Assembly (NCBI GenBank): GCA_018715525.1
Contig: DVLL01000010.1
Coordinates: forward strand, 1 to 64,000
Direction of reading: 5' to 3'
Length of the DNA stretch: 64,000 bases
Source of the DNA: Candidatus Faeciplasma pullistercoris
GTDB lineage: Bacteria; Bacillota; Clostridia; Oscillospirales; Ruminococcaceae
A program made the translations under genes and the position numbers. Positions 1 to 64,000 of this stretch are shown here, in pieces; position 1 is the first letter of the stretch, and the number at the start of each line of letters is the position of its first letter. The notes under the pieces were generated by a model that had not been told where the DNA came from, ran no database searches, and was given only the letters and a program-made list of their open reading frames with translations.

Positions 1-1003
1 GAGTTCATTCGCACCAAGGTTGCTCCGTCGCTCCCCCTGCGGGGAGCGTGGATTGAAATAATCAACGACCTCGGAGAAGATCGCACAGCCGCTGGTCGCT
101 CCCCCTGCGGGGAGCGTGGATTGAAATCGGACAAGCGACCGGATACAACATTGAAGGGATTACGTCGCTCCCCCTGCGGGGAGCGTGGATTGAAATTCGT
201 CCCGCTGTCCGGACGATGAATAGCGGGCATAGTCGCTCCCCCTGCGGGGAGCGTGGATTGAAATGCCGGGAAACAAAATGTGATGGATCGGACGATTGTG
301 TCGCTCCCCCTGCGGGGAGCGTGGATTGAAATTGCTTCTACGAACAGGCAGTGTTCCGCAAACTACGTCGCTCCCCCTGCAGGGAGCGTGGATTGAAATG
401 AAACCGGGCAGGAAATGGAAATCTACTACGGCTAGTCGCTCCCCCTGCGGGGAGCGTGGATTGAAATGTCAAGGAAAGAAGCGACCATGATAACATTGTC
501 CGTCGCTCCCCCTGCGGGGAGCGTGGATTGAAATTTATGATGAATTGATCGTAGTGTTTTCCGTTGAGTCGCTCCCCCTGCGGGGAGCGTGGATTGAAAT
601 TCGTTCAAGAATGGTGACGTGACTGACCGTGAGGTCGCTCCCCCTGCGGGGAGCGTGGATTGAAATTTTCTGTAGATGAATCTATATTACTATTCAAGTC
701 GTCGCTCCCCCTGCGGGGAGCGTGGATTGAAATGCCATAAGTAGAATAGGGAACATTACCAACATAAGTCGCTCCCCCTGCGGGGAGCGTGGATTGAAAT
801 GTCGTAACTGGCACGAGTGACACCAATCTATTTTTGTCGCTCCCCCTGCGGGGAGCGTGGATTGAAATCTGCGACCGGCACTATAGGTCTGTCGTTAATA
901 GTGTCGCTCCCCCTGCGGGGAGCGTGGATTGAAATCTGTTTCTATCGATGCAGGGGGGGATACTTTATCTGTCGCTCCCACTGCGGGGAGCGTGGATTGA
1001 AAT
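1..1003 (+). CRISPR. CRISPR array, type I-C-like repeats (leader-distal end)
   Basis: Fifteen 33-nt repeats (GTCGCTCCCCCTG... ending ...GTGGATTGAAAT) begin at 27, 95, 164, 232, 300, 367, 435, 502, 568, 634, 701, 768, 836, 903 and 971. They are separated by spacers of 33-36 nt. The first 26 bases are a cut spacer, so the array continues to the left. The stem CTCCCC/GGGGAG and the ATTGAAA 3' end are typical of type I-C repeats. That 3' end gives the crRNA 5' handle, so transcription should run on the + strand from a leader left of the window. Two repeats vary: G to A at 381 (sixth) and C to A at 980 (last). A degenerate last repeat marks the old, leader-distal end. No cas gene is in the window, so the type call rests on the repeat alone. 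Confidence 0.97.
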
Positions 1004-1070
1004 ACTCCGCCCCGCGGCGCGGGAATCGGCATCGCGGTCGTTCCCGCTTCGGATGCGGTATGCGCCTGTA

Positions 1071-1099
1071 TTTACAAAAGCTCGAAACTGTGGTAAGAT
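1071..1099 (+). promoter_or_regulatory. putative promoter of pepF
   Basis: TTTACA at 1071-1076 and TAAGAT at 1094-1099 are spaced by 17 bp, about 60 bp before the pepF start. The site lies just after the CRISPR array end. Confidence 0.4.
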
Positions 1100-1157
1100 T
1101 GCATAAGAAGCAGTTTTACAAGAAATAATTGCTATTATAAAATCAGGAGGCAGCATT

Positions 1158-2957
1158 ATGGACGAAAATAAAATTTTAACCCGCAGTGAAATTTCTGAGG
1201 AGTACAAGTGGGATCTTACAGATCTTTATGAGAGCGACGAAGCTTGGCTCGAGGCACTCAAAAGTGCGGAGGGCATGATAGAGAAAACCGCGTCGTTCCG
1301 CGGCAGGATAATGGAGAGCGCGGATACTCTGCTTGAATTTCTCAAATACGACGACGAGTGCACGATTGATCTTAACCGCCTTGCCTGCTACTCCTTCCGC
1401 AAGCATGACGAGGACTCTACAGTCGCTAAATATCAGGACTTTGAGTCGAGAACCATGAACCTTGTAACCAGACTGGGTGCCGCGTCGGCGTTTGTAGCGC
1501 CTGAGATAATAGCCGCGGACGACAAGACGCTTGAAAAGTTCTATGCCGAAAAGCCTGAGCTGCTCGTCTATAAGCGCAGTCTCGACAAGATAAGACTTCA
1601 AAGAGAGCATACGCTGAGCAATGCCGAGGAGGCAATAATGGCGTCTGCCGGAAATATCGAGGCAGTGCCCTCTGACGCATTTGAGATGCTCACCACTGCC
1701 GACCTCAAGTTCCCTCCGGTAGTTGACAAGGACGGCAAGGAGCTGCCGCTGACCAATGGAAACTATGTCACATACCTTGAGAGCAGCGACAGGGATATAA
1801 GAAAGCAGGCATTCGATAAGCTTTATCACACCTATGAGCAGTACAAAAACACTCTTGCCACTCTCTACTTCGGCGAGGTCAAGCAAAGGATGTTCATCGC
1901 TTCGTCAAGAAAATATCCGTCTGCACTCGACGCAGCTCTTTCCCGCAATGAGGTTCCCACATCTGTTTACCATAACCTTATAGATGCGGTTCACAAGAAT
2001 ATGAGCTATATGCATAAGTACATGAAGCTCAGAAAGAAGCTTCTCGGTGTTGACGAGCTGCATATGTATGATGTGTATGTGCCGATTGTCGATGAGGCAA
2101 AGGTAAAGGTCGGATACGAGCAGGCAAAGTCTGAAATTCTCGACGCGATGAAGATTCTCGGCAAGGATTATACAGACATGCTCGAGGAGGGCTTCAATAA
2201 CCGTTGGATAGATGTTTATGAGAACACCGGAAAGCGTTCGGGAGCGTACTCCGCCGGAGCGAGACCTCATCCGTATGTTCTTTTGAATCATAAGGACACG
2301 CTCGACAGCGAGTTTACTCTTGTTCATGAGATGGGTCATGCGCTTCACTCATATCTTTCCATGAAGAATCAGCCTGTCTGCACCAGTGACTATGTGATTT
2401 TCGTAGCTGAGGTTGCTTCTACATGCAACGAGGCTCTTCTTATGCAGTATCTTCTTGGCAAGACTACCGACAAGAGCGAGAGGGCGTATCTTATCAACTA
2501 CTTCCTTGAGCAGTTCAGGACTACGCTGTATCGTCAGACCATGTTTGCCGAGTTTGAGCTCCTTACCAACGAGATGGCGGAGAGGGGAGAGACCCTTACT
2601 GCCGACGCTTTGTGCGAGCTGTATCACAAGCTTAACGTAGAGTATTACGGTGAGGACATGGTGGTTGACCGCGAGATAGACTTTGAGTGGTCGAGAGTGC
2701 CCCATTTCTATTATAACTTCTACGTCTTCCAGTACGCCACCGGCTTCTCGGCTGCGATTGCGCTTTCTCAGAGGATAATCAAGGAGGGAGAGCCCGCGGT
2801 CAAGGACTATCTTAAGTTCCTTTCGAGCGGTTCATCAGCCGACCCGATATCTTTGCTTAAGATCGCCGGAGTGGATATGAATTCTCCCGAGCCTGTCGCT
2901 CAGGCGCTTGAGCTTTTCGGAAAGCTTATCGACGAGCTTGACGAGCTGCTCGGATAA
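1158..2957 (+). CDS. pepF: oligoendopeptidase F, M3 zinc metallopeptidase
   Basis: Cytoplasmic zinc endopeptidase that trims short peptides. The 599-residue length is that of the PepF family. The zinc motif HEMGH is at residues 393-397, followed by a Glu-rich AEVASTCNE segment (417-425) that should supply the third zinc ligand. A C-terminal FYNFYVFQYATG segment typical of the family forms part of the active-site cleft. The start is fixed by an AGGAGG box at 1145-1150, 7 bp before ATG. No signal peptide is seen. The ROK kinase gene follows after 30 bp and may be cotranscribed. Confidence 0.95.
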   Translation: MDENKILTRSEISEEYKWDLTDLYESDEAWLEALKSAEGMIEKTASFRGRIMESADTLLEFLKYDDECTIDLNRLACYSFRKHDEDSTVAKYQDFESRTMNLVTRLGAASAFVAPEIIAADDKTLEKFYAEKPELLVYKRSLDKIRLQREHTLSNAEEAIMASAGNIEAVPSDAFEMLTTADLKFPPVVDKDGKELPLTNGNYVTYLESSDRDIRKQAFDKLYHTYEQYKNTLATLYFGEVKQRMFIASSRKYPSALDAALSRNEVPTSVYHNLIDAVHKNMSYMHKYMKLRKKLLGVDELHMYDVYVPIVDEAKVKVGYEQAKSEILDAMKILGKDYTDMLEEGFNNRWIDVYENTGKRSGAYSAGARPHPYVLLNHKDTLDSEFTLVHEMGHALHSYLSMKNQPVCTSDYVIFVAEVASTCNEALLMQYLLGKTTDKSERAYLINYFLEQFRTTLYRQTMFAEFELLTNEMAERGETLTADALCELYHKLNVEYYGEDMVVDREIDFEWSRVPHFYYNFYVFQYATGFSAAIALSQRIIKEGEPAVKDYLKFLSSGSSADPISLLKIAGVDMNSPEPVAQALELFGKLIDELDELLG

Positions 2958-2987
2958 ACAGCTATCAATATTAAACGAGGTGCTTTA

Positions 2988-3935
2988 ATGAGCTACTATG
3001 TCGGAATCGACCTTGGAGGCACAAACATAGCTGCCGGGGTAGTAGACGAAAAATTCAGGATAATAGCCCGATCCAAGCTGAAAACAAACCGTGAGCTTTC
3101 GGGCGATGAGGTGATACGCTGCTGTGCGGAGGCTGCAAGGCTGGCTGTTGAGAACGCCGGTCTTAAGATGGAGAATATAAGCGCGGTCGGTCTTGGGTCT
3201 CCCGGAACTGTAAACTGCGAAACCGGCGTGATAGAGTACGCCAACAACCTGAATTTTGCAAATACGCCGGCCGCTGAAATACTTCGCAGCGAGCTCGGGA
3301 TACCTGCGTATGCAGAGAACGACGCCAACGCCGCCGCATATGCGGAGTTTGTAGCCGGAAGCGCAGTCGGAGCAAAGGACGTCGTGTGTATCACCTTGGG
3401 AACCGGCGTAGGCGGAGGAATAATAATCGGAGGCAAGCTTTATTCCGGCTTTAATTACGGCGGAGCGGAGCTTGGACACACCGTAATAGACATAAACGGT
3501 CCGGAATGCACCTGCGGCCGCCATGGCTGCTTCGAGGTATATTCCTCCGCTACCGGACTTATCAGGATGACAATAGAGGCGATGAACGAGCATCCGGAGT
3601 CACTGATGCATTCGATGATGGGCGACCATGTATCCGCCAAGCTTGCCTTTGCGGCTATGAGAGCGGGGGACGAGACCGCAAAAGCTGTCGTGGATAAGTA
3701 TATCAAGTACCTTGCCGCGGGAATAACCAACACGATAAACGTCTTCCAGCCCGATATACTGTGCATAGGCGGCGGAGTCTGCAACGAGGGCGATAACCTT
3801 TTGATTCCATTAAGGGAGCAGGTTGCGGGTGAAGTTTACACAAGACGAGGATCAAAAAACACTAAAATAGTGATAGCCTCGCTCGGAAACGATGCCGGAA
3901 TAATAGGCGCGGCATATCTTTGGCAGAGTAGGTAG
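2988..3935 (+). CDS. glcK: ROK-family glucokinase
   Basis: Sugar kinase of the ROK family, probably ATP-dependent phosphorylation of glucose to glucose 6-phosphate. The phosphate-binding motif DLGGTN is at residues 8-13, and ENDANAAA carries the catalytic Asp. The zinc-binding motif CTCGRHGC (C174, C176, C181) and a GTGVGGGII nucleotide loop are present. The 315-aa length is normal. There is no N-terminal helix-turn-helix, so this is the kinase and not a ROK repressor. Exact sugar specificity is inferred from the family. It lies between pepF and a LURP-one-like gene in one direction. Confidence 0.9.
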   Translation: MSYYVGIDLGGTNIAAGVVDEKFRIIARSKLKTNRELSGDEVIRCCAEAARLAVENAGLKMENISAVGLGSPGTVNCETGVIEYANNLNFANTPAAEILRSELGIPAYAENDANAAAYAEFVAGSAVGAKDVVCITLGTGVGGGIIIGGKLYSGFNYGGAELGHTVIDINGPECTCGRHGCFEVYSSATGLIRMTIEAMNEHPESLMHSMMGDHVSAKLAFAAMRAGDETAKAVVDKYIKYLAAGITNTINVFQPDILCIGGGVCNEGDNLLIPLREQVAGEVYTRRGSKNTKIVIASLGNDAGIIGAAYLWQSR

Positions 3936-3962
3936 CCTTGGTTGGAAAGGAAGCGCAGCGAT

Positions 3963-4439
3963 ATGAAGCTCTACATTAAGCAAAGAGTGTTTTCATGGAC
4001 GGACACATATGACGTTTATGGGGCGAACCAGATCCCGAAGTATTTTGTAAAGGCAGAGTTTTTCACTATAGGTCATAAGATCCATATTTACGACCACGCA
4101 TCCGGAAACGAGGTTGGCGTCATCAGGGAGAAGCTGTTTACCATGTTCGGCGGCGCCGAGATAAGCGCGGGAGGACGCGAGCTCGGCAGCATTACCAAGC
4201 ATTTCAGCTTTTTGCGTCCCAAGTATAGTATTGACTACAACGGCTGGGGGATAGAAGGCGATTTCTTCGGCTGGGACTATTCTATAACCGACAGATATGG
4301 AGAAACTGTTGCACTCATAAGCAAGGAGCTCTTCAACTGGGGAGACACCTATTCCCTTGAGATATTCAGCGACAGCAACGAGCTTGACGCCCTTATGACG
4401 GTTATTGCGATAGACATGCTGAATTGCGGGAGAAGTTAG
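3963..4439 (+). CDS. LURP-one-related (DUF567/YxjI-like) protein
   Basis: 158-residue protein of the LURP-one-related fold (tubby-like beta barrel); molecular role unknown. It shows the repeated GxEIGxI/FSWxxxYxV style strands: KQRVFSWTDTYDVYG at the start, then repeated short strands with 'FSFLRPKYSID' and 'DFFGWDYSITDRYG'. The upstream in-frame TTG at 3942 lacks a ribosome site; ATG 3963 has GGAAAGGAAG about 10 bp before it and is chosen. Family assignment is by pattern only. Confidence 0.72.
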   Translation: MKLYIKQRVFSWTDTYDVYGANQIPKYFVKAEFFTIGHKIHIYDHASGNEVGVIREKLFTMFGGAEISAGGRELGSITKHFSFLRPKYSIDYNGWGIEGDFFGWDYSITDRYGETVALISKELFNWGDTYSLEIFSDSNELDALMTVIAIDMLNCGRS

Positions 4440-4459
4440 GCGCGAAAGAGGGTGCTTTT

Positions 4460-4897
4460 ATGAGGATACTGGCCGTTGATTACGGAGAAGCGAGGACGGG
4501 ACTCGCGTGCTGCGACGCGTACGAGTCGATAGCCTCGCCGGTGGGAACGGTATGCGAGTGGAACCGTGACGCCTGCGCGGCAAAAATTGCCGCTAAGGCG
4601 GCTGAGCTTGGCACCGAGCTGATAGTAGTCGGCTTGCCGGTGAATATGGACGGGAGCTGCGGAGAGCGTGCGAAAAGGTGCGAGGAGTTTGCGGCTTCGC
4701 TTAGGGAACTGACCGGTCTTGAGGTGGAACTGTGGGACGAACGGGTGACTACCGTTCAGGCGATAGGTATTTTGAACGAGACCAATGTTCGCGGCAAGAA
4801 GAGAAAGGCGGTCATAGATACCGTCGCGGCGACCCTGATACTTGAAAGCTACCTGAGCTACCGAAAGAAAAAGTCGGGCAGCAAGCAGCAGGTATAA
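4460..4897 (+). CDS. ruvX: Holliday junction resolvase-like RNase H-fold protein RuvX/YqgF
   Basis: 145-residue RNase H-like nuclease implicated in pre-16S rRNA 5' end maturation and/or Holliday junction resolution. Motifs: VDYGEARTG with Asp7 at the start, GLPVNMDGSCGERA in the middle, WDERVTT, and DTVAATLILESYL at the end. ATG 4460 is preferred over an upstream in-frame ATG at 4424, because GAGGGTG lies just before it and homology begins there. It overlaps nothing and ends in front of a strong terminator. A DUF1292 gene sits nearby on the other strand, a neighbour pairing also seen in Bacillus (yrrK-yrzB). Confidence 0.9.
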   Translation: MRILAVDYGEARTGLACCDAYESIASPVGTVCEWNRDACAAKIAAKAAELGTELIVVGLPVNMDGSCGERAKRCEEFAASLRELTGLEVELWDERVTTVQAIGILNETNVRGKKRKAVIDTVAATLILESYLSYRKKKSGSKQQV

Positions 4898-4913
4898 TTA
4901 TTTCCAGACAAAC

Positions 4914-4960
4914 AATAAACCGTTTGCAACCTTTTCAAGTAAGGTTGCAAACGGTTTTGC
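4914..4960. terminator. bidirectional intrinsic terminator
   Basis: The long stem AAACCGTTTGCAACCTT (4917-4933) pairs with AAGGTTGCAAACGGTTT (4941-4957). It is flanked by A/T tracts on both sides, so it can serve both ruvX (+) and the minus-strand small RNA. Confidence 0.85.
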
Positions 4961-5111
4961 TGTTAAAAGAACTCCGCCTTGTCGCCACATGCGTATAAAA
5001 CCCGCTGTTAAGCAGGGTGGGTAAATTGTCCCGAATGTTTCGCGCTCCCTTCGTCCGCCATAGGCGGGAGGTCTGCAATCCGCGCCCGGAGAACAATTCC
5101 CTTTTAAGAAG
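4917..5111 (-). ncRNA. small structured RNA transcription unit, 6S RNA-like
   Basis: A minus-strand promoter (TTGCTC/TATAAT) and the bidirectional terminator bracket about 195 nt without a gene. The RNA would fold as a long rod: GGGAATTGT near its 5' side (5093-5101 on +) pairs with ACAATT-ta-CCC (5019-5029 on +). Inside are a CGCC-tat-GGCG hairpin (about 5057-5067) and a CCC/GGGT hairpin around 5000-5021. Size, an internally open rod and free-standing transcription all fit 6S RNA (ssrS), the RNA polymerase decoy. I recognise the layout but not an exact consensus. The transcript is better supported than the identity. Confidence 0.5.
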
Positions 5112-5117
5112 TGTAGG

Positions 5118-5145
5118 ATTATATCAAACATGCTTAATCGAGCAA
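5118..5145 (-). promoter_or_regulatory. putative promoter of the 6S-like RNA
   Basis: On the minus strand TTGCTC (5140-5145) and TATAAT (5118-5123) are spaced by 16 bp. The site points into the gene-free stretch ending at the bidirectional terminator. Confidence 0.55.
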
Positions 5146-5291
5146 GGCAGAATTAGATTTTACTTTATCGAGTGCATAACGCAGCTTTTGTACTGCGAGA
5201 TTATTATATCCCCGCGCAAAGAATTTATGCCGAAAATTTCAGGCTACTCGCGCGAGCGGGTGTAAGTGTAAAGCGAAAATTCGGCAGCAAC

Positions 5292-5639
5292 TCAGCTCGG
5301 ATCGCGCTCGCTGATATCGTCGTCCTCTTCTTCGCCGTCGTCATCGCCGTCGTAGTAATCTTCAAGCCGGGACATGAAGATTTCGCCGATCCTGTCGTAC
5401 TCATCGTCGTCATCGATGGTGACAAGCATTTCCTCGCCGTCGGAATAGTCAGACTTGAGAATTACTAGCTCTCCGCTGTCCGAGATTATGTCGGTGGGAT
5501 TATCGTAGTAGGGGACCATGGCGTAATATTTGTTGTCTCCCTCTTCGTAGTAGTCGATAAGTTCAAAGGTCTGCTCTTTGCCGTCCTCATCGCTCAAGGT
5601 ATATAGGTCGGGAGTATAGTCCATATCGTCCATTCTCAT
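5292..5639 (-). CDS. DUF1292 family protein
   Basis: 115-residue, very acidic protein of the DUF1292 (YrzB) family, function unknown. It opens MRMDDMDYTPDLYTL, then has the family core (DEDGKEQTFELIDYYE... YYAMVPY), and ends in an extreme Asp/Glu tail (DDDGEEEDDD). The start follows GAGAGGAGC at good distance. It is transcribed away from the large RNA region to its right. A second DUF1292 gene occurs at 18416. Confidence 0.82.
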   Translation of the reverse strand: MRMDDMDYTPDLYTLSDEDGKEQTFELIDYYEEGDNKYYAMVPYYDNPTDIISDSGELVILKSDYSDGEEMLVTIDDDDEYDRIGEIFMSRLEDYYDGDDDGEEEDDDISERDPS

Positions 5640-5766
5640 TTTTAGCTCCTCTCTCGGCTGATCTCTTTGTCCGATGTAATTATAATGTATTTTTGAGTTA
5701 AAGTCAACATCAAACAGGTAAAGATATATATAAATAAAAAAATTAGAAAAAAGTTTTTAAAAGGTA

Positions 5767-5795
5767 TTGACATTGCACAAAACATGTGCTATATT
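5767..5795 (+). promoter_or_regulatory. strong promoter of the giant RNA
   Basis: A perfect TTGACA (5767-5772), 17-bp spacer and TATATT (5790-5795) with a TGC extension upstream of the -10. It sits in very AT-rich DNA. It is among the best sigma-A promoters in the window, yet no gene follows for 2.8 kb. Confidence 0.85.
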
Positions 5796-6443
5796 ATAGT
5801 TGACAAAAGAAAAGAGAAGTCGAGGAAAATAAAAAAGGAGAGGGTTCCGATGTACAGGTAAGTCTGAGGATAAAGACTCCAACAGCAGTCGGCAGATGAT
5901 GACCGGTGAGTAACATAATGATGCTTTTCAAAAAGCTGAAGTCTTTGGCTTAACGCAAGTCTGAACTTGCTTAGCGAAAGCGGTGAATTTCAGAAAATGC
6001 AAAGCAAAAGATGAGGCGAGCAAGGATAGCATGATTAGTTACACATAGTAAGCAAAAAGGATGGATGATTGTTATGAGGGCTGCCAGAAGCGGAATTTGT
6101 TAACAAAAATCCAACAATAGAAAGGTGTGAGTCCGGCATTCTGTGCATAGAAGAAGTTTCTAAGCCTCCGGTAAACCGACCAGACCTGATACATTTTGAG
6201 GTGTTTCTCAGCAGGGATTGAGTCCCACTTGTTTGAAACAGGCTGAAAGGTGTAGGTCAAAGACCTATTAAAGCTGGTTAAAGGCAATAAAGAAACTGAC
6301 TGAAAAATTTACGATCCGAGTCGAATGACTTTACAGGGATTGTTCCCTGAGAAAGTTTCTCGGAGCCTATAAAGACCCTAAGGGGTGATTCCCCGAACGG
6401 TAATAATCGCTGAACGAAATTTTAAATCCAAGGAGTAAAATCC

Positions 6444-7364
6444 AAGGAGGATATATCCCAATGAAGCTATTCAGAAGATGTATGGAAATCTGAGGTGAAG
6501 GGGTGAGTCCGACAAAGACTTTAGCTTTGGCTTAAATATCTGACTGTAGGGTTACAGGCTGGTTTAAGCGTTGATAAAGAAACTGTATAGAGACCGGATG
6601 CTTGGAAATAAGCGGACGGCTTAAGGATAGACAAATAAACGCAAAGGATTGAGTCCCATGAAGCTGACAGAGGAATCCGGTATAATCTGAAGCGAAGCGA
6701 AAAGCTTCGGCGACAAAAGACTTTAGACTTTATAGATCACGGTTCTGTAGAGGTACAGCGTGACCAATAGCTTAAATTAACTGCTCAAGAGTTAATCTCG
6801 GTGCAGTTAACAGAAGAAGAGCAAAATCAAGTAAAGGATTGAGTCCGATGAAAATCGCGGTAATGTCAGATTAGATCTGATATTCGTCAAAACTGGATGT
6901 TAGGTCATGAGCTAACATGATTCTGTAGAGGTACAGCTTGCTTAGCGGCTTGGCTTACGACAAAATGTTTGCGAAAAGGGTTGATTCCGATGATTGTATT
7001 CAGGATAACTGGTAGAATCTAAAGCGAAAGGGTGAGTCCGACAAAGACTTTAGTTTAGTTCACATGACAAAAACCTGACAAATCTCCGTAAAAGCATATC
7101 CAAAGCCCAAGGCGAGGAGAATGCGGTTCACGGCAAGCATAAAGCAAGAGCACAGTTAGCCTTTTGGCGAGTTATACTACATGCTGATGCAAATTTCAGG
7201 TATGTGTCAAACGACAGGATTAAAGATTTGTGTGCCTTTAAGGCATGATATGGATTAAGGTTTATTCGGTAATACAGATATAGAGGATATGATTCCCATG
7301 AAAATATTCAGAAGGTATATCAAAACCTGAATGGTAGGGGTGAGTCCAAAGAAGAGTTTAGCTT
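6444..7364 (+). repeat. tandem RNA modules inside the giant RNA
   Basis: Modules begin AAGGAT-TGAGTCC(C/G)-ATGAA and continue with a (T)TCAGA/TCTGA(A) stem. In the fuller copies they then have a second AAGGGG-TGAGTCC element and an AGTC/GACT hairpin. Copies start at 6444, 6643, 6833, 6975 and 7282. The 24 bases at 6501-6524 and 7030-7053 are identical. From the ATG to the TCTGA (or equivalent) is exactly 33 nt in all five copies, although the sequences in between differ. The stem is kept by changed base pairs: in the 7282 copy ATTCAG/CTGAAT replaces TCAGA/TCTGA. Confidence 0.75.
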
Positions 7365-8270
7365 AACACATCGGTGTTATATGCCATGAGTATCGACAAG
7401 ACGCCGTAGGGTGTCGCTAAGATGCAAAGAAGCAGTAAGACATCAGATGTACGAATCAAATAATAAGTCGTGTTTGAAGAAAACAGAAATTCAATACTTG
7501 ATTCATCTGTGTGATGTTTTCAAGAAATTAATCAGGAGCAGATAATTGCAAATGGTAGTTGAAGAAACTAATCAGTAATGGCGGGCATTCGCCGTAAGGT
7601 GTGTGTCCGCCGTATTGACTCCTCTGCTGAGACAAATGCAATTAGGACGAGGGCTGATTCATAGGATCATGTTCTGGTGATAGGATTTTTGATAGCTTAT
7701 TCGTTCGTCGCCTGAATCTTGAGAACCCAAGTTACAAAGAACCGTTGTTTGTTCAAGTTTATACATCGTGTATCTACGAGAGCAAGAGCTTGAATTTAAT
7801 AGCGACAGCTATTTGACCCAACCTCACGGCAAGCGAACTGTTGACACATGTTTATAGTCGGATTGTGTTGATCCGGCGGAGAACAACGCAGGAAAGCCTG
7901 AGCGAATACAGCCGTCTTGAAGATTAGCGAGTAAACAATTTTCATGGATGAAGTATTTCGGCTTTTCGGTGAAAGCAGCAAACGCCGAAAACGATGTTGA
8001 GGATAGCTTCTTTTGAAGCCTCCCGTCCATGTGATTCTCGGAAGGGAAGTCAAGAGTGTGTTCACAGCGGATCTTCCCGTTGATTCGAGAAGAGCATTTA
8101 AGTGATAATGTCCTCAATGTGTGCTTTCATATGACGCAGCTTCCTGAGCGGCTCCCGGGTAGTTCTTGGGAGATGGGTATTCGAGCCAGTCCGGGCAAAG
8201 TCACGGCTGAAAGTGGATTGAATAGGCTGCCTTCAGTAAAGCACGAAGGTCTTATAAATTATATAAATTC

Positions 8271-8305
8271 AGGGGAGCGAGTCAAATCGCTCCCCTTTGG
8301 TTTTT
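8271..8305 (+). terminator. terminator of the giant RNA
   Basis: Perfect stem AGGGGAGCGA (8271-8280) / TCGCTCCCCT (8287-8296), 6-nt loop, followed by TTGGTTTTT. Confidence 0.88.
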
Positions 8306-8561
8306 GTAAGACCGATTATATGTAACCTCCGGCAGCGCCCCGGCATAAAATAAACTAACGGCAGGCAGTCTGCTTTAGAAAATGCATTGAGGGGATATGC
8401 AGACATCACCGAGCCGTTTTTATATATAGCCGTCACAGAAATATCTTTGGCGGCGTTTTGGTGTTGGGAGAAAAATTATCTGTTATGCAGACTGTAGCTA
8501 AAGCGGGTCAAGTGAGAAAATTGTTTAGTAAATATTTCGCCGGAATTTGAGCTTTTCGGGC

Positions 8562-8590
8562 TTGCATAGCAATTTTATTTGGAGTATAAT
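8562..8590 (+). promoter_or_regulatory. promoter of rpe
   Basis: TTGCAT (8562-8567), 17-bp spacer, TATAAT (8585-8590), 31 bp before the rpe start. The 250 bp between the giant RNA terminator and this promoter hold nothing else I can name. Confidence 0.75.
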
Positions 8591-8621
8591 TACCGTGAAT
8601 AGTTATAAGGAGAGAAATAAA

Positions 8622-9269
8622 ATGAACATACTTATCAGTTCTTCTATCCTTTCCGCTGATTTTGGCTTTCTGTCCGCTGAGCTTGACCGCTCCATTGACG
8701 CCGGCTGCGATCTTATACATTTTGACGTAATGGACGGACATTTTGTACCAAACCTGAGCTATGGAGTCCCTGTGCTAAAGTCTCTGAAAAAATATTCGAG
8801 GCTTCCCATGGATGTCCATCTTATGATAACCAACCCGCTCGAGTATATAGATAAGTTTGCCGATGCCGGGGCGGATATAATTACCTTCCACGCCGAGGCA
8901 AACGGCAACCCGGAAGAAATAATAGAGAAAATTCACTCCCGAGGTATCAAGGCTGGCGTATCCGTTAAGCCCAAGACTCCGGTGTCGGTGATTTATCCGT
9001 ATCTGGACAAGCTTGACATGGTGCTTGTGATGACGGTTGAGCCCGGCTTTGGCGGTCAGGGCTTCATGTATGACATGCTTCCAAAAATAAAGGAGCTCAG
9101 GAATAAGCTTGATTCCATGGGGCTTGCAACTGATATAGAGGTAGACGGAGGAATAACGGACAGCACGGCTCCGCTGGTAAAGGAAGCGGGAGCAAACGTA
9201 CTTGTTTCCGGCTCATATCTTTATAAAGCCGAGAATATGGCTCAAAACGTCAAAAAGCTTCGTGGATAG
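8622..9269 (+). CDS. rpe: ribulose-phosphate 3-epimerase
   Basis: Interconverts D-ribulose 5-phosphate and D-xylulose 5-phosphate in the pentose phosphate pathway; cytoplasmic (beta/alpha)8 barrel. 215 aa, normal length. Motifs: SSSILSADF near the N-terminus, HFDVMDGHFVPN with metal-binding His/Asp, HLMITNP, the signature MTVEPGFGGQ, and EVDGGI with the second catalytic Asp. The start ATG follows AAGGAGAG. It has its own promoter and appears monocistronic. The pentose role fits the xylan-degrading GH8 enzyme at 18.7 kb. Confidence 0.95.
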   Translation: MNILISSSILSADFGFLSAELDRSIDAGCDLIHFDVMDGHFVPNLSYGVPVLKSLKKYSRLPMDVHLMITNPLEYIDKFADAGADIITFHAEANGNPEEIIEKIHSRGIKAGVSVKPKTPVSVIYPYLDKLDMVLVMTVEPGFGGQGFMYDMLPKIKELRNKLDSMGLATDIEVDGGITDSTAPLVKEAGANVLVSGSYLYKAENMAQNVKKLRG

Positions 9270-9588
9270 AAGAGCTATACATAATCTCTCCATGCTCGCA
9301 GAAAAGCCGTTTGTAGTCTTTTCCTATGAATACCCGCTCCGAATGCTCACATATCAGCGGAAGCAGGGGAGGGACGGCTCGTGTGGGAATTGACGTGCAA
9401 AGATAGTAAAGGCCTCCGAGCTTGACTTGCGCTTGGACGTACTTGGAAAGAATAGTTACAAGATTTTTGAGCTCGTTCATGGTGGACGCACAGCAGCATA
9501 GATCCATTATTGCGGGCCAAGCCGCAAGCCTGACCCTTTTTTGGGGTGGGATGCCCGAGGGTTCGGATACTTCGGAAATAAATATCAC
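9250..9588 (-). CDS. unrecognised small protein, uncertain
   Basis: 112 codons on the minus strand with a good ribosome site (GGAAGGGTG before the ATG). Its end overlaps the rpe 3' end by 20 bp in convergent orientation. The protein is cysteine-rich in places (DLCCCAST, ICEHSERVF, FCEHGEIMY), with two CEH triplets about 20 residues apart, which could bind metal. I do not recognise a family. The 375 bp between rpe and the Rnf-like genes hold nothing else obvious, so either this gene or an untranslated spacer fills it. Confidence 0.4.
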   Translation of the reverse strand: MIFISEVSEPSGIPPQKRVRLAAWPAIMDLCCCASTMNELKNLVTILSKYVQAQVKLGGLYYLCTSIPTRAVPPLLPLICEHSERVFIGKDYKRLFCEHGEIMYSSSIHEAF

Positions 9589-9644
9589 CCTTCCGTGATT
9601 TAATTGTTTTATGTTTTGAGTGGTGCTTTTGGTTTTATTGAAGG

Positions 9645-10793
9645 ATGGTGAATAAGATTAACTCAGTCTCCTCAGTTTCAGACAGAGCAGAGCTTCAGCG
9701 CTTTGCAAGGCTTACTGTCTTTCTTGTCGCGCTCAATGTGATGGCGTTCTACTACTACGGCTACAGAGCTGTCATAATATCGCTTTTGTCAGTAGGCGTC
9801 AGTCTGCTGACCGAGTATATATGCTGTACATTAACCGGAAAAAAGTTTGACATCAAGGACACTTCTCCGGTTGTATCGGCGATGATACTCGCCCTTTTGA
9901 TGCCGGCGTCTGTGTCGTACATGGTTGTAGCTTTCGCAAGCGCGTTCATGATATCCGTCTGCAAGTTCGCTTTCGGCGGGAACAACAATCTTATTTTCAG
10001 TCCTGCCGCGGTGGCGTATGCGTTTTCCGCGTTGACATGGTCTAATAATGTGCTCAGATTTCCGTCTCCCGTTCCTTTCGGTCAGCTCCCACTATGGACG
10101 GAGGTTACGGACGGATTGAGCTATTCTTTCACGCACTACGCCGACATTTCGCTCAGCTCGGCAAGCTACCTTGATATAATCTGGGGCAAGCTTTCAGGGC
10201 CTATGGGAACGATGAGCGTGGTAATAATTATAATTTGCGCTGTTTCCTTGTACTTTTTCAGGGACATACCCGGTACCGTACTGTTCAGCGGGGTAGCGGT
10301 CAATGTGCTGCTGTTTGTGATATTCCCGCTGACTGCTACAGGCTGGACTGCCGTAATATACGCTATGACCACCGGTTCATTTATGTTTGTTTTAGTATTC
10401 ATGGCGTGTGATTTTCGCTTTGCCCCCAAAAGAGCCTTCGCGCAGATTTTGTACGGCGGTATTTTTGCTTTGCTGTCATATCTTTTGAGAAGGTTTTCAG
10501 GTCTGGAGACCGCCGCGATATTTTCACTTTTGATAGTGAGCATATTTTCTGCCGAGCTTGATAAGCTTGACGTGCAGCTGACAAGGCTTATTTACTTCCT
10601 GCGCAAGAAAATAGGCAGTTTTATTGTATATGTTGGTAAGAGGACTAAATCCGGACAAACGGACTTGACGGATAGGAATGCTGAGCCGTTATCAAGCGGC
10701 GCAGATCAGCCGGGCGACGATTCGGAAAATGCGGGGAACATCGCCGGAAGTGATGAAGCCGCGTCGGGGCTGAAGCCTGAAAGCGCCGGATGA
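9645..10793 (+). CDS. RnfD/NqrB-like membrane protein
   Basis: 382-residue polytopic membrane protein of the RnfD/NqrB family, which in Rnf/Nqr complexes carries covalently bound FMN and takes part in ion-coupled electron transfer. About 9-10 membrane segments precede a hydrophilic tail (from about residue 330) rich in Ser/Gly/Ala/Asp. The flavinylation region, normally S-G-A-T or G-E-T-S, reads SGPMGTMS here, so the usual Thr position is doubtful. First gene of a three-gene Rnf-like set; the next two follow closely. No rnfB, rnfC or rnfG is adjacent. The start codon at 9645 follows GAAGGATG. Confidence 0.78.
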   Translation: MVNKINSVSSVSDRAELQRFARLTVFLVALNVMAFYYYGYRAVIISLLSVGVSLLTEYICCTLTGKKFDIKDTSPVVSAMILALLMPASVSYMVVAFASAFMISVCKFAFGGNNNLIFSPAAVAYAFSALTWSNNVLRFPSPVPFGQLPLWTEVTDGLSYSFTHYADISLSSASYLDIIWGKLSGPMGTMSVVIIIICAVSLYFFRDIPGTVLFSGVAVNVLLFVIFPLTATGWTAVIYAMTTGSFMFVLVFMACDFRFAPKRAFAQILYGGIFALLSYLLRRFSGLETAAIFSLLIVSIFSAELDKLDVQLTRLIYFLRKKIGSFIVYVGKRTKSGQTDLTDRNAEPLSSGADQPGDDSENAGNIAGSDEAASGLKPESAG

Positions 10794-10842
10794 TGCGCGT
10801 AACATGGACGCATTGCGAAATCTAAGTGAAAGGAGTGGCAGC

Positions 10843-11460
10843 ATGAACGAAAACAGCCGCGTGAGCGTCGCCGGAAAGGAAGCGTTTCTGACGTCAAACG
10901 CTCTTTTGTCGAGCGGGTCTATAATTGCGCCTGCGGTAGTTGTTGCGACCGGATTTATGCAGTCGCTTGCGCTCTGCATAGTTTTCAGTATAGTTACATA
11001 TGTTACGATTGCGGTCTGCTCCTTTGTGCCAAGAAAACTGGTTTACACCGTTCGTATTATATTATACACCTTTGTCGCGTCTTTAGTGTATGTACCTGTT
11101 TCCATAATGATGGAGGGCATAATGCCTGTCCAATACGCCGCGCTGGGAATATATGCGCCGCTTTTGATTACAAATTCGCTTATAACAGTCAAGGCGGAAG
11201 CAAAGTTCTACCGCCTGAAAAGAGATTATATGCTTGAGCTCGCCGGCTTTTATGTCTTTGGCTACGATATAGCACTTTTGTTCTTCGGAACGGTTAGAGA
11301 GCTTCTTGCCAACGGCGGACTTATGGGCTCTCGTATTTTGCCGCTTGCCGTTCCGTCGATGTCAACCGTTTTCGGAGGATTCATGCTTTTGGCTGTTATG
11401 AGCGCATTGTTCAGATGGATAGTGAGGCTATCTATTAAAAGAGGGGAGCAGCCTAAATGA
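10843..11460 (+). CDS. RnfE/NqrD-like membrane protein, cluster ligands lost
   Basis: 205-residue protein with about six membrane segments, homologous to RnfE/RsxE: GIYAPLLITNSLITVKAEAKF matches the family segment IPLIVTNCIVVGRAEAF region by region. In that match the cluster Cys is Ser, and in the N-terminal segment (IIAPAVVVAT against GLCPLLAVT) the other Cys is Ala. So neither of the two cysteines that help bind the intramembrane [2Fe-2S] centre is present. GTVRELLANGGLMGSR keeps the family REIIGNGTL-type motif. ATG 10843 with AAAGGAG is preferred to ATG 10804. It overlaps the next gene by 4 bp (ATGA). Confidence 0.78.
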   Translation: MNENSRVSVAGKEAFLTSNALLSSGSIIAPAVVVATGFMQSLALCIVFSIVTYVTIAVCSFVPRKLVYTVRIILYTFVASLVYVPVSIMMEGIMPVQYAALGIYAPLLITNSLITVKAEAKFYRLKRDYMLELAGFYVFGYDIALLFFGTVRELLANGGLMGSRILPLAVPSMSTVFGGFMLLAVMSALFRWIVRLSIKRGEQPK

Positions 11461-12035
11461 ACTTGATTTTGCAGACTCTTCTCGCTTCGCTTGCGGCAGT
11501 AACCGTAGAAAACGTAATTTTTACAACTGCATTTGGTACAAGCACGCTTATCGAGCTTACAAGGAAAAAGTGGAATATTCTTTCCTTCGGAGGATTTATA
11601 ACGGCTTTCGCTGTGTTTGGCAGCATTTTATCCTGGCTCTTTGAGAAGGTTATGCTACAAAACAGCATAGCGCAGAGGTTTATGCCGTCGGTGTACATTC
11701 TCTCGATAGGAATCATCTATATTTTTACGCTTATAGCTATATGGCTGATATCAAAGAACGGCTTCAAAAAGCTAAAGAAATATGTGCACCTTTCTGCATT
11801 CAACTGTACGGTGCTGAGCGCGCTTTTTAACAATACGATAACAGGCGCAGAGCTGCCACAGAGGATACTCTATTCGGCTCAGATAGGAATAGGCTTTGCC
11901 TTGGCAGCATACGTCTTCTCTGTGAACTATAACAAGTTGAACTCAGAGGACATACCGTCGGCGTTTTCCGGATTTCCGATATATCTTTTGTACATAGGAA
12001 TAGTTTCAATGATAGTCTACGCCGTCGGCTTCTAA
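11457..12035 (+). CDS. RnfA/NqrE-like membrane protein, one cluster ligand lost
   Basis: 192-residue six-helix protein of the RnfA/RsxA family. ENVIFTTAFGTSTLIELT aligns with the family VNNFVLVKFLGLCPFMGVS; the Cys becomes Ser29. HLSAFNCTVLSALF keeps the second Cys (Cys117) of the family TTNCAVLGVAL segment. The C-terminal part (IGIGFALAAYVFS... DIPSAFSGFPI) follows the family closely. Translationally coupled to the RnfE-like gene by ATGA overlap. With partner RnfE, only one of four expected cluster cysteines remains in this complex. Confidence 0.8.
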   Translation: MNLILQTLLASLAAVTVENVIFTTAFGTSTLIELTRKKWNILSFGGFITAFAVFGSILSWLFEKVMLQNSIAQRFMPSVYILSIGIIYIFTLIAIWLISKNGFKKLKKYVHLSAFNCTVLSALFNNTITGAELPQRILYSAQIGIGFALAAYVFSVNYNKLNSEDIPSAFSGFPIYLLYIGIVSMIVYAVGF

Positions 12036-12058
12036 GCCTTCACTAAGGAGATAGCAGC

Positions 12059-13306
12059 ATGTCAAATAAAAGGTACAAGGTAAAAAAGGACAAACCGATT
12101 TTTAATACTCGCAAGCAGGGCAGCTCTCTGCTTGGGATAATTATAATGGTGATTTTGCTTGCCGCGCTCGTATTTGTAGGTTACAGCGTTGGCAAGCCTA
12201 TACTGGAGTATTTCAGCGGCGAAAGCGACAGCCCTTCTTCCCAGCAGGGGGACATGCCTTCGGTAACAGACCGGACGGACGCGACAACACCCGTATCTAC
12301 CGGCTCTGAAGATGAAACCGACAGGACGGAGCAGGAGGAAGAGGAGCCTGAAGTCGCGCCGGTGAGAAAAAACATACTCTATATCAGCTATCCGCAGGAT
12401 GTTGTCTTCTCGGCTTCATACGAGAGTATGATACTGTCCCGGCTCGAGTCAGAGGATATGTCAGGCTATTACGGCGTTTGCATAGACCTTGTTCTTGACG
12501 GCGGAGAGGTTACATATCAAAGCGAAAACACAACCGCCATAGAATCAGGCGCGGTGATAGCGGGCGGCATATCAGATCTTAAGATGATTGCGGACGCTAT
12601 AAGGGAAGCGGGACTTGTTCCGTATGCGAGGGTGTCGGCTCTGAGCGATCATATTGTTTCCTGGTATGACAAGAGCACCAGCTATATGTTTGAAAATTCA
12701 GACTCAAGATGGCTTGATAACACCGCGGCAAGCGGCGGAAAGCCGTGGCTTTCGCCGTTCAGCAATAGCTCTCGGGAGTATATGAACGCCATTTGCTCAG
12801 AAATTTCGGAGGCGGGCTTTGTCGGAATGATAGCCGGCGAGCTTGAGTTCCCGCCGTTCAGAAGTACTGATCTAAACTATATCGGTCAGTCAGTAAAGGA
12901 TGAAAACAGATATACCGCGCTGGTTGACTTCTCGTCCGGAATGAGAGAGTCATTCGGCGAGGGAAACGAGTTTTATATCGAGGTCTCCGCGAGGGATATA
13001 ATAGCGGGCAGCGACGAGATACTTACAGCTCCGGACAGCCTTCCGACAGATACGGTGTATGTCAGATTCGACCCCGACGAGATCGGGGTGAGAGTCTCGA
13101 AAGAAGACGGCGGCGAGGTTTCGTTCGAGGGCTTAAACGAGGTTTACCTGCTTAAAGCAGTGTTTATGCGTGTAAACGACAGCTTGGAGGGCTCCGGTCT
13201 TAATATAATTCCACTGATTTCGGGCGTGGAGCTTACCGACGACTTCTACGACATGCTCAACGAGATAGGCTACTCCGATTCCCTGGTGATAATTAGTCAG
13301 AATTAA
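12059..13306 (+). CDS. membrane-anchored putative glycoside hydrolase (DUF4015-like)
   Basis: 415-residue protein with a basic N-terminus, one membrane helix (about residues 22-44), a Ser/Thr/Glu-rich linker (45-105) and an extracytoplasmic domain from about residue 110. The domain pattern (KNILYISYPQDVVFS..., YYGVCIDLVLDGG, GLVPYARVSALSDH, WLSPFSNSSREYMNAICSEISEAGF) resembles the putative glycosyl hydrolase family DUF4015, a TIM barrel with YVRFDPDEIG-type strands. Substrate unknown. It starts 23 bp after the RnfA-like gene behind AGGAGATAGC and is likely in the same operon. This hints that the membrane complex and an envelope function belong together, but that is inference. Confidence 0.6.
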   Translation: MSNKRYKVKKDKPIFNTRKQGSSLLGIIIMVILLAALVFVGYSVGKPILEYFSGESDSPSSQQGDMPSVTDRTDATTPVSTGSEDETDRTEQEEEEPEVAPVRKNILYISYPQDVVFSASYESMILSRLESEDMSGYYGVCIDLVLDGGEVTYQSENTTAIESGAVIAGGISDLKMIADAIREAGLVPYARVSALSDHIVSWYDKSTSYMFENSDSRWLDNTAASGGKPWLSPFSNSSREYMNAICSEISEAGFVGMIAGELEFPPFRSTDLNYIGQSVKDENRYTALVDFSSGMRESFGEGNEFYIEVSARDIIAGSDEILTAPDSLPTDTVYVRFDPDEIGVRVSKEDGGEVSFEGLNEVYLLKAVFMRVNDSLEGSGLNIIPLISGVELTDDFYDMLNEIGYSDSLVIISQN

Positions 13307-13404
13307 GCTGCATCACACACCGTAATAATTTCGCAAGACATATATTGTTCAGATTATATAAGATCAATGGTCACCTGCGCTTTGGCGAATTGCACATGAG
13401 GGCA

Positions 13405-13445
13405 AAATGGCATCCTGCTGATTTTAGGAACAGGATGGATTTTTG
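13405..13445 (+). terminator. weak intrinsic terminator
   Basis: CATCCTG ... CAGGATG stem with a 13-nt loop, followed by GATTTTT. It sits about 100 bp after the operon. Nothing else is seen in the 265 bp before the glycosyltransferase remnant. Confidence 0.4.
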
Positions 13446-13571
13446 CAGATTTGCTTACGATTTTTGGCAATCGGCGTACAATCTGTGTGACATGGTGTGG
13501 AAATGCGCTGTCACTTCGTGGGAAGCTTTAGCGCCATTATTCACATAAGACGGTTAAAGAGGTAGATAAGC

Positions 13572-14522
13572 GTGTATTCGGTCAAATATAGCATAATTAT
13601 GCCTGCGCATAATGCCGCAGAATACATGTCAAGAGCGATGGACAGCATTCTCATACAGCAAAATGAAAAATATTCCTATGAGATCATAGTAATTGACGAT
13701 GGCTCAACGGACGACACTGCAAAAATAGTGCAGTCATACTGTTCAAAAAGGGTGACTCTCATTCACGCCGACCACTGCGGCCCGTGAAAAGCAAGGGAGA
13801 TAGGTCTGCAAAATGCTACAGGTGAATATGTTCTCTTCATAGATGCGGACGACTATGTATATCCGCAGTATTTTGAAAGAATAGACGAAAGTATTTCCGA
13901 CGATGTTGATCTTCTCGAGTTCGGGTATTATAACGAGCAGACAGGAACAAATATTGTTCCCCATAGGCTCAGAAAGCGTATGTCCGTGCTTTCCAATTTT
14001 ATGTACGAGCCATATGGCTACCTTGCCGCGATGTGGTCAAGAGTGATAAGAAGGTTGTTCGAGGGTGTAGAGCATTCTAAGGCAATCTATACTGAGGATT
14101 ATTATGTTCTTTATCAAATCTATCGGAAAGAGCCGACAATCAAAAAATTAGACGACATATTGTATTACTACTGCAAAAACAGCAATTCAATTACTAACGA
14201 TTATTCGGACGAGAGCAAGATAAAAGGAAACGCCATAGCGAGCCTTGACGTTGGAACCAGCCTTCTTGAGCGGTTTGCCGACAAAAGAGCGGAACAAAGA
14301 CGTCTTGAGGCTTACATATGCCTGACCTGTGCAGGAGTATATTCTCTTTATAATCGGTATGGCGTCACCGACGGCAAAGCTGAATTTGTGAGAATATTCA
14401 GAAAGCATGTCAGCTTAGGCGCATTTATGGTCTCCGGCTTGATACCAAAGATGGTGATTTTGATTTTTGGCTTATCGCCTAAGCTTCATTCAAAGCTGTC
14501 ATCGTTGATAAATCACCGATGA
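13572..14522 (+). pseudogene. family 2 glycosyltransferase broken by one in-frame UGA
   Basis: The reading frame starts at GTG 13572 (ribosome site AAAGAGG) with a clear GT2 N-terminus: YSIIMPAHNAAEYMSRAMD, then EIIVIDDGSTDDTA. A TGA at 13785-13787 falls in the conserved segment GP-(G/S/A)-xAREIGL, directly before KAREIGLQNATGEYV. Reading continues in the same frame through LFIDADDYVYP (DxD-like metal site) to TAA-like stop 14520. A single G-to-T change from GGA would explain the stop. UGA is a normal stop elsewhere in the window, and no strong stem follows the codon as a selenocysteine element would need. So this is called a recent pseudogene or a sequencing error. Confidence 0.7.
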
Positions 14523-14529
14523 GGCTGAT

Positions 14530-14553
14530 GCGGGCAATATGCCCGCTTTTTTG
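14530..14553 (+). terminator. intrinsic terminator after the glycosyltransferase remnant
   Basis: GCGGGC-AATAT-GCCCGC followed by six T. Confidence 0.85.
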
Positions 14554-14591
14554 TATAAACCGCCGGTAGAGAGAATTAAACCTACGGTCGG

Positions 14592-14620
14592 TTGCTCTTT
14601 TCAGGCGGGAGTGCTATCAT
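14592..14620 (+). promoter_or_regulatory. promoter of the XRE regulator
   Basis: TTGCTC (14592-14597), 17 bp, TATCAT (14615-14620) with TGC upstream of the -10. Confidence 0.6.
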
Positions 14621-14656
14621 AGAAGCAGACTGAATGAGGGGAGAAAGTTACATTCT

Positions 14657-15088
14657 ATGGAACAGACTATCGGAAATCTTATAGCGGAACACAGAAAAAG
14701 ACTTGGATACACTCAGTCCGAGCTTGCCTCGCGTTTAGGAGTTACGGATAAGGCGGTGTCTAAGTGGGAAAGAAACCTGTCCTGTCCGGACATAAGCCTT
14801 CTGCCTAAGCTTTCCGAGCTGTTCGGAATATCAATAGACGAGCTGATGCATGGAAAGTCTTGCTGCGAGGATAGCATAGAGGAGCCGAGTCGGAAGATAG
14901 GGCTGCCGTCAGGAGCGGCGGAAACCGTGAGAACGGTGCTTACGGCTGTAGCCACGGCGATGGGAGTCGCGACCGCGGTGCTGTCTCTGATGGGCAGCAT
15001 AGAAACCGAAAATGCCTCCGTGCTGCTCGGAATAGGGCTTGCCTGCGCAGGAGCGGCAATGCTGTCTCGCGGAAAGACGGACGAATAA
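14657..15088 (+). CDS. XRE-family regulator with C-terminal membrane segments
   Basis: 143 aa. An N-terminal helix-turn-helix of the XRE type spans residues 5-60 (IAEHRKRLGYTQSELASRLGV, KAVSKWERNLSCPDI, SLLPKLSELFGISIDELM). After a short linker two hydrophobic stretches follow (about 85-110 and 116-133), suggesting membrane attachment. Target genes unknown. It stands alone between two terminators. Confidence 0.85.
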   Translation: MEQTIGNLIAEHRKRLGYTQSELASRLGVTDKAVSKWERNLSCPDISLLPKLSELFGISIDELMHGKSCCEDSIEEPSRKIGLPSGAAETVRTVLTAVATAMGVATAVLSLMGSIETENASVLLGIGLACAGAAMLSRGKTDE

Positions 15089-15110
15089 GAATAAGCTGGT
15101 ATTAATAAAC

Positions 15111-15158
15111 AGAGAGCCTTCCGGCACAATAGCTTGGAAGACTCTCTATTTTATATTT
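15111..15158. terminator. terminator between XRE gene and spoIVA
   Basis: AGAGAGCCTTCC (15111-15122) with GGAAGACTCTCT (15136-15147), then ATTTTATATTTT on +; GTTTATT on the other side. It probably serves both converging units. Just after it, AAGGAGG precedes a four-codon ATG-TGG-TTA-GCA-TAG frame of unknown meaning. Confidence 0.7.
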
Positions 15159-15212
15159 TAAGGAGGATTTTATGTGGTTAGCATAGCTGTGCGGGCTATA
15201 TATGACTTTTGA

Positions 15213-16691
15213 TTAGATGAGCAGGCAGATAAGCCCTGAGCAGCCCTCGTTGATTATGCGCTCTACGGCTTCTCGCAGCTTTTCCCTTGCGTCATCAGGC
15301 AGACGGTAGAGCTTGGAGTGAAGTCCCTCATTGACAAGCTCGGACAGAGACTTGCCGAAAATATTTGTCTCCCAGATCTTTGACGGATCGTCCTCAAAGT
15401 CGCTCATAAGGTAAGATATAAGCTCCTCGGACTGCTTTTCCGAGCCGACTATCGGCGCGACCTCGGCGCCGATATCCGCCTTGATAAGGTGTATTGAGGG
15501 GGCGTTTGCCTTGAGCCTTACTCCGTATTTACCGCCCTGCCGGATTATCTGCGGCTCATCGAGGCTCATTTCATACTGCTCCGGCATCACTATGCCGTAG
15601 CCTGTTTCGTTTACCTGCTCGAGTGCCTGAGAGAACTTATCAAACTGCTTCTTAAAGCTGACCAGCTCTAAAATCTTTGGCATGAGCTCATCCTCTCCGC
15701 GCAGGGTTATGCCGGTCTCCTCGCTGAGAATTTTATAGAACAGCTTGTTGTCCAGACTGACGCTCAGCCTACATACTCCCGTGCCGAGATCAACCGAACT
15801 TATCTCTGAGCCTGCGACATCCTCGCACTCTGCTATTGCATCGGAAAGCTTGCGTACGTCTCTGATGTATTTGACGTCGAGCGCAGATTGCTTTATGCCG
15901 TCGAACAGCTCGTTTTTGAGCCAATGACCCTTCCGAAGCGAATTTACCCACCTCGGCATGCTTACATTTATCTCTTTGACCGGGAAGGCGTATAAAAGCT
16001 CCGATAGGATATTTAAGATATCCTCCTTTGTCATGGTGAGGCAGTTTATTGGCAGTACGGTCACGCCATAGCTTTCCTGCATGCTCTTGCAAAGAGTAGC
16101 TGCTTCCTCAGAGCGCTCGTTTTCGGTGTTCATGAGGACTATGAACGGCTTTCCGATAGACTTGAGCTCGTCTATGACACGCTGCTCGCACTCGGCGTAC
16201 TCGTCGCGCTCGAGGCCGGTCACGCTTCCGTCTGAGGTTACGACCACGCCTATGGTCGAGTGCTCGGTTATCACCTTCTGGGTGCCTATTTCTGCCGCCA
16301 TGTTAAAGGGTATTTCAGAGTCAAACCAAGGAGTTCTTACCATCCTCGGGGCGTCGTTTTCTATGTAGCCCATTGCGCTGGGCATGATATAGCCTACGCA
16401 GTCTATCATCCTGACGTTTACGGTGGCGATGTCGTCTAAGCTGACAGCTACCGCCTCCTCAGGTATGAACTTTGGCTCGGTGGTCATTATCATTTTTCCG
16501 GCGGAGGCCTGAGGAAGCTCATCCACCGCCCGCTCTCTCATATATGCTTCCTTGATGTTTGGTATTACGAGCGTCTCCATAAATCTGCGAATAAACGTAG
16601 ATTTTCCGCTTCTGACGGGACCCACTACGCCGATGTAGATATCCCCTCCGGTTCGCTCTGATATGCTTTTGTAAAGGTTGTCAGTTGTCAT
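15213..16691 (-). CDS. spoIVA: stage IV sporulation protein A, spore coat ATPase
   Basis: 492-residue ATP-hydrolysing protein that polymerises on the forespore surface and forms the base of the spore coat. The Walker A motif GPVRSGKS is at residues 24-31, inside the highly conserved N-terminal block (GVVGPVRSGKSTFIRRFME). The protein also has the family C-terminus rich in LREAVERIINEGCSGLICLLI-type sequence. Length matches SpoIVA. It is the second gene after sipL (16 bp apart), coupling the two interacting coat proteins. Expected to be expressed in the mother cell under sigma-E. Confidence 0.96.
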   Translation of the reverse strand: MTTDNLYKSISERTGGDIYIGVVGPVRSGKSTFIRRFMETLVIPNIKEAYMRERAVDELPQASAGKMIMTTEPKFIPEEAVAVSLDDIATVNVRMIDCVGYIMPSAMGYIENDAPRMVRTPWFDSEIPFNMAAEIGTQKVITEHSTIGVVVTSDGSVTGLERDEYAECEQRVIDELKSIGKPFIVLMNTENERSEEAATLCKSMQESYGVTVLPINCLTMTKEDILNILSELLYAFPVKEINVSMPRWVNSLRKGHWLKNELFDGIKQSALDVKYIRDVRKLSDAIAECEDVAGSEISSVDLGTGVCRLSVSLDNKLFYKILSEETGITLRGEDELMPKILELVSFKKQFDKFSQALEQVNETGYGIVMPEQYEMSLDEPQIIRQGGKYGVRLKANAPSIHLIKADIGAEVAPIVGSEKQSEELISYLMSDFEDDPSKIWETNIFGKSLSELVNEGLHSKLYRLPDDAREKLREAVERIINEGCSGLICLLI

Positions 16692-16707
16692 TATTTTGCT
16701 CCTTATA

Positions 16708-18243
16708 TCAGTCTACAATCGGTATAAGTATCATTTTGGGCTCGCTGAGTCTCTCGCAGTCGAGCTCGTTTTCCTCGGTTATGGCTGCTACGCCGGCGTG
16801 GCATCTTTTTGCGATTTCCCACGGCTCTTCTCCCGCCTCCGCGTAGTAGAGCTTTATGGCGATGTCCCTGTCTGATTCGATAGGTCTTGACTCATCAAGC
16901 GAAACACCGCTTATAAAGCTTCGCTCAGATTCCTCGTATAGATATCCGGATAGCTTGATATCCGCGTTGACCTCGAGCGCGTTTGAGGATGTAAGGTTGT
17001 AGGAAGCGGAGTTAACCATCGCGTGAACCTCCGCGCTTGCGCAGATCTCCTGTGCGCTTCCCGCTATCCTGTGCTCAAGCTGTTCTGTGGTTTCAAGGTA
17101 TATAGGCATTCCCGACTCATTTTTGGCGTAGGCGTAAATGGTAATTCTTCCTCTTAGGATTATTTCGCCGTCTTTTAGCTGCTCGCAGGTTATTCTTCCG
17201 ACCTCCGCTCCCGCATATATGACCGAGTGTATCTCGCCGTCATTGTAGGTAAGCGATGATTTCTGACGGTGGCTCTCATTTATCGGGACCGGTATGCACT
17301 CTATGCTTTCACGGCAGCTTTCAAGCTCGGTTTCGTAAATTGTGGAGAAGCCGTCGGTAGCAAGCTCCGCGCTCTCAAACTTCATGGCGAGGCAGCTTAT
17401 GTCTATACCGAGCTCGCAGTTTACGCTCGGTGTTTCCGTCTTTGACGACGGCTTGATCTCGCAGCTTACCACGTTGGCGTCCAAAACAAGGTCGTATCTC
17501 TCGTCAAGACCCTCTATGTCGGATATCTGTGAAAAGGGGATGTTGAACTTTATGCTTTGCGGCTCAGCCGAGCCCTCGGGTATGTAAAGAAGGGACACCT
17601 CAGCTTCTCCCTTGGTCAGCAGCTTTCCTGAGAGGATTTTCTTTTCAAAGCTGATTACAGACGAGTCTGCTCGCACCACCGTTTTTAATGCCGGGTAATT
17701 TGTGCCGAGCTCCACATCGTCAACTACCGTCACTCGCTTTGTGACGGCGATTCTTCTGGACGGATAGGTTATGAGGCTCTTTTTGAGCTGTATTCCGCCT
17801 CCCGACGCTCCGCTGACCGCCTGCTTGGTTTCATCCGCCGTGACGCTGACTGCAACCGAGATAATTCCTCTGATGTCCACGCGCCGTTTGTTGACCACCC
17901 TGCAGCTTACGCTGTCGGTATAGGGAGAAAGGCAGATCCTCATAGACTTTGCCGCCTGACCGAGCTCCTGGCTCTTGCCGTAGCTAAGAACCTGTTCGAC
18001 CGCGCTTATTTCTCCCGACTCCGACACATAGACAAGTCTTACCTTTGCCGCCAGCTCATACTCGAGCTTTGTTCCGTTCAGGCTCCGCTTTTGAATGAAT
18101 GGCAGAAGCCTTATGTTTAACACCTTGTAGATCTCGGGGTAGTAGTCGGGCAGAATATAGTCAAGCTCAGCCGACTGCTGCACCACACCGTCATAGATGG
18201 TTTTGCGGACGGTGAAGTTTTCCCTTATAAGCTTATAATCCAT
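16708..18243 (-). CDS. sipL: SipL-like spore coat protein (DUF3794 repeats + LysM)
   Basis: 511-residue protein with three DUF3794-type domains (e.g. around residues 20-140, 150-280 and 290-430) and a C-terminal LysM domain (about 462-510: KLYYAEAGEEPWEIAKRCH...). This is the architecture of SipL of Clostridioides difficile, which binds SpoIVA through its LysM domain and is the functional counterpart of SpoVID. The position directly before spoIVA supports that. ATG 18243 follows AGGAGGATATT. No signal peptide. Confidence 0.88.
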   Translation of the reverse strand: MDYKLIRENFTVRKTIYDGVVQQSAELDYILPDYYPEIYKVLNIRLLPFIQKRSLNGTKLEYELAAKVRLVYVSESGEISAVEQVLSYGKSQELGQAAKSMRICLSPYTDSVSCRVVNKRRVDIRGIISVAVSVTADETKQAVSGASGGGIQLKKSLITYPSRRIAVTKRVTVVDDVELGTNYPALKTVVRADSSVISFEKKILSGKLLTKGEAEVSLLYIPEGSAEPQSIKFNIPFSQISDIEGLDERYDLVLDANVVSCEIKPSSKTETPSVNCELGIDISCLAMKFESAELATDGFSTIYETELESCRESIECIPVPINESHRQKSSLTYNDGEIHSVIYAGAEVGRITCEQLKDGEIILRGRITIYAYAKNESGMPIYLETTEQLEHRIAGSAQEICASAEVHAMVNSASYNLTSSNALEVNADIKLSGYLYEESERSFISGVSLDESRPIESDRDIAIKLYYAEAGEEPWEIAKRCHAGVAAITEENELDCERLSEPKMILIPIVD

Positions 18244-18353
18244 AATATCCTCCTGAGTCCTTTGTAGATAAGGTTTTATGCTATATCTATATTCAGCTTG
18301 TTTATCGATAATTACCTTAAAACGCCGGTGTCTTAAAATATTTTGTAAGCGTG

Positions 18354-18382
18354 TTGAGCTTTTCTGAAAGGTATGCTATAAT
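18354..18382 (+). promoter_or_regulatory. promoter of DUF1292-GH8 operon
   Basis: TTGAGC (18354-18359), 17 bp, TATAAT (18377-18382) with a TGC extension. Confidence 0.7.
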
Positions 18383-18415
18383 AGGGTAGAATATGTGAAC
18401 GGGAGAGGATAACTC

Positions 18416-18706
18416 ATGGCTGACAGAGCAATCATGACCGCCATAGGCGAAAACGGCGAGATTATCGACTGCGACGTGCTCTTTACATTTAAGAACACTG
18501 CTACCGGCAAGTGCTATATCGTCTATACCGAGAATACAGTTGACGAGCACGGAGATACCGAGATATTCGCATCGGTTTTTGATCCGGATGATAAGACGCT
18601 TACTCTCTTCCCGGTCGAGACGGATGAGGAGTGGGCGATTCTCGAGTCCAAGCTTCGTGAGTATGAGCGCTCGAAAGGCGCGGAAAATTATAGGGAGGAA
18701 AGCTGA
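18416..18706 (+). CDS. DUF1292 family protein
   Basis: 96-residue acidic protein of the DUF1292 family (DENGEIIDCDVLFTF-type opening, KCYIVYTENTVDEHG core, FPVETDEEWAILESKL end). Function unknown. It is the first gene of a two-gene unit; its stop lies 2 bp before the GH8 start. GGGAGAGGA precedes ATG. Second DUF1292 member in this window. Confidence 0.82.
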   Translation: MADRAIMTAIGENGEIIDCDVLFTFKNTATGKCYIVYTENTVDEHGDTEIFASVFDPDDKTLTLFPVETDEEWAILESKLREYERSKGAENYREES

Positions 18707-18708
18707 AA

Positions 18709-19878
18709 ATGTCTGATTACAAAAAGTCCGGATACGCCAATATCTTTTCTGAGATAGGCATATCCGATGAGGAAGCCCTGAAGAGGGTAAAGGATAGCTT
18801 TGAGACTATGTTCAGAGGCGGCGATGAGGATAGAATATATCATGACGTCGGCGCCGACATGGGCTATGTCGAGGATACGGGAAATGTAGACGCGAGGACA
18901 GAGGGAATGTCCTACGGAATGATGATTTGCGTCCAGCTTGATGAGAAGGAGATATTTGACCGCATCTGGAAATGGACAATGACCAATATGTATATGACCG
19001 ACGGGTACCATGCCGGCTATTTTGCATGGTCCTGCGCTCCCGACGGCAAAAAGAACGCCGACGGACCTGCTCCTGACGGCGAGGAGTATTTCGCGATGGC
19101 ACTTTTCTTTGCTTCCCACCGCTGGGGAGACGGAGAGGGAATATATAACTATTCCGAGTGGGCAAGGACTATTTTGCGCGACTGTATTCACCGCAACGGC
19201 GACGGCGATAAGAAGGGGCCTACCATGTGGAATCTGGATAACCACCTTATCAAGTTTGTGCCGGGTGTAGAGTTCACCGACCCGTCCTATCATCTTCCTC
19301 ATTTCTATGAGCTGTTCGCGCTGTGGGCAGACGAGCGCGACCGTGAGTTCTGGGGAAAAGCCGCTCAGGCAAGCCGCGAGTACCTGCATAATGCCTGCCA
19401 CCCGCAAACCGGTCTTTGCACAGATTACGCGGAGTATTCCGGAGAACCGGTAGTGAGTGTTCCGTGGAACAAGCACGGCAGGTTTGATCGCTACTATTCA
19501 GACTCGTACCGCACGGTTATGAATATGTCTCTTGATCATGAGTGGTTTGGCAAAGACGCCAAGTGGCAGAGTGAAAACGCTGCGAAGCTGCAAGGCTTCT
19601 TCGACAGGGCAGGGGACAAGTGGGATCGCGTTCCCAGCAGGGACGGGGTGTTTACAGATGAAAAGGTGATGCACCCGACTGCGGTGATAGCCTCCAACGC
19701 GGCGGCGTCCTTAGCGTCGATAGCTGGCGGAGCGGATAATGAAACCACAGAGCGAGCCAAGATGTTCCTAAAAACCTTCTGGAACACTCCCTTGCGTACC
19801 GGCAAGCGCAGGTATTACGACAACTGCCTTTACTTGTTCGCCATGCTTATGCTCAGCGGAAATTATAAGATTTGGTGA
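18709..19878 (+). CDS. rexA: GH8 reducing-end xylose-releasing exo-oligoxylanase
   Basis: 389-residue glycoside hydrolase family 8 protein without signal peptide, hence cytoplasmic. The block DARTEGMSYGMM carries the catalytic Glu65. GYFAWSCAPDGKKNADGPAPDGEEYF and TMWNLDNHLIKFVPG are typical of the Rex subgroup (EC 3.2.1.156), which removes xylose from the reducing end of imported xylo-oligosaccharides. The later YSDSYRTVMNMSLDH segment fits the general-base region. The enzyme would feed xylose to the pentose phosphate route together with rpe. Translationally tied to the DUF1292 gene before it (2-bp gap). An intrinsic terminator follows. Confidence 0.9.
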   Translation: MSDYKKSGYANIFSEIGISDEEALKRVKDSFETMFRGGDEDRIYHDVGADMGYVEDTGNVDARTEGMSYGMMICVQLDEKEIFDRIWKWTMTNMYMTDGYHAGYFAWSCAPDGKKNADGPAPDGEEYFAMALFFASHRWGDGEGIYNYSEWARTILRDCIHRNGDGDKKGPTMWNLDNHLIKFVPGVEFTDPSYHLPHFYELFALWADERDREFWGKAAQASREYLHNACHPQTGLCTDYAEYSGEPVVSVPWNKHGRFDRYYSDSYRTVMNMSLDHEWFGKDAKWQSENAAKLQGFFDRAGDKWDRVPSRDGVFTDEKVMHPTAVIASNAAASLASIAGGADNETTERAKMFLKTFWNTPLRTGKRRYYDNCLYLFAMLMLSGNYKIW

Positions 19879-19896
19879 TAACCTTAACATAGCAAA

Positions 19897-19926
19897 AAAA
19901 GCTCGGAACTTCCGGGCTTTCTTTGC
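19897..19926 (+). terminator. terminator of DUF1292-GH8 unit
   Basis: AAAGCTCGGA / TCCGGGCTTT stem (19898-19907, 19911-19920), then CTTTG. Confidence 0.65.
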
Positions 19927-19983
19927 TTTGAATGGGAAAAACGGCTGATGACAGCTCACCTGTCGTCCTGCCATGGAAAAGTA

Positions 19984-20046
19984 TTCGACATAATTCGACA
20001 AAAATCGACAAAATTGCTTTACGGGAAAGCAGATACATGATATAAT
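19984..20046 (+). promoter_or_regulatory. triple Spo0A-box array and promoter
   Basis: Three copies of the reversed 0A box TTCGACA lie at 19984-19990, 19994-20000 and 20004-20010 (the last with one change, ATCGACA). They are exactly 10 bp apart, so on one face of the helix. Just after them TTGCTT (20014-20019) and TATAAT (20041-20046) are 21 bp apart, the long spacing known from Spo0A-activated sigma-A promoters. TTTACG (20018-20023) offers a normal 17-bp spacing. The unit points to the gene at 20252. Confidence 0.72.
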
Positions 20047-20251
20047 AGCCATATGTAGTGTAGTCACATGGCTGTTATATTTTATTTTATGCTTGGATTT
20101 TCTTGCCGAATGCTTGGCTGTAGGAAAATACGGTTTGTTTTTACAGCATGAGTATAATAATTGCCATGGCCTGAGATATATTATTTTTGTCTGCCTATAC
20201 TGCATGGTTTGTGCCTGCGTGCTTTATATGAATTTATCCGGAGGAAGGTGT

Positions 20252-20992
20252 ATGCAAATGAGCGGCCAAAAGCCAATGGGCGAAGCGGATCGCTCGGCAA
20301 TCAAAAGGAGTATGCTTGAGATCATCGGCTTGTCCCACCAGCTTTCCTTTGATTTGGAGCAGTCTGAGAGCTACGATCAGATTGATATTGTCGAGCGCGT
20401 TGTAGGCTGCTGCTACAAGGTCTTAGCTCAGATCATCAACGCCGAGAAATTTGAAAAGCTTGACAGCTATTATCCTGAAAAAATCAATCTTGGCAGCCTT
20501 CTTGAGGATCTTGTCGCCATATGCAGGTCAAAGCTCAGAGGCACAAATATAACAATTACATGCGACTGCGAGGACGATATCGCCGTTGTTGCGGATGTCG
20601 GCGGGCTTGTTGCGTCGGTTATGAATCTGATTGTCAATGCAGCTCAGAATGTCAGCACCGAGGACGGAGTGATAAAGGTCAGGGCTGAGCGCCTGTCTGA
20701 AAGTGCCATGGTATATGTGTCCGACAACGGGTACGGGGTCGAAGCTGAAGATCTGTCGCAGCTTACCGAGCCGGGCGACCATGTCGGCGGTCTTGCCGTA
20801 GTCAAGAAGTTCTGTGAGAAATCGGGCACAAGCCTGCTGATTTCCGCTGATTACTGCGGATTTATGGCTTCGTTCAGACTTCCGCTCGCTCCTCCTGACA
20901 GCATGGAGCTTAGATCCTGGAGGGCTAATGTCATGAACGGAACATTTTCCGATGTGAATATATATCTATCCAAGCTGGATGAGCTGCAATAG
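20252..20992 (+). CDS. orphan histidine-kinase-like ATPase, Spo0A-controlled
   Basis: 246 aa. The C-terminal half is a HATPase_c fold: N-box MNLIVNAAQN, G1-type DNGYGVEAEDLSQL, and GLAVVKKFCEKSGTSL in place of the usual GLGL...H..I segment. The N-terminal half holds a possible phosphotransfer helix with His in IIGLSHQLSFDLEQ. There is no membrane segment and no receiver gene next to it. ATG 20252 follows GGAGGAAGG; a longer frame to 20093 has no ribosome site. The phased 0A boxes upstream suggest a role at sporulation onset, either as a phosphorelay member or as a regulator. That is inference. Confidence 0.68.
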   Translation: MQMSGQKPMGEADRSAIKRSMLEIIGLSHQLSFDLEQSESYDQIDIVERVVGCCYKVLAQIINAEKFEKLDSYYPEKINLGSLLEDLVAICRSKLRGTNITITCDCEDDIAVVADVGGLVASVMNLIVNAAQNVSTEDGVIKVRAERLSESAMVYVSDNGYGVEAEDLSQLTEPGDHVGGLAVVKKFCEKSGTSLLISADYCGFMASFRLPLAPPDSMELRSWRANVMNGTFSDVNIYLSKLDELQ

Positions 20993-21060
20993 GCGGCTAA
21001 GGATAGTTGGGGTGGGTAAAAGAAGTATTCGGTATAATCAGCATATGAAAGTTATACAGT

Positions 21061-21096
21061 AAAACCGGTGTGGCTCAGGTCGCACCGGTTTTTACA
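21061..21096 (+). terminator. terminator after the kinase-like gene
   Basis: AAAACCGGTG (21061-21070) pairs with CACCGGTTTT (21083-21092), then TTA. Confidence 0.8.
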
Positions 21097-21202
21097 TCAA
21101 TATAGTTTATTATAGTTTATTCTGACTCATTTCCTGTCCGGCATTCGCCGGACGGAAAGGTTATTTTGTGCTTGCTTTAGCTATGCTCCTGCCGGTTGCT
21201 TT

Positions 21203-21736
21203 TTACCGGTTGTACTCGTACTCATACTCGCCTTTTTCAAATTTGCGCAAATATATTTTCCTGGCGGTAATGTAGCTGAGTACGCATATGAACAAAGAGA
21301 GTATCACTCCGATCAAGCCGTATATCTCGACGTCGTCGCCGACAAACGAGGATATCCAGAAGCTTGAAAAATAAAGTTCCCTTATCATTGCGGCTGCGTT
21401 CATATCCTTGACATATCCCATAACTATCGCCGGGACATAGTATGTCGCGGCGGTGACTATCATCACGGTGGAGACCAGCGCAGGATTATATCTTCCGTAG
21501 GCTGTGTGCCTTTTTGCGTCATCCGCAAAAAGTGCGATAAAGAGAATGGAAGGAATCAGCCAGGCTATGAAACTGGTCAGCACCGGGTTGCTGTATAGCT
21601 GAAGTCTTGGTAAAAACGTGCCTATGACATTTCTTACGAGGACATAGCCCATTATCACTCCGAATATGTTTATCAGCCAGAAAAGGCCAAACCTTGCCAG
21701 AGAATATAAAAGCTCTCGAAGCGAATCTCTTTCCAT
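21203..21736 (-). CDS. unrecognised membrane protein
   Basis: 177 aa with four clear hydrophobic segments (about residues 14-36, 50-69, 87-107, 139-158) and a charged C-terminus (YLRKFEKGEYEYEYNR). The ATG follows GGGAGGAATGA. No family recognised. It stands alone on the minus strand, between the kinase-like gene and the lipoprotein gene. Confidence 0.7.
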   Translation of the reverse strand: MERDSLRELLYSLARFGLFWLINIFGVIMGYVLVRNVIGTFLPRLQLYSNPVLTSFIAWLIPSILFIALFADDAKRHTAYGRYNPALVSTVMIVTAATYYVPAIVMGYVKDMNAAAMIRELYFSSFWISSFVGDDVEIYGLIGVILSLFICVLSYITARKIYLRKFEKGEYEYEYNR

Positions 21737-21879
21737 TATTCATTCCTCCCATATAAGACGCTTTGCGGCAATTCCCACAGCTAAAATTGCCGTGAGAAAT
21801 GCCTATGCTTACCTAAGTTTAATTATCCACATTATTGCCGTTTTGTCAAGGAGTATGATATTTAGGAGATTTTTTATGC

Positions 21880-22476
21880 TTATTCAACTATAACAGTTAT
21901 GGTAACCGCCTGCTCCTCGGTGGGAAGATCCTGCTCGGCTGTCATATCGAGAACAGGTGAGCCGTCGGCACTGAAGTGTACTCTTCTTATACCGTCAACT
22001 CTTGCTCCGTCGGTGAGGCTTGTGTGACCATGGTATGCGATATACTTTCCAGTATCGTTGAGCTTAATCTCTGTTCCGTAGTCTCCGAGGTCTGTTTTTT
22101 CGCGGGTGTACTCCTTTGCGTATATGACATACTCATCGCCGTCAAGGTATATCTGGGGATCAAGTACGCCGGTGGACACTATACCATCCAAGTCACTAAA
22201 TTCGCACTCGGAAAACAGCATCCCGTAGTCGTAGAAGAGCGGCTCATAGGTCTTGCCGTCAAAGCTCACCGCCATGTGAACGCTTTCGGCTATATAGCTT
22301 GAGTAGCCCTCGGAAGACTCTTTAGTGTATACCGCGAGCTTCGCCACATCGTCCTCGCCGTACTGGATCTCAGGCTCGTCCTGCTCCGGCGGATTTTCTT
22401 CATCTGCGCAGCCTGTCATGCACGCTGAAAAGGTAAGCAGACAGAGCAGCATAGCTGCGATTTTTTTAAGCTTCAT
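21880..22476 (-). CDS. lipoprotein with GH43-like propeller fragment
   Basis: 198 aa. The N-terminus MKLKKIAAMLLCLLTFSACM with Cys at 19 or 23 is a lipoprotein signal. The following segment (HMAVSFDGKTYEPLFYDYG, SECEFSDLDGI, LDPQIYLDGDEYVIYA) reads like the first blades of a GH43/GH117-type five-bladed propeller. A short Ig-like tail follows (VHFSADGSPVLDMTAEQDLP). The protein is far too short for a full catalytic propeller. It may be a binding protein or a natural truncation. ATG 22476 follows GGAGGAAC; a longer frame lacks a ribosome site. Confidence 0.62.
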   Translation of the reverse strand: MKLKKIAAMLLCLLTFSACMTGCADEENPPEQDEPEIQYGEDDVAKLAVYTKESSEGYSSYIAESVHMAVSFDGKTYEPLFYDYGMLFSECEFSDLDGIVSTGVLDPQIYLDGDEYVIYAKEYTREKTDLGDYGTEIKLNDTGKYIAYHGHTSLTDGARVDGIRRVHFSADGSPVLDMTAEQDLPTEEQAVTITVIVE

Positions 22477-22672
22477 AAATGTTCCTCCGTAAAAACTGTA
22501 ATAATAACAAAAAATAAATCGCCAATGACCATTTAATTTTACTATAATACAAATGTACCATACATATGCGTATATATCAATCCTTTGGATAAACATTATA
22601 TATTTTTGTCAGCTATATTATTATAATAGGTTCATATTTCTGATGCGAATTAATAGTCGGCGCATAATCGGC

Positions 22673-22725
22673 TAAAAAAGATATGCCTGCCGGAAAATCC
22701 TGTTTTACCGACAGACATATTTAAT
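22673..22725 (-). terminator. terminator of the MATE gene
   Basis: On the minus strand ATATGTCTGTCGG pairs with CCGGCAGGCATAT through G-U pairs, then CTTTTTT. Confidence 0.75.
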
Positions 22726-22760
22726 ATGCAATAAATACCAAAAGTAATCCTGAACGTATG

Positions 22761-24116
22761 CTACCAGAGCCTGTACCTGACCGTTTTCTCACAATAGAAG
22801 AATGCGGGGAACAAAAACAGGTCTGCAAGAACCCATGCCATCGGGTTGGAGAACACCGCGACGTTGTATCCCCATATCGGAACGAGAAGCGCTATGCCGG
22901 TTCTTGCTACCATCTCAAACACGCCTGCGACAACCGCTAATCTCGAGAAGCCCATGCCCTGTATAGTTAGCCTGATGATATTTACAAAGCAGAGCGGGAT
23001 GTAGAAGCAAACTATTACCCTTAGGAAGAGATTTGCGTATTCAAGTATCTGGGAAGAGCTTGGGTCGGTAAGGTCTACAAACAGGGAGTTAAGGTACGAA
23101 CCGAATGTCCATACTATTATCAGCGCAAGTATCGAATAGGCTATGCCGAGCTTGCTGCAATCTATTACGCCCTTTCTGACACGCTCAAACTTGCCTGCGC
23201 CGACATTCTGGCTGGCGAAGGTCGCCATTGTGGTTCCCATGGCGTCGGTCGCACAGGCGAATATCTGGTTGACCTTTGAGCCCGCTGTTACGGCGGCGAC
23301 ATACTCCGAGCCGAGCCCATTGACCGCTCGCTGCATGATGATGCTGCCTATCGCGGTGATAGAGAACTGCAATCCCATAGGAAGTCCCATAACGCAAAGG
23401 GTTTTAATGTATTTTGGGTCAGGCTTGAGATCGCTTTTCGAGACATGGAGCAGCGGAAATTTTTTAACTATAACCAAAAGGCACAGCAGTCCGGAGATGA
23501 GCTGAGAAAGCACCGTTGCCCATGCAGCTCCTCCGACTCCCATGTCAAAGACAAGGATAAATGTCAGATCGAAAACAATGTTGAGAAAGCTTGATATGAG
23601 CAGGAAGTAGAGCGGAGTTCTTGAGTCGCCGAGCGCGCGCATCAGTCCCGAGAGAATGTTGTAAAGGAATGTGACAGGGATGCCCAGAAAGATAACGAAT
23701 ATGTAGTCGTAGGCGTGCTGCCACGCTTCACGAGGTGTGTCCATCCAGTCAAGAATGTTTCCGCAGAGTATGCAGACTATCGTTGTGACGACTGCTGAGA
23801 AGCCGATGGAGAGCCAAATGGCGTTTCCGACATACTTTTTCAGCCCGTCAAAGTCCTGCTGACCGAACTTTTGCGCCACGGGTATCGCAAAGCCTGAGCA
23901 TAGTCCCATGCAGAAGCCCAAGACAAGAAAGTTTATAGAACCTGTCGAGCCGACTCCGGCAAGGCTTAGGTTTCCCAAGAACTTTCCTACTATCATGGTG
24001 TCTACCATGTTGTATAGCTGCTGGAACACAAGACCTATAAGCAGGGGAATCATGAAGCCGACTATCAGCTTCATCGGCTTTCCTTCTGTGAGATTTTTTG
24101 TTGTTGATTTGCTCAT
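22761..24116 (-). CDS. MATE-family multidrug/metabolite exporter
   Basis: 451-residue, 12-helix transporter of the MATE (NorM/DinF-like) family, exporting cationic compounds by Na+ or H+ antiport. It begins MSKSTTKNLTEGKPMKLIVGF and has the family PLLIGLVFQQLYNMVDTMIVG block and its pseudo-repeat (GLPMGLQFSITAIGSIIMQ) in the second half. Substrate cannot be told. A second, related MATE gene lies at 58028. Monocistronic with its own terminator. Confidence 0.93.
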   Translation of the reverse strand: MSKSTTKNLTEGKPMKLIVGFMIPLLIGLVFQQLYNMVDTMIVGKFLGNLSLAGVGSTGSINFLVLGFCMGLCSGFAIPVAQKFGQQDFDGLKKYVGNAIWLSIGFSAVVTTIVCILCGNILDWMDTPREAWQHAYDYIFVIFLGIPVTFLYNILSGLMRALGDSRTPLYFLLISSFLNIVFDLTFILVFDMGVGGAAWATVLSQLISGLLCLLVIVKKFPLLHVSKSDLKPDPKYIKTLCVMGLPMGLQFSITAIGSIIMQRAVNGLGSEYVAAVTAGSKVNQIFACATDAMGTTMATFASQNVGAGKFERVRKGVIDCSKLGIAYSILALIIVWTFGSYLNSLFVDLTDPSSSQILEYANLFLRVIVCFYIPLCFVNIIRLTIQGMGFSRLAVVAGVFEMVARTGIALLVPIWGYNVAVFSNPMAWVLADLFLFPAFFYCEKTVRYRLW

Positions 24117-24651
24117 ACGGCGAGACCTCTATCATTAGATTTAACCATTCCGATAGTGTACACTACCCGGCGATAATATTCAAGATGCACTTCGTATAAA
24201 TTTGCATAAAATAAGCGGGCGCGTATGTACAGTTTAATGTACACACGCGCTCCGCAGGTCTGCAATGTGATGTTTTGACGCGATTTATGATTCGGTTACC
24301 CCATCAGCCTCATCTCAAGGTCTTTGGCGCCGTCCTCTGCGATTTTTCTCATAGCCTCGTCGCTTCCGTCAGATTCAAACGCAGGCTGCCTTGCGGCTCT
24401 GAGTGAAAAATGCACCGCGGAAGAAGGAGGAAATCTGATTGACATTTTATATAAAATAAGCTATCATAGTAATAATAAATATAGAAATATGCTGCAAATT
24501 CCGTTTGAGATAGCGGCTCGTGGCTTTTTTCAGAAGACAGGAGCGGCATGGATGCGGGGCTTACGAAAAAGCAGGAATAAATTAAAGCCAATGCAGAAAA
24601 ATATTTCTGTGTTTATTAAAATTACAATAAAATTGTCAGGAGGAAATCGCT
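24117..24651. other. intergenic stretch with possible gene remnant
   Basis: 535 bp without a firm gene. On the minus strand, about 24300-24450, a 47-codon frame ends with a protein-like sequence (FESDGSDEAMRKIAEDG, then AKDLEMRLMG and TAA) but has no ribosome site. It may be the 3' end of a decayed gene. The + strand frame at 24324-24659 shows no such signs. The fucO promoter lies at 24439. Confidence 0.4.
24439..24467 (+). promoter_or_regulatory. promoter of fucO-like gene
   Basis: TTGACA (24439-24444), 17 bp, TATCAT (24462-24467). The transcript would have a leader of about 180 nt. Confidence 0.65.
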
Positions 24652-25797
24652 ATGAATAGGTTTGTACTCAATGAAACCAGCTATCACGGAGCGGGCGCAA
24701 TCAGCGCGATTGCGGATGAAGTCAGAAAAAGGGGCTTCAAGAAGGCGTTTGTGTGCTCCGATCCGGATCTTGTGAAGTTCCATGTGACGGACAAGGTGCT
24801 CAAGGTTCTCGGGGAGGCGGGCTATGCGTATGAGCTTTATACCAACATCAAGCCGAACCCGACTATTGAAAACGTACAGTCCGGAGTGGCTGCGTTCAAA
24901 GTGAGCGGGGCGGACTATATCATTGCTATCGGCGGAGGCTCCTCCATGGATACAGCAAAGGCGATAGGAATAATCATCGCCAACCCGGAGCATGAGGATG
25001 TAAGAAGCCTTGAGGGCGCGGTAGATACAAAGAACCCGTCTATCCCGATAATAGCTGTGCCGACCACTGCGGGAACTGCCGCCGAGGTCACAATCAACTA
25101 TGTAATCACGGATGTCGAGAAGAACCGCAAGTTTGTGTGCGTTGACCCGCATGACATCCCCGTAGTCGCGGTTATCGACTCCGAAATGATGAGCACAATG
25201 CCGAAGGGTCTTACCTCATCAACCGGCATGGACGCTCTGACGCACGCTATCGAGGGATATATCACCAAGGGCGCATGGGAGCTTTCGGACATGTTCCATC
25301 TCAAGGCGATAGAGATAATCTCCCGTTCGCTCCGCGGCGCGGTGGCGAATACTCCCGAGGGCAGGGAAGGTATGGCTCTGGGACAGTATGTCGCCGGCAT
25401 GGGATTTTCTAATGTCGGACTCGGAATCGTCCACTCTATGGCGCATCCTTTGGGCGCGCTTTATGACACTCCTCATGGCGTAGCTAACGCGATTATCCTT
25501 CCTACCGTCATGGAGTATAACGCTCCCGCGACAGGCGAGAAGTACCGTGAAATTGCAAGAGCAATGGGTGTAAAGGGCGTGGACGACATGACTCAGGATG
25601 AGTACAGAAAGGCTGCGATAGACGCCGTAAGACAGCTATCTCATGATGTCGGAATTCCGTCTGATCTCAAGGGAATTGTCAATGAGGAGGATATAGACTT
25701 CCTCGCGCAGTCGGCTATGGATGATGCGTGCCGGCCGGGAAATCCCAAGGATCCCACAAAGGAAGACATTGCGGCTATGTACAGGTCGCTGATATGA
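24652..25797 (+). CDS. fucO: iron-containing alcohol dehydrogenase, lactaldehyde reductase
   Basis: 381-residue group III (iron-dependent) alcohol dehydrogenase, closest in pattern to FucO, which reduces L-lactaldehyde to 1,2-propanediol in fucose and rhamnose fermentation. Nucleotide site GGGSSMDTAKA; iron ligands in GMDALTHAIEGY (Asp, His) and HSMAHPLGALYDTPHG (His, His). Length and the opening MNRFVLNETSYHGAGA match FucO. ATG follows AGGAGGAAATC. The window also has a GH95 fucosidase, which makes a fucose route plausible. No fucose isomerase or kinase is seen. Confidence 0.9.
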   Translation: MNRFVLNETSYHGAGAISAIADEVRKRGFKKAFVCSDPDLVKFHVTDKVLKVLGEAGYAYELYTNIKPNPTIENVQSGVAAFKVSGADYIIAIGGGSSMDTAKAIGIIIANPEHEDVRSLEGAVDTKNPSIPIIAVPTTAGTAAEVTINYVITDVEKNRKFVCVDPHDIPVVAVIDSEMMSTMPKGLTSSTGMDALTHAIEGYITKGAWELSDMFHLKAIEIISRSLRGAVANTPEGREGMALGQYVAGMGFSNVGLGIVHSMAHPLGALYDTPHGVANAIILPTVMEYNAPATGEKYREIARAMGVKGVDDMTQDEYRKAAIDAVRQLSHDVGIPSDLKGIVNEEDIDFLAQSAMDDACRPGNPKDPTKEDIAAMYRSLI

Positions 25798-25882
25798 CGG
25801 ATATGTTTTCACGGTAGGACTGCTACACAGTAACCAGAGCTGTATGTAAATGTGATAAGTAAAGAAATTGTCTTATAACCCC

Positions 25883-25911
25883 TTTACAAACAGGATAAGG
25901 TATGGTATAAT
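25883..25911 (+). promoter_or_regulatory. promoter upstream of tRNA-Leu
   Basis: TTTACA (25883-25888), 17 bp, TATAAT (25906-25911). It lies about 150 bp before the tRNA, leaving a long leader. Confidence 0.7.
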
Positions 25912-25917
25912 AAATGG

Positions 25918-26060
25918 CGTTGCGTGACTTGTGTTGCTTCGGGAGAAAATTCCGGGCTCGTTGGTCGCCGCAGCGCCGGGTGTACCGCTGATTTTGCGGA
26001 TAGCGTGCAGGCGTTGGCTTAGGATGCTGGCGTGCTATGACTCGTGTTAATTTACCTTAT
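25918..26060 (+). ncRNA. G/C-rich structured leader before tRNA-Leu
   Basis: About 140 transcribed bases between promoter and tRNA. They contain hairpins such as CGGGA-gaaaa-TTCCG and CCGC-tgatttt-GCGG. No terminator separates it from the tRNA, so it is either a long processed leader or a small RNA. I do not recognise SRP RNA (no GGAAGCAGC loop) or RNase P. Confidence 0.35.
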
Positions 26061-26147
26061 GCAGGTATGGCGGAATTGGCAGACGCGCATGGTTCAGGTC
26101 CATGTGAGAGCAATTTCATGCAGGTTCAAGTCCTGTTACCTGCACCA
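26061..26147 (+). tRNA. tRNA-Leu (anticodon CAG)
   Basis: Acceptor GCAGGTA/TACCTGC, anticodon stem CATGG/CCATG with loop containing CAG, a long variable arm, GGTTCAAGTCC T-loop and encoded CCA. The long variable arm is that of a class II tRNA. Confidence 0.95.
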
Positions 26148-26262
26148 GTGTGGCGCTGGATCCGATTTTTGTGGGTTCAGCGTTCTTTTTTATCTTTTAT
26201 CTGCGACAGGTCAGAGCGGCTGTTGGCTTATTTTTATCACATCACAGTTTCGGTTTTGCCTC

Positions 26263-26291
26263 TTGACAATTTTGTTCTGCAACTGTATAAT
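26263..26291 (+). promoter_or_regulatory. promoter of tRNA-Pro
   Basis: Perfect TTGACA (26263-26268), 17 bp, TATAAT (26286-26291). Confidence 0.85.
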
Positions 26292-26342
26292 ACCATGTGT
26301 TCACAGGTGTATCAGATATGCCTAAGATAAATAAATAGCCAT

Positions 26343-26419
<77 letters not shown>

Positions 26420-26421
26420 GC

Positions 26422-26458
26422 GTCGGAGCAAAGTTGACTTTGCTCCGACATTTTTTTA
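26422..26458 (+). terminator. terminator of tRNA-Pro unit
   Basis: GTCGGAGCAAAG/CTTTGCTCCGAC with TTGA loop, then seven T. Confidence 0.93.
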
Positions 26459-26702
26459 CAAGCAAAGACGATGAGCATCATTTGCGTTTGGTACTTAAAG
26501 CAACACCGACCCGCCTGCTCAATTAAGGCTGCTTTTGCTCGGAGTGCATCGCGTTCAAGCGTCCGAACAGGCTCAGAGCCCGCATATTATTTTTGGCTAA
26601 AAATCTGCAATATTTGCTTTGCATTACAAAAAAACAGGCAGATATACTCTGAGAGATGAAAAAACCATTGGTATTTTGTCAAAAATAGCTATAAACAGCC
26701 TA

Positions 26703-26731
26703 TTGCAATTTGTTTATGAATATGCTACTAT
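26703..26731 (+). promoter_or_regulatory. promoter of glgA1
   Basis: TTGCAA (26703-26708), 17 bp, TACTAT (26726-26731) with TGC extension. The rest of the 400-bp gap after the tRNA terminator shows no gene. Confidence 0.6.
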
Positions 26732-26860
26732 TTTCCTGAGGCATATTATTTATCAAGAATATTTAGGATTAATCAAGCAACCAAAGGCTTGTGAGAGCAA
26801 AAACCATATTCCGGCCTGAGGGGATCGTTGTAAAAAACAATACCGAAAGGAAGGGTCATA

Positions 26861-29026
26861 GTGCCACGCAAAAAATCTGAATCTGTAATTAGCCAACCGG
26901 CTGCTGATAAGTCAGGTGCTAATACAGCCGAAGCGGTAAAGAATGCCGCTATGGATAAAAAAACAGAAACCGCTGAAAAAAAGGCTTCATCTGCCGTTAA
27001 GAAGTCCTCAGCTTCCGCCAAGGAAGCTGCTGCTTCGCCGAAGGAGTCTCATGCCAAGGCAGCAGCTGTGGATAATGCTCCTGTCGAAAAGACTTCTTAC
27101 GTAAATATTTCTGCTGCGGAGGCTGCTCCGGTTAAGGAATCTGCCGCAAAGAAGTCAGCCGAACCGATTGCAGACGCAGCTTCTGAGTCTGAAAAGCCCG
27201 CCAAGAGTGCCTCGGCGCCCAAAAAGAGATCCACCGCATCGAATAAGAAGACAACAAAGAAGTCTACTGTGACAAAGTCAGAAAAGGCGGATGATAAACC
27301 AGTCAAGGATGCAGTTGTTTCCGGTGAATCCGCTTCTGCGGAGGCAAACTCCGCAGAGACTGCTGCCGCCGTAGAGACCGCACCGGTCGAGGCGGCACCT
27401 GCAGAGGTAAAGACGCCGGCAGAAGAGACTGCCGCAGAAAATACAGTAATGCAGGAGACTGCCGAATATCCTGCTCCCGCTGCCGAAGAAACAGCTTCTG
27501 AGCCGGTATCCGAGCCTGTAAATGAGGAGGTCGCACCAATGGTCACAGAGGTCAATCCCGTATACAATCTTCCGAGAAGAAGCGTAGCCTTCATTGGCTC
27601 AGAGTGCTTCCCGTTCGTCAAGACCGGCGGCTTGGGCGATGTAATGTACGCTCTGCCGAGGGCTTTGGTTAAGCAAAACTGCGATGTCCGCGTAATTCTT
27701 CCTCGTTATGCCTGCATACCCAAGCAGTATCAGGACAAGATGATCTACCGCGGAGAATTCTACATGGATCTCGGCAAGACCAAGAGAGACTACTATGTGG
27801 GAATCATGGAGTACATATGCGACGGAGTAGTATATGACTTCATCGACAATCAGGAGTTCTTCACAGCAGGCAATCCGTATGTAAATCTCGTTGACGATAT
27901 TCCTAAGTACTGCTTCTTCAGCAAGGCAGCTCTTGCCGCTCTCAACTATATGAACTGGATACCGGATATAATCCATTGCCACGACTGGCAGGCCGCTCTT
28001 GTTCCGGTATTCCTTCGCAGCCTCTTTAAAACCTCACCGGTTGGCAGGGCGAAGACTGTCCTGACAATACACAATCTACGCTTCCAGGGAATATACAATA
28101 TACCTACCTTACAGTACTGGACGGGTCTTCCGAGCGATGTATTCAACATGGGGGCGCTAAAGCAGGGCTATAACGACGCAAATATGCTCAAGGGCGGTCT
28201 TGCATATGCGGATCGCATAACCACCGTCAGCGGTACATATGCAGGAGAAATCCAGACTCCGGAGTACGGCGAGGAGCTTGACGGTCACCTCAGATATCAC
28301 AGCTATAAGCTCCGCGGAATTGTGAACGGAATTGACTATGATATGTGGAATCCGGAGACCGATCCCGCTCTTGCGGTGAACTACGGCTTAGGCGACGTAC
28401 TCGGAAAGAAGAAGGAGAACAAACGCGCTCTTCAGCAGGAGCTCGGACTTGTCCAGGACGACGGCAAGTTCATCGTTTCCCTCATTTCCCGTCTTACAAA
28501 CCAGAAGGGTCTCGACCTCATCAACGCAATACTTCCTCAGATCCTTGACGATTACACCCAGATGATAGTCTTGGGAACAGGCGACAGGCAGTATGAGGAC
28601 ACCTTCCGCTACTACGAGAATACCCACCGCGGCATGTTCAGCGCGTGCATACAGTACGACGAGTCGAGAGCCCACCGCATCTATGCCGGCTCGGACGCTC
28701 TGCTTGTTCCGTCCCGCTTTGAGCCCTGCGGACTTACCCAGCTCAACGCCATGCACTACGGCACTCTGCCTATCGTGAGGGAGACGGGCGGTCTTAGGGA
28801 TACCGTAGAGCCCTATAACAACATTACCGGCGCCGGAAACGGCTTCACCTTTGACCGTTATGACGCAGGACTTCTCCTTGACGCCATCAACCGCGCTAAG
28901 ACGGAGTTCTTCAACAACAGATATCACTGGGACGAGGTCGTCCAAAGAGACATGGCAAAGGATGTCTCATGGGAGAACTCTGCAAGACAGTATAAGGATC
29001 TGTATCTTGAGCTGACTCAGTGGTAA
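26861..29026 (+). CDS. glgA: glycogen synthase with long low-complexity N-terminal extension
   Basis: 721-residue protein. Residues from about 239 onward are a complete GT5 glycogen/starch synthase: SVAFIGSECFPFVKTGGLGD with the ADP-glucose-binding Lys254 of KTGGLGD, then HCHDWQAALVPVFL, TIHNLRFQG, SRLTNQKGLDL, and PSRFEPCGLTQLNAMHYG. It transfers glucose from ADP-glucose to the glycogen chain. The first 235 residues are unusual: they consist mostly of Ala, Lys, Glu, Ser and Pro (e.g. KKSSASAKEAAASPKESHAK) and look disordered and repetitive, like a histone-tail or linker. The GTG start follows GAAAGGAAGGG. The gene faces the glgB-C-D-A2 operon and is transcribed alone. Confidence 0.92.
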   Translation: MPRKKSESVISQPAADKSGANTAEAVKNAAMDKKTETAEKKASSAVKKSSASAKEAAASPKESHAKAAAVDNAPVEKTSYVNISAAEAAPVKESAAKKSAEPIADAASESEKPAKSASAPKKRSTASNKKTTKKSTVTKSEKADDKPVKDAVVSGESASAEANSAETAAAVETAPVEAAPAEVKTPAEETAAENTVMQETAEYPAPAAEETASEPVSEPVNEEVAPMVTEVNPVYNLPRRSVAFIGSECFPFVKTGGLGDVMYALPRALVKQNCDVRVILPRYACIPKQYQDKMIYRGEFYMDLGKTKRDYYVGIMEYICDGVVYDFIDNQEFFTAGNPYVNLVDDIPKYCFFSKAALAALNYMNWIPDIIHCHDWQAALVPVFLRSLFKTSPVGRAKTVLTIHNLRFQGIYNIPTLQYWTGLPSDVFNMGALKQGYNDANMLKGGLAYADRITTVSGTYAGEIQTPEYGEELDGHLRYHSYKLRGIVNGIDYDMWNPETDPALAVNYGLGDVLGKKKENKRALQQELGLVQDDGKFIVSLISRLTNQKGLDLINAILPQILDDYTQMIVLGTGDRQYEDTFRYYENTHRGMFSACIQYDESRAHRIYAGSDALLVPSRFEPCGLTQLNAMHYGTLPIVRETGGLRDTVEPYNNITGAGNGFTFDRYDAGLLLDAINRAKTEFFNNRYHWDEVVQRDMAKDVSWENSARQYKDLYLELTQW

Positions 29027-29095
29027 TAAAAAACATTGAACCTTTATTGTCTCACGATCCCGACTTCTCGCCATGTGCGTGACAGAGATAAGATA

Positions 29096-29130
29096 TTGGG
29101 GAGCCTCCAAGGCGGGGCTCCCTTTTCTTA
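29096..29130 (+). terminator. terminator of glgA1
   Basis: GGGGAGCC-tccaaggc-GGGGCTCCC followed by TTTTCTTA. A second hairpin, CCCCGCATAG/CTATACGGGG at about 29200-29232, probably ends the opposing operon. Confidence 0.75.
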
Positions 29131-29268
29131 TGCGTATGCTTTGCGGGAAAGACCTGATAAAAGCTTGTTCCCGCACACAATATCAAATATAAAAGCTTAC
29201 CCCGCATAGGATCAATGATGCTCTATACGGGGTTATAATTTGCGTAAAATCGGGGAAGGAGGGGACTC

Positions 29269-30687
29269 TTATCCGACCAGTTCCTTATATAGACCAAGAT
29301 ACAGCTCGGCTGAGCGCTTCCAGCTGAAGTCCTCTCTAAGCGCATGGCTTACAAGCTTGCCCCATTGCATTCTCTTGTCGTAGTATGCCCTTGCTCTTAC
29401 CGTGGCGTCAAGCATGTCGTGAGCGTTATAGGTCTTGAATGTGAAGCCGTTGCCGCCCTGACCTCCGCAGTCGGTTATACTGTCCTTGAGGCCGCCTGTT
29501 TCTCTTACTATCGGAATGGTTCCGTACCTAAGAGCCACCATCTGGGAAAGTCCGCATGGCTCGCTCTTAGATGGCATCAGCAGCATATCGGAGCCTGCGT
29601 ATATCCTGTGCGCAAGGGCGGGGATAAAGCCTATTCTTACGGCCACCCTGTCGGGGTATCTGTACGCCATTGCCCGGAAGAAATCTTCATAATGCTTTTC
29701 GCCTGAGCCGAGGACTACAAATTTATATCCGAGGTTTATCATATCGTCAAAGACGCACTCGATAAGATCTATGCCCTTGTGTCCTACAAGCCTTGTGATG
29801 ATGCCTATTACCGGCTCCTTGCCGATAGGAAGTCCAAGCTCCTCAAGAAGCAGCTTCTTGCATTCCGCTTTTCCCGACTTATCATCAACCGAGTAATTAA
29901 ACGGTATGTCGGTGTCTGTGGCAGGGTTATATACATCCTGATCTATGCCGTTGAGGAAGCCGCAGAGCTTGTACTTTTTGCTCCAGAGAATCGGGTCGAG
30001 TCCGCAGGAGAAATACGAGTTGAGGATTTCTTCCGCGTAGGTAGGGGAGACAGTGGTGATTTTGTCCGCCGTCTCAAGGGCTCCCTTCATCAGGTTGCAG
30101 TAGCCGTCATACTCCACTATGCTGTAGTGGCTGGGAGATATGCCGAGGACATTCTGGCATAGATCCATTCCGTATTTGCCCTGATACTGTATGTTGTGTA
30201 TGGTAAAGACATTCTTGATGTTTCCCATGCCAAGCTTGTCCCTGTAATAGATGTCGTAGTATACAGGAACCATTGCGGTTTCCCAGTCGTTTGAGTTGAT
30301 TATGTCAGGAACAAAGTCTATGTGCGCGATCATTTCAAGGATTGCTCTTGAGAAGAAAACGAATCTCTCGGCGTCGTCATAGTAGCCGTAAATCCCGCCG
30401 CTGCGCTTGAAGTAGTATTCGTTGTCTATAAGGTAATAGGTGACGCCGTTTTCTACTCCTTTGAACACTCCGCAGTACTGGTTTCTCCATGCGACTGAAA
30501 CATAAAAGTTGGTGACAAATTCAAGCTTGTTGCGCAGATCCTGTCTGACATTTGAATACAGGGGAAGAACCACTCTGCAATCATGTCCCGCCTGGTTCAG
30601 TGCTCTTGGGAGCGAGCCGGCGACGTCCGCAAGTCCGCCCGAGGCGACATATGGCAGCGCCTCGCTTGCCGCATATAGTATTTTCAT
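29269..30687 (-). CDS. glgA: glycogen synthase, second copy
   Basis: 472-residue GT5 glycogen synthase of normal length, last gene of the glgB-glgC-glgD-glgA operon. Motifs: KILYAASEALPYVASGGLAD at the N-terminus, INSNDWETAMVPVYYD, FTIHNIQYQGKYG, GIITRLVGHKGIDLI, MPSKSEPCGLSQMVALRYG. In the first motif the usual Lys of KxGGL is Ala15 (ASGGLAD); the other synthase in this window keeps the Lys. ATG 30687 (MKILYAAS) is chosen over a longer frame, since GAAAGGAAAA precedes it and homology starts there. Confidence 0.92.
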   Translation of the reverse strand: MKILYAASEALPYVASGGLADVAGSLPRALNQAGHDCRVVLPLYSNVRQDLRNKLEFVTNFYVSVAWRNQYCGVFKGVENGVTYYLIDNEYYFKRSGGIYGYYDDAERFVFFSRAILEMIAHIDFVPDIINSNDWETAMVPVYYDIYYRDKLGMGNIKNVFTIHNIQYQGKYGMDLCQNVLGISPSHYSIVEYDGYCNLMKGALETADKITTVSPTYAEEILNSYFSCGLDPILWSKKYKLCGFLNGIDQDVYNPATDTDIPFNYSVDDKSGKAECKKLLLEELGLPIGKEPVIGIITRLVGHKGIDLIECVFDDMINLGYKFVVLGSGEKHYEDFFRAMAYRYPDRVAVRIGFIPALAHRIYAGSDMLLMPSKSEPCGLSQMVALRYGTIPIVRETGGLKDSITDCGGQGGNGFTFKTYNAHDMLDATVRARAYYDKRMQWGKLVSHALREDFSWKRSAELYLGLYKELVG

Positions 30688-30809
30688 TTTTAAAATTTTC
30701 CTTTCAGTAAAGCTGGTTTCGGACTGAATTTTCCTGATATGCCGCAAAAGCGGCAGCCTCGGAAGCTTTTTAGCCCGAACCTCTCCGCTTTTGCAGACGA
30801 AATGTTAAA

Positions 30810-31934
30810 TCAAAGAACACGTTTCTTGGCGATGTAGAGCGGACTGCCTTCCGCTGAGGAAATGCAGAGCTGATCGCCTATCTTTACTTCCTTATCGGTT
30901 ATGATATTTGAGACCTCGGTGTCCTCGCCGATGATGGTGTCCTGCATGAGTATGCAGTTCTTAACGTACGCACCCTTGCCTACTGTAACGCCCCTGAAGA
31001 TAATGCAGTTTTCAACTCTGCCGAGGATTATGCAGCCATCGGCTATAAGGGAGTTGGTGACAGCGCTTTCAAGACCGTACTTAGATGGAGCGTCGTCCCT
31101 TACCTTGGTGTATACGGGTCTCTTCTTCTGAACAAGCTTCTCGATGATATCCGCGTCCAGAAGCTCCATGTTCGCGCGATAGTAGCTTTCGAGGTCGGTT
31201 ATCTTGCTGTAGTAGCCGTTGTACGCAAATGTCCTGATATCCAGCTCTGAAACCATTGCCTGAAGAATATCTCTTCCGAAGTCGAGCTTGCCCTTGGGAA
31301 CAAGATCCTTGATGAGGTCGATAAGAAGCTGTTTCTTCAGAATGAGAGCATTCATGCTCATTGTAAACTTTCCTGCCTGGGCGCGGTTGATGATGGTCTG
31401 CTTTACTCTTCCGGAGGTTCCGGTTTCGAACACGATTGAGTCTGCGGTGTCAATCGCGGAAAAATCACCGTCAACGGTGAGGCAGGTGATGTCTGCACCC
31501 GACTCTATGTGCGCTTCCGTGAGGTCCGAGTAGTCCACATTGTCCACAAAGTTGCAGTCAGACAGGATAACATAGTCGCAGGGGTATTTCTGGAGATATC
31601 CAAGAGAACCTCTTAATGCCTGTAGCTTTCCGGTGTATAGACCGGAGTTTATCTGCCCGTAGGGAGGCAGGATTGTAAGACCTCCGTCATTTCTTGCCAG
31701 ATCCCACTGTCTTGCCGAGCCTATGTGGTCGATAAGGGACTGATAGTTGGACTTTGTTATGATTCCCACTCTCGACATACCGGAATTGACCATGTTTGAC
31801 AGCTGGAAGTCTATAAGTCTGAAGCGTCCGCCGAACGGAATGGAAGCCATCGTTCTTTTGGAAGAGAGTTCGGGAATAAATTCCTCATGGGAATTTGCAA
31901 ATAAAATTCCCAATACATTTGTCATATTATACAT
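30810..31934 (-). CDS. glgD: glucose-1-phosphate adenylyltransferase, GlgD regulatory subunit
   Basis: 374-residue partner of GlgC in the two-subunit ADP-glucose pyrophosphorylase of Firmicutes. It opens MYNMTNVLGILFANSHEE and keeps the nucleotidyltransferase fold (MASIPFGGRFRLIDFQLSN) but lacks the G-rich GGxGxRL catalytic loop seen in GlgC. The left-handed helix repeats near the C-terminus (GCIILGRVENCIIFRGVTVG) are clear. AAGGAGGAG precedes the ATG. It follows glgC by 15 bp. Confidence 0.93.
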   Translation of the reverse strand: MYNMTNVLGILFANSHEEFIPELSSKRTMASIPFGGRFRLIDFQLSNMVNSGMSRVGIITKSNYQSLIDHIGSARQWDLARNDGGLTILPPYGQINSGLYTGKLQALRGSLGYLQKYPCDYVILSDCNFVDNVDYSDLTEAHIESGADITCLTVDGDFSAIDTADSIVFETGTSGRVKQTIINRAQAGKFTMSMNALILKKQLLIDLIKDLVPKGKLDFGRDILQAMVSELDIRTFAYNGYYSKITDLESYYRANMELLDADIIEKLVQKKRPVYTKVRDDAPSKYGLESAVTNSLIADGCIILGRVENCIIFRGVTVGKGAYVKNCILMQDTIIGEDTEVSNIITDKEVKIGDQLCISSAEGSPLYIAKKRVL

Positions 31935-31949
31935 AACTTCTACTCCTCC

Positions 31950-33152
31950 TTATATGTCGGCAGAAATGATCTGCTTGGGTGCTACTATTGTGCCGGAGCT
32001 GATGCTGATGTTGTGTCCGACCACCGCGATGCCCCATTCGCTCTTATTTTCATATGACTCCGGTCTTGCGCCGATATGCGCTCCCGCCTGAATGACGCTT
32101 GACTCTCCGACTATCGCGTACTCGACGACGGCGCCTCTTTTTACGGTAGCTCCCGGCATAAGTATCGAATCTGTTACTATAGCTCCCTCTTCAATGGTTA
32201 CTCCGCCGGAGATAAGAGAGCAGTCCACCGAGCCGTCTATGACGCAGCCGGTGGTCACCATTGAGTTCTGGATCTTGGCGTTCTTGCCGATGAACTGAGG
32301 AGCTCTTGAGTCGTTGTTGGAGAAAATCTTCCAGGTCGGATCATAGAGGTCAATCGGGATGTTCGGAGAAAGAAGATCCATGTTGGCTTCCCAGAGGCTG
32401 TCGATGGTTCCTACGTCCTTCCAGTAGCCCTGGAAGCGGTAAGCATACATTCTTTCCTTGTTGGCAAGCATCGAGGGGATTACGTTCTTGCCGAAGTCCT
32501 TTGTGGCGGTAGCGTCAAGCTCGTTCTCGGTGAGGTATTTCTTGAGGGTGGGGTAGGAGAATATGTAGATACCCATTGAAGCGAGGGTGCTCTCCGGTTC
32601 CTTGGGCTTCTCAACAAACTTGGTGATGGCGTCTGTCTCGTCGGTGGACATGATACCAAAGCGTGAGGCCTCGGAAAGCTCGACCTCGATAACGGCTATG
32701 GTGCACACAGCGTTCTTTTCCTTATGGAACTGCAGCATCTTTGAATAGTCCATCTTGTAGATGTGGTCGCCTGAGAGGATAACAACATACTCAGGGTCGT
32801 ATCTTTCGATAAACGATAGATTCTGATAGATGGCGTTTGCGGTGCCCTCATACCACTGAGCTCCGGAGTTCGACTGATAAGGCGGGAGTATATGAACTCC
32901 TCCGTGGATTCTGTCAAGATTCCATGCCTGTCCGTTGCCTATGTAGTCGTTGAGCACGAGGGGCTGATACTGCGTCAGGACTCCTACGGTGTCGATACCG
33001 GAGTTAACGCAGTTAGACAGCGGAAAGTCGATGATTCTGTACTTGCCTCCATAGGGTACGGCGGGCTTTGCGACGTTTTTTGTCAGCGCGTAGAGTCTTG
33101 AGCCCTGTCCGCCTGCCAGCAGCATTGCAACACATTCTTTTTTGTTATACAT
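31950..33152 (-). CDS. glgC: glucose-1-phosphate adenylyltransferase, GlgC catalytic subunit
   Basis: Makes ADP-glucose from ATP and glucose 1-phosphate, the committed step of glycogen synthesis. 400 aa. Catalytic loop [16 protein letters not shown] near residue 10, [28 protein letters not shown], and the glucose 1-P site FVEKPKEP. A left-handed beta-helix ends the protein. ATG follows GAAAGGAAGAG. Middle of the glg operon. Confidence 0.96.
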
Positions 33153-33221
33153 TTCTCTCTTCCTTTCGATTTGAAGAATACCGATTTTTGAGACAGCGTC
33201 GCCTTGCGTTTCGCCGCGCTG

Positions 33222-35444
33222 TCAGGTGCCTGATTTTCTTTGCGCGTTTTTCTTTGATTCAGACGCGCCCGCTCTTTTTGCCTGTGAAGCGGATGCTCGG
33301 GATTTTGTTTCGCCGAGCTTTTTATCCGACTTTGTTTCAGGCTTCGCCTTTGACTTCGTGCCCGATTTTTCGCTCGGCTTCACTGCCGTATTAGCCTGCT
33401 TGGTCTTTTCTGCTCGGGAGCCCTTTTGCTCCGGCTTTTGTAAAGCTGTAGCGTTTTTGGCCTTTGGCTCTTGCTCGCTGACCCTTAGACGCTCAGAGTC
33501 TTTTGCCCGGCGTGACGGCTTGTCATGTTCAATGACAGCCTGAACCTTTGCAGGACGCGGCGCCGGATTTTTTCTCACCTTGAAATACATGACCGACATG
33601 GCGGGAATGCTTATGGAAATGGACTGCTCAAACCCGTGCATCGGTATGTCCTCCGACTTTACGGGGGAGTTAGCGTAGGGCGAGCCGTCGCTCGACGAGG
33701 TGTTGAACACCTCGGTGTAGGTTCCCTTGAACGGAACTCCGAACCTGTAGTCTGTCCTGTCCACGGGCACGAAATTGCATACAACGATTATTTCCTTGCC
33801 CTCGGCGTCTATTCTGCGGAAGATTATGATCGACTGCTGGTAGTCGTCCGAGGAAATCCAGTTGAAGCCCTTCCAGGAATAGTCCTCGCTCCAGAACGGA
33901 GCATTATCGAGATAGAACTTATTGAGGTTTTTTACGAAGCCATGGAAGTTTCGGTGGCTCTCAAACTGGTCGAGCAGGAACCAGTCAAGCCCGGTGCGGT
34001 AGTCCCACTCCTTGAACTGAGCAAACTCGCAGCCCATAAAGAGCATCTTTTTTCCGGGGTGAGCCATCATATAGCCCATGAACGCCTTGTCTCCCAAGAA
34101 CTTCATGTCGGTGTCGCCCGGCATCTTCTGAATCAGGGAGCCCTTGCCGTACACCACCTCGTCGTGGGATATCGGAAGAATAAAGTTTTCAGAGAAGGCG
34201 TAGAAGAATGAGAAGGTTATCTCATTGTGGTTGAAGCTGCGGAAGTAGGGATCCATAGACATATACTTCATCATGTCGTTCATCCAGCCCATGTTCCACT
34301 TAAAGTTGAAGCCGAGCCCGCCGTCATAGACCGGCTTTGTGACTTTAGGCCATGCTGTTGACTCCTCCGCTATCATCATAGCCGAAGGGCATCTGGCAAA
34401 TACCGCGGAGTTGAGCTTTTGCAGGAAGTCCACGGCCTCAAGATTGTGGTTTCCTCCGTCCTTATTAGGTCTCCACTCTCCGCCCTGCCTGTCATAGTCG
34501 AGGTACAGCATCGAAGCGACGGCGTCTACACGCAGCCCGTCGACATGCATTTTCTCAAGCCAATACACGGCATTGGAAATCAGGAAGGAATGGACTTCCG
34601 GCTTGCCGAAGTCGAATACCCTTGTTCCCCACGCCTTGTGCTCCATCTTGAGGGGATCTGAGTATTCATAGCAGGGTGAACCGTCAAATTCATATAGACC
34701 CGCTTCGTCCTTGGGAAAGTGCGCTGGGACCCAGTCGAGTATCACTCCTATGCCGGCTTGATGGAAGGCGTCTATCATTTCCATGAAGTCTGTTGGGCTG
34801 CCGAAGCGGGAGGTTGGAGCGTAGTAGCAAATTGCCTGATATCCCCACGAACCGTCGAATGGGTACTCGCAAAGGGGCATAAACTCGACGTGAGTGTAGT
34901 TCATCTCTTTCATGTAGGGGATAAGCTCCTGCGCCACTTTGGCATAGCTGAAATAATTTCCGTCAGGATACTGTCTCCATGAGGCGAGGTTGACCTCGTA
35001 TATATTCATCGGAGCGTTATACAGCGGCTTGCGGTCCCGCTTTGCAAGCCATGCCGAGTCGTGCCACTTATATCCGGAAATATCAAAAATCTTTGTTCCC
35101 GTATCCGGAGGAGTCTGCATGTGAGTGCCGTACGGGTCTGCCTTCATTCTCTCGACATTGTCGGCTCCAAAGACCCAGTACTTGTATATTGAATATTGAT
35201 CTAAACCGGCAGCACGACATTCCCATATGCCGCCGTATACCCTCTTGCATGGATTTTTCTCTTTATCCCATCCGTTGAAGTCGCCTACGACAGAGACTCT
35301 TTGCGCGTTAGGAGCCCAAACTCGGAAAATATAATCGCCCTCGTTGGTTTTGTGAGCGCCAAACAGCTCCCATGCGTTATAGCATTCGCCTTTCAAAAAT
35401 CTGTCGGTAAGCTCTTTTACGGCGTAATTGTTGCTCTCGGACAC
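33222..35444 (-). CDS. glgB: 1,4-alpha-glucan branching enzyme with Lys-rich C-terminal tail
   Basis: 740-residue GH13 branching enzyme: CBM48-like N-domain (YIFRVWAPNAQRVSVVGDFN), catalytic regions DWVPAHFP, GLRVDAVASML (nucleophile Asp), AEESTAWP (acid/base Glu) and PISHDEV. The enzyme proper ends near residue 628. The remaining ~110 residues are a Lys/Ala/Ser/Glu-rich, Pro-poor, presumably disordered tail (e.g. KPSEKSGTKSKAKPETKSDK). This resembles in composition the head of glgA1. First gene of the minus-strand glg operon; promoter at 35563-35591. Confidence 0.95.
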   Translation of the reverse strand: MSESNNYAVKELTDRFLKGECYNAWELFGAHKTNEGDYIFRVWAPNAQRVSVVGDFNGWDKEKNPCKRVYGGIWECRAAGLDQYSIYKYWVFGADNVERMKADPYGTHMQTPPDTGTKIFDISGYKWHDSAWLAKRDRKPLYNAPMNIYEVNLASWRQYPDGNYFSYAKVAQELIPYMKEMNYTHVEFMPLCEYPFDGSWGYQAICYYAPTSRFGSPTDFMEMIDAFHQAGIGVILDWVPAHFPKDEAGLYEFDGSPCYEYSDPLKMEHKAWGTRVFDFGKPEVHSFLISNAVYWLEKMHVDGLRVDAVASMLYLDYDRQGGEWRPNKDGGNHNLEAVDFLQKLNSAVFARCPSAMMIAEESTAWPKVTKPVYDGGLGFNFKWNMGWMNDMMKYMSMDPYFRSFNHNEITFSFFYAFSENFILPISHDEVVYGKGSLIQKMPGDTDMKFLGDKAFMGYMMAHPGKKMLFMGCEFAQFKEWDYRTGLDWFLLDQFESHRNFHGFVKNLNKFYLDNAPFWSEDYSWKGFNWISSDDYQQSIIIFRRIDAEGKEIIVVCNFVPVDRTDYRFGVPFKGTYTEVFNTSSSDGSPYANSPVKSEDIPMHGFEQSISISIPAMSVMYFKVRKNPAPRPAKVQAVIEHDKPSRRAKDSERLRVSEQEPKAKNATALQKPEQKGSRAEKTKQANTAVKPSEKSGTKSKAKPETKSDKKLGETKSRASASQAKRAGASESKKNAQRKSGT

Positions 35445-35562
35445 TTAAACACTTCCTTTTACTCTGGGATCGAAACGGGGATACCGCAGAGCCAAAAGGC
35501 GTTCTTAAAGCGTTCCGGGCTTCGATTTCAGTAAGTTGACCACATTAAAGTAGCTCAAATAT

Positions 35563-35591
35563 ATTATAGATGATTTCCTTTTTTTTTGCAA
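35563..35591 (-). promoter_or_regulatory. promoter of the glgBCDA operon
   Basis: Minus strand TTGCAA (35586-35591), 17-bp A-rich spacer, TATAAT (35563-35568). The leader is about 110 nt. Confidence 0.72.
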
Positions 35592-35719
35592 TATTTTTAA
35601 GCACAATTTTCATGATTTCACATTTTTATCACTTGTTTTTTGGCTATTTTAACAATAGCGTTTCATAGAATTAATAATCGGGGACTTAGTTTCACATAGA
35701 TTTTATCTTGAATCTACTC

Positions 35720-37927
35720 TCAGGCGAGAGATATTACCGCTACGCTCACATCATCCCGCTGCTCTGTTCTCCTTGAAACGAAAGCCTCATGCGCGAGCTT
35801 AGAGGCTACTGCGTTTTCTCCTACATTTTTTTCGATGCAGATGCTTGACGCTATTCTTCCGGGATCTAGGCTGTCCGCTCCGTCGCTCAGCATGACAATA
35901 GCGTCGCCGGGTTTAATGGTGACCTCTGCTACATAGGGCAGACAGCCTTCGATTATTCCTATGGGGTAGCCTCCGGAAGCTATAATCTGCTGCTCTCCTT
36001 TTTCCGATATCGCTATGCTCTTTGCCGCGCCAAACTTTTTTATTACTGTTCTTCCGGTAAGAAGGTTAATCTGCGTCAGGTCTACTGTCGAGAAGCATTC
36101 CTCGGGGAAGGAGCAGCGCATAAGCTCGGCGGAGAGTGAGATAGCGGAGTCGGGGCAGAAGCCTGACTCTATCAGCATTTTTATGTTTTTTGCCAGCGTT
36201 GTCGCGTAGCTTGCCGCCTCCTCGCCTGTTCCCATGCCGTCGCACAGGAGCAGGTACAGGTATTTACTGTTCTCAAATATACTGACGGAGTCGCCGGTGC
36301 AGCCTCCGGCTTCCTTGGGCAAGCTGCAGCTTCCCACCTTGGGTCTCAATCTGTTTACAGGCAGAAGCGTAAGCTTGAGCAGCTCTGGGGTTTGTATTCT
36401 TGAGCTCACCTCTACGCAGGTGTGCAGCCACCGTCCCGCGATCCTGCACAGCTTTTTTTCGTTGAGGCGGATTCCGCTCTTGAAATACATCTCGGCGCAT
36501 CCTTCCGGATCGTATACGCATTCTTCACAGGCTATTCCCGAATCATACAGCTCCTTTATCAGTCCTGCCGGAGCGGAGCTTTCGTCGGATGCATCGCGCA
36601 GGGATTTTCCGGCGGCTGCGAGCGCGGAGCGCAGACCTGAGCTTTTTGCTGATATCCTGCGTTCAGCCTCGGAAACATAGCTAAGCTTTCTTTTTGTTTC
36701 CTTTACCAGTCTTGCCGCGTCGTCTGCTCTTTGGCAGAAGGGGGCAAAATAGTCGCGCCCCACGTTTTTGAGCTCATCCAGACCTGCGAGCATTATCTGG
36801 GCGGTTTGTCTGCCGTCGTCGTAGCAGCCGGAGTGCGACTCGCACCCGACGCACAGACCTGTGTACACGCGCTCACCTACGCTTTCGGTCACGGAGTACT
36901 CGCCGGCGGGAAGCTGATCAAGAAGCTTATCCGCTCCGTCTGCCAGAAAACTCAGTCTGCCCGATATTCCGCAAGTGTGCTCGGCAAAATTGACAGGACG
37001 CACGTCCGCTGCCGGTATAGCCTTCTCAGGAATGATAAAGAACAGCGAAGCCGCAATAATCGCGGACAAAGCGGCTTCAAGGTCATAGCCTTCATCGCAG
37101 AAGAATGACAGAACACCGCCGCCAAGCAAAGTGTACAGACCAAGAAAAACTTTGCTTTTTCGTATTGCGTCCGGGCATAGGAGGATGAGTATGAGAGGAT
37201 AAAGCATGTGAGACTCGGCGCTCATATCGCATAGCATAAGCCCAAGGGACGCCGATAGAGTAAATGAAAGGGCTTCCGCCCTGGAGTAGAGGCTCAGCGA
37301 CAAAACAGCTGCTAAAAAGCAGAGGATAAGTCCCGGATTGACGGCGTAAAAGCTAAGTGAAGCCGCTCCGCAGACTATCAGAGAGGATATTGCAGCCATA
37401 GACACCGCGTCACCTGACCGGATATCGCTAAGCGAGCAGGTTTTAAACAGCTTGGCGGAAAACAGCACCGCTCCCATAAGCAGCGCGGAGCAGGCCGAGG
37501 CCTCCAGATAGTCTATAAGCTCTAAACCTGCTACTCTGCACTCGAGAAATCTCCCGGAGGCATATACTATTCCCGCGGCTATCGAGGCGGCAAGAGGATA
37601 GCGAAGACGGTTCACATTGTCAAACCAAAGCCTTACAAGAATTACGCAGACAGAAGAGGCGAGCGCCGCTACTTCCTCGGGAGTTATCCCGAATAACACC
37701 GCGCTTATAAGCCCTCCGATTACCGAGGCTCCGCCCAGTGCTGCCGGAAGCACCGATGTTAAAGCGGCGACAAGCATGCCTTTTCCGCCCCATACGCTTG
37801 TCTGGGCGAGTACGGCTCCTGCAAAAGCACATACGGCGGCGTATGTAGTTTTTTTATGGTTAATTTTAGATATAAACTCCCAAACAGGCTTTAGAACACG
37901 GTTCGTAATTTTGTCCGATCCTTTCAT
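35720..37927 (-). CDS. spoIIE: stage II sporulation protein E, PP2C-type phosphatase
   Basis: 735 aa. About ten membrane segments in the first 320 residues, a central region (about 330-520) and a C-terminal PPM/PP2C phosphatase domain (LLCDGMGTGEEAASYAT with metal-binding Asp, and VMLSDGADSLDPGRIASS). SpoIIE dephosphorylates SpoIIAA at the asymmetric septum and thus releases sigma-F; its partners spoIIAA, spoIIAB and sigF lie at 41.9-43.3 kb. Length is slightly below the Bacillus protein. GAAAGGGAC precedes ATG. An exact 0A box lies 65 bp upstream. Confidence 0.95.
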   Translation of the reverse strand: MKGSDKITNRVLKPVWEFISKINHKKTTYAAVCAFAGAVLAQTSVWGGKGMLVAALTSVLPAALGGASVIGGLISAVLFGITPEEVAALASSVCVILVRLWFDNVNRLRYPLAASIAAGIVYASGRFLECRVAGLELIDYLEASACSALLMGAVLFSAKLFKTCSLSDIRSGDAVSMAAISSLIVCGAASLSFYAVNPGLILCFLAAVLSLSLYSRAEALSFTLSASLGLMLCDMSAESHMLYPLILILLCPDAIRKSKVFLGLYTLLGGGVLSFFCDEGYDLEAALSAIIAASLFFIIPEKAIPAADVRPVNFAEHTCGISGRLSFLADGADKLLDQLPAGEYSVTESVGERVYTGLCVGCESHSGCYDDGRQTAQIMLAGLDELKNVGRDYFAPFCQRADDAARLVKETKRKLSYVSEAERRISAKSSGLRSALAAAGKSLRDASDESSAPAGLIKELYDSGIACEECVYDPEGCAEMYFKSGIRLNEKKLCRIAGRWLHTCVEVSSRIQTPELLKLTLLPVNRLRPKVGSCSLPKEAGGCTGDSVSIFENSKYLYLLLCDGMGTGEEAASYATTLAKNIKMLIESGFCPDSAISLSAELMRCSFPEECFSTVDLTQINLLTGRTVIKKFGAAKSIAISEKGEQQIIASGGYPIGIIEGCLPYVAEVTIKPGDAIVMLSDGADSLDPGRIASSICIEKNVGENAVASKLAHEAFVSRRTEQRDDVSVAVISLA

Positions 37928-37968
37928 TTTTCACAGTCCCTTTCAAAAGATTTCATTCATAATAATTT

Positions 37969-37998
37969 TATATATACATTGACGCGCAAACTGTCGAA
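37969..37998 (-). promoter_or_regulatory. Spo0A box and promoter of spoIIE
   Basis: TGTCGAA (37992-37998 on +) is a perfect 0A box. On the minus strand its TCGACA part could act as -35, 17 bp before TATATA (37969-37974). Spo0A control of spoIIE is known in other spore formers. Confidence 0.55.
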
Positions 37999-38020
37999 AA
38001 CAGAATGGCAGCCGGTCGGC

Positions 38021-38290
38021 TCAACGCCGTCGGGCTGCCATAAAAGCGGGTGTTATTAAACAATAGCCGCAGAACCGTTCCATACGATTGCTTTTGTTCT
38101 TACCGTTGGTATAAGCTGAGTTTTTTAAAACAGCGATTACCTTTTCTATGACCTTTTTAACATATATCTTATATACTTTATCTGTATCATTTACGAGAAC
38201 ATCTACGGCGAGTCGTTCGTAACTGCGGTCTGATAATCCAAGAATACCCGCGCCGGTGTTTTCTAATCGGCTGAGGACTAAAAAAGCCAT
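38021..38290 (-). CDS. unrecognised small protein, uncertain
   Basis: 89 codons on the minus strand. The first part looks protein-like (SRLENTGAGILGLSDRSYE then RLAVDVLVNDTDK), with a coil-like Lys/Val-rich middle; the end is odd. There is no good ribosome site before the ATG. It sits between spoIIE and a small regulator that points away. It may be a remnant. Confidence 0.35.
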   Translation of the reverse strand: MAFLVLSRLENTGAGILGLSDRSYERLAVDVLVNDTDKVYKIYVKKVIEKVIAVLKNSAYTNGKNKSNRMERFCGYCLITPAFMAARRR

Positions 38291-38374
38291 TCTGCTATGC
38301 CTACGCAGCCACGTCCGGCAGGATTAAAAGGAACGGCTCGATCATACGGACTTGCTTTTGTCACAGAATATTAA

Positions 38375-38413
38375 ATCCCAAAACGGGATATTTTTATTAT
38401 ACCGTTTTGGGAT
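38375..38413 (+). promoter_or_regulatory. perfect 12-bp inverted repeat, likely operator
   Basis: ATCCCAAAACGG (38375-38386) and CCGTTTTGGGAT (38402-38413), 15 bp apart, lie 24 bp before an XRE regulator start. The A/T-rich centre (TTTTTATTATA) can hold the -10. Autorepression by that regulator is the simplest reading. Confidence 0.7.
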
Positions 38414-38436
38414 AATTATGTCAAGGGGTGATTATA

Positions 38437-38646
38437 TTGTTTCGCTTAAGGGACGTCAGAAAAGAGCGTGGGATATCCCAGCTCAAGCTGGCAATGGATT
38501 TGAATATGACGCAGAATACCATAAGCAGGTATGAAACATGCACACGGGAGGCAGATTACAAGACGCTGATTATTTTTGCGGACTATTTTGATGTGTCGGT
38601 CGATTATTTGCTTGGCCGCACAGATAATCCGAAAACAAACAGATAG
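38437..38646 (+). CDS. small XRE-family regulator
   Basis: 69-residue helix-turn-helix protein: LRDVRKERGISQLKLAMDL, NMTQNTISRYETCTREADYK and IIFADYFDVSVDYLLGRTDN make a complete XRE domain and little else. TTG 38437 with AAGGGGTG 7 bp before it is preferred to a GTG inside that box. A perfect inverted repeat just upstream is its probable operator. Confidence 0.85.
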   Translation: MFRLRDVRKERGISQLKLAMDLNMTQNTISRYETCTREADYKTLIIFADYFDVSVDYLLGRTDNPKTNR

Positions 38647-38706
38647 CTGCTTAGGCATAAAATAAAACGGGCATACCGCTTGGGATTTGCCCGATTTATA
38701 CATTCC

Positions 38707-39303
38707 TTATTTGTCGAAGCTCGGGTTAAAGGCGTAGAAGTTCTTAGAATCAAGCTGATCGGTCACGAGTCTCATGGCTTCTCCGAAGCGCTGGAAGTGG
38801 ACGATCTCTCTTTCACGCAAAAACTTGATTACGTCACGAACGTCAGGGTCGTCTACCAGCCTTAGAATATTGTCATATGAAAGTCTGGCTTTTTGCTCAG
38901 CGGCCATATCCTCGGTGAGGTCTGCGAGCGGATCGCCGGTTGACTGGAAGGTTTGAGCCGAGAACGGTACGCCTGACGCGGCTATGGGGTAGAGCCCTGC
39001 GGTATGGTCTACAAAGTAGGTGTCAAAGCCTGATTCCTTGATTTCCTTCATGGAAAGATTTCTTGTGAGCTGATAAACTATCGAGCATATCATTTCGATA
39101 TGTCCAAGCTCCTCGGTTCCGATATCGTTTAATATCGCCTTGACCTCAGAGCAGGGCGCGGTATATCTCTGTGACAGGTACCTTGTCGCAGCGCCAAGCT
39201 CGCCGTCCGGACCGCCGAACTGTGTTATGATTATTTTAGCAGTTGCGGGATTTGGAGTTTTAATTTTTACAGGATATTGAAGCTTCTTTTCATATTGCCA
39301 CAT
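38707..39303 (-). CDS. cotJC: spore coat protein CotJC, manganese-catalase-like
   Basis: 198 aa. Ferritin-like four-helix protein related to manganese catalase and found in the inner spore coat. It opens MWQYEKKLQYPVKI and keeps metal-ligand motifs TEELGHIEMI and EQKARLSYDNIL...REREIVHFQRFGEA. Last of the cotJABC operon; it overlaps nothing and follows cotJB by 2 bp. Confidence 0.95.
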   Translation of the reverse strand: MWQYEKKLQYPVKIKTPNPATAKIIITQFGGPDGELGAATRYLSQRYTAPCSEVKAILNDIGTEELGHIEMICSIVYQLTRNLSMKEIKESGFDTYFVDHTAGLYPIAASGVPFSAQTFQSTGDPLADLTEDMAAEQKARLSYDNILRLVDDPDVRDVIKFLREREIVHFQRFGEAMRLVTDQLDSKNFYAFNPSFDK

Positions 39304-39305
39304 AG

Positions 39306-39581
39306 CTATGCCTCCTCATATGCGCAGATTTCCCAGGGCCATGGGGTTTTTGCCCATTTCCAGGCACTTGAATTTGCGTCCGAGCTGATTGTAAGGGGCC
39401 CGTATTTCTCCTCGTATGCGGCTTTTGCCTCCGAGCAGAGGGCTTTGTACTTGTTGTAATATTCCAATGCCTCGCGGCAGTCGGGATGAGTGTCCAAAAA
39501 CAAAGACGCTTCAGTCACGGCGAAAGAGTAGACCTGAACAGTCTTTAGCATCTTCTCTTTGTTTGTAGTTGTTTCTGCCAT
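39306..39581 (-). CDS. cotJB: spore coat protein CotJB
   Basis: 91 aa, CotJB family: VQVYSFAVTEASLFLDTHPD, then EALEYYNKYKAL and the conserved end NSSAWKWAKTPWPWEI. Sits between cotJA and cotJC in the canonical order. Confidence 0.93.
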   Translation of the reverse strand: MAETTTNKEKMLKTVQVYSFAVTEASLFLDTHPDCREALEYYNKYKALCSEAKAAYEEKYGPLTISSDANSSAWKWAKTPWPWEICAYEEA

Positions 39582-39585
39582 TTTT

Positions 39586-39801
39586 TTACGCCCTTTCTCC
39601 GATAAACGGTTTATCTAACTCTTCAAAAATCGTTCCTCTGTCTATACCTACAACCGGGTCATATACCTTCTGCCAGCTCTGGTATGGAACATAGAGCATT
39701 GCCGGAGGCATGTTCTTTGGCAGAGCAGTTGAAGGCTGCGAGCAGCATAGTCCCGGCTCATTTTTCACCGTCGGGTTAAGAACTATATCTGTAATATTCA
39801 T
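39586..39801 (-). CDS. cotJA: spore coat protein CotJA-like
   Basis: 71 aa. It ends with the CotJA pattern MLYVPYQSWQKVYDPVVGI, RGTIFEELDKPFIG. The N-terminal part is Cys/Pro-containing and variable. First gene of the cotJ operon, 4 bp before cotJB. Confidence 0.9.
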   Translation of the reverse strand: MNITDIVLNPTVKNEPGLCCSQPSTALPKNMPPAMLYVPYQSWQKVYDPVVGIDRGTIFEELDKPFIGERA

Positions 39802-40574
39802 ATATTACTATTACTCCTTTTCAGCAATATGTGTATACTTGCATATTGCGGTTTTATGCTTTGCCGATGTATAAGCCATCGGTAGTACAAATTATGCACG
39901 AGCTGTATGCGTGGTTACAGACGACGGACAAATGCTCTTACAGAAAGGGAAAATCAAATATATTTAGGGCAGGACAGAGATCCGACAAAAACGGCATATT
40001 AAAATGAATTAGTACGGCATTGCTGATACAAGTGTAATGGTATGAGCGAAATCGAAGCAGAATATATTTTATATTGACGGCGTTATGAAACATGTTTATA
40101 CTTTTTAAATTTAGCTCGGGTTGGCGTTTTGACAGCTTGCAGCTGCGTAATGTCAAAAAAACAGCCGGGATGAGCGTAGGACAGCTTTCCCGACTGATAA
40201 GTGCAGAAATTTTAAATATGTTTTTAATACGAAGGCGTGACATGACCGCCCCTTGGAGCCTAAAGGCTGTCCAAAAGGTTGCTTGGTTTCAAATATTAAC
40301 AGACGTATATAGGCGATATTTGTCGCCTTTTTTACAGTCGTTTTTGCTTTCGACATATGCTTAAAAATGTAAATATAAATAATGCGCCTGCCCGATAAAA
40401 GCAGAGTATGAGCGTATGCGGAGCAGAGTGAATCAGAGACGCCGACATATCGGGGACTTGGGATTTGCAAAAAATATGCCGCGTTTGTCCGGGTTATAAT
40501 ATATAACCGGCACATTTGCGGCATTATTTTCAAAATAAAAAGCTGAACCCATACGAAACGGATTCAGCATACCT
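39802..40574. other. 773-bp intergenic stretch
   Basis: A perfect inverted repeat GCAATATG (39824-39831) / CATATTGC (39842-39849) lies just before cotJA and may mark its promoter region. GGCGAtatttgTCGCC then TTTTTT at 40312-40334 is a terminator-like hairpin with no clear gene before it. Frames in the stretch are short, lack ribosome sites and overlap each other, so I call no gene. Confidence 0.5.
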
Positions 40575-40650
40575 TGGTGGAGCATACGGGATTCGAACCC
40601 GTGACCTCCACACTGCCAGTGTGGCGCGCTCCCAACTGCGCCAATACCCC
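40575..40650 (-). tRNA. tRNA-Ala (anticodon GGC)
   Basis: Acceptor GGGGTAT with ATGCTCC (two G-U pairs), anticodon loop CTGGCAG giving GGC, T-arm GGGTTCGAATCCC, encoded CCA. Confidence 0.94.
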
Positions 40651-40663
40651 AAAACATGGACTT

Positions 40664-40692
40664 ATTATACCACGGTCAATTTAAAAAATCAA
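40664..40692 (-). promoter_or_regulatory. promoter of tRNA-Ala
   Basis: Minus strand TTGATT (40687-40692), 17 bp, TATAAT (40664-40669), 14 bp before the tRNA. Confidence 0.75.
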
Positions 40693-40912
40693 GTACTTTG
40701 AAGAACTTTTTTACGGCTTCCTGCAACAAACAGAAGCTCAGTTTGTTTTTTTCTGCTATGTACAATGTACGGCGTTATTTTTGTAAAAATACAGGTCAAA
40801 AGGCGGCAAAAAGGGAAAATCCGGCCGCGCCGTCACTTTATATACCTTATGCTCCCCGGTGTCATCTATAATATAGTGACCTTAAATTGCGGTAGCCTTG
40901 TCTTATCGGCTT

Positions 40913-41611
40913 CTACACCTGACGTTCCCTTTTTGTAAGTATACTTATGTCGCCATTGAGTATTGTTCTTGCGCCGTCTCTGCCTACTACCACATGATCG
41001 ATTAGGGTTATACCGAGTTCTCTGAGCAATCTTTGCAGATTCATTGTCACAGAGTAGTCTTCCTTTGACGGCTCGCAGTTTGATTTAGGGTGGTTGTGCG
41101 AAAGTATACACTGGTTACAGCCTGACTTTATCACGGTTTCTACTATCTTTCTCGGGCTGCATGCCACCGAACCGGGGTCGCCGGAAGACAATTTGCTGTT
41201 GAGTACGATATTCATCATATCGTCAACGCATACAAGCCGCGTTTCCTCTACGGTGACTCCGTAAAACTGAGCTATAAAGAACCTGCACATATCTTGGCTG
41301 GACTTAAGCTTTACTCCCTCGAACGCAGATGTGGCGTACCGGGCATATAGCTGCGGTATGAGCTTTATTAACGTGGCGGAGTTTTCTCCTATGCCTTTAA
41401 CTGTCTGCAATTCGTCAAAGCCGGCGTTGAATACGCCTGCGATAGAGCCAAACCTGTCTAAAAGGTTGTGAGCATACACATTTGTGTCAGCCTGAGGTAT
41501 CGAGAAAAACAGGAGCAGCTCAAGCACCTGATGAGGCTGCATATACTCAAGACCGTTTTTGAGAAACTGGTCGCGTAGTCTTTTTCTGTGACCCTTGTGC
41601 GGATTATCCAT
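40913..41611 (-). CDS. radC: RadC-like JAB-domain protein
   Basis: 232 aa. Helix-hairpin-helix-like N-terminus (LQTVKGIGENSATLIKLIP), then a JAB/MPN metal domain with the RadC motif SHNHPKSNCEPSKED. Role uncertain; the old DNA-repair assignment is not secure. Alone on the minus strand. Confidence 0.9.
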   Translation of the reverse strand: MDNPHKGHRKRLRDQFLKNGLEYMQPHQVLELLLFFSIPQADTNVYAHNLLDRFGSIAGVFNAGFDELQTVKGIGENSATLIKLIPQLYARYATSAFEGVKLKSSQDMCRFFIAQFYGVTVEETRLVCVDDMMNIVLNSKLSSGDPGSVACSPRKIVETVIKSGCNQCILSHNHPKSNCEPSKEDYSVTMNLQRLLRELGITLIDHVVVGRDGARTILNGDISILTKRERQV

Positions 41612-41858
41612 AACAGCACCAACCCTTTTTATTTAATTATATACCATATAACGCGTGCTGTCTATACGGTTGCAGCTACAATTTTTGAAATAATGATTTT
41701 GATCAGGTTAAAATTATTGAATTAAAATTCAAACTTAAGAAATCATATTATTTTGATATAACGACCGTTTTGCGTAAAGCGAAGCCGGCAGGGGATACCT
41801 GCCGGCGTATTTTGTATCTGGTATAGAATATAAATCTGCATGACAGCCTGCGTTTTAT

Positions 41859-42533
41859 TCACAGCTTGCTCCTTAGAAATTCAAGCAGCTTTTTTTCCCT
41901 CCTTGAGACCTGTACCTGAGTCATTCCGAGCCTGTCCGCCGTTTGCTGCTGGGTCATATTCTTAAAGAACCTGCAGTATATAAGCTGCCTGTCAGCTTCG
42001 CAAAGAGAGGACAGCACCTGATGCAGGGCAAGGTTATCGGTTATTTTAGTGTCCGGAGGTTCTACCGGAATGTCGGTCTGTGGCTTATCGCTGTCCTCGG
42101 AGGAGGTAAGACTGACAGTAGGCATGCTGACTGAGAGAGCCTCTATCACTTCAAACCTTTCAAGACCGGTGAGCTCGCACAGCTCGTCTATGCAAGGCTG
42201 TCTGCCCGAGCTTTTTTCAAATTGTTCGCATAGGCGGGATATGTGAAGAGAGCGCTCCTTTATGGCGCGGGATACCTTGACCGCGCCTCCATCCCTGAAA
42301 AGCCTGCGTATCTCTCCTAAGATCACCGGCACAGCATAGGTCGAGAACCTGACGCCGCGTTCCGGGTCAAACGCCTTTACCGCCTTGACAAGACCCACGC
42401 AGCCCGCACTGTATAATTCGTCATATTCTATTCCCTTGCCTCGAAACCGACCGGCGCAAAGCCTTACCAGCCCAAGGTTGCCCTCTACCGTTATTTCCTC
42501 GTTTTCTGAAAAAGTCTCGCTTTTTGTGAACAT
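41859..42533 (-). CDS. sigF: RNA polymerase sigma factor SigF
   Basis: 224 aa, forespore sigma factor. Region 2 (LVRLCAGRFRGKGIEYDEL, GCVGLVKAVKAFDPERGVRF, STYAVPVILGEIRRLFRD), region 3 and region 4 (DRQLIYCRFFKNMTQQQTA, MTQVQVSRREKKLL) are all present and match SigF/SigG. ATG 42533 is chosen, as the longer frame runs into the end of spoIIAB without a ribosome site. Third gene of the spoIIA operon. SigF and SigG are similar; operon context fixes SigF. Confidence 0.95.
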   Translation of the reverse strand: MFTKSETFSENEEITVEGNLGLVRLCAGRFRGKGIEYDELYSAGCVGLVKAVKAFDPERGVRFSTYAVPVILGEIRRLFRDGGAVKVSRAIKERSLHISRLCEQFEKSSGRQPCIDELCELTGLERFEVIEALSVSMPTVSLTSSEDSDKPQTDIPVEPPDTKITDNLALHQVLSSLCEADRQLIYCRFFKNMTQQQTADRLGMTQVQVSRREKKLLEFLRSKL

Positions 42534-42550
42534 CTTCCACCCATTCTCGA

Positions 42551-42994
42551 CTACTCTATCCTTGTGCGAAGCCTTTTTGTCAGGGTCACGGTAGTGCCGC
42601 AGCCCGGTCTGCTTCTGACCTTGACGCTGTCGCAAAAGCTTTCCATTACCGAAAAACCAAGTCCGGAGCGTTCCTCGTCGGCGAGAGTGGTGAAAAGGGG
42701 CTCCATTGCCTTTTTTACATCCTCTATTCCGCAGCCGTGATCCTTGATTTTTATGTATATCAGTCCATCCGGAAACGCCTTCGCGCTAAGCTCGATATCG
42801 CCGACTTCATTTCGATAGGCGTGGACTATGCAGTTTGTGACAGCCTCGCTTACGGCTGTCTTTATGTCGCTCAGCTCGTCTATCCTCGGGTCGTACAGTC
42901 CAATAAATCCGGATATAGCCAGCCTCGCATACTTTTCGTTTACCGAAAGTGAGGGGAATTTAAGCTTTATTTCGTTGACCGGCTTTCTAACCAT
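42551..42994 (-). CDS. spoIIAB: anti-sigma-F factor SpoIIAB
   Basis: 147-residue GHKL-type kinase that holds sigma-F and phosphorylates SpoIIAA. N-box DIKTAVSEAVTNCIVHAY, G1 DHGCGIEDV, G2 ERSGLGFSVMESFCD. ATG 42994 (MVRKPVNEIKL) follows AAGGTG and fits the family start better than ATG 43015. It overlaps spoIIAA by 8 bp. Confidence 0.95.
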   Translation of the reverse strand: MVRKPVNEIKLKFPSLSVNEKYARLAISGFIGLYDPRIDELSDIKTAVSEAVTNCIVHAYRNEVGDIELSAKAFPDGLIYIKIKDHGCGIEDVKKAMEPLFTTLADEERSGLGFSVMESFCDSVKVRSRPGCGTTVTLTKRLRTRIE

Positions 42995-43343
42995 TTTTTT
43001 CACCTTGCCTTTCATCAGCTGTAACGCTGTTCCTTTGCGGCATGTCTGCCAGCTTGTCCATTCCTGCCATAAGCATAACCTTTTCTATATACTCAGGCAT
43101 GTTTGTCAGCTCCACGCTTCCGCCCGACAGCTTCATGTTTTTGTATCTTCCCATCACCAGCCCTATCCCGGAGCTGTCCATGAATGTGACGCCGGAAAAG
43201 TCGAGCCTCAAAATTTTCGGCTTGTGGTCGCTTATGGCGGTGTCTATGTCCATTCTCAGCCACCTCGCCGAGTGGTGATCTATTTCTCCTGTGAGTCTGC
43301 ACATAAGAACCCCATGTTCCGGGGAGTCAATGTATACTGCCAC
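42987..43343 (-). CDS. spoIIAA: anti-anti-sigma factor SpoIIAA
   Basis: 118-residue STAS-domain protein. The phosphorylated Ser is in the motif TFMDSSGIGLVMGRY. When SpoIIE removes the phosphate, SpoIIAA takes SpoIIAB away from sigma-F. Start GTG 43343 follows AAGGAGG. First gene of the spoIIA operon. Confidence 0.95.
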   Translation of the reverse strand: MAVYIDSPEHGVLMCRLTGEIDHHSARWLRMDIDTAISDHKPKILRLDFSGVTFMDSSGIGLVMGRYKNMKLSGGSVELTNMPEYIEKVMLMAGMDKLADMPQRNSVTADERQGEKNG

Positions 43344-43381
43344 TCTTAAAACCTCCTTGCGCTGTTTTTATAAATTCTACA

Positions 43382-43406
43382 GCGACAAAATAGCGAATTT
43401 TGTCGC
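43382..43406 (-). promoter_or_regulatory. perfect inverted repeat with 0A-like boxes before spoIIA operon
   Basis: GCGACAAAA (43382-43390) / TTTTGTCGC (43398-43406), 7 bp apart. Both arms carry TGTCGC, one base from the 0A box TGTCGA, and lie 40-65 bp before spoIIAA. This fits Spo0A control of the spoIIA operon. Confidence 0.6.
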
Positions 43407-43440
43407 AGTGAGAAATACAAAAAATTTTTTTGAAAACCCC

Positions 43441-43468
43441 TTGACATTTCGAAAATTTTGGGTATACT
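43441..43468 (+). promoter_or_regulatory. promoter of hrcA operon
   Basis: TTGACA (43441-43446), 16 bp, TATACT (43463-43468); CIRCE follows immediately. Confidence 0.8.
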
Positions 43469-43473
43469 ATATT

Positions 43474-43500
43474 TTAGCACTCGGGAACAAAGAGTGCTAA
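43474..43500 (+). promoter_or_regulatory. CIRCE operator
   Basis: TTAGCACTC - 9 bp - GAGTGCTAA, a perfect match to the HrcA-binding CIRCE element, placed at the transcription start of the hrcA-grpE-dnaK-dnaJ operon. Confidence 0.98.
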
Positions 43501-43546
43501 CACTTGAAAGCCTTAATTGCCAAAGCCTTAGTTTGGGGGGAGAAAA

Positions 43547-44623
43547 GTGGACGATCGTAAGCTTAGGATACTTGCTGCGGTTGTTGACGAGTATATAAGG
43601 ACCGGAGAACCGGTCGGGTCGAAAGCCATCATGAGCTATGTTAACGCCTCAAGCGCCACCATAAGAAACGAGATGGCGGAGCTTGAAAAGCAGGGCTATC
43701 TGGAGCAGCCGCACACTTCTGCGGGAAGAGTCCCTACCCACTCCGGCTACAGGCTTTATATCGACAGACTGATGCAGACAGAGACGCTTTCCGCTGAGGA
43801 AAAAAGGAGGCTGGACAGCATGCTTCCCGAAAACGAGTATTCGGAGGAGAGGCTGATAAAGTCGGCGTCAAACGCGTTGGCAGAGCTGACGAGCTGCGCA
43901 GTTTTTGTTTCAAGTGAAAATCCCAAATTCTCGGTGATATCCAAGGTCGAAGTAATTCCGACAGGAAAAAGGCTTTATGTTCTGCTGATGATAACCTCTT
44001 CGGGCAAGATAAAAAACAGGACCTGCCGTCTTGAGCTTGAGCTCACGAACGAGCAGCTGGATTTCTTTACAAGCTTTGTTAAGCAGAATCTCGAAGGAGT
44101 ACCGGTGGACGTTTTGAGCGACGAGATGCTCAACAAGATTGAAACCGCCATGGGAACATACCTTATCGCGATGTCGCCGTTGGTGCAGAGTATATTTGAC
44201 ATGTCCAAGGAGATAACCGAGAGGGAGATAGACGTAAGAGGAGCAAAAAATCTGCTTGAGTGCAAGGAGATTGATCAGCACGAGCTGGTCGCGTTTATGG
44301 ACAACAGCGAGGAGCTGCGCAAGCTGGTAGACGACAGCTTCAGCGGCATACATGTTCTTCTATCCGACGAGGACGACAACTTCATGATAGGGAATTCGAG
44401 TCTTGTAAGCTCTAATTTCTACAAGGACGGCGAGGTGGCCGGACATTTGGGAGTTATAGGTCCGATGAGGATAGACTATAAAAAGATAATTCCTTATATA
44501 GAGTACCTGACGGGCAAGATAACCGAGATACTCTCGACAGAAACAAAAGAGACACAGGAAGAAAACGATACATTCGATACGGATTTGAGTAATAATGATT
44601 CGGACAGTGAAGGTGATATTTAA
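43547..44623 (+). CDS. hrcA: heat-inducible transcription repressor HrcA
   Basis: 358-residue repressor of heat-shock genes that binds CIRCE and is refolded by GroEL. N-terminal winged helix (AAVVDEYIRTGEPVGSKAI, SATIRNEMAELEKQGYLEQP, HTSAGRVPTHSGYRLYID), GAF-like middle, and LGVIGPMRIDYKKIIPYIEY at the C-terminus. GTG start behind GGGGGGAG. A ~30-residue Glu/Asp/Ser tail closes it. The stop TAA overlaps the grpE ATG. Confidence 0.96.
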   Translation: MDDRKLRILAAVVDEYIRTGEPVGSKAIMSYVNASSATIRNEMAELEKQGYLEQPHTSAGRVPTHSGYRLYIDRLMQTETLSAEEKRRLDSMLPENEYSEERLIKSASNALAELTSCAVFVSSENPKFSVISKVEVIPTGKRLYVLLMITSSGKIKNRTCRLELELTNEQLDFFTSFVKQNLEGVPVDVLSDEMLNKIETAMGTYLIAMSPLVQSIFDMSKEITEREIDVRGAKNLLECKEIDQHELVAFMDNSEELRKLVDDSFSGIHVLLSDEDDNFMIGNSSLVSSNFYKDGEVAGHLGVIGPMRIDYKKIIPYIEYLTGKITEILSTETKETQEENDTFDTDLSNNDSDSEGDI

Positions 44624-45180
44624 TGAACAGCGAGGAAAAGGATACTGAAAAGATAGTGGGCGAGACAGAACCGCAGAAGGCGGAGGCAGCTGCCGCAACC
44701 GAGCAGCCTGAGGAAAAAGACGAGCTCACGATTCTTAAGGAGCAGAACGAGGCTCTGACAAAGGAGCTTTCGGAGTGCAAGGATCAGCATTTGAGGCTGA
44801 TGGCTGAATACGAAAATTTCCGCAAGCGCTCAGCCAAGGAAAGAGCGGATATATATCCGGAGGCGACCGCGAGAGCTATCGAGGCTTTCCTGCCGCTGGC
44901 GGACAATTTTGAGAGAGCTGCCGCTGTCGAGACGACGGACGAAAAGTTCAAGCAGGGAATAATGATGATTTATTCTCAGCTGTGCGAGATACTGAAGACC
45001 CTTGATGTCGAGGTCATCGACCGCGTCGGAGAGGTGTTTGATCCGAATCTTGAAAATGCGGTGGCGCAGGTCACCGACGAAAATCTCGGCGAAAACATAG
45101 TCGCACAGGTTTATCAGAAGGGCTATAAGCGCGGAAATAAGGTTATAAGACACGCTATGGTAGCCGTTGCAAACTGTTAA
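44623..45180 (+). CDS. grpE: nucleotide exchange factor GrpE
   Basis: 185 aa. Acidic N-terminus (to about residue 40), coiled coil (about 42-95), and the family core YENFRKRSAKERAD... EVIDRVGEVFDPNLENAVAQV ... VYQKGYKRGNKVIRHAMV. It drives ADP/ATP exchange on DnaK. Start overlaps the hrcA stop (TAATG). Confidence 0.96.
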   Translation: MNSEEKDTEKIVGETEPQKAEAAAATEQPEEKDELTILKEQNEALTKELSECKDQHLRLMAEYENFRKRSAKERADIYPEATARAIEAFLPLADNFERAAAVETTDEKFKQGIMMIYSQLCEILKTLDVEVIDRVGEVFDPNLENAVAQVTDENLGENIVAQVYQKGYKRGNKVIRHAMVAVANC

Positions 45181-45242
45181 GCCTTTCACATATATATTTA
45201 AAAACGAAATAATTTCTTTATTTGAAAAGGAGTAGATTCAAT

Positions 45243-47075
45243 ATGTCAAAGATTATAGGTATAGACCTTGGTACAACCAATTCCTGCGTAGCCGTTATGG
45301 AAGGCGGCGAGGCTGTAGTAATCCCCAACAGCGAGGGCGCAAGAACAACACCTTCTGTTGTGGGCATTTCAAAGAACGGCGACAGACTTGTAGGTCAGGT
45401 CGCGAAGAGACAGGCGGTTGTAAACTATGAGAACACCGTTCTTTCCATTAAGCGTCACATGGGTTCTGACTATAAGGTAACTCTGGGCGGAAAGAGCTAC
45501 ACTCCACAGGAAATTTCCGCAATGATTCTGCAGAAGCTCAAGACCGATGCCGAGGCATACCTCGGCGAGAAGGTCACAGAGGCTGTAATCACTGTTCCCG
45601 CGTACTTCACCGATGCTCAGCGTCAGGCGACAAAGGATGCAGGACAGATAGCAGGCCTTAACGTAAGACGTATCATCAACGAGCCTACCGCTGCGGCTCT
45701 TTCCTATGGAATAGATAAGGAAGAGGAGCAAAAGGTAATGGTTTACGATCTGGGCGGCGGTACCTTCGATGTATCCATCATCGAGATGGGCGACGGCGTT
45801 ACAGAGGTACTTGCTACCGCGGGCAACAACCACCTCGGCGGCGACGACTTCGATCAGAGGATCATTGACCTTTTGGTATCCGAGTTCAAGAAGACTGAGG
45901 GCATTGACCTCTCCAAGGATAAAATGGCTATGCAGAGGCTCAAGGAAGCGGCTGAGAAGGCTAAGATAGAGCTTTCTAATGTGCCTTCGTCAAACATCAA
46001 CCTTCCGTTCATCACTGCGGATGCAACAGGTCCTAAGCACCTTGATTACACCCTTACAAGAGCTAAGTTCAACGAGATAACCGCCGACCTTGTAGAGGCC
46101 ACCGTAGGTCCCGTAAAGCAGGCGCTTTCTGACAGCGGACTTTCGACGTCAGACATCAACAAGGTTCTTATGGTCGGTGGTTCTTCAAGAATCCCCGCCG
46201 TCATAGACGAGGTAAGAAAGATCACCGGTAAGGAGCCGTTCAAGGGCATCAACCCCGATGAGTGCGTAGCTCTCGGAGCCGCATACCAGGGCGGAGTTCT
46301 TGCCGGAGATGTAAAGGAAGGACTGCTTCTTCTCGATGTTACACCGCTTTCACTCGGACTTGAGACCATGGGCGGCATATGCACCAAGATCATTGAGAGA
46401 AACACCACCATTCCTACTAAGAAGACTCAGATATTCTCTACCGCTGCAGACAACCAGTCCGCGGTTGATATAAACATTCTCCAGGGCGAAAGAGAGTTCG
46501 CCAAGGACAACAAGCAGCTCGGTATGTTCCGTCTTGACGGAATCGCTCCCGCTCCGAGAGGAATCCCTCAGATTGAGGTAACCTTCGATATAGATGCAAA
46601 CGGCATCGTCCATGTATCCGCAAAGGATCTCGGAACCGGCAAGCAGCAGGATATCACGATCACTTCTTCTACCAATATGTCCAAGGAGGACATAGACAAG
46701 GCCGTCAAGGAGGCAGAAGCCTTTGCAGCCGAGGATAAGAAGAAGAGAGAGGATGTAGACGCAAGGAACCAGGCCGATCAGATGGTATTCCAGACAAAGA
46801 AGACCCTCGAGGAGTTCGGCGACAAGGTGTCCGCAAGCGACAAGTCTGATTGCGAGGCCAAGATAGCCGCTCTTGAGGAGGCTCTTAAGGGAACTGATAT
46901 CGAGAGCATCAAGGCAAAGCAGAAGGAGCTTGAGAGCTCTATCCAGGGCATAGCCACAAAGGTATACCAGCAGGCGGCTCAGCAGCAGGCTCAGCAGAAC
47001 CAGCAGGGCGGTCAGAGCGGCAGCGGCAATCCCGACGACAAGGTAGTTGACGCCGAGTTCACAGACGCTAACTGA
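45243..47075 (+). CDS. dnaK: chaperone DnaK
   Basis: 610-residue Hsp70. ATPase signatures [32 protein letters not shown] and [13 protein letters not shown]; substrate-binding domain, linker and a Gln/Gly-rich tail ending [18 protein letters not shown] 45243 follows AAAAGGAG; the longer frame has no ribosome site. Confidence 0.98.
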
Positions 47076-47092
47076 TAGCTGACTAAGTTTAT

Positions 47093-47135
47093 ACCAATCT
47101 GCCCCTTCCCAAACAGAACGGGCAGATTGGTTATT
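47093..47135 (+). other. stable hairpin between dnaK and dnaJ
   Basis: ACCAATCTGCCC (47093-47104) / GGGCAGATTGGT (47120-47131), followed by TATTGAC and not by a clean T run. It may lower dnaJ transcription or guide processing. Confidence 0.7.
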
Positions 47136-47178
47136 GACTGTATAACGGAAATAACCAACCTATTTGATGGAGTAAATT

Positions 47179-48369
47179 ATGGCGGACAAAAGAGATTACT
47201 ATGAGGTTCTCGGCGTAAGCAAGACGGCTACCGACGAAGAGCTTAAGCACGCTTATCGTACGCTCGCGAAGAAATATCACCCCGACCTTCACCCAGACGA
47301 CAAGAACGCCGAGGCGAAGTTCAAGGAGGTGAACGAGGCGTACGAGGTGCTTTCGGATAAGGAAAAGCGTCAAAAGTACGATCAGTTCGGCTTTGCCGGG
47401 GTTGATCCGAGCTACGGCGCAGGCTCAGGTGCGGGCGCAGGCGGAGCTGGAAGCTACGGAGGAGGCACTGGAGGCTTTGGCGGCTTTGGGGGCTTCGGCG
47501 GCTTTGGAGATGTCGGAGACATCTTTGAAAACTTCTTCGGCGGAGGCTTTGGTTCGCAGCGTTCAAATCCCAACGCGCCGAGGCGTGGTCAGGATATAAG
47601 AGCCAACCTCACCATAAGCTTTATGGAAGCGTGCAAGGGCACCAAGAAGCATGTAAAGATATCGAGAAACGAGGTCTGCCCCGACTGCCACGGCACGGGA
47701 GCAAAGGCGGGAACAAGCGCGGAGACCTGTCCCGACTGCCACGGCTCCGGAACTGTCAGAATAAATCAGCGCACCGCCTTTGGAGTATTCCAGACGACCA
47801 AGCCGTGTGACCGCTGCGGCGGAACCGGAAAGATAATCAAGAGCGTTTGCCCTACCTGCTCAGGCAGGGGAAGGGTAAAGGGAACTCTGAGCCGCGAGGT
47901 TGAGATACCGGCGGGCATTGACGACGGCCAGACGCTTAAGGTTTCCGGAGCCGGAGACAGCGGAGTAAACGGCGGAGGCTACGGAGATCTTAATATAAGG
48001 GTGTCGGTAACGCCGAGTGATTTCTTTGAGAGGGAAGGCTTCGACGTGTATACCGAGATGCCTATTTCCTTCCTTCAGGCTGCGCTCGGCGACGAGATAA
48101 CTGTTCCTACGATAGACGGAAATGTCAAGTACACCGTCCCGGAGGGGACTCAGACCGGTACCGTATTCAGGCTCAGAGGAAAGGGCATAAAGAGGCTTTA
48201 CCGCACCGACAGAGGTGACCAGTATGTGACCGTCAAGGTAGAGGTGCCAAAGAACCTGACGAAGAAGCAGGCCGAGCTTCTTAAGGCGTTCGATGATTCT
48301 CTTGATGAGAGAAACGAAGCCGGCAAGAAAACTTTTTTTGAGAAAATGCGCGACATCTGGAACGGCTGA
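47179..48369 (+). CDS. dnaJ: chaperone DnaJ
   Basis: 396 aa. J domain (1-70) with HPD in YHPDLHPDD, Gly/Phe-rich linker (about 75-128), four zinc motifs [24 protein letters not shown] and CPTCSGRG, and the C-terminal substrate domain. Co-chaperone of DnaK. Last gene of the heat-shock operon. Confidence 0.98.
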
Positions 48370-48404
48370 GCGCTTCAGATCCCGCGCTTCTTCGGCATAA
48401 CTGA

Positions 48405-48470
48405 TTGACAAACCGCATGGGTGTTGATATAATCCAACTGGGCGTGCATGCTGCGTATGGCCTGCACGCC
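48405..48470 (+). promoter_or_regulatory. promoter and leader hairpin of the GH27 gene
   Basis: TTGACA (48405-48410), 17 bp, TATAAT (48428-48433). Right at the predicted start of the RNA, GGCGTGCA (48441-48448) pairs with TGCACGCC (48463-48470). It can be an RNA hairpin or a DNA operator. Confidence 0.7.
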
Positions 48471-48510
48471 TTAAATTATGACATTTACTCAAAAGGGACG
48501 GTTGATAAAA

Positions 48511-49665
48511 ATGCCTAAGAATCTCGGACTTACCCCACCAATGGGCTGGAACTCGTGGAATACCTTTACCGATAAGATCAGCGAGGGGCTCATCAAAGAG
48601 TCCGCCGACGCCATGGTGGAAACAGGACTCAAGGACTGCGGCTATGAGTATATAGTAATCGACGACTGCTGGAGCAAGAGGCAGCGCGATGAAAACGGCG
48701 TGCTTGTCGCAGACCCTGAAAAATTCCCGAACGGAATGAAGGCTGTAGCGGACTATGTACATTCTAAGGGTCTTAAGTTCGGAATGTACTCCTGCGCCGG
48801 AACTCACACCTGTGCTGGCTACCCTGCATCCTTTGAGCATGAGTTTGTGGACGCCAAGACATTCGCCGACTGGGGAGTTGACTTCCTTAAGTACGACTAT
48901 TGCTACAAGCCGGACGGAATGCCGGGAGAGCTTCTGTACAAGAGAATGGCTATGGCGTTAAGAAACTGCGGCAGGGATATACTTTTCTCGGCGTGCAACT
49001 GGGGCGCGGACGGCGTTCACAACTGGATAAGGGAATCGGGAGCTCAGATGTTCCGCTCTACCGGAGACATTCAGGATACATGGAACTCCATTTCCAACCT
49101 TGCAAAGTCTCAGTTCGGCAAGCAGAGCCAGCAGGGAGTTTACTGCTGGAACGATATAGACATGCTGGTCGTGGGAATGCACGGCGGCTCGAACAGCTCA
49201 TGGATAGCGGACGGCATGGGCTGCACCGATATTGAGTACAAGACTCACTTTTCTATGTGGGCAATCATGAATTCTCCTTTGATGATAGGCTGCGACATCA
49301 GGAACATGACTGACGCCACCAAGAATATCCTCATGAACAAGGACATTATTGCCATAAATCAGGATCCCGAGGGCAGGGGAGCGTATGTGCTCAACTCCAA
49401 CGGCTGGGCAGGCGTAAATGTAAAGATACTGGTCAAGGTTCTGGAGAACGGCGATTACGCTATTTGCATGGTCAACTTCGGAGACCACAGAGGAATGGGA
49501 ACCGTGTGCTTCTGGGATATGGGACTTCCGACCGCGTCGGGATATGGCTTTGAGATGTATGACTGCTGGGAGCACAAGAACGAGGGCAAGTTCGCCGAGA
49601 GATACTCATGCGATATCGAGTCCCATGACTGCAAGGTATTAAGAGCCAAGCTCGTCAAGATGTAA
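48511..49665 (+). CDS. GH27 alpha-galactosidase
   Basis: 384-residue glycoside hydrolase family 27 protein, no signal peptide, so cytoplasmic. Motifs: LTPPMGWNSWNTF, VIDDCWSKRQRDENG, FLKYDYCY (nucleophile Asp), RSTGDIQDTW (acid/base Asp), and CAGYPASFEHEF. It releases terminal alpha-galactose from raffinose-type sugars or galactomannan fragments. ATG 48511 is used since homology begins at NLGLTPPMG; an upstream ATG 48478 is possible. It overlaps the next small gene (TAATG). Confidence 0.93.
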   Translation: MPKNLGLTPPMGWNSWNTFTDKISEGLIKESADAMVETGLKDCGYEYIVIDDCWSKRQRDENGVLVADPEKFPNGMKAVADYVHSKGLKFGMYSCAGTHTCAGYPASFEHEFVDAKTFADWGVDFLKYDYCYKPDGMPGELLYKRMAMALRNCGRDILFSACNWGADGVHNWIRESGAQMFRSTGDIQDTWNSISNLAKSQFGKQSQQGVYCWNDIDMLVVGMHGGSNSSWIADGMGCTDIEYKTHFSMWAIMNSPLMIGCDIRNMTDATKNILMNKDIIAINQDPEGRGAYVLNSNGWAGVNVKILVKVLENGDYAICMVNFGDHRGMGTVCFWDMGLPTASGYGFEMYDCWEHKNEGKFAERYSCDIESHDCKVLRAKLVKM

Positions 49666-49868
49666 TGCCAAACTTTGACACCTGTAAAAAGTGCGGCAAG
49701 CCGCTCGGCTCGGACGACATCGCGATATACCGAAAGATGGTTCTTAGGTGCGCGGAGGAGTTTTTGTGCATAGACTGTCTTGCCGAGTATCTTGGAGTCA
49801 GCCGTCAGGCTATCGAGGATAGAATAAGGTACTACCGCGAGAGCGGAACCTGCATGCTTTTTAGGTAA
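49665..49868 (+). CDS. small zinc-ribbon-like protein
   Basis: 67 aa. Two Cys pairs, CKKCGKPLGSDDIAI and FLCIDCLAEYLGVSRQ, suggest one zinc site; the end is RYYRESGTCMLF. A family of unknown function seen in Clostridia. Translationally coupled to the GH27 gene (ATG overlaps its stop). Confidence 0.72.
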   Translation: MPNFDTCKKCGKPLGSDDIAIYRKMVLRCAEEFLCIDCLAEYLGVSRQAIEDRIRYYRESGTCMLFR

Positions 49869-49878
49869 CAGATATATG

Positions 49879-49919
49879 AAAGCCCTGCGAAGACAGCTAT
49901 TGTCTTCGCAGGGCTTTTG
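49879..49919. terminator. bidirectional terminator
   Basis: AAAGCCCTGCGAAGACA/TGTCTTCGCAGGGCTTT with a 5-nt loop, between GH27 unit (+) and ddl (-). Confidence 0.93.
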
Positions 49920-49940
49920 CTAAATTAGGTGTTTTAGATG

Positions 49941-51128
49941 TCAGGCTTTTGTGCCCTTTGCGCCCTTTACTCCGCCGAGGTGAATGCCGGAGAGGACGTT
50001 TGTGTCAAACGCATAGGTGACGCTGTCGCGTTCGCGTTCGCGCTTGAGAGCAAGAGCTATCATCCGGTCAAGGAGCTCCTTGTATGGCACGCCCTTAGGC
50101 TCCCAGAGATAGAAGGAAAGCGAGCCCGGAATGGTATTTATCTCGTTGAGGTAGATGGTGTTCGAGTCGTTGTCTATCATAAAGTCTATTCTCACAACGC
50201 CGTTGCAGCCAAGAGTCTTGAACGCTTTTACCGCAAGCTCCTGTATGTAGTGTGTGTTCTCAGCCGAGATGTCTGCGGGGATTATCCTTTTGGTGCTCGC
50301 CATACCCTTTGAGGACTTTGAGCCGTCGAGATATTTATCGCTGTAGCTCAGTATCTCATCGCCGCTGACAGGGCGCTCGCAGACCGAAGCCTCGGCGCTT
50401 CTGTCGTCTCCGAGGACGGAGCAGTTTATTTCGGTGAGATTAGTTATCGCCCTTTCGACGAGCACTCTTTTCGAGTATCTGAACGCATCCGAAAGAGAAT
50501 CCTCGAGCTTGCTCTTTGAGTCAGCCACGGATATGCCTACGCTCGAGCCGAGGTTTACAGGCTTGACTATCACGGGATAGCCGAAGTTCTTTTCTATGTC
50601 GAGTATAACAAGATTTGAATTGTCGTCAAACTCGTCGGAATGATAGATCCTGCAGTCGAGTACGGGTATGCCGTTCTCTTTGAAGACAGACTTCATGGCG
50701 TATTTATCCATTCCGATCGCCGCGGAGAGTATGTCGCAGCCGACATACGGCACTCCGAGAAGGTTAAGGTATCCTGCCGCCGTACCGTCCTCGACGTTCG
50801 TTCCGTGAACAATCGGGAAGGCAACGTCAACATAGCTGACAAGCGGGTTCTTAAAGAGCTTGTGCTCTAATCTGAGTATTTCAACTCTGCCGCCATGCCT
50901 TGCCATGGTTACGGGGTAGCTTTTTGCGAGCAGACCCTTTATGTCCTTGTAGGCCTCGATGTCGCCTATATGCTCGCCGCAGTACATCTCGCCTGACTTG
51001 GTTATGTATATGGGGATGACATTGTATTTTTCCCTGTCAAGGTTTTGCGCGGCCTGCAAAGCCGAGATAATGGATATCTCGTGCTCCACGCTTTTTCCGC
51101 CGAACATCAGCGCCAGATTTATTTTCAT
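49941..51128 (-). CDS. ddl: D-alanine-D-alanine ligase
   Basis: 395-residue ATP-grasp enzyme forming D-Ala-D-Ala for peptidoglycan. Motifs: LMFGGKSVEHEISIISA at the start, PIVHGTNVEDGTAAGYLNLL, PVIVKPVNLGSSVGIS, EINTIPGSLSFYLW near the end. Longer than the E. coli enzymes, similar to the Van-type/Gram-positive Ddl. Last gene of a three-gene unit with a MurF-like ligase and a hydrolase. Confidence 0.94.
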   Translation of the reverse strand: MKINLALMFGGKSVEHEISIISALQAAQNLDREKYNVIPIYITKSGEMYCGEHIGDIEAYKDIKGLLAKSYPVTMARHGGRVEILRLEHKLFKNPLVSYVDVAFPIVHGTNVEDGTAAGYLNLLGVPYVGCDILSAAIGMDKYAMKSVFKENGIPVLDCRIYHSDEFDDNSNLVILDIEKNFGYPVIVKPVNLGSSVGISVADSKSKLEDSLSDAFRYSKRVLVERAITNLTEINCSVLGDDRSAEASVCERPVSGDEILSYSDKYLDGSKSSKGMASTKRIIPADISAENTHYIQELAVKAFKTLGCNGVVRIDFMIDNDSNTIYLNEINTIPGSLSFYLWEPKGVPYKELLDRMIALALKRERERDSVTYAFDTNVLSGIHLGGVKGAKGTKA

Positions 51129-51149
51129 ATCAATTCTTCCTCTCAGCTA

Positions 51150-52733
51150 TCAATAATTGTCGGGCAAATCATTTTCAAGAAGTATTATCTTACGTCTTCC
51201 GTCGCTTGTCAAGGAGTAGACCTTGTGCATGGCGTCCTGAAGGCTTTGGGCGACATAGATTTTGTCCTCCGGGAAGCCGGCGCTGCTTAAGCCGTCGTAT
51301 ATTGGCTTGGTCTGCTTTTCTCCGACCAGCGCGACAAAGTCGCATACCGCCGCGGCGTCGACGCCGAACTGCCTGTTGAGCTCATATTCCATCTCGCCCA
51401 GCTCTATCATTCCGGGAGTGACTAAAATCTTCATTCCCGTGGTCATAGACAGCGCTTCAAGAGCGGCCTTTGTACCTGACGGATTAGAGTTGTAGGCATC
51501 GTCTATTACCGAGTAGTCGCCTCTATTTATGAGCTGTAGCCTGTGAGGCACACTCTCAAGCCTTCTTACAGCCGGACGGAGCTCCTCCAAGCTTATGCCG
51601 AGGCTGTTTGATACCGCTATCGCGCCGCAGATGTTTACGACATTGTGTCTTCCTATGAGCGCGGTCTTATACTCGCAGCTTTTGCCGTCAGGGGCGTGAA
51701 GAGTGAACTCGGAGCCCCTTTCTGAAATCCTCAGGTCGGTAACATAGTAGCCGGAGTGATCATCAATGCCGTAGGCTATATGCGGGTGGGGATGATTGGC
51801 GGCTTGTATGTTCTCGTCATCCATATTCAAGAAGAGAAGTCCGTCTTGGGGCAGAGAGTCTGCAAGCTCAAATTTGGTTTTTCTTACGTTGTCTATCGTC
51901 TTGAAGCTCTCGAGGTGCATGGGACCCACTGAGGTGATAATGCCGTGCTTTGGGTGGACAATGTCGCATATTTCCCTGATGTCTCCGACGTTTTTCGCTC
52001 CCATTTCGCAAAGAAATATGTCGTGTATCGCGCGAAGCTCACCGCGTATGGTTTTTACGACTCCGAGCGGGGTATTAAAGTTTCCGGGAGTCTTGAGTAC
52101 GTTGTACCTGACGCTTAACAGTGTGTCCAAAAAATACTTGACGCTTGTTTTTCCGAAGCTGCCGGTTATTCCTATGACTATAAGCGAGGGGCAGCTTTTG
52201 AGTATCCTTTTCGCGTCCCTAATGTACATTTTGTTTATACTCAGCTCAAGCGGGCGGTTTAGCATGTTGGCAAAAAGAATGAGAAGCGGAAGAAGCAGCA
52301 GCCAGAGCGAGCATATGGAGATGGCTAAGACCGACAGCTCCGCTCCGAAAATTACAGGGACAAGAAGCGGAAGTATCAATATGACAAAGAGAGTGACTAT
52401 CAGTCTTATCACTCTTTTGGTATATTTGAGCGGAGTTTTGTACGACCTCTTTGGGAGCTTTGTCAGTCCGGATACAAGGAATGCCGCGCAGAAGCAGCCC
52501 GCGGTCACGGCGAAGCCGGCTTCGGTCTTGATGAAAGCAAAACACAGCACGCTTGCTGCAAACAGCGCGAGGTGGCAGCCGAGGTACGCCCTCGAATTTT
52601 TTTTCACCCATTTAAGCTGAACCTTGGGCTTATAGGAGTTGAGCTGGAACATATGGATAAAGAACCTTGCGCCAAGGGCGGCTGCAAAAAGGTAGCATAT
52701 CGAAGCTAAAGCGGAAAAAACTGAGTAAAGCAT
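51150..52733 (-). CDS. MurF-like Mur ligase with N-terminal membrane domain
   Basis: 527 aa. Residues from about 185 contain the Mur ligase ATP site VIGITGSFGKTSVKYFLDTLL, CEMGAKNVGDI, HLESFKTIDNVRKTK with the carbamylated-Lys region, and the C-terminal domain VIDDAYNSNPSGTKAALEAL and VTPGMIELG typical of MurF. The usual MurF N-terminal UDP-binding domain is replaced by about 160 residues with roughly five membrane segments. So the enzyme is probably membrane-bound and acts on D-Ala-D-Ala addition or a related lipid-linked step. Location before ddl supports this. Confidence 0.85.
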   Translation of the reverse strand: MLYSVFSALASICYLFAAALGARFFIHMFQLNSYKPKVQLKWVKKNSRAYLGCHLALFAASVLCFAFIKTEAGFAVTAGCFCAAFLVSGLTKLPKRSYKTPLKYTKRVIRLIVTLFVILILPLLVPVIFGAELSVLAISICSLWLLLLPLLILFANMLNRPLELSINKMYIRDAKRILKSCPSLIVIGITGSFGKTSVKYFLDTLLSVRYNVLKTPGNFNTPLGVVKTIRGELRAIHDIFLCEMGAKNVGDIREICDIVHPKHGIITSVGPMHLESFKTIDNVRKTKFELADSLPQDGLLFLNMDDENIQAANHPHPHIAYGIDDHSGYYVTDLRISERGSEFTLHAPDGKSCEYKTALIGRHNVVNICGAIAVSNSLGISLEELRPAVRRLESVPHRLQLINRGDYSVIDDAYNSNPSGTKAALEALSMTTGMKILVTPGMIELGEMEYELNRQFGVDAAAVCDFVALVGEKQTKPIYDGLSSAGFPEDKIYVAQSLQDAMHKVYSLTSDGRRKIILLENDLPDNY

Positions 52734-52750
52734 ATGTCTCTCCGAAAAAA

Positions 52751-53530
52751 TCAGTATGGAATCTTGAGGAATGAGGATATTGCCCGCGAGCAGAGCTCCG
52801 GCGCCTGCAGGAATGAGTAATGCCCGGCTCCCTGTACCCTGACCAACCCTGCGTCAGGGATAAGCCGCTCAAAGCTTTCGCCGTCCGAAATCGGAGTCGC
52901 GGTATCTGCCGTACCCCAAATCAGAAGAGATGGAACTTGTATTTTGGGGAGCAGCTTGGTAAGGTCTTCATTTACGACCTTTACAAGCGTCTGCCTCATG
53001 ATAGGCGTGGCGTTCTGATAGTCCTCCGAGGCTCTTTTTTTGCGGAGCCGCTCCAAAGTGTCCGGAAACAAAGCCTTTACCGGCGGGCAGGAGAGAACGA
53101 GCTTTCCGCATTTGTATAAAGCGAGGCTGAGCTTTTGCCTTGCGGTCCTTTTCGGCTTTATGCCTGCGGCGTCGATGAATACCGCGTACTTAACGCTAGG
53201 GAGCAATTTATTTGCGAGCAGCTTAATCATCAGCCTGCCGCCGAAGCTGTGCCCGATAAGAGCGACAGGCTTAAGGGAAAGCTGGGATATAAATTTAATG
53301 ACAAACTCGGCGTAGTCGTCTACGCTCCAAGGCTCGGAAGGCTCGTCGCTTTTTCCGAAGCCGGGAAGATCAAGCGCGACAGCTTTGTATTTTTTTGACA
53401 CAGTTGCCATAAGACCCTCGAAAAGAGTCAGGTTTGCGCCCCAGCCGTGAAGGAAGAGTACGCATTCGTCGCTTTCACAGACTCCGGTCGAGGAGTAGTT
53501 TATATTCAGCTTGTCGATATTTGCAGTCAT
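52751..53530 (-). CDS. alpha/beta hydrolase
   Basis: 259 aa. Oxyanion region LFLHGWGANLTLFEG, nucleophile GHSFGGR, Asp in WGTADTATP and His in GAGHYSFLQ complete the triad. Substrate unknown. First gene of the unit with MurF-like ligase (17 bp downstream) and ddl, so a role in cell-wall metabolism is possible. Confidence 0.88.
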   Translation of the reverse strand: MTANIDKLNINYSSTGVCESDECVLFLHGWGANLTLFEGLMATVSKKYKAVALDLPGFGKSDEPSEPWSVDDYAEFVIKFISQLSLKPVALIGHSFGGRLMIKLLANKLLPSVKYAVFIDAAGIKPKRTARQKLSLALYKCGKLVLSCPPVKALFPDTLERLRKKRASEDYQNATPIMRQTLVKVVNEDLTKLLPKIQVPSLLIWGTADTATPISDGESFERLIPDAGLVRVQGAGHYSFLQAPELCSRAISSFLKIPY

Positions 53531-53777
53531 TTTATTACCTCACAGGACTGCTTTGTAGCTCATGAGCAGTCACATACATTGTATTATATCACCTTAGTGT
53601 AGAAATTTCCACTCTTTTTTCAAGAAGAATATCAGCCGATTTTCAGGTTATTTTCCTGTTGACGCTATAATCTGTAAGAGCTTTATCGATTTGCCTTAAA
53701 AAGTGACTATTTTTTTCTTTGCCAACAACTCGGTTTTTGTCATATTGTAGATTTAGTCCGCTTGAGAGCAATATCTC

Positions 53778-53806
53778 TTGCAAAATCTCGATAAATATGA
53801 TACTAT
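53778..53806 (+). promoter_or_regulatory. promoter of the oad operon
   Basis: TTGCAA (53778-53783), 17 bp, TACTAT (53801-53806), 37 bp before oadG. The rest of the 312-bp gap to the hydrolase gene on the other side shows nothing else. Confidence 0.62.
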
Positions 53807-53842
53807 GACTTTAATTTGGGCAATTTGAAAGGAGGAAATCAA

Positions 53843-54160
53843 ATGCCGATATTAGCAGTACAGGAACCGTCAATTCCGCTGGTGGTATTACTTGGTTTGG
53901 GAATGGTCTTTGTTGGCCTTATCTGTATCATCATTATATGCTACCTCCTGGGCGTTATTATCAGACTGCTTCAGGGCAATAGGGATGGCAGCGGCGATGA
54001 ATCTTCGCAGGCTTCCGCACCGGCAGTTACAGCTGTTCCCGCAGTTTCTGCGGATATTGAGAACAGACAGCAGTTTGTAGCGGCGGTTTCCGCAGCAATA
54101 GCAGAAGAACTCGGAACCGATGTTTCCGCAATCAGAATCACATCAATCAAAAAACTTTAA
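53843..54160 (+). CDS. oadG: Na+-pumping decarboxylase gamma chain (OadG-like)
   Basis: 105 aa. One membrane helix (about residues 12-37: LLGLGMVFVGLICIIII), an Ala/Ser-rich linker, and a C-terminal OadG-type end (AAVSAAIAEELGTDVSAIRI). It anchors the complex. ATG follows AAAGGAGG. Confidence 0.88.
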   Translation: MPILAVQEPSIPLVVLLGLGMVFVGLICIIIICYLLGVIIRLLQGNRDGSGDESSQASAPAVTAVPAVSADIENRQQFVAAVSAAIAEELGTDVSAIRITSIKKL

Positions 54161-54185
54161 TCTTACTAAGGAAGGGTAAATAACT

Positions 54186-54548
54186 ATGAAGCATTATCGT
54201 GTAAATGTAAATGGAACCGCATACGAAATAGAGATCGAGGAAATTTCCGCAGACGAGGCTAAGAAGGCTTCAAGCGCGGCTCCCGCAGCCTCCGCGCCTG
54301 TCGCTTCCGCTCCCGCTGCTTCTGTTCCCGCTGGCGGCACAAAAATTTCCGCTCCGATGCCCGGAACTATTCTTTCCGTAAATGTAAGCACAGGAAGCAG
54401 CGTCAAGAAGGGCGACGTTCTTATGATTCTTGAAGCTATGAAGATGGAGAACGAAATAATGGCTCCTAACGACGGAAAGGTCGTATCCGTAAATGTTCAG
54501 AAGGGCGCGTCTGTCAAGACCGGCGACGTTCTCTGCGTATTGGGATAA
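54186..54548 (+). CDS. biotin carboxyl carrier subunit of the decarboxylase
   Basis: 120 aa. An N-terminal part MKHYRVNVNGTAYEIEIEE, an Ala/Pro/Ser hinge (about 28-50) and a biotinyl domain with EAMKMEN, biotin on Lys86. The carrier shuttles CO2 between OadA and OadB. Starts 25 bp after oadG. Confidence 0.94.
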   Translation: MKHYRVNVNGTAYEIEIEEISADEAKKASSAAPAASAPVASAPAASVPAGGTKISAPMPGTILSVNVSTGSSVKKGDVLMILEAMKMENEIMAPNDGKVVSVNVQKGASVKTGDVLCVLG

Positions 54549-54571
54549 TATCTTCGAGAGGTATTTTGTAA

Positions 54572-55819
54572 ATGGACGCGATACTTGATTTTCTTAAAAC
54601 GACAGGCTTTGCGCTGATCTCAAGCGACTGGCGCGTGCTTGTCATGATGGTTGTCGCCTGTGTGCTTATGTACCTTGCGATAGTGAAGAAGTTTGAGCCC
54701 ATGCTCCTTCTTCCGATAGCCTTTGGTATGCTTTTGACCAATCTTCCCGGAGCGGGAATGTTCCATGAGGTGCTCTTTGCCGGCGGACATGTCAACTGGG
54801 AGCTCTTCGGAGGCGGAGAGATAACTCAGGAGATAATAGACACGGTCGCGACGACTAACGCCGCGCTTGCCGAGACTCTTACAGTCGGAGAGACTGTATC
54901 AGTAGGACTTTTGGATGTACTCTATCTCGGCGTTAAGCTCGGAGTTTATCCCTGCCTGATATTCATCGGCGTAGGCGCGATGACCGATTTCGGACCGCTC
55001 ATTGCAAATCCGAAGAGCCTTATTTTGGGCGCTGCCGCTCAGCTTGGTATATTCATCACCTATATCGGCGCAGTATTTCTCGGTTTTACACCCGCTCAGG
55101 CAGGCTCGATAGGAATCATCGGCGGAGCTGACGGTCCTACCGCTATATACACCACTTCGCTTCTGGCTCCTGAGCTTTTGGGCCCGATAGCCGTAGCCGC
55201 GTACTCCTACATGGCTCTTGTACCGGTTATCCAGCCTCCTATAATGAAGCTCCTGACCACAAAGAAGGAGCGTCAGATCGTAATGAAGGAGCTTCGCCCC
55301 GTATCCCAGACTGAGAAGATCATCTTCCCGATTGTCGTTACCATCTTCGTATCCCTGCTCGTTCCCTCCGCCGCTCCGCTTATCGGCGCTATCATGCTGG
55401 GCAACCTCTTCAAGGAGACCGGCGTTGTAGAGAGACTCAGCAAGACCGCTCAGAATGAGCTTATGAACATAGTAACCATATTCCTCGGAATCTCGGTAGG
55501 CGCTACCGCTACAGCCACAACCTTCCTTGATCCCCAGACCCTTAAGATAATAGTCCTCGGCGTTGTTGCCTTCGGCTTCGGAACAGCGGGCGGCGTGCTC
55601 ATAGCGAAGATAATGAACCTGTTCTCAAAGAACAAGATAAATCCTCTTATCGGTTCTGCCGGAGTTTCCGCAGTGCCTATGGCCGCCAGAGTTTCTCAGG
55701 TCGTAGGACAGAAGGAGAATCCTGCCAACTTCCTGCTCATGCACGCCATGGGTCCGAATGTTGCGGGCGTTATCGGTTCGGCAATCGCTGCCGGCGTACT
55801 TATCTCGCTTTTGGGCTGA
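54572..55819 (+). CDS. oadB: Na+-translocating decarboxylase beta chain (OadB)
   Basis: 415-residue polytopic membrane protein that decarboxylates carboxybiotin and pumps Na+. It has the [15 protein letters not shown] segment with the catalytic/ion-binding Asp, plus [15 protein letters not shown] and [15 protein letters not shown]. Central engine of the complex. Confidence 0.94.
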
Positions 55820-55876
55820 TACTGAGTCTGAAAGCGTCCTGAAAGTAAAATTTTTCAGAAAGGAAAGGTTACTGAT

Positions 55877-57301
55877 ATGTCTAATCCCTTAAAGATAACC
55901 GACACTATCCTGCGTGACGCTCATCAGTCGCAGGCGGCTACAAGAATGAGACTTGAAGATATGCTTCCCGCATGCGAGCAGCTTGACAAGATTGGATACT
56001 GGTCCTTGGAGTGCTGGGGCGGCGCTACATTTGATTCCTGCATGAGATTTCTCAACGAGGATCCGTGGGAGCGTCTGCGCGCACTTAAGAAGGCGCTGCC
56101 TAACACAAAGCTCCAGATGCTCTTCAGAGGTCAGAACATCCTCGGCTATAAGCACTATGCTGATGATGTCGTTGACGCTTTCGTAAAGAAGTCCATAGAG
56201 AACGGTATAGACGTCATAAGAATATTTGATGCTCTTAACGATACAAGAAACCTCAAGGCGGCTATAAATGCCACCAAGAAGTACGGCGGAATATGTGAGG
56301 CTGCGATAAGCTACACAGTGAGCCCCGTTCACAATGAGGAGTACTTTGTCAAGCTCGCTAAGGAGCTTGAGCAGATGGGCGCTGATACTATTTGTATCAA
56401 GGATATGGCTAACCTGCTTCTTCCGTACGAGGCAGCGAGCCTTGTAAAGAAGCTCAAGGCGAGCGTCAAGATCCCGATACACCTCCACACCCACAACACC
56501 ACCGGCACAGGCGACATGGTTTACCTCAAGGCGGCAGAGGCAGGCGTTGATATAGTTGACACTGCGCTCTCGCCCTTGGCGAACGGAACCTCACAGCCCG
56601 CTACCGAGGCGCTCGTTGCCACACTTAAGGGTACCGACCGCGATACCGGAATGGATATTTCCGACTTCACCGAGGCGGCTGCTCACTTCAGAAAGGTAGC
56701 CAACAAGCTCAAGGCTGAGGGAATACTTGACCCCAAGGTTCTCAATGTCGATGTAAAGACGCTTATATATCAGGTTCCGGGCGGAATGCTCTCCAACCTC
56801 CTGTCTCAGCTCAAGCAGGCAGGGGCAGAGGATAAGCTCTATGATGTTCTGGCGGAAGTGCCTAATGTAAGAAAGGACTTCGGCTATCCTCCGCTGGTAA
56901 CTCCTACATCCCAGATAGTAGGCTCTCAGGCTGTTCTGAATGTCCTCATGGGAAGATACGCTACCTTCCCCAAGGAGTCGAAGGCGCTTCTTCGCGGCGA
57001 GTACGGAAGACTTCCCGCTCACGTCAACGAGGAGGTAAGAAAGAAGGCTCTGGGCGACGCTGAGATAATCACCTGCCGTCCTGCCGACCTTATCGAGCCC
57101 GAGCTTGACAAGTACCGCGAGGAGGTCAAGAATGTTCCCGGCTTCAACGGAAGCGAGGAGGATGTTCTGAGCTACGCTCTCTTCCCGCAGGTTGCCACTA
57201 AGTTCTTCGCTTCTCGTTTGCAGCCCAAAAACGCAGAAGTCAAGAAGGCTGACGACAACGGAATAAGAGAATTCTTCGTAGACGACTGCTCGGCTAAGTA
57301 A
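55877..57301 (+). CDS. oadA: carboxyltransferase alpha chain (OadA / 5S-like)
   Basis: 474-residue carboxyltransferase domain: ITDTILRDAHQSQAATRM with metal-binding Asp, WGGATFDSCMRFL, GADTICIKDMANLL with the Lys to be carbamylated, IHLHTHNTTGTGD with two metal His. Transfers CO2 from oxaloacetate (or another carboxylate) to biotin; no biotin domain of its own, hence the separate BCCP gene. Last gene of the oad operon. Whether the substrate is oxaloacetate or methylmalonyl-CoA cannot be fixed, but OadA fits better. Confidence 0.94.
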   Translation: MSNPLKITDTILRDAHQSQAATRMRLEDMLPACEQLDKIGYWSLECWGGATFDSCMRFLNEDPWERLRALKKALPNTKLQMLFRGQNILGYKHYADDVVDAFVKKSIENGIDVIRIFDALNDTRNLKAAINATKKYGGICEAAISYTVSPVHNEEYFVKLAKELEQMGADTICIKDMANLLLPYEAASLVKKLKASVKIPIHLHTHNTTGTGDMVYLKAAEAGVDIVDTALSPLANGTSQPATEALVATLKGTDRDTGMDISDFTEAAAHFRKVANKLKAEGILDPKVLNVDVKTLIYQVPGGMLSNLLSQLKQAGAEDKLYDVLAEVPNVRKDFGYPPLVTPTSQIVGSQAVLNVLMGRYATFPKESKALLRGEYGRLPAHVNEEVRKKALGDAEIITCRPADLIEPELDKYREEVKNVPGFNGSEEDVLSYALFPQVATKFFASRLQPKNAEVKKADDNGIREFFVDDCSAK

Positions 57302-57312
57302 AAGCTAAGTCA

Positions 57313-57347
57313 AAAAACCGCCTGACATTAAATCAGGCGGTTTTTGC
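57313..57347 (+). terminator. terminator of the oad operon
   Basis: AAAACCGCCTGA - 8 nt - TCAGGCGGTTTTT. The A/T tracts could also serve the opposing gene. Confidence 0.93.
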
Positions 57348-57358
57348 AGACAAAATAC

Positions 57359-57913
57359 CTATTTTACCTTATAGCTTAGAAGCTCTGCACCGTTAAAGTC
57401 TTTGATGGTGAATACTCCGTTTTCGTAGACAAGATAGCTGTTTGAGCTGTTCTCTTTTGGGATGGTGACGGAGCCCGGATTGATGTAGGTGTAGCCGTTA
57501 TTTCCGGTGTGGCTGCAAATCTTCGGCACATGCGTGTGACCGCAGAGAAGAATCTCGCCGCCCTGAAGTGGAGGTGGGTTATCCTCGCCGTAGACATGTC
57601 CGTGGGTGCAATACATTGTTATCCCGTCGGCAAAAATGCAGGCGTAGTCAGCCATCATCGGGAATTTCAGAACCATCTGGTCTACTTCTGAGTCGCAGTT
57701 GCCTCTTATTGCAAGTATGTGCTCTGCTATACCGTTGAGCATGTCAAATACTTCGGATGGAGAGTAGTCCCTCGGGATCTGGTTTCTCGGACCGTGATAT
57801 AAAATATCACCCAGCAGGACGAGCTTGTCCGGCAGGGTATCGCGGAACACATCAATAAGCTTTTGGCAGTAGTATTTTGAACCGTGGATATCTGAGGCGA
57901 TTAAAAGCTTCAT
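57359..57913 (-). CDS. yfcE: YfcE/MJ0936-type phosphodiesterase
   Basis: 184-residue metallophosphoesterase. Metal motifs SDIHGSKYY, GDILYHGPR, GNCDSEV and CGHTHVPK are all present. Likely a phosphodiesterase of unknown natural substrate. Confidence 0.92.
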   Translation of the reverse strand: MKLLIASDIHGSKYYCQKLIDVFRDTLPDKLVLLGDILYHGPRNQIPRDYSPSEVFDMLNGIAEHILAIRGNCDSEVDQMVLKFPMMADYACIFADGITMYCTHGHVYGEDNPPPLQGGEILLCGHTHVPKICSHTGNNGYTYINPGSVTIPKENSSNSYLVYENGVFTIKDFNGAELLSYKVK

Positions 57914-58027
57914 TTTAGTTTCTCCTTTAAGTTGTTGTCATATATAGAGTATGATAACGGCTTTAGCCTTTTATGTCAATGTTTTTTCGGCGGGGACGCT
58001 TCCGCCGCTTCGGAGAGGTATATCATT

Positions 58028-59395
58028 ATGAATAAGGATTTAACCAAGGGCGAGCCGCAAAAGGTATTGCTGGCATTTTGCCTGCCTCTGTTTGGAAGCA
58101 TAATTTTTCAGCAGCTATATAATATCGCGGACAGTCTTGTCGCGGGAAAGTTTATAGGGAACAACGCGCTTGCGGCAGTCGGAAACAGCTATGAGATAAC
58201 CCTCATATTTATAGCGTTTGCGTTCGGTTGCAACATAGGCTGCTCTGTGGTGGCAGCTCGTCTGTTCGGAGCAAGAAGATACTCGGAAATGAAGACTGCC
58301 GTCTACTCCACGCTGATCGCGGCGGCTGTCCTATGCGCTTTGCTTATGGCATTAGGCATAGTCTTCTGCGGCGACCTTCTTGAGCTGATAGATACTCCGC
58401 CGGAGGTAATGGAGGACTCCAAGCTCTATCTGGATATCTATATCTTAGGTCTTCCGTTTGTTTTCTTCTATAATATAGCAACCGGAATCTTTTCCGCGCT
58501 CGGAGACTCGAGGACGCCGTTTGTATTTCTTGCCTGCTCGTCTATTGCGAATATAGGGGTGGATATACTCTTTGTAGCCGGGTTCAACATGGGCGTAGAC
58601 GGCGTTGCGTGGGCGACGTTTATATGTCAGGGAATAAGCTGCGTTCTTGCTTTAGTTGTGGTATTCCGCCGCTTCTTCGGAATACAGACCGCCGAAAGGG
58701 CAAAGGCGTTTTCGTGGAAGTTATTGGGCGAGGTCGCGGTCGTAGCCGTGCCGAGCATTTTACAGCAGAGCTTTATATCTGTGGGAAACATCGTGATACA
58801 GGGTGTAATAAACAGCTTCGGAACCGCTGCGATGGCAGGCTACTCGGCTTCAATAAAGCTTAACAACATGGTTATATCCGCGTTCACCACCCTCGGCAAC
58901 GGAATCTCAAGCTATACCGCTCAGAATATCGGCGCTAACGACATTGAGAGAGTTCGCCGCGGCTTCAAGGCGGGCGTAAAAATAATCTGGTCGCTCTGCC
59001 TCCCGATAGTGATAGTGTACCTGTCCTGCACAAGGTGGCTTGTGTATATTTTCCTCGACAGCTCGGACGGAACGCAAGCTGCCAAGATAGGCATGATGCT
59101 ATTGTGGATAGTCGCGCCGTTCTACTTTGTTGTTTCGCTCAAGCTCGTGGCTGACGGAGTTCTCAGAGGTGCCGGCTACATGACTCAGTTCATGGCTGCA
59201 ACGTTCACCGACTTGATTTTGAGGGTAATTTTGGCGATAGTCCTTTCAAAGACCGGGCTTGAGACTACCGGCGTATGGCTTGCATGGCCGATAGGCTGGA
59301 CGATAGCGACCGTGATGTCCCTGATATTCTACCGCGCTAAAATACACAAAAGAAATGACACCGTGCTGACTCCCGAAACTATCCCGGGAGAATGA
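58028..59395 (+). CDS. MATE-family exporter, second copy
   Basis: 455-residue, 12-helix transporter like the gene at 22761: NKDLTKGEPQKVLLAFCLP, GSIIFQQLYNIADSLVAGKFIG at the start and PSILQQSFISVGNIVIQGV in the second half. ATG 58028 follows GGAGAGG; the longer frame has none. Confidence 0.93.
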   Translation: MNKDLTKGEPQKVLLAFCLPLFGSIIFQQLYNIADSLVAGKFIGNNALAAVGNSYEITLIFIAFAFGCNIGCSVVAARLFGARRYSEMKTAVYSTLIAAAVLCALLMALGIVFCGDLLELIDTPPEVMEDSKLYLDIYILGLPFVFFYNIATGIFSALGDSRTPFVFLACSSIANIGVDILFVAGFNMGVDGVAWATFICQGISCVLALVVVFRRFFGIQTAERAKAFSWKLLGEVAVVAVPSILQQSFISVGNIVIQGVINSFGTAAMAGYSASIKLNNMVISAFTTLGNGISSYTAQNIGANDIERVRRGFKAGVKIIWSLCLPIVIVYLSCTRWLVYIFLDSSDGTQAAKIGMMLLWIVAPFYFVVSLKLVADGVLRGAGYMTQFMAATFTDLILRVILAIVLSKTGLETTGVWLAWPIGWTIATVMSLIFYRAKIHKRNDTVLTPETIPGE

Positions 59396-59409
59396 TCTGC
59401 ATATAAAAT

Positions 59410-59456
59410 GAAATTCACCCATACGCTTTGGAAAAGGCGGATGGGTGAATTTTTTC
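59410..59456 (+). terminator. terminator of second MATE gene
   Basis: AAATTCACCCAT / ATGGGTGAATTTTTT stem-loop. Confidence 0.85.
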
Positions 59457-59499
59457 GGCATGGTGATTGACCTGCGCAATATTTCGTAGTGTCCTATGA

Positions 59500-59540
59500 A
59501 AAAAAACACGCTCCCGCCTTTTCAAGAAAGACGGGAGCAT
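59500..59540 (-). terminator. terminator of the GH95 gene
   Basis: On the minus strand GCTCCCGTCTT pairs with AAGGCGGGAGC, then GTGTTTTTTTT. Confidence 0.88.
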
Positions 59541-59559
59541 AATTTATGCGGTCAAATGG

Positions 59560-62226
59560 TTACTTTGCAGCCTTCTTTTTCTTTGAAGAAACGGCGATAA
59601 TGACTATGGCAGCAATAACAACTATACCGCCTGCCGCACAGGCGCCGATGAGCAGCCAGTTTGTGCCGCCCTTACCGTCGAAGCTGATGGTGTAGGTTTC
59701 ACCCTCGGCAGCGTCAAAGGTTACAGAGCCCTTTGAACGGGCGCTGGTCTTTACGACATTGCCCATAGAGTCGGTAATTGTCGCCTTCTCTATCTCAAGA
59801 CCCTTTACCTCGAGATCTTCGGTAGCGGTGAAGGTCTGAAGAGTGGCAGTCTGGATGACGTTATCGCTCCAGCTTATGTCAACCTCGATGTTGCCTCTGG
59901 CTCTGAGACCCTCGACCTTGCCGCTCGACCACATAGTGGGAACTGCCGGCAGAAGGTCAACCGCTCCTCCGTGGCTCTGCAGGAGCATCTCGGTCATACC
60001 CGCGGTCGCACCGAAGTTACCGTCAATCTGGAACGGCGGGTGAGTGTCAAACAGGTTGTCATAGGTGGATTCCTTGAGTATCTGGTTGACCATTACGCCG
60101 GCGTGGTCGCCGTCATGGAGCCTTGCCCAGAAGTTTATCTTCCAAGCCTTGCTCCAGCCCGTTCCTCCGTCTCCTCTTGTTTCGAGGGTGACGCGCATAG
60201 CGTCGGCAAACGCATCGTCCTCATCGCTTCTGCCAACGACTACCTGACGTCCCGGATGAAGCGCGAAGAGGTGATTGGCGTGGCGGTGACCGTAGTCACC
60301 TGTGATGTCCATGGTGATTTCGTCCTTCCACTCCTGGAACTGACCGGCCTTACCTATCTTCGGTCCCGAGAGGTTTTCAAACGCCTGGCGTATCTCGTCT
60401 ATCTCCGAGTCCTCTATTCCCAAAATCTCCGCAGCCTCAAGCGTGTTGTTAAAGAGATCCCAGATTATTGCCTGGTCGCTGAACGCTCCGAGAGAGTAGG
60501 GACCATGCTCGGGAGACCATGACGGGCTGGATACGAGCGTGCCGTCGCGCTCGTCGGTAACGAGGTTGTCTACCCAGAATATAGCCGCCTGCTTCATGGT
60601 GTCAAAGTTTTCCGCAAGGAATTCCTCGTCCATGGTGAAGGCATAGAGTTCCCAGATGTCCTGGCACATCCATGCCGCTCCCGCGGGGTAGTAGAATGCT
60701 TCGGAAACAGCCGGACCTGTGTTGCCCCAGATGTTATTTTCGTGGTATGTCGTCCAGCCTCTTACATCCTCTCCGTCCTCTGTGCAGTGATACATATAAG
60801 CGGTTATCTCTCCGCGCGGAACGAGGCTGTTGATGTAGTCTATCATCGGGAGATGGCACTCTGTCAGGTTGGTAGACTCAGCCAGCCAGTAGTTCATCTG
60901 GATATTGATGTTGGCGTGGTAGTCTGAGTTCCACGGCGGGTACAGTCCGTCCGCCCAAATTCCCTGTAGGTTCGCGGGGAGCGACCCTTCACGCGATGAA
61001 GAAATGAGAAGATATCTGCCGAACTGGTAGTAAAGGATTTCGAGATATCTGTTTTCCTCAGGGGTGTTTATGTCGTACTTGTAGCCTGAGAACAAAAGTC
61101 TCGTAGATTTTGTAGGCTGGGTAGCGCCGCAGAGCGAGAGGGTGACTCTTGAATAGAGGGAGCGGTAGTCGTCGATATGAGCCTGCTTGAGGTCGTCGTA
61201 GTCCTTTGCGCTTACCGTTTCTATCCTTTCGCTTACTGCGTCGAGCGGTATCTCGTCGCTGAAATAGTCGAAGGAATCATCCATGCACTGCTGGTAGTTG
61301 GTGCCTGCGGTCATGTAGATTATGATCTCATCCGCACCGGTGACGCTTATGGTGCTGCTGTTTGACGCTTTCATCTCGCCGTCTGAGATGACCTTGATTT
61401 GCAGGGCAAATTCAAGGTGATCGATGTCAGCCCGGTGATCCTGCGGTCTGCCGGTCATGGTTATTGTGCAGGACTCCCCGTCAGAGGTTATCCTTCCGAG
61501 CGGCTGAGGGGTGGTAAAGCGAATGTTCTTATCAAGAGCGCCGGCCTCGCTCGCCGTAAGGCGGATAGCCATAAAGTTATCAGGGTTGCTGACAAAATAT
61601 TCTCTTGTATAGTCTGCGCCGTCAAGGGTATATGTGAGTGTGGTGACGGCGTTATCTATGTCGAGTATCCTGCGGTAGTTTTCAACCTCGGCGGAAGAGT
61701 GGTTGATATCGTCGATGTATATATCTCCTATCGACTGGTAGTTGCCGTAAAGGCTCTTATCGCCCTTTAAGGCTTCTATTGCGGCGGTAATCTCGCTGGA
61801 TAGGGACGGGTAATCGTGGGATACGACGTTTCCGTCATCGTCTATGTAGGAGGAGTTGTGCTCGGTGAACTCGTTCATAAGCTCCTGTAGCTCTGAACGG
61901 ACAAACATAAGGTTTTCCTTGTTCTGTTCGGCGGTTGCTGAGCTCATTCCTCCGTTGTAGTCGGGGTCAGCGCCGGGACCTCCAGACCAGAGAGTGTGCT
62001 CGTTGAGCTGGATTCTGTCGCTGTCCACTCCGCCGAAGATCATTGCGCCTATAAAGCCGTTTCCCATTGGGGTGGCCTCTGATTCCCAGTCCTCAGCGGG
62101 GGTTGTGTACATCGCCTGAAGCGGCGGCTGCTCTTCAACGGGCGGAGGAGCGTCGGAAACTGCCGACGCCGTGGCGGTAAAAGCCAGTACTGCGACCGTT
62201 GCCAAAATTATCAGTTTCTTTTTCAA
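59560..62226 (-). CDS. membrane-anchored GH95-family alpha-L-fucosidase
   Basis: 888 aa. Signal peptide KKKLIILATVAVLAFTATASA at the start, then the GH95 N-terminal domain (PMGNGFIGAMIFGGVDSDRI, LNEHTLWSGGPGADPDYNGG), the (alpha/alpha)6 barrel with NLQGIWADGLYPPWNSDYH and NIQMNYWLAESTNL, and the late GHRHANHLFALHPG and FQIDGNFGATAGM blocks. C-terminal hydrophobic helix (about 858-880) followed by KKKKAAK anchors it outside the cell. TTG 62226 behind GAAAGGAAG is chosen, since the longer frame adds 39 residues without a signal. Family members act on alpha-1,2-fucose or alpha-L-galactose. Fits with fucO at 24.6 kb. Confidence 0.92.
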   Translation of the reverse strand: MKKKLIILATVAVLAFTATASAVSDAPPPVEEQPPLQAMYTTPAEDWESEATPMGNGFIGAMIFGGVDSDRIQLNEHTLWSGGPGADPDYNGGMSSATAEQNKENLMFVRSELQELMNEFTEHNSSYIDDDGNVVSHDYPSLSSEITAAIEALKGDKSLYGNYQSIGDIYIDDINHSSAEVENYRRILDIDNAVTTLTYTLDGADYTREYFVSNPDNFMAIRLTASEAGALDKNIRFTTPQPLGRITSDGESCTITMTGRPQDHRADIDHLEFALQIKVISDGEMKASNSSTISVTGADEIIIYMTAGTNYQQCMDDSFDYFSDEIPLDAVSERIETVSAKDYDDLKQAHIDDYRSLYSRVTLSLCGATQPTKSTRLLFSGYKYDINTPEENRYLEILYYQFGRYLLISSSREGSLPANLQGIWADGLYPPWNSDYHANINIQMNYWLAESTNLTECHLPMIDYINSLVPRGEITAYMYHCTEDGEDVRGWTTYHENNIWGNTGPAVSEAFYYPAGAAWMCQDIWELYAFTMDEEFLAENFDTMKQAAIFWVDNLVTDERDGTLVSSPSWSPEHGPYSLGAFSDQAIIWDLFNNTLEAAEILGIEDSEIDEIRQAFENLSGPKIGKAGQFQEWKDEITMDITGDYGHRHANHLFALHPGRQVVVGRSDEDDAFADAMRVTLETRGDGGTGWSKAWKINFWARLHDGDHAGVMVNQILKESTYDNLFDTHPPFQIDGNFGATAGMTEMLLQSHGGAVDLLPAVPTMWSSGKVEGLRARGNIEVDISWSDNVIQTATLQTFTATEDLEVKGLEIEKATITDSMGNVVKTSARSKGSVTFDAAEGETYTISFDGKGGTNWLLIGACAAGGIVVIAAIVIIAVSSKKKKAAK

Positions 62227-62263
62227 CTTATTCTTCCTTTCTATGGTGAATTTTTTGATACAT

Positions 62264-62330
62264 TGCACGCGCAAAGCGTGTGCATTTTGCCTGACAGTGT
62301 AAGTATACTCTATTTCGGGTGCAATTTCAA
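62264..62330 (-). promoter_or_regulatory. promoter and palindromic site of the GH95 gene
   Basis: Minus strand TTGAAA (62325-62330), 17 bp, TATACT (62302-62307). Just downstream is an imperfect 21-bp palindrome TGCACGCG..CGTGTGCA (62264-62284), a likely repressor operator or leader hairpin. The rest of the 311-bp gap to the dehydrogenase gene is AT-rich without features I can name. Confidence 0.68.
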
Positions 62331-62537
62331 CAAGTAATTTCAAATCAGCGCAAAAAGTTAGAACACAGGCTTGGATTTTTCAAACATATCCAACCTATGC
62401 GTAAGATGGTGGATTCTGCGACAATTTTTGTCCGCAGTTTGGCACAAAAACCGCCTTTGGTTATTGATTATTTTGTAAAAATGATATAGAATGATATACT
62501 GATGAATAGATGTGAAAGCATCTTAAGGAGGAACAAT

Positions 62538-63737
62538 ATGATTGTAAAGGGTACATATTTTCAAAACAGTCCGGATAAACCGCTCGTTTACGGAGACGTT
62601 GAGATAACTAACGTAAAGCGCAGGAGGCTTCGCGGCGAGGAGGAGAAGGAAGGCGTGCTGTGTGAGCCGGTTATAGTCGGCTTCTGCGGAACGGATAAGG
62701 AGCTTATGCATATGGGCTCGCAGGGACTTTTGACCCCGAAATTTCCGGAGGGCAAGACAAGGCTTATAAACGGACATGAGGGCATTGTATGGGTGCCGTC
62801 CGAAAACAGGTTTGCAATAGTCCTCATAAGAGGCGGAGACAGCTACGACCCCACCAGATACACTGAGGATGAGACTTATTTTGAGTACGGCTGCGACAAG
62901 GCCGACGGACTTTTCTGCGACAAGCAGTACTTCAACCCGGACATGCTTTTGAAGATACCGGACGGATATGTCCACGACGGAAAGCTTGATTTGGAGTTTG
63001 CCAAGAAAATGGTGTTTCCCGACCCATACGGCTGCATGCTGTTCCAGCTTGAGAGAATGGAGGACTTAGGAAGCGCGCATATCTTTAGAGTTGAGATGGC
63101 AAAGCATCATTGCGATGAGGAGACCGCAAGGAAGCTCGCAAAGGACGACATATTTGAGAGAACGGTAATATTCGGTCTCGGAACGACGGGAATGTTCATG
63201 GGCGATCTTATTGCAAGGAACCACCCGAATGCGAAAATTCTTTTTGTGGCAAGAAGCAGCGAGGATTCCGACAAGGTCAGATTTGCCTTGAGAGAGACAG
63301 GAGCGTCGTATTTAAGGAACACCTACGAAAGCGAGAGCGAGCTTGCCGGCGTGATCATCGAAAAACTTGGCGGAAGAGCTACTATGTTTATAGGCGTGTC
63401 GGGTGCAAACGTTGAACACAGGATAGCGTTTGAGCATAAGGTATTGGGCTGCAACGGAGTATATAACAGCTTCTCTCTGGGACCGAAGATAGAATTTGAT
63501 ACTATGCCGTTCGGTTTTGAGAACCACCTCATTTTCGGCTCGATAAACTTCAGGCAGTGCCACATGGAAAAGGCGATAGAGCTTTTGGCAAAGAGCCGCT
63601 ATAACGAGATAGTAGAGCTTATCGACAAGGATGAGTTTACAAGCGATCCAATAGGCGCATACAACAACAAGATTTACTCAAAGGGCGCGCCGATGAAAAC
63701 GGCAGTAATCTGGAATAAGAAATACATCAATTTCTAA
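62538..63737 (+). CDS. zinc-dependent alcohol/glucose dehydrogenase-like protein
   Basis: 399-residue medium-chain dehydrogenase. VIVGFCGTDKELMHMG holds the catalytic-zinc Cys, and INGHEGIVW the GHE motif. The nucleotide site is FGLGTTGMFMGDLIA. Pattern resembles glucose/aldose 1-dehydrogenases. ATG 62538 behind AAGGAGG; an upstream ATG 62502 lacks a site. A second dehydrogenase gene follows after 31 bp, so the two likely form an operon for sugar or sugar-alcohol oxidation. Confidence 0.8.
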   Translation: MIVKGTYFQNSPDKPLVYGDVEITNVKRRRLRGEEEKEGVLCEPVIVGFCGTDKELMHMGSQGLLTPKFPEGKTRLINGHEGIVWVPSENRFAIVLIRGGDSYDPTRYTEDETYFEYGCDKADGLFCDKQYFNPDMLLKIPDGYVHDGKLDLEFAKKMVFPDPYGCMLFQLERMEDLGSAHIFRVEMAKHHCDEETARKLAKDDIFERTVIFGLGTTGMFMGDLIARNHPNAKILFVARSSEDSDKVRFALRETGASYLRNTYESESELAGVIIEKLGGRATMFIGVSGANVEHRIAFEHKVLGCNGVYNSFSLGPKIEFDTMPFGFENHLIFGSINFRQCHMEKAIELLAKSRYNEIVELIDKDEFTSDPIGAYNNKIYSKGAPMKTAVIWNKKYINF

Positions 63738-63768
63738 ATACTATTTGATATTTGAAAGGTGATTTATC

Positions 63769-64000
63769 ATGAAGACAGTACTTATCAACAAACCGTTTGA
63801 GATTGCAGTGACAGATACCCCTAAGCCTGAGGTCAAAGAGGGCGAGGCTTTGCTTAAAATCCTCTACTGCGGAATATGCGGCGCTGACGTCGCCAGCTAT
63901 ACAGGCAATCAGCCTTTTACTACATACCCAAGAATACCCGGACATGAGTTTTCTGCGGAAATAGTATCAATCCCGGAAAACGACAGGGGTCTTAAGCCCG
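63769..64000 (+). CDS. zinc-dependent sugar/alcohol dehydrogenase, partial (cut by window end)
   Basis: First 77 codons of a medium-chain dehydrogenase: KPEVKEGEALLKILYCGICGADV with the zinc-binding Cys, and PRIPGHEFSAEIV with GHE. ATG follows GAAAGGTG. Probably a sorbitol/galactitol-type dehydrogenase; the rest lies beyond the window. Confidence 0.85.
   Translation, partial: MKTVLINKPFEIAVTDTPKPEVKEGEALLKILYCGICGADVASYTGNQPFTTYPRIPGHEFSAEIVSIPENDRGLKP

Follow-up and report, generated by a model that had tools for sequence, protein, structure and literature searches.

What does a bacterium make from a stretch of DNA that opens with a strong promoter, closes with a terminator and holds no recognisable gene? 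The question is raised by a locus of about 2.5 kb in the window, by which we mean the whole 64,000-nt stretch of DNA analysed here. A sequence-only reading had answered it with a giant, structured, non-coding RNA. Judged from the comparison of homologous loci, it is a conserved stand-alone RNA gene made of mini-ORFs, of which we found no earlier description.

The signals that bound the locus were borne out by a consensus scan for promoters and terminators (Table 1); the near-perfect promoter has an extended −10 element (TG) and the textbook terminator a 10-bp stem. Across positions 4500-9500 as a whole, the promoter scan did not rise above chance (10 matches, with 8.5 expected and an sd of 2.7), and terminator-like sites numbered 9 against 4.8 expected. 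The promoter of the window locus is nevertheless credible, because a promoter-like match lies within 560 nt of the start of the divergent DUF1292 gene in 86 of 103 homologous loci. The description of the interval as free of any believable gene on either strand also held. Among ORFs of at least 50 aa the longest inside the locus has 97 aa, and six of the open frames there had no Pfam match up to E = 0.1. We searched positions 5767-8305 against Rfam 15, which includes the OLE, GOLLD and ROOL families, and found no family at its gathering score (best sub-threshold E = 1.5). The covariance models of OLE, GOLLD and ROOL matched neither the window locus nor 16 homologous loci, in agreement with the earlier reading, which recognised none of these in it. 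ARAGORN predicted three tRNAs in the window, all outside the locus, and no tmRNA. The locus is present in a single copy in its genome by blastn.

What the locus does contain is recurring hairpins, as first noticed there, repeats of an 80-nt and of a 31-nt element, and reading frames of 3-10 codons with ribosome-binding sites. Its RNA is predicted to fold better than 20 dinucleotide shuffles in each third (z = −4.0 for 5803-6700, −7.2 for 6700-7619 and −2.7 for 7620-8300); the claim of structured folding thus stands, except that the strongest fold is the middle third rather than the last 400 nt. Among 44 homologues the gain over shuffles was in many cases modest; the median folding z was −1.95, with 40 values below zero, 22 of them below −2, and four not below zero.

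Table 1. Features of the locus, with positions in the window (asterisk, stop codon)
Feature	Positions	Strand	Remarks
Divergent gene taken for DUF1292 (YrzB-like)	5292..5639	−	name presumed from recall; syntenic marker for the homologue search
Promoter TTGACA-17-TATATT, extended −10 (TG)	5767..5795	+	consensus scan; counterpart in 86/103 homologous loci
Class A unit, hairpin GGAGAGGGTTCC over SD, then ATG TAC AGG TAA (MYR*)	5837..5861	+	
Class B mini-ORF MRAARSGIC*	6074..6103	+	R-S/N core genus-wide
Class V mini-ORF GTG AGT CCG... (VSPAFCA*)	6127..6150	+	
Mini-ORF MKLFRRCMEI*, SD hairpin GGATATATCC	6461..6493	+	
Class V mini-ORF VSPTKTLALA*	6503..6535	+	9 nt past previous stop codon
Mini-ORF MKLTEESGII*, SD hairpin GGATTGAGTCC	6658..6690	+	
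Spacer hairpin CACGGTTCTGTAGAGGTACAGCGTG	6738..6762	+	second copy at 6916-6940; repeat family D7
Mini-ORF MKIAVMSD*, SD hairpin GGATTGAGTCC	6848..6874	+	
Mini-ORF MIVFRITGRI*, SD hairpin GGGTTGATTCC	6990..7022	+	
Class V mini-ORF VSPTKTLV*	7032..7058	+	9 nt past previous stop codon
Mini-ORF MKIFRRYIKT*, SD hairpin GGATATGATTCC	7298..7330	+	
Class V mini-ORF VSPKKSLA*	7340..7366	+	9 nt past previous stop codon
Degenerate V-like element GGTGTGTGTCCGCCG	7594..7612	+	repeat families D3, D6; read by eye
3' region without array units, modestly structured	7620..8265	+	full-length match only in G012
Intrinsic terminator, 10-bp stem, T-rich tail	8271..8296	+	

The sequence-only reading had proposed a BLASTN search for homologues, and these exist: 21 of 99 relatives gave matches, 20 of them in the same genus, which corresponds to 20 of the 31 genomes of that genus when the window's own is counted. 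A full-length match, at 94%, was found in one relative (G012). In the remaining ones the matching pieces are short and lie mostly close to the 5' end, because in most of these relatives the intergenic region measures 1.0-1.4 kb (11 of the 13 relatives that keep the gene for ribulose-phosphate 3-epimerase) rather than 3 kb. The homologues lie at the same place and are transcribed away from the DUF1292 gene, with the epimerase gene downstream in 13 of the 20 relatives fetched. Four genomes (G003, G005, G008 and G015) keep the array although their fetched stretch showed no epimerase, and some relatives have compact transcripts of about 400 nt (408 nt in G003), again with no epimerase found behind them. 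Two genomes (G010 and G022) carry the locus although they gave no blastn match. The window's organism is an uncultured relative of Ruminococcus; the 17 named records of its genus are metagenome-assembled genomes, three labelled Ruminococcus sp. and the rest Oscillospiraceae or Clostridia bacterium. Genome G185 has 12 cohesin matches, which may fit R. champanellensis, and a relative of scaffoldin C was found as well. When positions 7400-8260 were queried in 197 genomes, only two matches besides the window were found, of 29 nt and 22 nt. The 22-nt match sits, by eye, in an apparent phosphate-permease gene and may be due to chance.

A DUF1292 gene is present in 181 of the 197 sampled genomes of the family. 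Its divergent flank was taken from 81 genomes outside the genus (58 genera), a non-random sample in which the best-scoring DUF1292-positive genomes came first and some weaker ones were added, and from 22 genomes inside it, a sample that leaves out nine same-genus genomes with no blastn match. In 79 of these 103 loci a called terminator accompanies the promoter-like match, and 24 had no recognised promoter or terminator. The 79 called transcripts (22 from the genus and 57 from outside, 79,782 nt together) have a median length of 862 nt, and 75 of them fall within 0.4-1.7 kb (at most 1719 nt). The four longer ones are those of the window and of its close relative G012 and two overruns into genes. 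A length of 2.5 kb is special to the window's lineage, and giant size therefore had to be given up as a defining feature. The terminator caller overran in some loci, to about 8461 in the window, past 408 nt in G003 and into genes in G128, G207 and G211, the last three being miscalled transcripts with open frames of 260-522 aa. Such overruns would dilute the enrichments reported below rather than create them.

The 79 transcripts hold 491 Shine-Dalgarno (SD)-led ATG ORFs, compared with 241 in shuffles. ORFs of 2-3 codons (157 vs 30.6 expected) and of 9-15 codons (155 vs 54) are in excess, with smaller peaks at 18 codons (19 vs 5) and 21 codons (15 vs 3.8). No excess was found for ORFs of 4-8 codons (53 vs 57 expected) or for an ATG followed directly by a stop codon (17 vs 14.8). 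The first unit type, which we call class A, is a mini-hairpin GGx...yCC over the SD sequence that ends 0-2 nt before the ATG, mostly with 1-4 codons after it. The pattern GG-N4..8-CC-N0..2-ATG occurs 254 times, whereas shuffles gave a mean of 26.5 and a maximum of 41 in 30 rounds. At 156 such sites with ORFs of up to four codons the third pair of the hairpin is A-T 60 times, T-A 19 times and G-T 16 times; the A/T combinations covary (Fisher p = 1.1e-4), though weakly when only distinct sites are counted (p = 0.049). The second commonest combination at this pair is T-T (35 sites). SD-led ORFs that encode dipeptides use a wide variety of second codons (Lys 19, Ala 15, Tyr 10, Cys 8, Glu 8 and others), and orthologues of the class A unit at 5837-5861 encode MKR*, MKN*, MRN* and MKM*. 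Longer ORFs behind class A hairpins were set apart as class C.

Class B comprises ORFs of about 9-16 codons in which the 14 nt before the ATG pair with codons 2-10. At 153 sites these arms pair better with each other than with swapped arms (12.58 vs 11.66, sd 0.18, z = 5.0, nested starts being partly retained in the test), whereas 96 longer ORFs showed no excess of pairing in the start region (z = −1.6). Within 32 nt behind 91 of the 153 class B ORFs lies the third motif, class V, which is GTG-AGT-CCN with close variants, those with ATG left out. It occurs at 133 sites in 66 transcripts and opens frames of mostly 4-12 codons. A stop closes the V frame after 4-12 codons in 94 of 116 distinct sites but in only 33 of 116 when the frame is shifted by two; when it is shifted by one, a stop mostly falls inside the motif itself. 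The second base of the start is T at 130 of 135 V sites, compared with 76 of 98 where ATG follows. For 77 of the 133 V sites an SD-led ORF with 6-25 codons ends no more than 25 nt upstream, and 44 of these sites, in 33 genomes, lie exactly 9-10 nt after its stop, a distance found five times for the same motif with ATG. By eye, V sites lack a well-placed SD in front of them. The number of counted units per transcript has a median of six, an upper count that includes chance SD-led ORFs, and the number and type of ORFs differ strongly between genera.

Taken together, ORFs of up to 25 codons behind a class A hairpin and V ORFs number 364 in the 79 transcripts, compared with 23 in shuffles, 12 in the reverse complement and 11 in downstream DNA (65 kb). 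Seventy transcripts, 48 of them outside the window's genus and from 35 genera, exceed all 50 of their own shuffles; nine do not (G101, G128, G135, G141, G151, G175, G182, G207 and G211). At least three such units are found in 68 transcripts (46 outside the genus, 32 genera), and the window transcript has 10 where its 50 shuffles have at most 4. The hairpins could have been a general style of ribosome-binding site in this lineage. This was ruled out on a small control, in which a class A hairpin stood at 1 of 38 SD-led starts of ordinary genes in the window. A phage or a decayed gene was likewise ruled out, given the ordered architecture and its rise above shuffles in 35 genera outside the window's own; six open frames inside it also gave no Pfam match up to E = 0.1.

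Constraint was measured in 23 pairs of related genomes with strict unit definitions, out-of-frame overlaps such as MHHETV... being excluded. Most units have a counterpart in the partner genome (42 of 49 for A, 32 of 41 for B and 32 of 39 for V), often at the same length (39, 23 and 24, respectively), as were 21 of 22 class C starts. Divergence per site is 0.203 in spacers, 0.098 in the 15 nt upstream of kept starts, 0.047-0.094 in class A and, at the three codon positions, 0.074/0.112/0.149 in class B and 0.062/0.117/0.124 in class V; the values other than that of the spacers are flattered by having been taken only on units with a kept start. Class C (0.166-0.198) hardly evolves more slowly than spacers. 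Synonymous and nonsynonymous codon changes stand at 19:41 in B, 6:22 in V, 0:9 in A and 14:69 in C, ratios that for B and C are close to drift, the level of which is our own estimate. In six compact homologues (alignment A1) the ORFs encode MKR*, MKLARSWI*, VSPAY[SN]*, M[NY]VNKHKIL* and, last, VNPMNRC...*, the first not being closed after three codons in two of the six. Over these five ORFs 18 of 93 codon columns vary, 11 of them at third positions, whereas in the spacers 79 of 103 columns do; 8 of the 13 variable codons differ by synonymous changes, and the units make up most of the conserved sequence. Arg-Ser, with Asn in some cases, is kept throughout the window's genus by way of AGA/CGC/CGT and AGC/AGT/TCN codons. 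Several genera share the C-terminus L-N-I*, its Leu, Asn and Ile being encoded by differing codons, and R-P-D-I* and K-E-[YF]-[ED]-[FI]* recur in fewer.

On these comparisons the array is probably translated. The start/stop geometry appears to be under selection, and peptide sequence would seem to be so clearly in places only, being weakly conserved in the pooled pairs. The word non-coding in the sequence-only reading is therefore not supported as a defining feature, given the closure of V frames and the synonymous changes in compact forms. That reading had itself held that homologues with intact ORFs would speak against it; such ORFs were found in a form it had not foreseen, with about 2-16 codons. 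Of its proposal of a new RNA class there survives a stand-alone, folded RNA with its own promoter and terminator and no counterpart in Rfam 15.

We regard a stand-alone mini-ORF array RNA that engages ribosomes as the best overall explanation, with a probability of about one half; the pattern suggests that the RNA serves to engage ribosomes and not to encode an ordinary protein. Its main rival is a polycistronic mRNA whose products would be the micropeptides themselves, serving as signals, as antimicrobials or as arrest peptides responsive to a small molecule. The third-position and synonymous changes of the compact homologues favour such products, as do Arg-Ser and the C-termini retained through different codons, and some peptides (R-S in the genus, the C-terminal LNI* and the compact forms) are conserved beyond the needs of simple capture. 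A large class of the ORFs, however, encodes di- and tripeptides with no common residue, the codon changes in B and C run near the estimated drift level, and genera differ strongly in their set of ORFs, so that peptide products seem rather unlikely to us. Ribosome engagement is ranked higher because the start/stop geometry appears to be selected and peptides are clearly so only in places, an argument that is not decisive. Less probable again is an untranslated structured RNA, a scaffold like OLE or ROOL in which the SD-like hairpins would bind protein or play a structural part. The predicted folding of the window locus and of most homologues would fit a scaffold, as would the partly compensating third pair of the tiny hairpins, in which T-T is nonetheless frequent; but the preservation of start codons, of early frame closure and of stop positions is what translation would demand, and spacers are the least conserved part, in the genome pairs as in the compact forms.

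Two further rivals give the mini-ORFs a role in cis. They might only post ribosomes as road-blocks against ribonuclease or Rho, the function lying elsewhere in the RNA, and long untranslated RNAs do require protection from Rho. According to PMC8708949, a six-codon mini-ORF shields its transcript from RNase E, and two-codon ones are suggested to do likewise. No sequence outside the units, however, is conserved to a similar degree (0.05-0.15 per site in kept A, B and V units, well below the spacer value), and the units account for most of what is conserved in compact forms of about 400 nt, which leaves road-blocks slightly behind even the scaffold. The RNA might instead be a leader of the downstream gene, an attenuator or uORF, for which mini-ORFs with hairpins are typical; the epimerase gene does follow in 13 of the 20 relatives fetched. 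This we consider very improbable, since an intrinsic terminator closes the transcript at 79 of 103 loci (three of them miscalled) and the downstream gene is not constant, the array being kept in the four genomes where no epimerase was found.

If ribosomes are indeed engaged, one terminated transcript would carry a series of start sites with small hairpins, each followed almost immediately by a stop codon, and ribosomes would start and stop at the A, B and V units. A ribosome would start, read a few codons, stop and re-start at the V site 9-10 nt further on, re-starting being the presumed mode of initiation at V sites in view of their lack of a well-placed SD. The start-site hairpins and the fixed step of 9-10 nt from stop to V suggest that the reading of one unit feeds the next, and a strong, conserved promoter together with a median of six counted units would make the RNA a natural ribosome sink. 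Holding or cycling ribosomes in this way, the RNA might through its amount tune or report the free ribosome pool. Capture of ribosomes as the function is a tentative proposal, which we favour over a peptide function because dipeptide residues are mixed, unit number varies widely and peptides are weakly constrained. Marginally more speculative is the full form of this proposal, an RNA dedicated to acting as a ribosome decoy, which would be to translation what 6S RNA is to transcription; in it, arrayed hairpin-gated minigenes would start ribosomes and stop them almost at once, and their number would evolve like the teeth of a sponge, within at least one and probably two families of one order.

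Several known systems resemble parts of this picture. OLE, GOLLD and ROOL are long structured RNAs of unknown function, on which a cryo-EM paper reportedly exists; here Rfam gave no match and the conserved units are translation start sites with ORFs. The Drosophila gene tarsal-less/polished rice, first thought non-coding, has several related ORFs of about 11 codons on one transcript and its peptides are strongly conserved, whereas those of the array are mostly weakly conserved, many have 2-3 codons, and bacterial SD hairpins lead them. Closest are bacterial minigenes, such as those of the LEE1 leader and the axe-txe operon, which likewise consist of an SD, an ATG, one or two sense codons and a stop; lambda bar is another. 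The array shares with them the few-codon ORF behind a strong SD (the 157 ORFs of 2-3 codons above) but probably not the action in cis, given the terminator that precedes the next gene at most loci and the varying neighbour. In PMC8708949, minigenes are single elements or pairs that act in cis, two-codon ones regulating neighbouring genes, or are over-expressed in trans; ribosomes on very short ORFs with a strong SD re-initiate or drop peptidyl-tRNA, and over-expression can stop growth. Early drop-off is also described in PMC10192219. In contrast, the RNA described here stands free of any gene and ends at its own terminator, and it strings many minigenes together, with hairpins at their start sites and two other kinds of unit beside them. 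Short conserved ORFs with structured ribosome-binding sites are also known from uORF and sORF motifs (the odc1 motif and ilvB), but the examples considered from these surveys are mostly single ORFs in gene leaders and none is an array, and the main texts, supplements aside, do not contain the string Ruminococc* (PMC8632094, PMC11109978, PMC6429828). In the searchable literature, which leaves out many subscription papers and all supplements, we found no comparable array.

ORFs as short as 2-14 codons are as a rule skipped by gene finders, and ORF-containing motifs are put aside in RNA surveys; a class of genes that is both in one could therefore escape either. If ribosomes use the sites, the array would offer a natural and tractable system in which to study termination at a very early stage, re-initiation past a stop codon and the control of ribosome supply by an RNA. 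If the peptides matter instead, it would be a bacterial example of a transcript given over to micropeptides, a counterpart of the fly tal/pri gene.

How far the class extends was examined with a strict pattern, GGNGTGAGTCCNATG. Within the family it occurs at 38 places in 26 of 197 genomes, compared with 3 for the reversed control, and 27 of the 38 places adjoin DUF1292 by our own comparison. In the class 11 of 291 genomes had a match where the control gave 2, which is near background; of the 11 places 10 were read, one being an array, in the window's family, and three more having a lone mini-ORF. At the order level we examined 27 loci, from among 136 DUF1292-positive genomes, three of the loci being from the window's family. 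In a second family (f24) each of the seven loci shows a promoter-like match together with one or more class A elements, and only one of them (G266) was read through by eye. The remaining 17 loci, from other families, showed no array (four were read by eye and one is cut short). Eight of these have isolated class A matches, which we take for chance; three of the loci, all of family f18, have 4-5 each and no promoter-like match. Within this sampling the array class appears to be confined to a single family, probably joined by another from its order.

A 6S RNA gene (RF00013; 4967-5156, minus strand) adjoins the DUF1292 gene in the window. 6S RNA mimics an open promoter for RNA polymerase, and the array RNA would mimic the start sites of ribosomes; what the two would share is only the proposed logic of a decoy for the binding site of a gene-expression machine, and we found no sequence relation between them. 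Membership of a known RNA family was ruled out for the array, there being no Rfam match at the locus and, as the sole matches in the stretches of 16 homologous loci, 6S RNA in five. 6S RNA also lies near DUF1292 in families that have no array (7 of 9 DUF1292 loci searched), so that the adjacency is no evidence of a shared role; the 6S neighbourhood is probably older than the array.

In family f16, the position divergent from the DUF1292 gene, which in the window is taken by the mini-ORF array RNA, is occupied by RNase P RNA. This site is home to unrelated RNA genes that differ by family. On its other side, the window's DUF1292 gene is followed immediately by 6S RNA, an adjacency that was seen again in 5 of 16 stretches from the window's own family (Ruminococcaceae) and also at DUF1292 loci of other families (7 of 9).

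Among the relatives searched, only the close relative G012 carries a full-length counterpart of the transcript's unit-free 3' quarter, whose folding is slightly above chance (z = −2.7). In two other genomes, the regular alternation of class A elements (a mini-hairpin over the Shine-Dalgarno, then ATG and a few codons) and class V elements (GTG-AGT-CCN mini-ORFs) proceeds in steps of about 54 nt, and this array likely reflects recent unit amplification. The lone class A mini-ORFs found in distant families, some preceded by promoter-like sequence, are perhaps single leader minigenes.

Locations of the features discussed
Feature	Location	Strand	Details
RNase P RNA (RF00010)	L186, L187, L188, about 970-1361	-	206-250 bits
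6S RNA (RF00013)	window 4967-5156	-	49.8 bits vs cut-off 46.4
Transcript's 3' quarter	window 7620-8265		without array units
Regular tandem array	L136 and L148 (G186, G261)		class A and class V elements alternating
Lone class A mini-ORFs MF*, MTK*, MSE*	L216, L218, L219, about 1503	reverse strand of locus	
CRISPR-type array	window 12-1003		15 copies of GTCGCTCCCCCTGCGGGGAGCGTGGATTGAAAT repeat

The repeat copies of the CRISPR-type array at the start of the window are spaced 66-69 nt apart, and their sequence is similar to that of type I-C repeats.
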